The position numbers and the translations under genes were made by a program. The notes beneath the pieces are model-generated. The model did no database searches and was not told where the DNA came from. It saw nothing but the letters and a program-made list of their open reading frames with translations. A DNA stretch of 24,616 nucleotides from a virus, in the IMG/VR virus record IMGVR_UViG_3300010885_068468, positions 1-24,616 of that record; one strand, 5' to 3'. Every line of letters starts with the position of its first letter. Position 1 is the first letter of the stretch. Of this stretch, positions 1 through 24,616 are shown one piece after another.

Positions 1-1
1 A

Positions 2-919
2 AAATTACAATCTGCAGCATTTACTTCTATCAAGGCAACAGGAAATTTAGATGTTGATGCAGCAGAAGTATTGATGAAAGCAGGAACATCTGTTGCAGCA
101 GAAAGTCCTAGTAGTTTTCATATTGTAGATAGTGATCTGCGTGGTTCTGTTTCTTTGCCAGCAACAAATGCAAATATATTATTAAAAGATTCTTCTGGAA
201 AGATTGTGAGACAGGAACATGTATTAAATGATATTTCGGAATTGCCTCCGATACCTACCAGATTCGATGGTATGTCAAGATTATATGATTCTCCTGATGA
301 CGGAGACACTTCCGATTTCATAAAAGAATATGAAAATAAAACTGGAGAATCTATCAATACTAATGCTCCCTCTTCTTCTGCAGAAACGATAGAATTCAAT
401 AAAGATCATATTAATTCTATACTTGATGCAGACTACTCTTTATTTGTCAATCAGGCAAATATTGCAACCGGAATAAATATTAGCGAAAACTATTCTATTC
501 GTCAATATATGGCAGCATCTGATAATATAACAAAAATAAGATCGCAACACGGATTTTCAGAAGGAGAAATTGTACAAAATCTACAATATCTTTCTATGAA
601 TATCACAGAAAAAACAAAGGAATTATATCCTGAAATGATAATATCTTCTGGGTATAGATATCAAAAATCTGGCAGTCAACACGAAAAAGGTCAGGCAATA
701 GACATGCAATTTAGAGGAACAAATAAAACTAAATATTATGATATTGCAGTTGCCCTGTCCAAAGTGCTACCATATGACCAATTGATACTAGAATACAAGG
801 ACACAGGAACACAAAATCCATGGATTCATGTGTCATACAACAAGAATGGAAACCGTGGAGAGGTATATACATACTTCAACCATTCAAAAGTATCTTCAGG
901 ACTAAAAAAATTGGCATAG
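2..919 (+). CDS. M15-type zinc peptidase domain protein, probable C-terminal part of baseplate hub/tail lysin (5' partial)
   Basis: The frame is open to the left edge, so the gene starts outside the window. The first in-window starts (TTG 71, ATG 74) have no convincing ribosome site and the frame before them reads as normal protein. The C-terminal ~100 residues match the peptidase M15/D-Ala-D-Ala carboxypeptidase-like fold: SSGYR, then SQHEKGQAID, then WIHVSY. The expected zinc ligands are His (codon 680), Asp (701, H-x6-D spacing) and His (827). Enzymes of this fold cut peptide bonds in peptidoglycan. The preceding ~180 residues are polar and unrecognised. Its place before gp25/gp6 fits the hub gene gp5, which in T4 carries a lysozyme domain. 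The gp5 identity is inferred from context; the peptidase domain is read from motifs. A free-standing virion peptidase is the alternative. Confidence 0.8.
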   Translation, partial: KLQSAAFTSIKATGNLDVDAAEVLMKAGTSVAAESPSSFHIVDSDLRGSVSLPATNANILLKDSSGKIVRQEHVLNDISELPPIPTRFDGMSRLYDSPDDGDTSDFIKEYENKTGESINTNAPSSSAETIEFNKDHINSILDADYSLFVNQANIATGINISENYSIRQYMAASDNITKIRSQHGFSEGEIVQNLQYLSMNITEKTKELYPEMIISSGYRYQKSGSQHEKGQAIDMQFRGTNKTKYYDIAVALSKVLPYDQLILEYKDTGTQNPWIHVSYNKNGNRGEVYTYFNHSKVSSGLKKLA

Positions 920-948
920 TGCCACGAAAAACAATTATGAAGCACATA

Positions 949-985
949 TATTGCAGTAGAGTTAAAACGTGCCTCTACTGCAATA
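949..985. terminator. 13-bp perfect hairpin between convergent genes, probable bidirectional terminator
   Basis: Arms 949-961 (TATTGCAGTAGAG) and 973-985 (CTCTACTGCAATA) pair perfectly around an 11-nt loop. The hairpin lies 29 bp after the stop of the peptidase gene and about 10 bp after the stop of the minus-strand gene, so it could end both transcripts. Neither side has a strong T-run, so it could instead act as an RNA-stability hairpin. Confidence 0.65.
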
Positions 986-995
986 ATATTGGTAT

Positions 996-1589
996 TTAAA
1001 TTAGATGCATACTTGCAGATTTACATTTCGCAATATCTGCTTGACCTTCCATGAATCCAGCAGAAAGTATTTTAGTGATATTTGCTTGATTTAATATACC
1101 AGATGCAGAAGTTAATGCATCCGTTGCTTGAGCAACTGCGGCATCTGCAAGAGCACCAGGAGCATTTTTTGCATTGGTGACTGCAGTTTCTAATGAAGTT
1201 GTTGCAGAAGATACTAATGCTGTTGCAGAATCTACTGCAGCAGTTGCTTCTGCTATCATTGCTGCTGCTGCAGCATCTAATTCTGCTGCCATGGTATCGA
1301 TCATTGCTGCAGCAAGCTTCATTGCTATTTTTTTCATTGATGCCGCATCAAATGCTGGAATTAAATTTTGTAACATTTTCAATAATTCTGCACCTGTTGG
1401 TAATCCATTATATATTCCTTTTAATGAGGTCGCAATAGTACCTGTTGGATCAGCAAATGCAGAACCACTTAAACTCAGAACTAATGCAGACATTCCTGCA
1501 TATTGATTAGTAAGAGATTCTTCTGCTGCATTGAGTCTCGCTGCCAAACCTTGTATTTGTTTGTTGCATTCTTGATTACAATTTGCCAT
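996..1589 (-). CDS. Alanine-rich helical/coiled-coil protein, unknown function
   Basis: This 197-residue protein is not recognised. It is very rich in Ala, Thr, Ser and Met. Residues ~85-165 read as a long amphipathic helix or coiled coil with repeated Ala blocks. The only cysteines are C4 and C8 near the start and C189 near the end, so terminal disulfides or metal binding are possible. There is no clear signal peptide or charged catalytic motif. The ATG at 1589 is preceded on its strand by AGGA (1600-1603) at good spacing and by a late-type octamer (1624-1631). It is the only minus-strand gene in the left part of the window and sits between the tail-lysin gene and gp25. Late expression and this position suggest a virion component or assembly factor, which is inference. 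Plus-strand frames across it are compositional shadows. Confidence 0.8.
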   Translation of the reverse strand: MANCNQECNKQIQGLAARLNAAEESLTNQYAGMSALVLSLSGSAFADPTGTIATSLKGIYNGLPTGAELLKMLQNLIPAFDAASMKKIAMKLAAAMIDTMAAELDAAAAAMIAEATAAVDSATALVSSATTSLETAVTNAKNAPGALADAAVAQATDALTSASGILNQANITKILSAGFMEGQADIAKCKSASMHLI

Positions 1590-1623
1590 TATTCGCTTTT
1601 CCTATCTCGTATATTAAATATAT

Positions 1624-1631
1624 TATTTATT
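1624..1631 (-). promoter_or_regulatory. T4-type late promoter octamer AATAAATA
   Basis: On the minus strand this reads AATAAATA, one base from the T4 late consensus TATAAATA. It lies 34 bp upstream of the alanine-rich gene's ATG, giving a predicted leader of roughly 30 nt. It stands back to back with the plus-strand octamer at 1634-1641. Confidence 0.5.
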
Positions 1632-1633
1632 AT

Positions 1634-1641
1634 GATAAATA
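1634..1641 (+). promoter_or_regulatory. T4-type late promoter octamer GATAAATA
   Basis: GATAAATA sits 27 bp before the gp25 ATG, with the ribosome site GGAG (1657-1660) between them. It differs from TATAAATA only at the first base. It is the likely start of the main baseplate operon. Confidence 0.5.
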
Positions 1642-1668
1642 TTGGATATATAAGCTGGAGCTATCAAA

Positions 1669-2082
1669 ATGAGTTTAGTAACGAATACAATAACAATAGA
1701 ACAAAAAAAATATACTGATATTGATATGAATTTTACTATGAACATAGGAAATAATGACATATACAAAAAAAATGATGAAGAGGCAATAAAACAGTCAATA
1801 AAAAATCTTATAATGCTCAAACCTTTCGATAGACCTTTCAATCCTATGTTGAGCAGTCAGGTGAGCGAACTTTTGTTTGAGTTGTGGACACCTCTTACAA
1901 AGATATCTATGAAGCGTGTAATAAATGATGTATTGGAGGCATATGAGCCTCGGATTAAAGTAGAAAATATAGATATAAGTGACCAGAGCGACAGAAATCA
2001 AATAGATGTTACGTTATATTTTACAATAGTAAATACTTCAAAAAAAGTACAATATTCTATATTATTATCTAGAATAAGATAA
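1669..2082 (+). CDS. 25: Baseplate wedge subunit gp25
   Basis: This 137-residue protein is the usual size for gp25 (132 in T4). Family features are in order: an N-terminal YTDIDMNF strand, a central DEEAIKQSIKNLIML helix, then RPFNP, a LFELW segment and the conserved EPRI motif near residue 93. The C-terminus carries beta strands (IDVTLYFTIV). gp25 belongs to the GPW/gp25 family. In the baseplate it forms the wedge core with gp6 and gp53 and touches the sheath-initiating end of the tail. GGAG ends 8 nt before the ATG, and a late-type octamer lies just upstream. The stop codon overlaps the next octamer, ahead of gp6. Confidence 0.93.
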   Translation: MSLVTNTITIEQKKYTDIDMNFTMNIGNNDIYKKNDEEAIKQSIKNLIMLKPFDRPFNPMLSSQVSELLFELWTPLTKISMKRVINDVLEAYEPRIKVENIDISDQSDRNQIDVTLYFTIVNTSKKVQYSILLSRIR

Positions 2083-2088
2083 TAAATA
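2081..2088 (+). promoter_or_regulatory. Late promoter octamer AATAAATA at the gp25 stop
   Basis: AATAAATA starts inside the gp25 stop codon (TAA 2080-2082) and lies 39 bp before the gp6 ATG. It would give gp6 and the downstream wedge genes their own late transcript. The position is good, but chance matches are common in DNA this AT-rich. Confidence 0.4.
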
Positions 2089-2127
2089 TTATCATAATAT
2101 AAAAAATACGAAGGGCATTGGACAGAG

Positions 2128-3972
2128 ATGGCAACAAACAATAATAGATTACGGGTATCAGAATTAGATTTTGAAGAAATCAAATCTAATTTAAAAGATT
2201 TTCTTAGGGGACAAGATACATTTAGTGATTATGATTATGAGGGTTCTGGTCTTTCTGTCTTAATAGATGTGCTTGCATATAATACACATTATAATGCAGT
2301 TCTTGCGAATATGCAAATAAATGAAAAATTTATTGATTCTGCTGTTGCAAGAAGTTCGGTAGTATCTATTGCAAAACATTATGATTATTATCCTTCTTCA
2401 TATTCTTCTTCTACTGCAAGAGTAAATATTACAGTAAATACTGCAGATTATCCTAATATTATTGTACTTCCAAAGAATACAGTATTTTCTGCTGTTCTCA
2501 ATGGAAAAACATATTCATTCGTAACAAATGATACATATACCACAAGTATAGTGGCTGGAGTATATAAATTTTTAGATATTCCTTTATATGAAGGAAAATT
2601 AAAAACATCATCATTTGTTGTAGATACCAGAATTGCTGCACAAAAATATGTTATACCAGAATACAATGTAGATATTTCTAAATTAAAAGTATACGTAAAA
2701 CCTTCGATCACTTCTTCTGTTATTGAACCTTATTATGAAAGTAAAGACATTTCAAATATAAATGGAGAAAGCAATACATTTTTTATTCAGGGGTCATTAG
2801 ACAACAAATATGAAATATATTTTGGAGATGGAATATTAGGGAAAGCTTTGAGTGATGGAAATGTAATAATATTAGAATATATTGTTTGTAGTGGAGACAC
2901 AATAAATGGTTCTTCTATATTTACTGCCGATAGTACAATATCCGGATATAAAAATGTTGCAATACAGACAATTTCTCCTTCTTCTGGAGGAAGAAATTTT
3001 GAAGATATTGACAGTATACGTACCAATGCACTAAAATCGTATACTACACAAAACCGTATGGTAACGACAGAAGACTATAGGACATTGATACCTACGATAT
3101 ATCCAAATATAAAATCTTTGAATATATGGGGAGGAGACGAAAATGTTCCTCCGGACTATGGAAGTGTATATATTTCTATTGAGCCAAATAATATTGGTAC
3201 ATTGTCTGATATAGAAAAACAGAATGTAATAAACCTTGTGAAAAATAAAAACATTCTAGGCATAAGACCAAAAATAATAGATCCTACATATATTTACATA
3301 GATATTAATTCTACTGTATATTTTGATCCAAATAGATCTAAATATAATGCGAACGAATTGAGTACATTAGTAAAAAATACTATTATATTATATAATAATA
3401 TTGAATTAATGAAATTTAATGGAATATTCAGATACAGTAAATTGTCTGCTTCTATTGATAACATTGATTCTGGTATATTGAGTAATATAACTACATTTAA
3501 ATTACATCAATATCTTGTTCCGGTATACGGAAAAGAATTGAAATATATTGTACAATTCAATAATCCCATATATCAGAATACATTTAAGACAGCAGAGAAT
3601 GCAGTATCTTCTTCTGGATTTAGAATATTTGATGATCCAAGAATATATTATTTAGAAGATGATGGTGATCAATATATTAAAATGTATTATTTTTCTGATA
3701 TCACAAAATTATATGTGAATAATGCAGGAACAATTGATTATTTGACTGGTATCATCACATTGACATTGAATATTGCATCATTTTTACCAGAGAATGTGGG
3801 AGACACAGGAATTAAAATTTCTATTGAATCGCAATCATTTGATGTTGTTCCTGTAAGAAACAATATATTGGTAATAAAAGATTCGAATATTGTTGCAAAT
3901 GCAATTGCAGACGAAATTGTTGGTGGCTACAATGTTACCGGAACACAAAGAGTATTTACTACGAGCAGATAA
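2128..3972 (+). CDS. 6: Baseplate wedge subunit gp6
   Basis: The protein has 614 residues (T4 gp6 660). Its N-terminus is the gp6 signature of T4-like phages: SELDFEEIKSNLKDFL, then DYDYEGSGLSVLIDVLAYNT, HYNAVLANMQINEKFIDSA and SVVSIAKHYDY, all within the first ~90 residues. The middle (IYFGDGILGKAL, SSGGRNFEDIDSIRTNA, VTTEDYRTL) matches the baseplate J-like part of the family. gp6 forms the inner ring that ties the six wedges together and changes shape when the sheath contracts. The last ~100 residues are beta-rich and less recognisable. The ATG follows a purine-rich GGACAGAG site. The stop overlaps the next start (TAATG), implying translational coupling and matched amounts with the gp7-like protein. 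Confidence 0.95.
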   Translation: MATNNNRLRVSELDFEEIKSNLKDFLRGQDTFSDYDYEGSGLSVLIDVLAYNTHYNAVLANMQINEKFIDSAVARSSVVSIAKHYDYYPSSYSSSTARVNITVNTADYPNIIVLPKNTVFSAVLNGKTYSFVTNDTYTTSIVAGVYKFLDIPLYEGKLKTSSFVVDTRIAAQKYVIPEYNVDISKLKVYVKPSITSSVIEPYYESKDISNINGESNTFFIQGSLDNKYEIYFGDGILGKALSDGNVIILEYIVCSGDTINGSSIFTADSTISGYKNVAIQTISPSSGGRNFEDIDSIRTNALKSYTTQNRMVTTEDYRTLIPTIYPNIKSLNIWGGDENVPPDYGSVYISIEPNNIGTLSDIEKQNVINLVKNKNILGIRPKIIDPTYIYIDINSTVYFDPNRSKYNANELSTLVKNTIILYNNIELMKFNGIFRYSKLSASIDNIDSGILSNITTFKLHQYLVPVYGKELKYIVQFNNPIYQNTFKTAENAVSSSGFRIFDDPRIYYLEDDGDQYIKMYYFSDITKLYVNNAGTIDYLTGIITLTLNIASFLPENVGDTGIKISIESQSFDVVPVRNNILVIKDSNIVANAIADEIVGGYNVTGTQRVFTTSR

Positions 3973-6278
3973 TGGCAAATTATAATAAAATTCAGAGCCA
4001 GATTCCGGATAATCTTATTTCTGATTATCCTATATTGGTAGAATTTATTTCTGCCTATTATGAATTTTTAGATATTCAAATTGCAAATATAAAAAATAAT
4101 GATGCATATTATGATATTGATAATTCTATAGAAAGTTTTAAACAATATTTTTATAATGAATTATTATTGGACATACCAAAAAATGTTTTGGTAGACAAGA
4201 CATTACTTGCGAAACACATAAAGGAATTATATGTTTCAAAAGGAAATGAAAATTCTTTTAGATTATTATTTAGAATTCTATTCAATAAAGAAATAGAAAT
4301 CCATCTTCCAGAAGAAGAAATTTTCAAATTGTCAAGTGGAAGATGGATACAGAATTTTTCTTTTATGGTAGAAATAAATTCTTCTGTTCCTTTTTCTGTT
4401 ATAGAAAAATCTATTAACAATAAGATTACAGTAGAACTTTCTGGAAAATTACTTCCTGTTAGAGTAGTATCAATTGCACAATTGGTCAGCAGAACATCAG
4501 GGTATAATTTATATGAATTCTTTATAATAAAGGATTTTGAGGACGATATTTCTTCTGCTACCAATATATCATTCAATAAAATATCTGCATTAAATATAAT
4601 TTCGGGTGGAAATAATTATAAAAATCCTGTAACTATAAGTTTTAGTTCTATTGATGGCGGAAATGCTACTGCCTCGGCAACAGTAAAAAATGGAAAAATA
4701 TATTCTGTAGAACTTATACATTCCGGATACGGATACATATTTCCTCCTTCAGTAAATATTCAGGGCACCACTGGAAGTGGTGCCTATATTAATGCAGAAA
4801 TTAATAATATATTTGTGGGAAAATTGATATCTTCTATAGGTATTCCTACTATAGTACAATCTACTGATGCATTCGTAGAGGGAGCCATATTAAATGTAGG
4901 ATATTCGAATGAAATATTTTTTGAAAAAAATATATTAGATCCTAATAGTAATATCAATACTCCAAATTCATATAATGCAATTGCAAACTCAAATACATAT
5001 ACAGTAGGACCTGTCACAATAAAAGATGGTACAATATTAACTGTACCTACAGGATCTTCATTTGTTGTATATACTGCACAAGAAAATTCTACACAAAATA
5101 ATGTAATTAGTAAAAAAATAACTACAAACAAATATAATTCTGGTCTAACAATACAAAATAAATATACGCTTTTCAAAAGTCGTACAATAGACCAAAATAC
5201 AGATTCTATTGAAAAAGTTACTATAGGCAATGGAACTATATTAACAATTGCAGATGGCGTAAAGTGGACAATATATACTAATAAAGAACAACAAACAAAT
5301 TCAATAAAACAATATTTTGACGATCAAAATATTATTAGTCAGGCACTAATAAAAATAAAAAGAAATGATACCAAAAAGAATACAAAAAATATTTCTTTAG
5401 TAGATTTTGGTGGATATTATCCTGCAGAATTAAATTATGTTATTCCAGAAGATGCTTCTGTTGCAAGAGCAACAGCGATAATTTACAATGGCAGTATCGA
5501 ATATATTGCATTGGACTATGGCGGATATGGATATAGACAAGTTCCTGAAGTATATATACAAGGAAATGCAAAATTTAGTGCAGTTATTAGTAATGGATCT
5601 ATTACAGGATTTATTAAAATAAATGGTGGGTCTGGATATACTACTCCTCCAGCAATATATTTTTCTAAAAATTCTCTTGTATTAAATTTTAAATCTTCTA
5701 TTCTGAGACAATACGAAGGATATTATGATGAGACATATGGAATGTTGTCTTCTAATATGCACATATACGATGGAAAATATTATCAAAATTTTTCTTATGA
5801 AATTGCAATAAATGAACTGTTCGATAGTTATAAAAATATAGTAAAAAAATTGATACATCCTTCAGGATATGGGATGTTTGCGTCATATGACCAACAATCC
5901 AACATATATTTTCCTATTACAATAGAAAAGGTATTATCAGAAAAGCGTGTAGTAATATCAGACAAAACAAAAAATACACAAATATATTATAGCACTATTA
6001 CAAAAGTTCCAACTGCAGAAATTGCAAATACTATAGAGAAGATAGCAAAAACAATTAACACTAAAAAAAGTGATAATATATATATTTCAGATATATTTAA
6101 TGTTAATATTGCAGAAAATATAAAAGAAATTATTTCAACTTCCGAAACAATATCGTTCGAAGTAACTAAATATTTTTCTGATACATCAATTACTACATTT
6201 GTTAATGTTGATGGGTATTATAATTATAATTATACTGCACTAAACTATACAGAAACTGCAGATTGTAGTTTTACATGA
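3972..6278 (+). CDS. 7: Baseplate wedge gp7-like protein with internal SGYG beta-repeat insertions
   Basis: The 768-residue product resembles only the C-terminal part of T4 gp7 (1032 residues). Residues ~17-35 (YPILVEFISAYYEFLD) and ~86-114 (YVSKGNENSFRLLFRILFN, then KEIEI) match the gp7 segment with STKGIEASYKFLFKVLYNEE. Residues ~625-640 (KKLIHPSGYGMFA) match gp7's RFVHPVGFGF. Between them lie beta-repeats with GGNNYKNP, HSGYGYIFPP, DYGGYGYRQVP and GGSGYTTPP, plus two related segments with DGTILTVPTG and NGTILTIADG. The last ~100 residues form an unrecognised helical-then-aromatic tail. gp7 starts wedge assembly by binding gp10, gp8 and gp6. The position right after gp6, with a TAATG overlap, supports the role. 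The large N-terminal part of T4 gp7 is absent. The gp7 call rests on motifs plus gene order. Confidence 0.8.
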   Translation: MANYNKIQSQIPDNLISDYPILVEFISAYYEFLDIQIANIKNNDAYYDIDNSIESFKQYFYNELLLDIPKNVLVDKTLLAKHIKELYVSKGNENSFRLLFRILFNKEIEIHLPEEEIFKLSSGRWIQNFSFMVEINSSVPFSVIEKSINNKITVELSGKLLPVRVVSIAQLVSRTSGYNLYEFFIIKDFEDDISSATNISFNKISALNIISGGNNYKNPVTISFSSIDGGNATASATVKNGKIYSVELIHSGYGYIFPPSVNIQGTTGSGAYINAEINNIFVGKLISSIGIPTIVQSTDAFVEGAILNVGYSNEIFFEKNILDPNSNINTPNSYNAIANSNTYTVGPVTIKDGTILTVPTGSSFVVYTAQENSTQNNVISKKITTNKYNSGLTIQNKYTLFKSRTIDQNTDSIEKVTIGNGTILTIADGVKWTIYTNKEQQTNSIKQYFDDQNIISQALIKIKRNDTKKNTKNISLVDFGGYYPAELNYVIPEDASVARATAIIYNGSIEYIALDYGGYGYRQVPEVYIQGNAKFSAVISNGSITGFIKINGGSGYTTPPAIYFSKNSLVLNFKSSILRQYEGYYDETYGMLSSNMHIYDGKYYQNFSYEIAINELFDSYKNIVKKLIHPSGYGMFASYDQQSNIYFPITIEKVLSEKRVVISDKTKNTQIYYSTITKVPTAEIANTIEKIAKTINTKKSDNIYISDIFNVNIAENIKEIISTSETISFEVTKYFSDTSITTFVNVDGYYNYNYTALNYTETADCSFT
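4590..5690 (+). repeat. SGYG-type beta-repeat segment inside the gp7-like gene
   Basis: Protein-level repeats of the form G-x-G-Y-x2-P-P-x-(I/V)-x-(I/F), followed by an Ala/Ser run and a K/N-G-x-I step, occur near 4595-4800 and 5400-5690. The same unit is repeated many times in the gp8-like gene. DNA copies are diverged, so this is an old protein repeat and not a recent tandem duplication. Confidence 0.65.
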
Positions 6279-6292
6279 ACGTAAATAAATTA

Positions 6293-6300
6293 AATAAATA
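6293..6300 (+). promoter_or_regulatory. Late promoter octamer AATAAATA before the inserted fibre-like gene
   Basis: AATAAATA lies in the 60-bp gap after the gp7-like gene, 38 bp before the next ATG, with AGGA (6330-6333) between. This is one of the few real gaps in the operon, consistent with a separate late start. Confidence 0.45.
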
Positions 6301-6338
6301 GTAAATATAATAAACATTTTAATGAAAATAGGAATAAT

Positions 6339-6998
6339 ATGAAAGATTCAGTTAGAGCAATTGGCGAATTAAATATTGTAAAATATGACCAATTTGGAAA
6401 TATAGTTGAAGATATAACTGTACCTAATATGGTAGTGACTACAGGTTTAAATCTTATCGCAACTAAATTACATGATGCATCAAATGCTACTCAAATTGGG
6501 TGGATGGAAATTGGTTCTGATACAACAATACCAGTTCTAGGCAATACTGTACTGACTTCCCCACTGACTAAAGTTACTACAACATCTTCTAGTGGTAATG
6601 TATCGAGTATTGTTGTAGTCAATGCTACGGGACTTGTAGCAGGACAAACAGTTTCTGGCACAGGGATTGTAAGTGGCACTAGAATTGATGCCTCATATGT
6701 TTCTGGTACTACAATACCACTTACTTCTGCAACATCAACTCTTTCTGTTAATGCTACAATAACATTTAATCTTTCAAGAGTTGCTTTGACTACTACAGGT
6801 GGGGTAATAACTGCAGGAACATCTGCTACAATATATACTGCCACATATGCTGCAGGTGTTGCAATTGGAGCATGGACTGAAGCAGGATTGTTCACTGCAG
6901 CATCTGCAGGAACTATGTTAAGTAGAACAACATTTCCTGTAATAAATAAAGGTCTTTTGGACAGTATTACTGTTTCTTGGACATTAACAATTTCTTAA
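6339..6998 (+). CDS. Fibre-like virion structural protein inserted between gp7- and gp8-like genes
   Basis: This 219-residue beta-rich protein starts with a charged segment (GELNIVKYDQFGNIVEDI). VVTTGLNLIATKL and MEIGSDTT follow, a beginning recurrent in phage tail-fibre and virion proteins. The C-terminus (WTEAGLF, then TMLSRTTFPVINKGLLDSIT) fits the same class and suggests one compact beta domain. Residues ~85-140 are an inserted GQTVSGTGIVSGTRI unit of the kind repeated four times in the next gene. Without it the core would be about 150 residues. A late-type octamer and AGGA precede the ATG. It probably decorates the baseplate or a short fibre; the exact role is not known. T4 has no gene at this place between 7 and 8. 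Confidence 0.7.
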   Translation: MKDSVRAIGELNIVKYDQFGNIVEDITVPNMVVTTGLNLIATKLHDASNATQIGWMEIGSDTTIPVLGNTVLTSPLTKVTTTSSSGNVSSIVVVNATGLVAGQTVSGTGIVSGTRIDASYVSGTTIPLTSATSTLSVNATITFNLSRVALTTTGGVITAGTSATIYTATYAAGVAIGAWTEAGLFTAASAGTMLSRTTFPVINKGLLDSITVSWTLTIS

Positions 6999-7019
6999 AT
7001 ATAAAGTAGATATAATAAA

Positions 7020-10000
7020 ATGACAATTAAATCTATTGCAACTACCAATATATATAATACAATCGCTGAGTCTGTTTATGATGAATTGCTGACATCTAGT
7101 TCGATATTTTATACCTATATTGGTAGAATAATGGATTATGTTGGCACAGAAAACATTGCATTAGACAATAAAAAATATGAAAATATAGTAAGAAATAATA
7201 TTGTATATTTGAAAAGAGTTAATCTCAATGATATTTCTCATGTAATAAAAAGAATAGATTGGAATAATGGAACAATATATGACATGTATGATGATGAGTA
7301 TCATGGTGGAAGTATATCAGGTATAACTATTGAAAATAGTGGGTCAGGATATAGTGCATCTACTGTTGCATATGTTGATGGTGGAAAAGGAAGGAATGCT
7401 GATATTTCTGTCAATGTATCTCCTTTCGATGGAAGTATATCGGGATTTACTATTAATGATGCTGGTGTTGATTATTCCAGTATTCCTACCATTAGTGTTG
7501 TTGGCACTGGCACAGGTGCTTCTGCTACTGCAGTTCTTTCTAGTTCATATACTACACATTCTGGTGCTTCTACTTTGAGAGGAGCAAATTTTTATGTATT
7601 GACCACCGAATATAATGTATATAAATGTTTAGATAATAATAATAATGCTATTTCTACAATAATGCCAGCAAAAACGGCTCTTGATCCATTTATATTGGCA
7701 GATGGATATATGTGGAAATTTATGTATCATATTCCTGCATCATTGAGAAAGAAATTCTTGACACTACAGAATATACCTGTATTTAATGTATTAACTTCTG
7801 GATTTTATAGTAATGGAGGAATAGATTATGTTTCTGTGACAGACGGTGGAAGTGGATATACATCTTCTGGATCTGAAGAATTATATGTTGTTGGCGATGG
7901 AACAGGAGCAGTATTATCTATGCATGCGTCTGCAGTAAGTAAAGAAATTTCTTCTATAGATATAGCAAATAAAGGCATAAGATATTTGTCTGATACAAAC
8001 AGAAATATAATTTCTATATCAAAATCTACTGTTTCTAGTGTATGTACTTTGACAATAACTACAGAATATAACCATAGGTTGGTAGTTGGCGTTAGTATAA
8101 CAATTTCAAATGCTGATAGTGATTATAATGCAACTTATATTGTAAATACTATTACAAGTCCGGATGTATTTACAGTAATTAAAACTGTAAATGGTACTGG
8201 AAATGTTGATACACCATATGGTATGATCGGAAGAATTACTTCTGCAATTAATATTCAAAGTGTGCAAATAGTAGATAATATTGCTACTGTTACTACTGTG
8301 TCTGCTCATTCATATAATGAAGGTAATATAGTAAGTATAGTAGGTACTAGTATTTCTGCATTTAATACAAAACATATTATAGAAAAAATAAATAATTCTA
8401 CATCATTTACTATTTCTTTTGTTGGTTCCGGAAGCAGCAATATTGTTGGTAATGTTATACAAGCAGATAATTGTATAAATTCATTTTCAAGAACATCTAA
8501 TATAATCACTCTTTCAACAAAAAATGTCCATAATTTTTTCGCTCCATTAACTATTTCATCTGTTTCAGTTGCAACAAATATTGTTACTGTAACTTCTAAT
8601 GATCATGGTTTGCGTAATGGTCATGTTGTAACCATTACAGGTACTACTTCGTTTGATATATCAGCAACAACAATTTCATCTGTGACAGCAAACACTTTCA
8701 CATATTCTAAAGTGACCTCTGGTTCAGCCGAGACTGTTGGGTATATAAATTGTCCAGTAAATATTACCAATTTGAATGGGTATACAGGTACTGCATATAG
8801 TATTATTAGTGTTGTGAATAGTAAAAGTATAACATTTTCATTAGTTGGATCAGATGCATCTTTAACTAATCCTGCAGCATTACTGACATATAAAACAACT
8901 TTAAGAATATCTGCGGCTGCTTCGAGTGGGATAGGAAAATATGTTGGTAATACCACTGCAGTATTAGAGCCAAATGTTCAATTAAAAAGAGGATTTGATT
9001 ATACTGCAGTACCTACTATAATAATCCCTGATGCTAATGGTACATATGCAAACTTTACGGGACAATGTGGAGAATCTTCTGCATTTACTGGTATAAGTAA
9101 TTATGTTTCTCAGTTTGTTGGTTCTATAAGTGGTGGTACAAATCAATTAGTGATTACTTCAGTTTCTAGTGGAGTTATTTTAGTTGGTCAGACTATTAGT
9201 GGTAATGGAATTACAGCAGGAACTACAATAACTGGATTTGTTTCTGGTACAAATGGAAATTCTGGCACATATACAGTAAGTACAAATCAAACTTTTACGT
9301 CTACTACTATATATGGGTATATAGGAAATAATGTATCTTTTGTTGCAGGAATTGCTACAACTGGTGTTATGACAATATCTACAATAAATTCTGGTGTTGT
9401 TATTATAGGACAAACTGTAACAGGAGCTAATATTGCAATTGGGACTACGATAACTGGCTTTGTTTCTGGTATAAATGGTGGGGTTGGTGTATATACGTTG
9501 TCGTGGAGTCCTACTGTTGCCATTGTTGTTGGTACTGTAGTTGTTGGTAGTATTGTAACCAATAAATTATTAGTCACTGCAAAATCAAATGGTACAATTA
9601 CTGTAGGACAAACAATTTCTGGTGTTGGAATCACAGCAGGGACTACAATAACAGAATTTCTTTATGGTACAATTGGTAGTGTTGGTATATATTCTATTAG
9701 TTCTACACATAATATTTCTTCTGCAGCAATTACAGCAACAAAAAATAATAGTATATTAACTGTTAGTGCAGTATCTGGTGGTACTATTGAAATTGGTCAA
9801 ACAATTGCTGGTACAAATATTATAAGTGGTACAATAATTTCAGGATTTATTTCTGGAACATTAGGTGGTACTGGTACATATAATATAAATAATTCCCAAT
9901 TTTTCTCCAGCACTAGTATTACTGTTTCTGCTACTGTTACCGTAACAAAAACTGCAGATTATATATCAAATATAACTATTGCAAAAGCTGGGAGTGGTTA

Positions 10001-11378
10001 TATTACACCACCAACAATATATTTTAACGGTGGCAGTATAAATATGGCATCTGCTACTGCATCTATTTCTTCTGGAGCTGTCACTTCTATTCTAATGACG
10101 CAATTTGGATCTGGATATAATACTGCTCCTACAATAAAAATAACTGGAGGTAATGGTACTGGTGCAACAGCAGTTGCTACAATATCTAAAGGATTAGTTG
10201 TCAGCATATTAATAACAAATAGTGGATCAGGATATACTGTTGCTCCTCTAGTATATTTTTCAGGTACAAGTGATTTATGTTGTTCGGCTACTGCAATATT
10301 ATATAAAGGAAAAATTGATCGCGTTGAGATAGATAGTGTAATCGATAGTGTAAAAATTGTAGATCCAGGAAAAGGATATCTTTCGAGTGCAACAGCATCT
10401 ATTACTGTTGAAGGTGATGGTACTGGTGCAGTACTTACGCCATATATAAAAAATAATACTATAAAATATATTTCTATTGATAATAAAGGAGAAGGGTATA
10501 CATATGCAGATTTAACTGTAATAGGAAATTCTACTGTTACTGCAACAGCAATTGCAAATATTAATACTACAAACATCAGTGGACAATTAGATACAAATCA
10601 ATATAATGTAGAAATTCTTGCTGCTTTTGGTGCGATACATGTAATAAAAGTGGTTAATGGTGGTACAGGATATATAAATGGTGAAGTTGTAAAAATAATA
10701 GGTGATGGTGGTTCTGCTGAAGCTACTGTAATTGTAGATGCTTATGGTGTAATCACAAAAGTGACCATAACAAATTATGGATACGGATATAATATAGCTT
10801 CTGCATCTGTTGTCTCTCTCTATGGATCAGGAGCAAATCTTCGTCCAATTATTTCTCCTGTTGGTGGACATGGAAAAAATGCAATTGTAGAATTGTATGC
10901 AGATAATTTGATGTTCTTTACTAAATTATCTTTTGCGGATACCTATAATTCGTATCCAATTACTAATAATTTTTATCAATATGGATTGTTTAGATCTCCA
11001 AATATATACGAAACAAGTAAAAATTTTACAGGACAATTAGGATGTATTTGTTATGATACTATTGGTATATTTAACAGTAATGATTTCCCACAAGGCGGAA
11101 CAGTAAAAATAATTGCTAATAATATAGATAATTTATTTAATATTGTAGAATTAAAAACTTCTGGAATGTTGTTGCAACAACAAAATATAAATTCTTATAT
11201 TCCTTTTATTGGAGATATAGTAACAAATATTTCTAATAATATAAGTTTTACGATAACAAATATAAATTATCCTACAGTAGATAAATTTAGCGGAGATATT
11301 ATTGATATAAATAATGTAAATGGGTTTAATAAAACTCCAAATCAAATAATATCATTAAGAACATTAATTAATATCTAA
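7020..11378 (+). CDS. 8: Baseplate wedge gp8-like protein, greatly enlarged by internal beta-repeats
   Basis: The protein has 1452 residues against 334 in T4 gp8. Family signals lie at the two ends. Residues ~25-90 carry FYTYIGRIMDY, then HVIKRIDWNNGTIYDMYDDE (gp8 has VIPRRDW). Residues 200-240 carry VYKCLDNNNNAIST, then ILADGYMWKFMYHIP (gp8: VYRCLD and DGYVWEYLFEIP). Residues ~1282-1328 carry GGHGKNAIVELYA and FYQYGLFRSP, typical of gp8-like proteins of marine T4-like phages. About 1000 residues between are inserted beta-repeats of two kinds (GSGY units and GQTISG units). gp8 binds gp7 and gp10 at the wedge periphery. The start has only a weak ribosome site (AAGTAGATATAATAAAATG); the stop of the preceding gene is 21 bp away. 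The insertions could make this wedge corner a surface-exposed adhesive arm, which is inference. Confidence 0.8.
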   Translation: MTIKSIATTNIYNTIAESVYDELLTSSSIFYTYIGRIMDYVGTENIALDNKKYENIVRNNIVYLKRVNLNDISHVIKRIDWNNGTIYDMYDDEYHGGSISGITIENSGSGYSASTVAYVDGGKGRNADISVNVSPFDGSISGFTINDAGVDYSSIPTISVVGTGTGASATAVLSSSYTTHSGASTLRGANFYVLTTEYNVYKCLDNNNNAISTIMPAKTALDPFILADGYMWKFMYHIPASLRKKFLTLQNIPVFNVLTSGFYSNGGIDYVSVTDGGSGYTSSGSEELYVVGDGTGAVLSMHASAVSKEISSIDIANKGIRYLSDTNRNIISISKSTVSSVCTLTITTEYNHRLVVGVSITISNADSDYNATYIVNTITSPDVFTVIKTVNGTGNVDTPYGMIGRITSAINIQSVQIVDNIATVTTVSAHSYNEGNIVSIVGTSISAFNTKHIIEKINNSTSFTISFVGSGSSNIVGNVIQADNCINSFSRTSNIITLSTKNVHNFFAPLTISSVSVATNIVTVTSNDHGLRNGHVVTITGTTSFDISATTISSVTANTFTYSKVTSGSAETVGYINCPVNITNLNGYTGTAYSIISVVNSKSITFSLVGSDASLTNPAALLTYKTTLRISAAASSGIGKYVGNTTAVLEPNVQLKRGFDYTAVPTIIIPDANGTYANFTGQCGESSAFTGISNYVSQFVGSISGGTNQLVITSVSSGVILVGQTISGNGITAGTTITGFVSGTNGNSGTYTVSTNQTFTSTTIYGYIGNNVSFVAGIATTGVMTISTINSGVVIIGQTVTGANIAIGTTITGFVSGINGGVGVYTLSWSPTVAIVVGTVVVGSIVTNKLLVTAKSNGTITVGQTISGVGITAGTTITEFLYGTIGSVGIYSISSTHNISSAAITATKNNSILTVSAVSGGTIEIGQTIAGTNIISGTIISGFISGTLGGTGTYNINNSQFFSSTSITVSATVTVTKTADYISNITIAKAGSGYITPPTIYFNGGSINMASATASISSGAVTSILMTQFGSGYNTAPTIKITGGNGTGATAVATISKGLVVSILITNSGSGYTVAPLVYFSGTSDLCCSATAILYKGKIDRVEIDSVIDSVKIVDPGKGYLSSATASITVEGDGTGAVLTPYIKNNTIKYISIDNKGEGYTYADLTVIGNSTVTATAIANINTTNISGQLDTNQYNVEILAAFGAIHVIKVVNGGTGYINGEVVKIIGDGGSAEATVIVDAYGVITKVTITNYGYGYNIASASVVSLYGSGANLRPIISPVGGHGKNAIVELYADNLMFFTKLSFADTYNSYPITNNFYQYGLFRSPNIYETSKNFTGQLGCICYDTIGIFNSNDFPQGGTVKIIANNIDNLFNIVELKTSGMLLQQQNINSYIPFIGDIVTNISNNISFTITNINYPTVDKFSGDIIDINNVNGFNKTPNQIISLRTLINI
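9110..9945 (+). repeat. Four tandem GQTISG units in the gp8-like gene
   Basis: Four protein units share the pattern SG-x-I-x-VGQTISG-x-GI-x-AGTTITGF-x-SGT followed by GTY. The GQT codons are at 9186, 9408, 9606 and 9795, giving periods of 222, 198 and 189 bp. A fifth related unit is in the small upstream gene (GQT at 6642). Confidence 0.75.
9955..10860 (+). repeat. Array of GSGY-type beta-repeats in the gp8-like gene
   Basis: At least six protein units of the type AGSGYITPPTIYF, FGSGYNTAPTIKI, SGSGYTVAPLVYF, GKGYLSS, GEGYTYADL, GTGYINGE and YGYGYN occur, spaced about 35-65 residues. Earlier copies sit near 7330-7530 and 7830-7900. The same unit occurs in the gp7-like protein, which suggests module exchange between neighbouring wedge genes. 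Confidence 0.7.
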
Positions 11379-11388
11379 CTGGATACAT

Positions 11389-14300
11389 ATGAAAACATTC
11401 CCACAGGCTCCTTATTTTGATGATTTCTCTGCCGATAATAATTTTTTAAAAATTCTTTTTCAACCAGGATATGCTGTACAGACAAGAGAATTGAATCAGG
11501 CACAAACAATTCTACAAAATCAAATTACATCCTTTGGGAATCATATTTTTAAAGAAGGAGCAATGGTCATTCCTGGTCATATTTCCTATGAACAAAAGGT
11601 AGATTGTATAAAATTACAATCTACTAATTCTACAAATACAAAAATAGCAACATTTTTAAATTCTTTTATTGGTAAAACTATTATTGGAACAGTTTCTGGT
11701 ATAACTGCCTATGTAATACATGCCGAAGTAGAAACAGATACAGATGCCAATACATTATATATTAGATATATACAATCGAATGGTTCGAATGGTACTTTTA
11801 TAGATAATGAGACAATTCGCACATCAGATTCTGTGCCACTTACTGCAAACACTGCCGTATCGTCTACTGTCAATAAAGGCAGTCTTGTTATGTTACAGGC
11901 AGGTATATATTACACGAAAGGTTATTTTGTTTTAGTACAAGCAAAAACTATATCCTTAGACAAATATACTACAACACCTAGCTATAATGTAGGTTTAAGA
12001 ATTACAGAAAATATTCTTACTGCAGAAGATGATCGGACTCTTAATGATAATGCAATTGGAGAATATAATTATAATGCTCCTGGAGCAAATAGATATAAAA
12101 TAGCTACAAATCTAGAAAAAATTTCATTGACTGCTACTGACACAACAAACTTTCTTACTTTATTGACAGTAGAAAATGGTGTATTAGAAAATATTGTTTC
12201 AAAAACAGATTATTCAGAATTAGAAAAAACTCTTGCAAGAAGAACATATGATGAATCTGGAGATTATTCTGTAAGTCCTGCGACACTAGATATTAGACAC
12301 AATAGAGATAATAATAGAGGAACATGGAAAAATAATACTGTATATGAAATTGGAGATTTAATAACATATAGTGGAAATACTTATAGATGTTCTTCTATTT
12401 CTACAGGAATTTCTGGTAGTACTGCTCCTACATATGCAGCAGATTATACTTATTTTTCTGATAGTGGTGTAGTATGGCAATATACTACAACTCCAATATA
12501 TAATCGAGGAATATATAATCCAAATACAAATGCTTTAGCAGATAGTAAAAAAATATCTCTTGGGTTAGTAGGAGGTAAATTTTATGTTAAAGGATATGAA
12601 CTCGAAAAACATGCCACTTCATATGTCACATTAGATAAAGCAAGAGATTTTCAAAATAGTAGTAATGTGGTAATGACTCCAACAGTTGGATATTATGTAA
12701 AAGTGACAAATTTATATAGTACTCCTAGTGTAGCTATGCCTATTATAAGTTTGTATGATAATTTTACTGCTACTGCTGGTACTCTTAGTGGTAATGTTGT
12801 AGGTACTGCAAGAGTTCGTCACATAGAATCAGATGACAATACACCTGGAAATGCAAGTACTGCAGTATTTAAAGTATTTTTGTTTGATGTACAAATGAAT
12901 GTTGGAAAAACATTTGCTAATGATGTAAGACAATTATATAAAGCTGGAACTCCTAATTTTACTGCAGATATTGTCCCAACATGGACAAAAATAACAGGAA
13001 CGGCAACAGTACCATCTACGAATACTATTACTGGATATAATACAATATTTTCTACTGAACTAAGAGTAAACGATTATATTAGTTTAGATGCATTAACTGC
13101 AATTAAAGTCGCAACAATACCAAATACTTCTTCAATAACAGGTATAATTTCAACAGTAAATACTATTCCACGAAACATATATATCCAAAGTGCAACAATA
13201 TATGAATCTGGTAACGTAGCATCATATTTTTATTTACCAAATTCTTATGTAAGAAGTGTTAGAAATATTGATGATATCACTGTTAATACACAATATTATA
13301 TTACCAGAAAATATGAAGGACAGACAGGTAGTTCAATAACATTATCAACTGCAGGAGAAACATTTGCTCCTACTACAAATATATCAAACTATTTGATTAT
13401 TAATAATTCTAATAATTTATCTATTAGTGGTGCATCATTATCAGTAGATGCAACAGGAAAAATTCTAAGTGGCATTAGTGGGTGGACTACATCATATACT
13501 TTATATGCTACAATTGTAAAAACTGCAAAAGAAAAATTAAAAACTTCTGTTTTAGGCACTAAAACTACTACTACTCAAGTAGAGGTTCAGAGTTCTGTTA
13601 TTTCTTTGGGTGTTGCAGATGTATATAATATTGTAAATATTATGGTATATCCTGCTTCATATAATCCTATAAGTGGTGCTGGAATAGATATTACAGATAA
13701 TTATATTTTAGACTATGGAATAAGAGATACGCACTATGGTCTATCAAGTATAGTATTGAAATCTGGATATTTTCCTCCAAATGGGGCAATAAGAATTAAA
13801 TATGAATATTTTTCTCATGGAGATGGAGATTATTTTTCTATAGATTCATATAAAAATGTTATTCCATATGACACAATTCCATATGACCAAAGAGACATAT
13901 TAGATTTTAGACCTGTATTAAAATCTGATGGAACATTTGAAGGTACAAATAATGGTATCGTTAAACGAGGATATAATATAACTGCAGATTACTCGTATTA
14001 CTTATCAAGAGTAGATTTATTATCTATAGACACTACAGGAAAATATTTTGTTACAACAGGTATTCCTAGTTTAACACCAAAAGTACCGAATGTCGATAGT
14101 CAAGGAATGTTATTGTATACTTTTGATATGAATCCATATACAATAGACGTATCATCTAATTCAATAGATGTTACTATGCAGGAAAATAAAAGATATACAA
14201 TGCGCGACATTGGATCATTAGAAAAAAGAATTGATAATTTAGAATATTATACTTCTTTGTGCCTTTTGGAACAAGAAACAAAAGCTTTATCAGTTCCTGA

Positions 14301-17300
14301 TTCAAAAGGATTAGAAAGATATAAAAATGGATTTTTAGTTGATAATTTTTCTGACCATGGAATTGGTGACGTTGATTCTTTAGATTATAGATGTTCTATT
14401 GATCAAGAAAAAAATGAATTGCGACCAGAACATAATACAAAAAATATAAAATTAGTCGAATTCTATACTACTAATGAACAAAGAAATTCTGCAGGGTATG
14501 CCATAACAGGAGATTTAATTACTTTACCGTATACACATAAAGTTTTTATTGATCAACCCATTGCTTCACGAGTATCTAATATAAACCCATTTGCTGTATT
14601 TACATTTATTGGTAGTACAGAATTCACTCCTGCATCTGATGATTGGTTCGAGACTACTCGTTTGCCAAATAAAATTGTGCAAAAAGAGGGGAACTATGAA
14701 TTAACTAAAAAAATATTACAATCTTCTGGGGTACTTGGTACAGTTTGGGGATCATGGAAAACCACATGGGTCGGTATAGAGAAGCCAGATGTGACAATAG
14801 TCAAAGGAAAGGCTCATGGTATTGTTGCAAAATTTGATGATGGAAGCACATCTACAATAAAAAATCTCGGTTTTACAGATACAGTAGCCGATAAAAAATG
14901 GCCATTCAAAAAGGCAGATTTACAATTACAAACAAAAATTACTACAGACTCTGTAAGATCTGGTGTAAGAACTTCAGTTACTGCAAAATTTGATAATGAA
15001 GTAATAGATGATAAAGTAGTTTCTACTTCTATTATTCCATACATGAGAGCAAGAAATATAGTTTTTCTTGCAAGAGGATTGAAACCATCTGCATTATTTT
15101 ATCCATTTTTTGATAATATTAATGTTTCTGCATATATTGTTCCTGCATCATCTATTACAATTACTACGATACTAGGATTTACTTCTATATTTGATTATAA
15201 TACCAATGTTGGTAGTAATGGTGCAGAAGTAGCAAGACGTATAAGTGGACAAGTAAATGATTCTCTCACGAAAGGAGATATTATTACTGGATCTATTTCT
15301 AATGCAACTGCAGTAGTAACTTTACAAGAAAATCGTAATGATGGTACTATAATATTAAAAGTTGTAAATATTATAGGTGCTTTTGTTGCTAATGATATTA
15401 TTGTTGGTTCTATTTCAAAAGCAAGAGGAAGTATAAAAACTATTGAAACTAAAGCTTTAGGAGATACCTTACTATCTAATATTAATGGTGATATCACAGG
15501 AATTTTTAATGTTCCTAATACAGACAGCATCAGATTTACTACTGGCGAAAAAGAATTTGTGTTGACTACATCTTCTTTAAATGGTTCAGATTTCAATTCT
15601 ATTGTGAGAAGTAATTTCCATGCTTCTGGAATATTACAAACAAAACAACAAACAGTAGAATCTGTAAGAAATGCTACTGTGGCAACAGAAAGAGTTTCAG
15701 GTTCAAAAACTACTTTCACTACAGGAAAAACGACTGTAAATACATGGTATGATCCACTTGCACAATCTTTTCTTATTAATAGTAAAGGTGGGGCATTTCT
15801 TTCTAAAGTAGACGTATATTTTTCTGCAAAAGATAGCACTATCCCTGTTCGTATGCATATACGAGAAATGGTGAATGGTTCTCCAGGAAAAGTAATTTTA
15901 CCATTTTCTGAATGTATATTATCTTCTAATGATGTAAATATATCTACTAGAACAGTTATTGGAAATGATGGCAATAAATATCAGGCTCCAGATACACCTA
16001 CAACATTTGTTTTCCCTTCTCCTGTATATGTACAAGACAATACAGAATATTGTGTAGTATTGATGTCAAATTCTGATCAATATTATGTATGGACAGCATA
16101 CGCAAAAGATAAAAAGATTGATGCAGATGGTACAATAGACAGACAGCCATATATGGGAGTACTGTTCAAATCACAAAATTCTTCTACATGGACTGCAGAA
16201 CAAAATGAAGATCTAAAGTTTACTATATACAGATCACAATTTGCTACTAATGTTACTGCTGGAGTAATTTTTAATAATACTGTATTAAATCCAGACATTC
16301 TTACTATAAATCCTATACAGACTACTTCTGGTACTACTAAAGTAAGAATATACCATTATAACCATGGAATGGTTTCTGGGGATACTGTAATATTATCAGG
16401 AATAACTGCTGCTATTAATGGCGTTCCTTTTACAGAATTTACAACTTTAACAGGAAAAACTATTTCTAATGTTGATGTTGATTCGTATATGATAGATGTT
16501 ACTACTTCCCCAAGTAGTAGTGGATTTGGTGGTGGAAGTTCTGTTACTGCAACAGCAAACATAAAATATGATGTATTGAATACTAATATGAACCATATGG
16601 ATTTTCCTGATACTTCTTTAGGATTTAATGTCAGAAGTACAACATATTCTTCTAATATATTAGATTCTTATCCAAGTGATATAATTCTCGGTAAAGATAT
16701 GATATTTACTTCTACAAGAATTATTGCATCACCAATTAATCAAGTAAATAAATTAAATAATAAAACTTCTTTCGAGTTATTGGCAAATATATCTTCTTCT
16801 AATGACAGTATTTCTCCTGTAATTGATACTTCACGTTGCTCTATGGTTGCAGTATCTAATAGAATTAATAATATTGATAAGAGTTATAATATAAATCCAT
16901 TTGATATAAGAATAGTATCTACTACTAAAGCATTTAATACAATTGTAGTAAATACAAATTCAATTTCGGCTACCAATTCGACAAGATTAGAATTATTGAC
17001 AATTATTCCAGGAAAATCTATATACATTACTGGATTTGGTGCAAATACTGCGTTTAATGGTCTGCCAATATTAGTAAAATCTATTGTTGATGACGGAACT
17101 ACTATTACTCTTTACCTTGATGTTATTTTTGCTGCAGAAACTACACCAACATTGACTATTAAGGTAGGAGATTATTTTGTTTCAGAAATTGTTCCTGTCA
17201 ATAGTAGCAGTATTGCATCATATGTAACAAAAATTGTTACATTAGAAAATACTTCTAAATCATTTAAGATATTATATTCATATAATAAACCTGCAGAATG

Positions 17301-17547
17301 TTTTATCGATATATATTATAAACTTGCAGATACGGCATCAATAGGAAATCTGATAAATACTACATATACATTATTGAATCCTTCAACAACAATGGTATCT
17401 ACTTCAAATTATAATACATTCTATGATATGGCATATGATGCAACAGTTTCTCCTTTTACTGCAATAGTAGTAAAAATAGTAATGAGAAGTACTACTTCTG
17501 CAAAAGTTCCTAGACTGAAAGATTTTAGATTGATCGCTCTTGCATAA
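11389..17547 (+). CDS. Very large DUF4815-type baseplate/tail structural protein
   Basis: This is the largest gene here, 2052 residues. The N-terminus has the DUF4815 pattern of T4-like cyanophage structural proteins: YFDDFSADNNFLKILFQPGY, then QTRELNQAQTILQNQI and GNHIFKEGAMVIPG. Residues ~307-367 resemble a small carbohydrate-binding module (TWKNNTVYEIGDLITYSGNT, then APTY and VWQYT). Residues ~938-965 (MRDIGSLEKRIDNLEYYTSL) look like a short coiled coil. From ~1450, WYDPLAQSFLINSKGGAFLS, then PVRMHIREMVNGSPG and NTEYCVVLMS, form a conserved beta-domain seen in these proteins. The C-terminal third is beta-rich. By position it takes the place of the gp9-gp10 pin and fibre-attachment genes of T4, but similarity to those is not visible. 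The ATG follows TGGATAC. A link to adsorption is inferred from context. Confidence 0.85.
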   Translation: MKTFPQAPYFDDFSADNNFLKILFQPGYAVQTRELNQAQTILQNQITSFGNHIFKEGAMVIPGHISYEQKVDCIKLQSTNSTNTKIATFLNSFIGKTIIGTVSGITAYVIHAEVETDTDANTLYIRYIQSNGSNGTFIDNETIRTSDSVPLTANTAVSSTVNKGSLVMLQAGIYYTKGYFVLVQAKTISLDKYTTTPSYNVGLRITENILTAEDDRTLNDNAIGEYNYNAPGANRYKIATNLEKISLTATDTTNFLTLLTVENGVLENIVSKTDYSELEKTLARRTYDESGDYSVSPATLDIRHNRDNNRGTWKNNTVYEIGDLITYSGNTYRCSSISTGISGSTAPTYAADYTYFSDSGVVWQYTTTPIYNRGIYNPNTNALADSKKISLGLVGGKFYVKGYELEKHATSYVTLDKARDFQNSSNVVMTPTVGYYVKVTNLYSTPSVAMPIISLYDNFTATAGTLSGNVVGTARVRHIESDDNTPGNASTAVFKVFLFDVQMNVGKTFANDVRQLYKAGTPNFTADIVPTWTKITGTATVPSTNTITGYNTIFSTELRVNDYISLDALTAIKVATIPNTSSITGIISTVNTIPRNIYIQSATIYESGNVASYFYLPNSYVRSVRNIDDITVNTQYYITRKYEGQTGSSITLSTAGETFAPTTNISNYLIINNSNNLSISGASLSVDATGKILSGISGWTTSYTLYATIVKTAKEKLKTSVLGTKTTTTQVEVQSSVISLGVADVYNIVNIMVYPASYNPISGAGIDITDNYILDYGIRDTHYGLSSIVLKSGYFPPNGAIRIKYEYFSHGDGDYFSIDSYKNVIPYDTIPYDQRDILDFRPVLKSDGTFEGTNNGIVKRGYNITADYSYYLSRVDLLSIDTTGKYFVTTGIPSLTPKVPNVDSQGMLLYTFDMNPYTIDVSSNSIDVTMQENKRYTMRDIGSLEKRIDNLEYYTSLCLLEQETKALSVPDSKGLERYKNGFLVDNFSDHGIGDVDSLDYRCSIDQEKNELRPEHNTKNIKLVEFYTTNEQRNSAGYAITGDLITLPYTHKVFIDQPIASRVSNINPFAVFTFIGSTEFTPASDDWFETTRLPNKIVQKEGNYELTKKILQSSGVLGTVWGSWKTTWVGIEKPDVTIVKGKAHGIVAKFDDGSTSTIKNLGFTDTVADKKWPFKKADLQLQTKITTDSVRSGVRTSVTAKFDNEVIDDKVVSTSIIPYMRARNIVFLARGLKPSALFYPFFDNINVSAYIVPASSITITTILGFTSIFDYNTNVGSNGAEVARRISGQVNDSLTKGDIITGSISNATAVVTLQENRNDGTIILKVVNIIGAFVANDIIVGSISKARGSIKTIETKALGDTLLSNINGDITGIFNVPNTDSIRFTTGEKEFVLTTSSLNGSDFNSIVRSNFHASGILQTKQQTVESVRNATVATERVSGSKTTFTTGKTTVNTWYDPLAQSFLINSKGGAFLSKVDVYFSAKDSTIPVRMHIREMVNGSPGKVILPFSECILSSNDVNISTRTVIGNDGNKYQAPDTPTTFVFPSPVYVQDNTEYCVVLMSNSDQYYVWTAYAKDKKIDADGTIDRQPYMGVLFKSQNSSTWTAEQNEDLKFTIYRSQFATNVTAGVIFNNTVLNPDILTINPIQTTSGTTKVRIYHYNHGMVSGDTVILSGITAAINGVPFTEFTTLTGKTISNVDVDSYMIDVTTSPSSSGFGGGSSVTATANIKYDVLNTNMNHMDFPDTSLGFNVRSTTYSSNILDSYPSDIILGKDMIFTSTRIIASPINQVNKLNNKTSFELLANISSSNDSISPVIDTSRCSMVAVSNRINNIDKSYNINPFDIRIVSTTKAFNTIVVNTNSISATNSTRLELLTIIPGKSIYITGFGANTAFNGLPILVKSIVDDGTTITLYLDVIFAAETTPTLTIKVGDYFVSEIVPVNSSSIASYVTKIVTLENTSKSFKILYSYNKPAECFIDIYYKLADTASIGNLINTTYTLLNPSTTMVSTSNYNTFYDMAYDATVSPFTAIVVKIVMRSTTSAKVPRLKDFRLIALA

Positions 17548-17549
17548 AT

Positions 17550-17777
17550 ATGAGTATATTGAAAATAATAGATCATCCAGATTTAGTAAAAGATACTGAA
17601 TCTGGAGCAATTATAGCAAATAATCCTGTTGGATATAATGCATATATTAGACAACAAGAAATTGCAGATGCAGAAGAACAAAAAATAATAGATATTGAAT
17701 CTTCTGTCAGACAACTGACAGAAGATATGCATGAAATAAAAAATATGATTTTTGCATTAATTGAATTAAAAAATTAA
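17550..17777 (+). CDS. Small coiled-coil virion-associated protein
   Basis: The 75-residue product begins two bases after the stop of the giant protein (TAAATATG), so it is probably translated by coupling. Residues ~1-35 (HPDLVKDTESGAIIANN, then YNAYIRQQ) resemble the start of small proteins found beside baseplate genes in other T4-like phages. Residues ~40-75 form a heptad-like helix (IIDIESSVRQLTEDMHEIKN). The size and coiled coil suggest an assembly or attachment cofactor for its large neighbour. That function is an inference, and no enzyme motif is present. Confidence 0.75.
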   Translation: MSILKIIDHPDLVKDTESGAIIANNPVGYNAYIRQQEIADAEEQKIIDIESSVRQLTEDMHEIKNMIFALIELKN

Positions 17778-17792
17778 AAAGGTATTCGAACC

Positions 17793-18773
17793 ATGGCAGT
17801 TACTCTTACAAGTTTAAATAGCAGAACAACTACTGCAACAGGTCTTACTAATCTCAATAGACCTCTGACATATATAGAAGCAGATACAAATCTTTCTAGT
17901 ATTGTTGCTGCATTTGGTTTGGCAGCTCCAATTGCCGCACCTACATTTACGGGCACTGTTACGATACCTACTTTAAATTTGACCAATGCATTAAGTGTTG
18001 CATATGGTGGCACAGGTAAAACTACATTTACAACTGCTGGTATTTTATATGCTTCTGGAACAACTGCTTTTGCAGTAGCAAGTTCTGCCCAAATGAAGAC
18101 AGCTCTTGGGACACTAGGTGTTGCAGATGGCGGTACAGGTGCAACTACTGCTGGTATTACGACTTTTAATAATATCACTGGCTATTCTGCTGCTGGTGCT
18201 ACTGGAACGACAACAACTAATTTGGTATTTTCAACATCGCCAACCTTAGTTACCCCTGCTTTAGGTACTCCAGCATCTGGCACATTAACTTCTTGTACTG
18301 GTTTACCTTTATCTTCAGGTGTTACTGGAACACTTCCTGTTACCAATGGTGGTACTGGTACGACAACTAGCACTGGTACTGGTAATACCGTATTAAGTGC
18401 ATCTCCTACATTTACAGGCACTATGATAGCGGATACTATTACTGCAAGTGGTGATATTACTGCAAGTTCTGATAAAAGATTAAAAGAAAATATAAATGTC
18501 ATTCAAAATGCTTTAGAAAAAATAACAGCTATCAGAGGTGTAACCTTCACAAGGAATGATTTAGAAGATACTGCCAAAGTTCATACTGGTGTAATTGCCC
18601 AAGAAGTTTTAGAAGTTCTTCCTGAAGTAGTAATGCAAAATTCTGATGGAATATATTCTGTGGCATATGGAAATATGGTAGGAATATTAATTGAAGCAAT
18701 AAAAGAACAGCAATTAATAATTGATTCTCAATCTGAAAGATTGAATAATTTGGAATCTTTGTTAGGAAAATAA
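17793..18773 (+). CDS. Tail fibre protein with C-terminal S74 intramolecular chaperone
   Basis: The 326-residue protein is a short trimeric-type fibre. Residues ~45-220 carry fibre repeats: three YGGTGKTT-like units (GGTG-x-TT) and the recurrent TPALGTPASGTLTSCTGLPL segment. Residues ~226-326 are a peptidase S74 / intramolecular chaperone domain: SDKRLKENI, then GVIAQEVLEVLPEVV and SVAYGNMVGILIEAIKEQ, ending in a coiled coil. The self-cleaving pair is expected at Ser226 and Lys231, with the S-x4-K spacing of endosialidase-type domains. Cleavage before Ser226 would release ~101 residues after trimer folding. The ATG follows AAAAAGGT. The chemistry is known for the family; the receptor is unknown. 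Confidence 0.9.
   Translation: MAVTLTSLNSRTTTATGLTNLNRPLTYIEADTNLSSIVAAFGLAAPIAAPTFTGTVTIPTLNLTNALSVAYGGTGKTTFTTAGILYASGTTAFAVASSAQMKTALGTLGVADGGTGATTAGITTFNNITGYSAAGATGTTTTNLVFSTSPTLVTPALGTPASGTLTSCTGLPLSSGVTGTLPVTNGGTGTTTSTGTGNTVLSASPTFTGTMIADTITASGDITASSDKRLKENINVIQNALEKITAIRGVTFTRNDLEDTAKVHTGVIAQEVLEVLPEVVMQNSDGIYSVAYGNMVGILIEAIKEQQLIIDSQSERLNNLESLLGK
18468..18485 (+). other. Predicted S74 self-cleavage site and catalytic dyad
   Basis: Codons for SDKRLK encode the predicted nucleophile Ser226 and Lys231 of the fibre's S74 domain. Both residues are intact, so self-cleavage should occur just before Ser226. Confidence 0.7.
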
Positions 18774-18775
18774 TA

Positions 18776-19081
18776 ATGGCGATAACCTATACAAAAAATA
18801 TAATTGAAGTCAAAAAAGTTACTCATAATAATATAGAAGATGTTATATGTGAAATTAGATGGCGACTGGTAGGTACAGACGAATTAGGAAATGTTGAAGA
18901 ATTAATTGCAGTAGATGCTTTAAATGTAGAAAATTATCCAAAAACAAATTTTATAGTTTCTAATGATATTACTGATGATCAATTATTTGAATTATTTAAA
19001 GTGAAAATAGATCCATCATCTTTTTTGGAAAAACGTATAGCAGATAAACTTGCTATTAAATCTAATTCTTTGGTAATTTAA
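18776..19081 (+). CDS. DUF7936-like small phage protein
   Basis: This 101-residue protein has VICEIRWRLVGTDELGNVEE near residues 22-41, ITDDQLFELFKVKID near 65-79 and a C-terminal IADKLAIKSNSLVI. These recall a small family often called DUF7936 that sits beside tail-fibre genes in many phages; the family name is from memory of the pattern. Its ATG lies two bases after the fibre stop (TAATAATG), implying coupling and possibly a fibre-assembly or attachment role. No catalytic motif is visible and function is unknown. Confidence 0.7.
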   Translation: MAITYTKNIIEVKKVTHNNIEDVICEIRWRLVGTDELGNVEELIAVDALNVENYPKTNFIVSNDITDDQLFELFKVKIDPSSFLEKRIADKLAIKSNSLVI

Positions 19082-19082
19082 T

Positions 19083-19571
19083 ATGGCAATTAAACTATCT
19101 GCTACAGAAATAACTTTTAATAATAACAAAACCCAAGGTACAGCATTTTATCTTCCTATGCAATCAGGTACAATTGCAAGCAACCCTGATAGTCTTAATG
19201 TCGGTTTAACATTGGGATTTTATGCTGAAATATTGAAGACAAGTAGTTTATTAGCAGGAACTTATTTATTTATGTATAATGCATGTTTTCTTTGTTCTGT
19301 TGCAGATAATGTAGGAAACGCCCAATATGTTGCTTTAATTGGTTCTTCTGGTCAAGGTCCATTAACAGCATCACTTACTTCTCTTGAAAGTAATAAAACT
19401 ATTGGTATTGTTAAAGTATCTCCAATAACTACTGGTATTCAATATACTTCCATAACAAAATATGTTACTTTGACAATAGCAGCAGGTGCAGTATCATTAT
19501 ATATGACGGCACCAACAGGTAAAGTTGCTATGACAAGTGAATCAGAATTTTGGGCATGGAGATTAAAATAA
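19083..19571 (+). CDS. Small beta-rich virion protein, function unknown
   Basis: The 162-residue protein is not recognised. It is made of short alternating hydrophobic strands (TLGFYAEILKTSSLLAGTYL, then YVTLTIAAGAVSLYM) separated by Gly/Ser/Asn turns, and it ends in FWAWRLK. This fits a jelly-roll-like head or tip domain. It starts one base after the preceding stop and is followed two bases later by the next gene, so the fibre, the DUF7936-like protein and this protein look like one coupled unit. A receptor-binding tip or fibre decoration is plausible but unproven. Confidence 0.65.
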   Translation: MAIKLSATEITFNNNKTQGTAFYLPMQSGTIASNPDSLNVGLTLGFYAEILKTSSLLAGTYLFMYNACFLCSVADNVGNAQYVALIGSSGQGPLTASLTSLESNKTIGIVKVSPITTGIQYTSITKYVTLTIAAGAVSLYMTAPTGKVAMTSESEFWAWRLK

Positions 19572-19573
19572 TT

Positions 19574-20014
19574 ATGAAAGTAATTAGTCCGACCACATCA
19601 CTTTCTACATCAGGTAAAATAGTATTTCCTGATACTACTTACCAATATATTGCACAAAAAGTTGATGCTGGATCTAATGTAATTACAGGACATACCGTTG
19701 TCCCAGCATTAGAAACAGTGTTTACTACTGTAGCATCTATAACAATCCCTGTAGGAGGAAATTATTCATTATGGGGTTCTGTGAGTATAAATAATCCTGC
19801 AACAGACTCAAGATATGTAACTGTCCGATTTATTGTTAATGACACAACTGTATATAATAAAGTTAATAATAGTTGTTATGCAAATCAGCAAACAACAGTA
19901 AATTCATTTATGAATACAAGTTTTGGAACAAACGATGTGGTTAAATTACAAGTAACATCTCATATAGCCGCACAAGCTTCATGGCGTAAATTAACTTATG
20001 TTCGTTTCATTTAA
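19574..20014 (+). CDS. Small jelly-roll-like virion protein, function unknown
   Basis: The start is set at ATG 19574, two bases after the preceding stop, with GGAG at 19558-19561. An in-frame ATG at 19556 would overlap the preceding gene by 16 bases. The 146-residue product begins KVISPTTSLSTSGKIVFPDT, a lead-in often seen in phage structural proteins. Its strand pattern (TTVASITIPVGGNYSLWGSV, then YVTVRFIVNDTTVY and DVVKLQVTSH) resembles C1q/TNF-type jelly rolls, where a strand pair surrounds a G-G-x-Y turn. Function is unknown. It is probably a virion surface or fibre-tip protein, judging from its neighbours. Confidence 0.65.
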   Translation: MKVISPTTSLSTSGKIVFPDTTYQYIAQKVDAGSNVITGHTVVPALETVFTTVASITIPVGGNYSLWGSVSINNPATDSRYVTVRFIVNDTTVYNKVNNSCYANQQTTVNSFMNTSFGTNDVVKLQVTSHIAAQASWRKLTYVRFI

Positions 20015-20027
20015 TTAAGGGATAAAA

Positions 20028-20513
20028 ATGTCAATAATTATTGGATCTAATAGTGGGAAAAGTATAACCTATCATGATGGGTCTTTAGCATATTCCCCTT
20101 TCGAATACTCGACAACTCCATTGAGTGCTACTGGAACTTCCACCTACCGATATAGATGGTTTCCACCCGATAAAAATTTAAAATACTTGTTATTTTTTTC
20201 TGCCGTATTTAGCATTCCTGCTGGTCAACCCAATGGAACTACACTGGCACAAATAAGCATGACATGCGAGTATCCAGGCTCGATTAATATTGACCATGCC
20301 GTTTATCTTTCTAATGTTATATATGCACACGGTAATTGGAGTACAACTATATCATTTCAAATGAATTTAGATACTAAAATAATGACAAATAATAATACTA
20401 CTACCCTAGATTCTATTCTATTTACAATGATTGACTACGGGACTACTGGTTCTTTTAATATTACTGACTCAAGTTTTACTATGATAAATATGGACTATAT
20501 CACTCCACCGTAA
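20028..20513 (+). CDS. Small virion protein, function unknown
   Basis: This 161-residue protein is unrecognised. It has a good ribosome site (AAGGGATAAAAATG). The sequence is beta-rich with aromatics (TYRYRWFPPDKNLKYLLFF, then HGNWSTTISFQMNLD) and no helices or catalytic motif of note. It may be a paralogous-style fibre-tip or decoration protein like the two genes before it. It is the last gene of this plus-strand run. Its stop lies five bases from the stop of the oppositely oriented lysozyme, with no hairpin between, so transcripts probably run into the lysozyme as antisense. Confidence 0.6.
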   Translation: MSIIIGSNSGKSITYHDGSLAYSPFEYSTTPLSATGTSTYRYRWFPPDKNLKYLLFFSAVFSIPAGQPNGTTLAQISMTCEYPGSINIDHAVYLSNVIYAHGNWSTTISFQMNLDTKIMTNNNTTTLDSILFTMIDYGTTGSFNITDSSFTMINMDYITPP

Positions 20514-20518
20514 AAATT

Positions 20519-20968
20519 TTATTTATATTTCCCTGACACCATTTGTTCTTCTAATTCCTTACTTCTTTTTCCTACTTGAGAATACCATGCAGAATCTTTC
20601 ATTTGTTCTGCAGCGGTATTCCAGTCATTATTTTCTATTGCAATATGTAATTTTTTAAATTTCATAAAAGTATTGATTCCCATATTGAATGTCATATTGA
20701 TACATATGTCCTTTCTTGGAGAATCTGGCATCAGAGAAAAATATTTCCAATTTTTTATCAAAGAAGATATTGCAACATTTATGTCATATATCAGAATTTC
20801 GTTCGCAAGGACTTTCGAAACAGGTTCTGAAATTATTTTTCCGTTATATGAAGGGTTTGCAATAACATTTCTTCCATATGCAATAGTTTTCTTACCTGCC
20901 GTACACAAATAAAATTTTGCAGAAAATCCTTCGTGAATTTTTAATTGCTCTATTAATTTTGGATTCAT
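20519..20968 (-). CDS. e: T4-type GH24 lysozyme (endolysin) with Cys in place of the catalytic Asp
   Basis: The 149-residue protein is a T4-lysozyme-family muramidase (T4 gpe has 164). Landmarks are HEGFSAKFYLCTAGKKTIAY at the start, NMTFNMG (T4: NMVFQMG) and SAWYSQVGKR (T4: SRWYNQTPNR). It cuts the MurNAc-GlcNAc bond of peptidoglycan. The catalytic triad of the family is E-x8-(D/C)-x5-T. Here it is E13, C22 and T28, so T4's Asp20 is a cysteine, a variant also known in P1- and lambdoid-type endolysins. There is no signal or SAR segment, so release should need a holin, which is not in this window. It has its own late promoter 35 bp upstream (21003-21010). Lysis is the likely role; a virion-bound entry lysozyme is less likely. 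Confidence 0.92.
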   Translation of the reverse strand: MNPKLIEQLKIHEGFSAKFYLCTAGKKTIAYGRNVIANPSYNGKIISEPVSKVLANEILIYDINVAISSLIKNWKYFSLMPDSPRKDICINMTFNMGINTFMKFKKLHIAIENNDWNTAAEQMKDSAWYSQVGKRSKELEEQMVSGKYK

Positions 20969-21002
20969 ATATTATTCTCAAACTTTTTTGATGTCTATAT
21001 AA

Positions 21003-21010
21003 TATTTATA
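21003..21010 (-). promoter_or_regulatory. Consensus late promoter TATAAATA for the lysozyme
   Basis: This is a perfect T4 late octamer on the minus strand, 34 bp before the lysozyme ATG, with an expected leader near 30 nt. It shares two bases with the plus-strand octamer at 21009-21016. Confidence 0.65.
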
Positions 21011-21016
21011 TAAATA
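21009..21016 (+). promoter_or_regulatory. Consensus late promoter TATAAATA for the right-hand operon
   Basis: This is a perfect T4 late octamer on the plus strand, 37 bp before the ATG at 21054. With the minus-strand copy it makes the 14-bp palindrome TATTTATATAAATA (21003-21016). Confidence 0.65.
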
Positions 21017-21053
21017 GATATAATAATACAAATACAATAGAGAAATTCTTTAT

Positions 21054-21395
21054 ATGTCGAATACACAAAATTTACAAATAGATCAGGGAATAGATTATAG
21101 TAGAGAAATGACTGTTTATGATATGAATAAAAATGTTTTCCAGTTGAATGGATATACCGGAAAGGCACATATAAAAAAATCGTTCACTTCTCCTACATTT
21201 GTTGCGTTTACTGTAACAGTGACAGATGCTCCCAATGGTAGAATGAAAATTTCTCTTACTCATTTACAGACAGAAGCATTGACTGCAGGAAATTATGTGT
21301 ATGATATATACATAAAGAATTTTAATGGCTCGTCATATAAAATAGTAGACGGTATTATTAGTGTAATACAAAGCGTCACTAAATATAGTGCATAA
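21054..21395 (+). CDS. Ig/BppU-N-like small virion protein
   Basis: The 113-residue protein has the beta-sandwich pattern seen at the start of phage upper-baseplate (BppU-like) and related proteins. IDQGIDYSREMTVYD comes first, then TGKAHIKKS, then GRMKISLTHLQTEALTAGNY and VYDIYIKN, ending in IVDGIISVIQSVTKY. Such domains usually anchor receptor-binding proteins to the baseplate or bind another virion part. It is the first gene after the consensus late promoter at 21009, and the ribosome site is weak. The fold assignment is by pattern and the role is inferred. Confidence 0.7.
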   Translation: MSNTQNLQIDQGIDYSREMTVYDMNKNVFQLNGYTGKAHIKKSFTSPTFVAFTVTVTDAPNGRMKISLTHLQTEALTAGNYVYDIYIKNFNGSSYKIVDGIISVIQSVTKYSA

Positions 21396-21398
21396 ATA
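21391..21398 (+). promoter_or_regulatory. Late promoter octamer CATAAATA across a stop codon
   Basis: CATAAATA contains the stop TAA (21393-21395) of the preceding gene and lies 31 bp before the next ATG, with AAAGGA at 21416-21421. The spacing suits an internal late start. Confidence 0.4.
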
Positions 21399-21429
21399 TA
21401 TATATATAATAACTTAAAGGAAATTTATA

Positions 21430-21657
21430 ATGAATGAAGATAATTTACAAGTAATTTTAAATGAAATTGTTCCGTTAATATTTACAACAAAAGGAAATAT
21501 TCCAATTTCAGAATTGGAATATTCTAATAGTTGGGAAGACACAGAAACATATACGAAATTTACTGAAACATATACATATAATGGCGAAATTGTGAAAAAT
21601 GGTTCCCATGTATATAGCAAAATTAGTTTTGGAACTATTGCTGGACTTGGCGGATAA
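21430..21657 (+). CDS. Small acidic protein, function unknown
   Basis: The 75-residue acidic protein is unrecognised. It has a strong ribosome site, AAAGGA, eight bases before the ATG. The N-terminal half is a short helix followed by IPISELEYSN. The middle is Thr/Tyr/Glu-rich (TETYTKFTETYTYN) and the end is Gly-rich (FGTIAGLGG). It sits between two likely virion genes in one transcription unit. No membrane segment or catalytic motif is seen. A small adaptor is possible. Confidence 0.6.
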   Translation: MNEDNLQVILNEIVPLIFTTKGNIPISELEYSNSWEDTETYTKFTETYTYNGEIVKNGSHVYSKISFGTIAGLGG

Positions 21658-21668
21658 TAGGAATATAT

Positions 21669-21959
21669 ATGGCAAGTGCACAGGGTATTGCAACATTAGA
21701 TTTTGGTATTGGTGAAGGTGCTAATGAAGCATCTGTAATTGTTTCTGATACGGCAATATTTAATACATCTAAAGTAGAAGCATATGTAATGGCAGATGAC
21801 AGTACGGCAGATCATACTGCAAATGATCATAGGTATTTTAATTTGTTTGCTACTCTTTGTTGTGGTACTCCTGTGTTGAATACCGGATTTACTATATATG
21901 CAACTAGCACACAAAAATTAACAGGTACATTTAAAGTCCGATATGTTTGGGCAGACTAA
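21669..21959 (+). CDS. Small conserved phage virion-type protein
   Basis: The 96-residue protein begins MASAQGIATLDFGIGEGANE and continues with SKVEAYVMADDSTADHTAND, then TGFTIYATS and a final VRYVWAD. The same order of phrases is familiar from small proteins in the structural clusters of many tailed phages, where function is undefined. The predicted fold is one small beta-sandwich. AGGA lies about 5-6 bases before the ATG. It directly precedes the 490-residue lectin-like protein, with which it may be a structural partner. Confidence 0.7.
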   Translation: MASAQGIATLDFGIGEGANEASVIVSDTAIFNTSKVEAYVMADDSTADHTANDHRYFNLFATLCCGTPVLNTGFTIYATSTQKLTGTFKVRYVWAD

Positions 21960-21980
21960 AAAAAATAGGAATATAAGAAG

Positions 21981-23453
21981 ATGGCATTAGACGCAAATAT
22001 TGTAGGCACTAATTTAGATTTGGGCAGTAATATAAAGGTAGCACTATCAAAAAATCCTTTATATATCGGAGGAGTAAGAAATTTTTCTGAAAATGATGCT
22101 GGAAGTCAATATGGCGGAGTTCCTTCTTTACTTTCTCCGGAAACGTCTGATGATTATAGATTACGTGTTGGAATAGATACATTATGGGATACAGAAAATT
22201 TTAATTATTCTGTATTGAACTCTACGAAACACAAATATTCTGTTACAACATTAGTTGGTTCATGGTCTTCTGCAGGGTTTACTACAAATTCTGGAAATAT
22301 TTCATCTGCTTCTACTGGTTTATTTTTACAGACATGGAGACATTTTCCATTAATTGCTTCAGCTTCTTTATATATAGAAACAAAATTAGCTTTTAGTGGC
22401 AGTATTGGGACAAACACTCAAATAGATTTTGGTTGGTTTATTCCTGGATCAAGTCCAGCAGCAACTATATTAGATGGTATATTTTTTAGAGCATCTTCTT
22501 CTGGAATATGGGGAGTATCTAATAACAATGGCATAGAAAGATTAACCGATAATAATGTTTTTACCGGATTTACTATTGTCCCAAATAGATATTATAAATT
22601 TACAGTTTCTGTTTCCCAGAATAAAGCACAATTTTGGATAGATGATGTCTTATATGGTGTTATTATTACACAAGATTCTATTGTTGGGAATAGTGTTTTA
22701 ACATTAGGAATATCTTGTCCATGGGCAATTAGACATAATATCACTGGTTCTGCCAATGTTGCAGTACAAGCAAAAGTTGCATCATATAATGTTACAGTGG
22801 GTGATATAGATTCTAATAGAACATGGGAATCGGTAACATCAGGTATGGGAAATTCTGGCATTCAGACAAATACCTCACAGACTGCAAATTTTACTTTAAA
22901 TACAGCACCAATAGCCTATGCTATATCAGCAACTGCAGCGACTGCTAATGGAGGAGCAGTTACCGGAGGTCTTGCGATAGCTTCTCTAGGTGGTAGATTT
23001 TCGCTTTCATCAACAACAGGAAATGAAAATGAAGCTCCATTATTTGCATATCTAGTTCCTGCAGCTAGTGCAACTGTAATTGGAAGAAATTTAGTAGTCA
23101 CTGGAATATGGATTGATACATATAATGCAGTTGCTGTTGTAGGTGCAACTCCTACTGTTATAGAATGGTCTGTTGGTGTTGGATCAAGTGCATTAGGTAT
23201 AGCATTAGCTGCCGATGTGACCAATGGAGCTTCACCTGCAAAATCTCCCAGAAAAATGGCATTAGGAATACAAAATTTTCTTGCGGCAGCAGCAATAGGA
23301 ACTATGGCGACTCCAATATATAGAACATTTGCTTCTCCATTAGTAGTAGAACCAGGAAATTATCTACATATAATTGTTAGAATTCCAGTAGGCATAGTGG
23401 TTGCAACTGAATTATTCAGAGGTACTGTAGGTATAAATAGTTACTGGGAATGA
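21981..23453 (+). CDS. Putative receptor-binding or fibre protein with lectin-like segment
   Basis: The 490-residue protein is arranged as follows. Residues ~1-75 are an N-terminal segment (DDYRLRVGIDTLWDTENFNY) of a type that recurs in phage structural proteins. Residues ~95-275 look like a concanavalin A/laminin-G sandwich (LYIETKLAF, WFIPG, then YYKFTVSVSQNKAQFWIDDV followed by LYGVI). Residues ~300-490 are a Gly/Ala-rich beta-domain (GGRFSLSS, then EPGNYLHIIVRIPVG). In other virion proteins such lectin-like folds bind glycans, so this is a candidate adhesin or head/tail decoration. AGGA and AAGAAG precede the ATG. No depolymerase active site is apparent. Lectin function is inferred from the strand pattern only. 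Confidence 0.7.
   Translation: MALDANIVGTNLDLGSNIKVALSKNPLYIGGVRNFSENDAGSQYGGVPSLLSPETSDDYRLRVGIDTLWDTENFNYSVLNSTKHKYSVTTLVGSWSSAGFTTNSGNISSASTGLFLQTWRHFPLIASASLYIETKLAFSGSIGTNTQIDFGWFIPGSSPAATILDGIFFRASSSGIWGVSNNNGIERLTDNNVFTGFTIVPNRYYKFTVSVSQNKAQFWIDDVLYGVIITQDSIVGNSVLTLGISCPWAIRHNITGSANVAVQAKVASYNVTVGDIDSNRTWESVTSGMGNSGIQTNTSQTANFTLNTAPIAYAISATAATANGGAVTGGLAIASLGGRFSLSSTTGNENEAPLFAYLVPAASATVIGRNLVVTGIWIDTYNAVAVVGATPTVIEWSVGVGSSALGIALAADVTNGASPAKSPRKMALGIQNFLAAAAIGTMATPIYRTFASPLVVEPGNYLHIIVRIPVGIVVATELFRGTVGINSYWE
23432..23439 (+). promoter_or_regulatory. Possible late promoter TATAAATA upstream of the last gene
   Basis: This consensus octamer is inside the 3' end of the 490-residue gene, 166 bp before the next ATG. 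It would give a leader of about 160 nt, longer than at the other promoters here, so it may be a chance match. Confidence 0.3.
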
Positions 23454-23605
23454 TATAAAAAAATATGTGAACATGGACGTATCCATATTATTTTATAATT
23501 TATTTGTCAGGATTATTGGGGTTTTCGCATATGTTGTTATTGATACAAAAAAAATATGATATATGTGACATAATTAAATTTTATAGTTTATAAAAGTAAT
23601 AATAT
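23454..23605. other. Longest intergenic stretch, 152 bp
   Basis: This AT-rich gap has no open frame worth calling. It holds a small inverted repeat ATGGA-CGTA-TCCAT (about 23473-23486) followed by T-rich sequence, possibly a weak terminator, and a TATAAAAG near-match to the late octamer close to the next gene. The ATG at 23606 has no clear ribosome site. Confidence 0.4.
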
Positions 23606-24547
23606 ATGTCATTATTACTTGCATTAACATATGATACAACAATTACTCCTTTATACATTACTCCTGCAGGAAATTTTAGTAATGTTAAATTAGGGAATAT
23701 AACAAATGAAGTATCCAAAGGAATATCGGGTATTTCATTTGCTTGTACTACTGCAACAAACCCATTTTACACAAATATTGAACTTGTTGGTAAATCATTT
23801 GCTTCTACAAGTGTAAATATTAATACAGATATTTCCGCAATATTTCCTGCCAATATACCAAAAATAACATCAACTCTTTCTGGGATTAATACTCTCATAG
23901 AAATTTCTGGGCTTTCTGCGCCACAAATTGTAGCAACACGACCAAATATAACTACTGATGTAACTCCACCGACATTAGTATCTGGAATAATAACTTCTGC
24001 TGTAAATAAAATACAAAGTATTGATATTACATTACCAGCATTAAATATATCTGCAGTTGGTACAACAAATATTTCTTATAGTAACGAAATATTGTTACAA
24101 CAAGCTACTTCTATTACGCCAAAATTAGGAACTATAACTTCTGTTGTTACCATTAATGGTGATATAACTCTCGGTCTTACAGGTATACATATAAATATGC
24201 CTATAGTAGATATTAATAGAGATATATCTATAGAACTTTTAGGAAATAGCAGTAATTCTAGTATAGTTTCTGGTATATACGTATATACAGATATATTACA
24301 TGAAATTATATCAAATATACCTATTGTTAGTACAATTAAAAATGTTGGTCTTGATATTTCTGTTACTCTACCAATTAATACATCTACATTATTAATTGGT
24401 ACCAATAGTATTTCTACTAGTATAAATGGTATTGCAATATCTTCTAATAGAGGGAATATTTCTGGGAGTGTTTCATTTGAACCAAATTTGTTGCCAATAT
24501 CTTCTGCATTAGGATCTGCAACAAATTCAGGCAATGCATATACATAA
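23606..24547 (+). CDS. Low-complexity beta-rich protein, function unknown (3' end uncertain)
   Basis: The 313-residue reading is unrecognised. It begins MSLLLALTYDTTITPLYITP and consists of Ile/Thr/Ser/Asn-rich short strands of alternating hydrophobic pattern (ISGISFACTT, then LVSGIITSAVNKIQSIDITL and NISGSVSFEPN). It has almost no helix and no catalytic motif, as expected of a fibre or fibrous virion protein. A ribosome site is not obvious. The C-terminal codons lie in the first copy of a 52-bp direct repeat that is repeated at the window end, and the stop falls at the repeat junction. The true gene may therefore continue differently if the repeat is an assembly error. Confidence 0.55.
   Translation: MSLLLALTYDTTITPLYITPAGNFSNVKLGNITNEVSKGISGISFACTTATNPFYTNIELVGKSFASTSVNINTDISAIFPANIPKITSTLSGINTLIEISGLSAPQIVATRPNITTDVTPPTLVSGIITSAVNKIQSIDITLPALNISAVGTTNISYSNEILLQQATSITPKLGTITSVVTINGDITLGLTGIHINMPIVDINRDISIELLGNSSNSSIVSGIYVYTDILHEIISNIPIVSTIKNVGLDISVTLPINTSTLLIGTNSISTSINGIAISSNRGNISGSVSFEPNLLPISSALGSATNSGNAYT
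24495..24546 (+). repeat. First copy of 52-bp direct repeat
   Basis: The sequence is identical to 24565-24616, with a period of 70 bp. It begins CAATATCTTCTGCATTAGG and ends GCAATGCATATACATA. It covers the 3' end of the last gene. Confidence 0.9.
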
Positions 24548-24564
24548 TATTTCTTCTGGTATTG

Positions 24565-24616
24565 CAATATCTTCTGCATTAGGATCTGCAACAAATTCAG
24601 GCAATGCATATACATA
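24565..24616 (+). repeat. Second copy of 52-bp direct repeat at window end
   Basis: It is an exact copy of 24495-24546 and ends at the last base of the window. The bases before it (24558-24575) also repeat 18 bp from 24428-24445, so the segment looks stitched from two nearby repeats. Confidence 0.9.

Follow-up and report, generated by a model that had tools for sequence, protein, structure and literature searches.

A perfect 14-bp palindrome between divergent lysozyme and tail-fibre assembly genes of a T4-like virus fragment probably packs two late promoters back to back

A perfect 14-bp palindrome, TATTTATATAAATA, at positions 21003-21016 of the window (the whole stretch of viral DNA analysed here, 24,616 nucleotides) very probably represents two ordinary T4-type late promoters arranged back to back within a short gap between divergent genes. 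The palindrome is exact, reads the same on both strands and occurs as a single copy in the window, and it is made of two perfect copies of the T4-type late octamer TATAAATA, which point outward and overlap by 2 bases. This layout belongs to a known class that recurs in T4 and many of its relatives at unrelated gene pairs. The window itself is a fragment (24.6 kb) of a T4-like virus with gp25-like and gp6-like genes, and its gp6 product shared about 40% identity with its counterparts in HTVC008M, Melnitz and Mosig. The gap and the genes beside it contain the following features:

20519 to 20968, minus strand: phage lysozyme (endolysin-like), 149 aa; Pfam Phage_lysozyme PF00959, E 1.3e-9; phrog_7 endolysin, E 9.3e-13
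21003 to 21016, no strand: 14-bp palindrome TATTTATATAAATA, two late boxes with TA in common
21003 to 21010, minus strand: putative late-promoter box TATAAATA that would serve the lysozyme gene, whose ATG at 20968 is 34 nt away
21009 to 21016, plus strand: putative late-promoter box TATAAATA that would serve the 21054 operon, whose ATG at 21054 is 37 nt away
21054 to 21395, plus strand: L-shaped tail fibre assembly-type protein, 113 aa; phrog_3304, E 4.5e-20; phrog_1084, E 7.8e-25

The gene at 21054-21395 opens a rightward operon, and its product was 34-44% identical to proteins of Mosig, HTVC008M, Melnitz and cyanophages.

The T4 late promoter consists of an 8-bp box and lacks a -35 element (PMC2988020). 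The box NATAAATA is shared by T4 and cyanophages (PMC2988020, PMC2984593, PMC1524935), it is the late-promoter consensus in cyanophages (PMC2984593), and by the T4 convention it lies at -13 to -6 (PMC1524935). At 34 and 37 nt, the boxes lie a short way upstream of the lysozyme and tail-fibre assembly start codons, which fits late promoters of late-type genes. If the T4 convention is applied, transcription would start near 20997 on the minus strand and near 21022 on the plus strand, about 25 bp apart, and the predicted leaders would be about 29 nt on the lysozyme side and about 32 nt on the 21054 side, in agreement with the leaders near 30 nt each way given in the preliminary description. The 12 bases 3' of each box are AT-rich (GATATAATAATA on the plus strand and TTATATAGACAT on the minus strand), which fits a T4-type late promoter. 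Sigma70-like sites near the palindrome showed no excess over shuffles (12 vs 14.2), so early promoters were not invoked. We propose that host RNA polymerase carrying a gp55-type late sigma would use both copies of TATAAATA, one for leftward transcription of the lysozyme gene and the other for rightward transcription of the tail-fibre operon. Such a layout would economise space, with one short melt-prone AT stretch serving two late operons. The 24.6-kb fragment encodes no known gp55, and the proposed sigma factor is therefore taken over from relatives.

Expected copies of TATTTATATAAATA in the window averaged 0.01 in dinucleotide shuffles and 0.009 under a Markov model, which confirmed the earlier statement of a perfect 14-bp palindrome at 21003-21016 with about 0.01 copies expected by chance. 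The octamer TATAAATA was not enriched in this AT-rich window (9 observed vs 10.5 expected), so the evidence is placement and not copy number, and octamer counting was dropped. This lack of enrichment, together with the many octamer copies that fall within genes, is what speaks for chance in AT-rich DNA, by which one or both octamers would have no promoter role; but orientation, distance and gap were right at both divergent gaps of the window, and the arrangement recurred in relatives, so that we consider chance extremely unlikely.

Beyond the palindrome, NATAAATA was found 27-39 nt before 7 gene starts in the window, which were all 4 divergently arranged genes and 3 others. The further boxes, and the gp25-like gene, are as follows:

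1624 to 1631, minus strand: candidate late-type box AATAAATA, forming the left half of the second pair, 34 nt from the start codon of gene 996-1589
1634 to 1641, plus strand: candidate late-type box GATAAATA, forming the right half of the second pair, 27 nt from gene 25 (1669)
1669 to 2082, plus strand: baseplate wedge subunit, T4 gp25-like; phrog_261, E 6.1e-37
2081 to 2088, plus strand: candidate late-type box AATAAATA, 39 nt upstream of the gp6-like gene at 2128
6293 to 6300, plus strand: candidate late-type box AATAAATA, 38 nt before the gene at 6339
21391 to 21398, plus strand: candidate late-type box CATAAATA, 31 nt before the gene at 21430

The window has only two minus-strand genes, and each of them has a box exactly 34 nt from its ATG. 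It also has only two divergent gaps, and both carried an outward back-to-back pair of boxes. The second gap (1590-1668) lies between gene 996-1589 and the gp25-like gene, and its boxes are 2 bp apart and form no perfect palindrome. The chance of finding both boxes in a given gap of 79-85 bp was 0.0002 under the whole-window Markov model and 0.002 under an intergenic model. The outward pair of the second gap, which is absent from the preliminary description, gives independent support for promoter pairs. Judged from the sequence, the pair at 21003-21016 is more than chance, and its reading as promoters is well supported. An alternating TA run (21399-21413) was also seen immediately 3' of the CATAAATA box, between 21395 and 21430. 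Gene 996-1589, which diverges from gene 25, encodes an alanine-rich protein of 197 aa that gave no match in Pfam and PHROGs searches.

A perfect palindrome in an intergenic gap could also be an operator or the site of a dimeric protein (a repressor, an origin or a DsbA-like AT binder) that merely resembles two promoters, and T4 DsbA does bind AT-rich sites overlapping two late promoters (PMC2988020). However, the symmetry ended exactly at the two octamers: the flanks TTATATAGACAT and GATATAATAATA are asymmetric, and symmetry reaching past the promoter boxes, as expected of a dimeric operator, was not found at 21003-21016. The same single boxes also stood at the same distance before non-divergent genes, and the two boxes of the second divergent gap made no perfect palindrome, all of which renders an operator very unlikely. 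As the symmetry is confined to the boxes, there is no further symmetric element to explain. The palindrome follows from the packing of the boxes. Two back-to-back copies of TATAAATA can overlap with both octamers kept whole by only 2 or 4 bp, because TA and TATA are self-complementary, and either overlap automatically makes the site perfectly palindromic, over 14 or 12 bp respectively.

The reading as two late promoters was compared with T4, RB69, RB49, JS98, Acj133, Mosig, HTVC008M, Melnitz, C48C1, MED4-213 and P-SSM4, as well as with the first 199 kb of Ochrobactrum phage OC and with three contigs from IMG/VR. In 14 of the 15 further T4-like sequences, boxes in the right orientation 20-45 nt upstream of genes were at least as numerous as those in the wrong one, and usually several fold more so (22 vs 3 in T4, 13 vs 1 in Mosig and 20 vs 0 in P-SSM4). 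Genes were called in this comparison as simple ATG-based ORFs, so a single distance from box to ATG may be inaccurate. Few or no such box pairs were present in HTVC008M, G010 and some cyanophages. For the related pelagimyophages, an earlier study was unable to predict late promoters satisfactorily (PMC7029224), and the relative Melnitz was reported to have genes for a transcription coactivator, a clamp resembling gp45 and a sigma70-like protein (PMC9004378). These comparisons suggest that NATAAATA late promoters reach the uncultured T4-like lineage of the window. The preliminary description had proposed two overlapping late promoters for the divergent pair, and this was borne out by the same octamer class and the same distance at other genes, by the second gap and by the relatives.

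Short divergent late gaps of T4-like phages had two geometries, in which the boxes were either back to back or facing. The closest example of the window layout is the late-promoter pair at 116450-116461 of T4 (NC_000866), in the gap between genes 26 and 51, and likewise that in the same gap of RB69, JS98 and Acj133. As in the window, two consensus TATAAATA boxes lie there back to back and form one perfect palindrome, in a divergent gap of 47-50 bp. The differences are that the overlap is 4 bp and the palindrome 12 bp (2 bp and 14 bp in the window), that the box-to-ATG distances are 15-21 nt, and that the genes are those for baseplate hub and hub assembly. The 12-mer, TATTTATAAATA, was found once each in T4, RB69 and JS98 and twice in Acj133, and all five copies were in divergent gaps, four of them at 26/51. 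The second Acj133 copy lies between inh and uvsW (protease inhibitor and helicase), also with overlap 4. The window has the same outward overlapping boxes in one short divergent gap, but its gene pair, lysozyme/21054, is not orthologous to 26/51, which means the same kind of layout at a different locus. A back-to-back pair with spacing 4 was also present beside the gp25 operon of phage OC. Facing pairs were found at T4 4/53, T4 inh/segD, inh/uvsW of RB69, JS98 and RB49, in C48C1 and in others. T4 4/53 and inh/segD and RB69/JS98 inh/uvsW share with the window one short divergent gap with two late boxes, but these boxes face each other across 6-8 bp, whereas those of the window point outward. 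The inh/uvsW gap itself varied, being facing in RB69, JS98 and RB49 and a back-to-back palindrome in Acj133. From this comes a simple rule, that divergent late genes of T4-like phages often share one short two-box gap, with either a 2/4-bp overlap or facing boxes. It is an easy annotation aid, and T4 26/51 is a ready system for testing late-promoter interference. Our search of the literature on divergent, overlapping or back-to-back late promoters gave no description of the layout; most subscription journals were outside its coverage, so this is no proof of novelty.

The exact 14-mer TATTTATATAAATA was also found in relatives. Its sole copy in the Mosig genome lies, with overlap 2, in the divergent gap Mosig_00081/Mosig_00082, which differs from the window in its metabolic-type genes and in having its plus box no more than 5 nt from the annotated ATG; one of the two Mosig boxes may therefore be idle. 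An unbiased scan of viral contigs for the 14-mer gave further cases. A gene like Mosig_00081, with the 14-mer in its gap, was present in contigs L202 (minus-strand gene, 93% identical) and L179 (53%), where the divergent partner was not that of Mosig. In four T4-like IMG/VR contigs (L191, L204, L210 and L253), whose gene-4 proteins were only 49-86% identical to one another, the 14-mer lies in a divergent late gap, as in the window, between the head-closure gene 4 and the tail-tube-cap gene 48. These contigs differ from the window in the genes served and in the called minus-side distances of 5-7 nt, which may reflect ATGs placed too far upstream. Across the broad sample of viral contigs, most of which were not T4-like, tight divergent gaps accounted for 13/108 cases of the 14-mer vs 9/110 of its mirror ATAAATATATTTAT; this weak difference over all contigs indicates that the 14-mer is not special outside T4-like phages. 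The mirror failed as a neutral control, being two facing boxes itself and having two matches before gene 4. In contigs L410 and L383, the mirror palindrome replaces the back-to-back form before gene 4. Contig L227, an AT-rich and unrelated viral sequence, has the 14-mer at 9364-9377, flanked by an endolysin-like gene on one side and by a gene of unknown function on the other.

The preliminary description had further suggested that lysis and fibre transcription exclude each other as a built-in balance switch. The exclusion is very likely from the geometry, and the purpose-built balance found no specific support, since other gene pairs share the overlap. In T4 the activated late complex carries the clamp at its upstream end, where its footprint is 13 bp longer (PMC2988020). 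With this clamp-extended footprint two complexes could not sit together, so simultaneous occupancy of both boxes is probably impossible, and with inferred starts about 25 bp apart the site would hold a single polymerase at a time. In a balance switch, selection would have favoured the overlap for the competition it creates between lysozyme and fibre transcription, which would set lysis timing against fibre supply. The exclusive geometry and the lysozyme and fibre genes that do flank the site agree with it. However, the same or a tighter palindrome was found at pairs that have no part in lysis, namely baseplate hub/hub assembly (T4), head closure/tube cap (the four marine contigs), metabolic genes (Mosig) and protease inhibitor/helicase (Acj133). 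Facing boxes elsewhere would exclude equally, and inh/uvsW has either geometry. If the promoters clear fast, exclusion alone would couple the two rates weakly. The homologues of the 21054 gene in relatives were not beside a lysozyme gene; those in Mosig, HTVC008M, Melnitz, C48C1 and the cyanophages sit in same-strand gene runs. Exact-DNA and protein searches found no relative that keeps the lysozyme/21054 pair, and a profile of the 21054 homologues as search query was dropped as too variable. Exclusion would be generic to any genes, facing pairs included, so it gives no argument for a dedicated lysis/fibre switch, which is not specifically supported and which we regard as improbable. Under the reading as two ordinary late promoters, exclusion would be a by-product common to all such gaps.

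Another idea starts from T4, in which the nicked strand decides the direction that is activated (PMC2988020), and by this logic equal boxes in the two directions would make the site a sensor of replication polarity. The orientation of the replication sliding clamp would then pick the direction of each firing and apportion lysozyme vs fibres; we consider this use of the symmetric pair improbable.

Two minor observations concern the surroundings of these sites. An extra TATAAATA occurs on the minus strand at 20520-20527, at the 5-bp junction where the lysozyme gene converges with the fibre gene 20028-20513; it points antisense into that fibre gene and may be there by chance. At the other end of the window, the first 2001 bases (1-2001) were identical to part of IMG/VR contig 3300027749_006206 (G008; L036/L043; 18,247 bp), which adds about 16 kb of upstream sequence from the same virus and includes a gene-48 homologue, before which facing late boxes were found with spacing 16.
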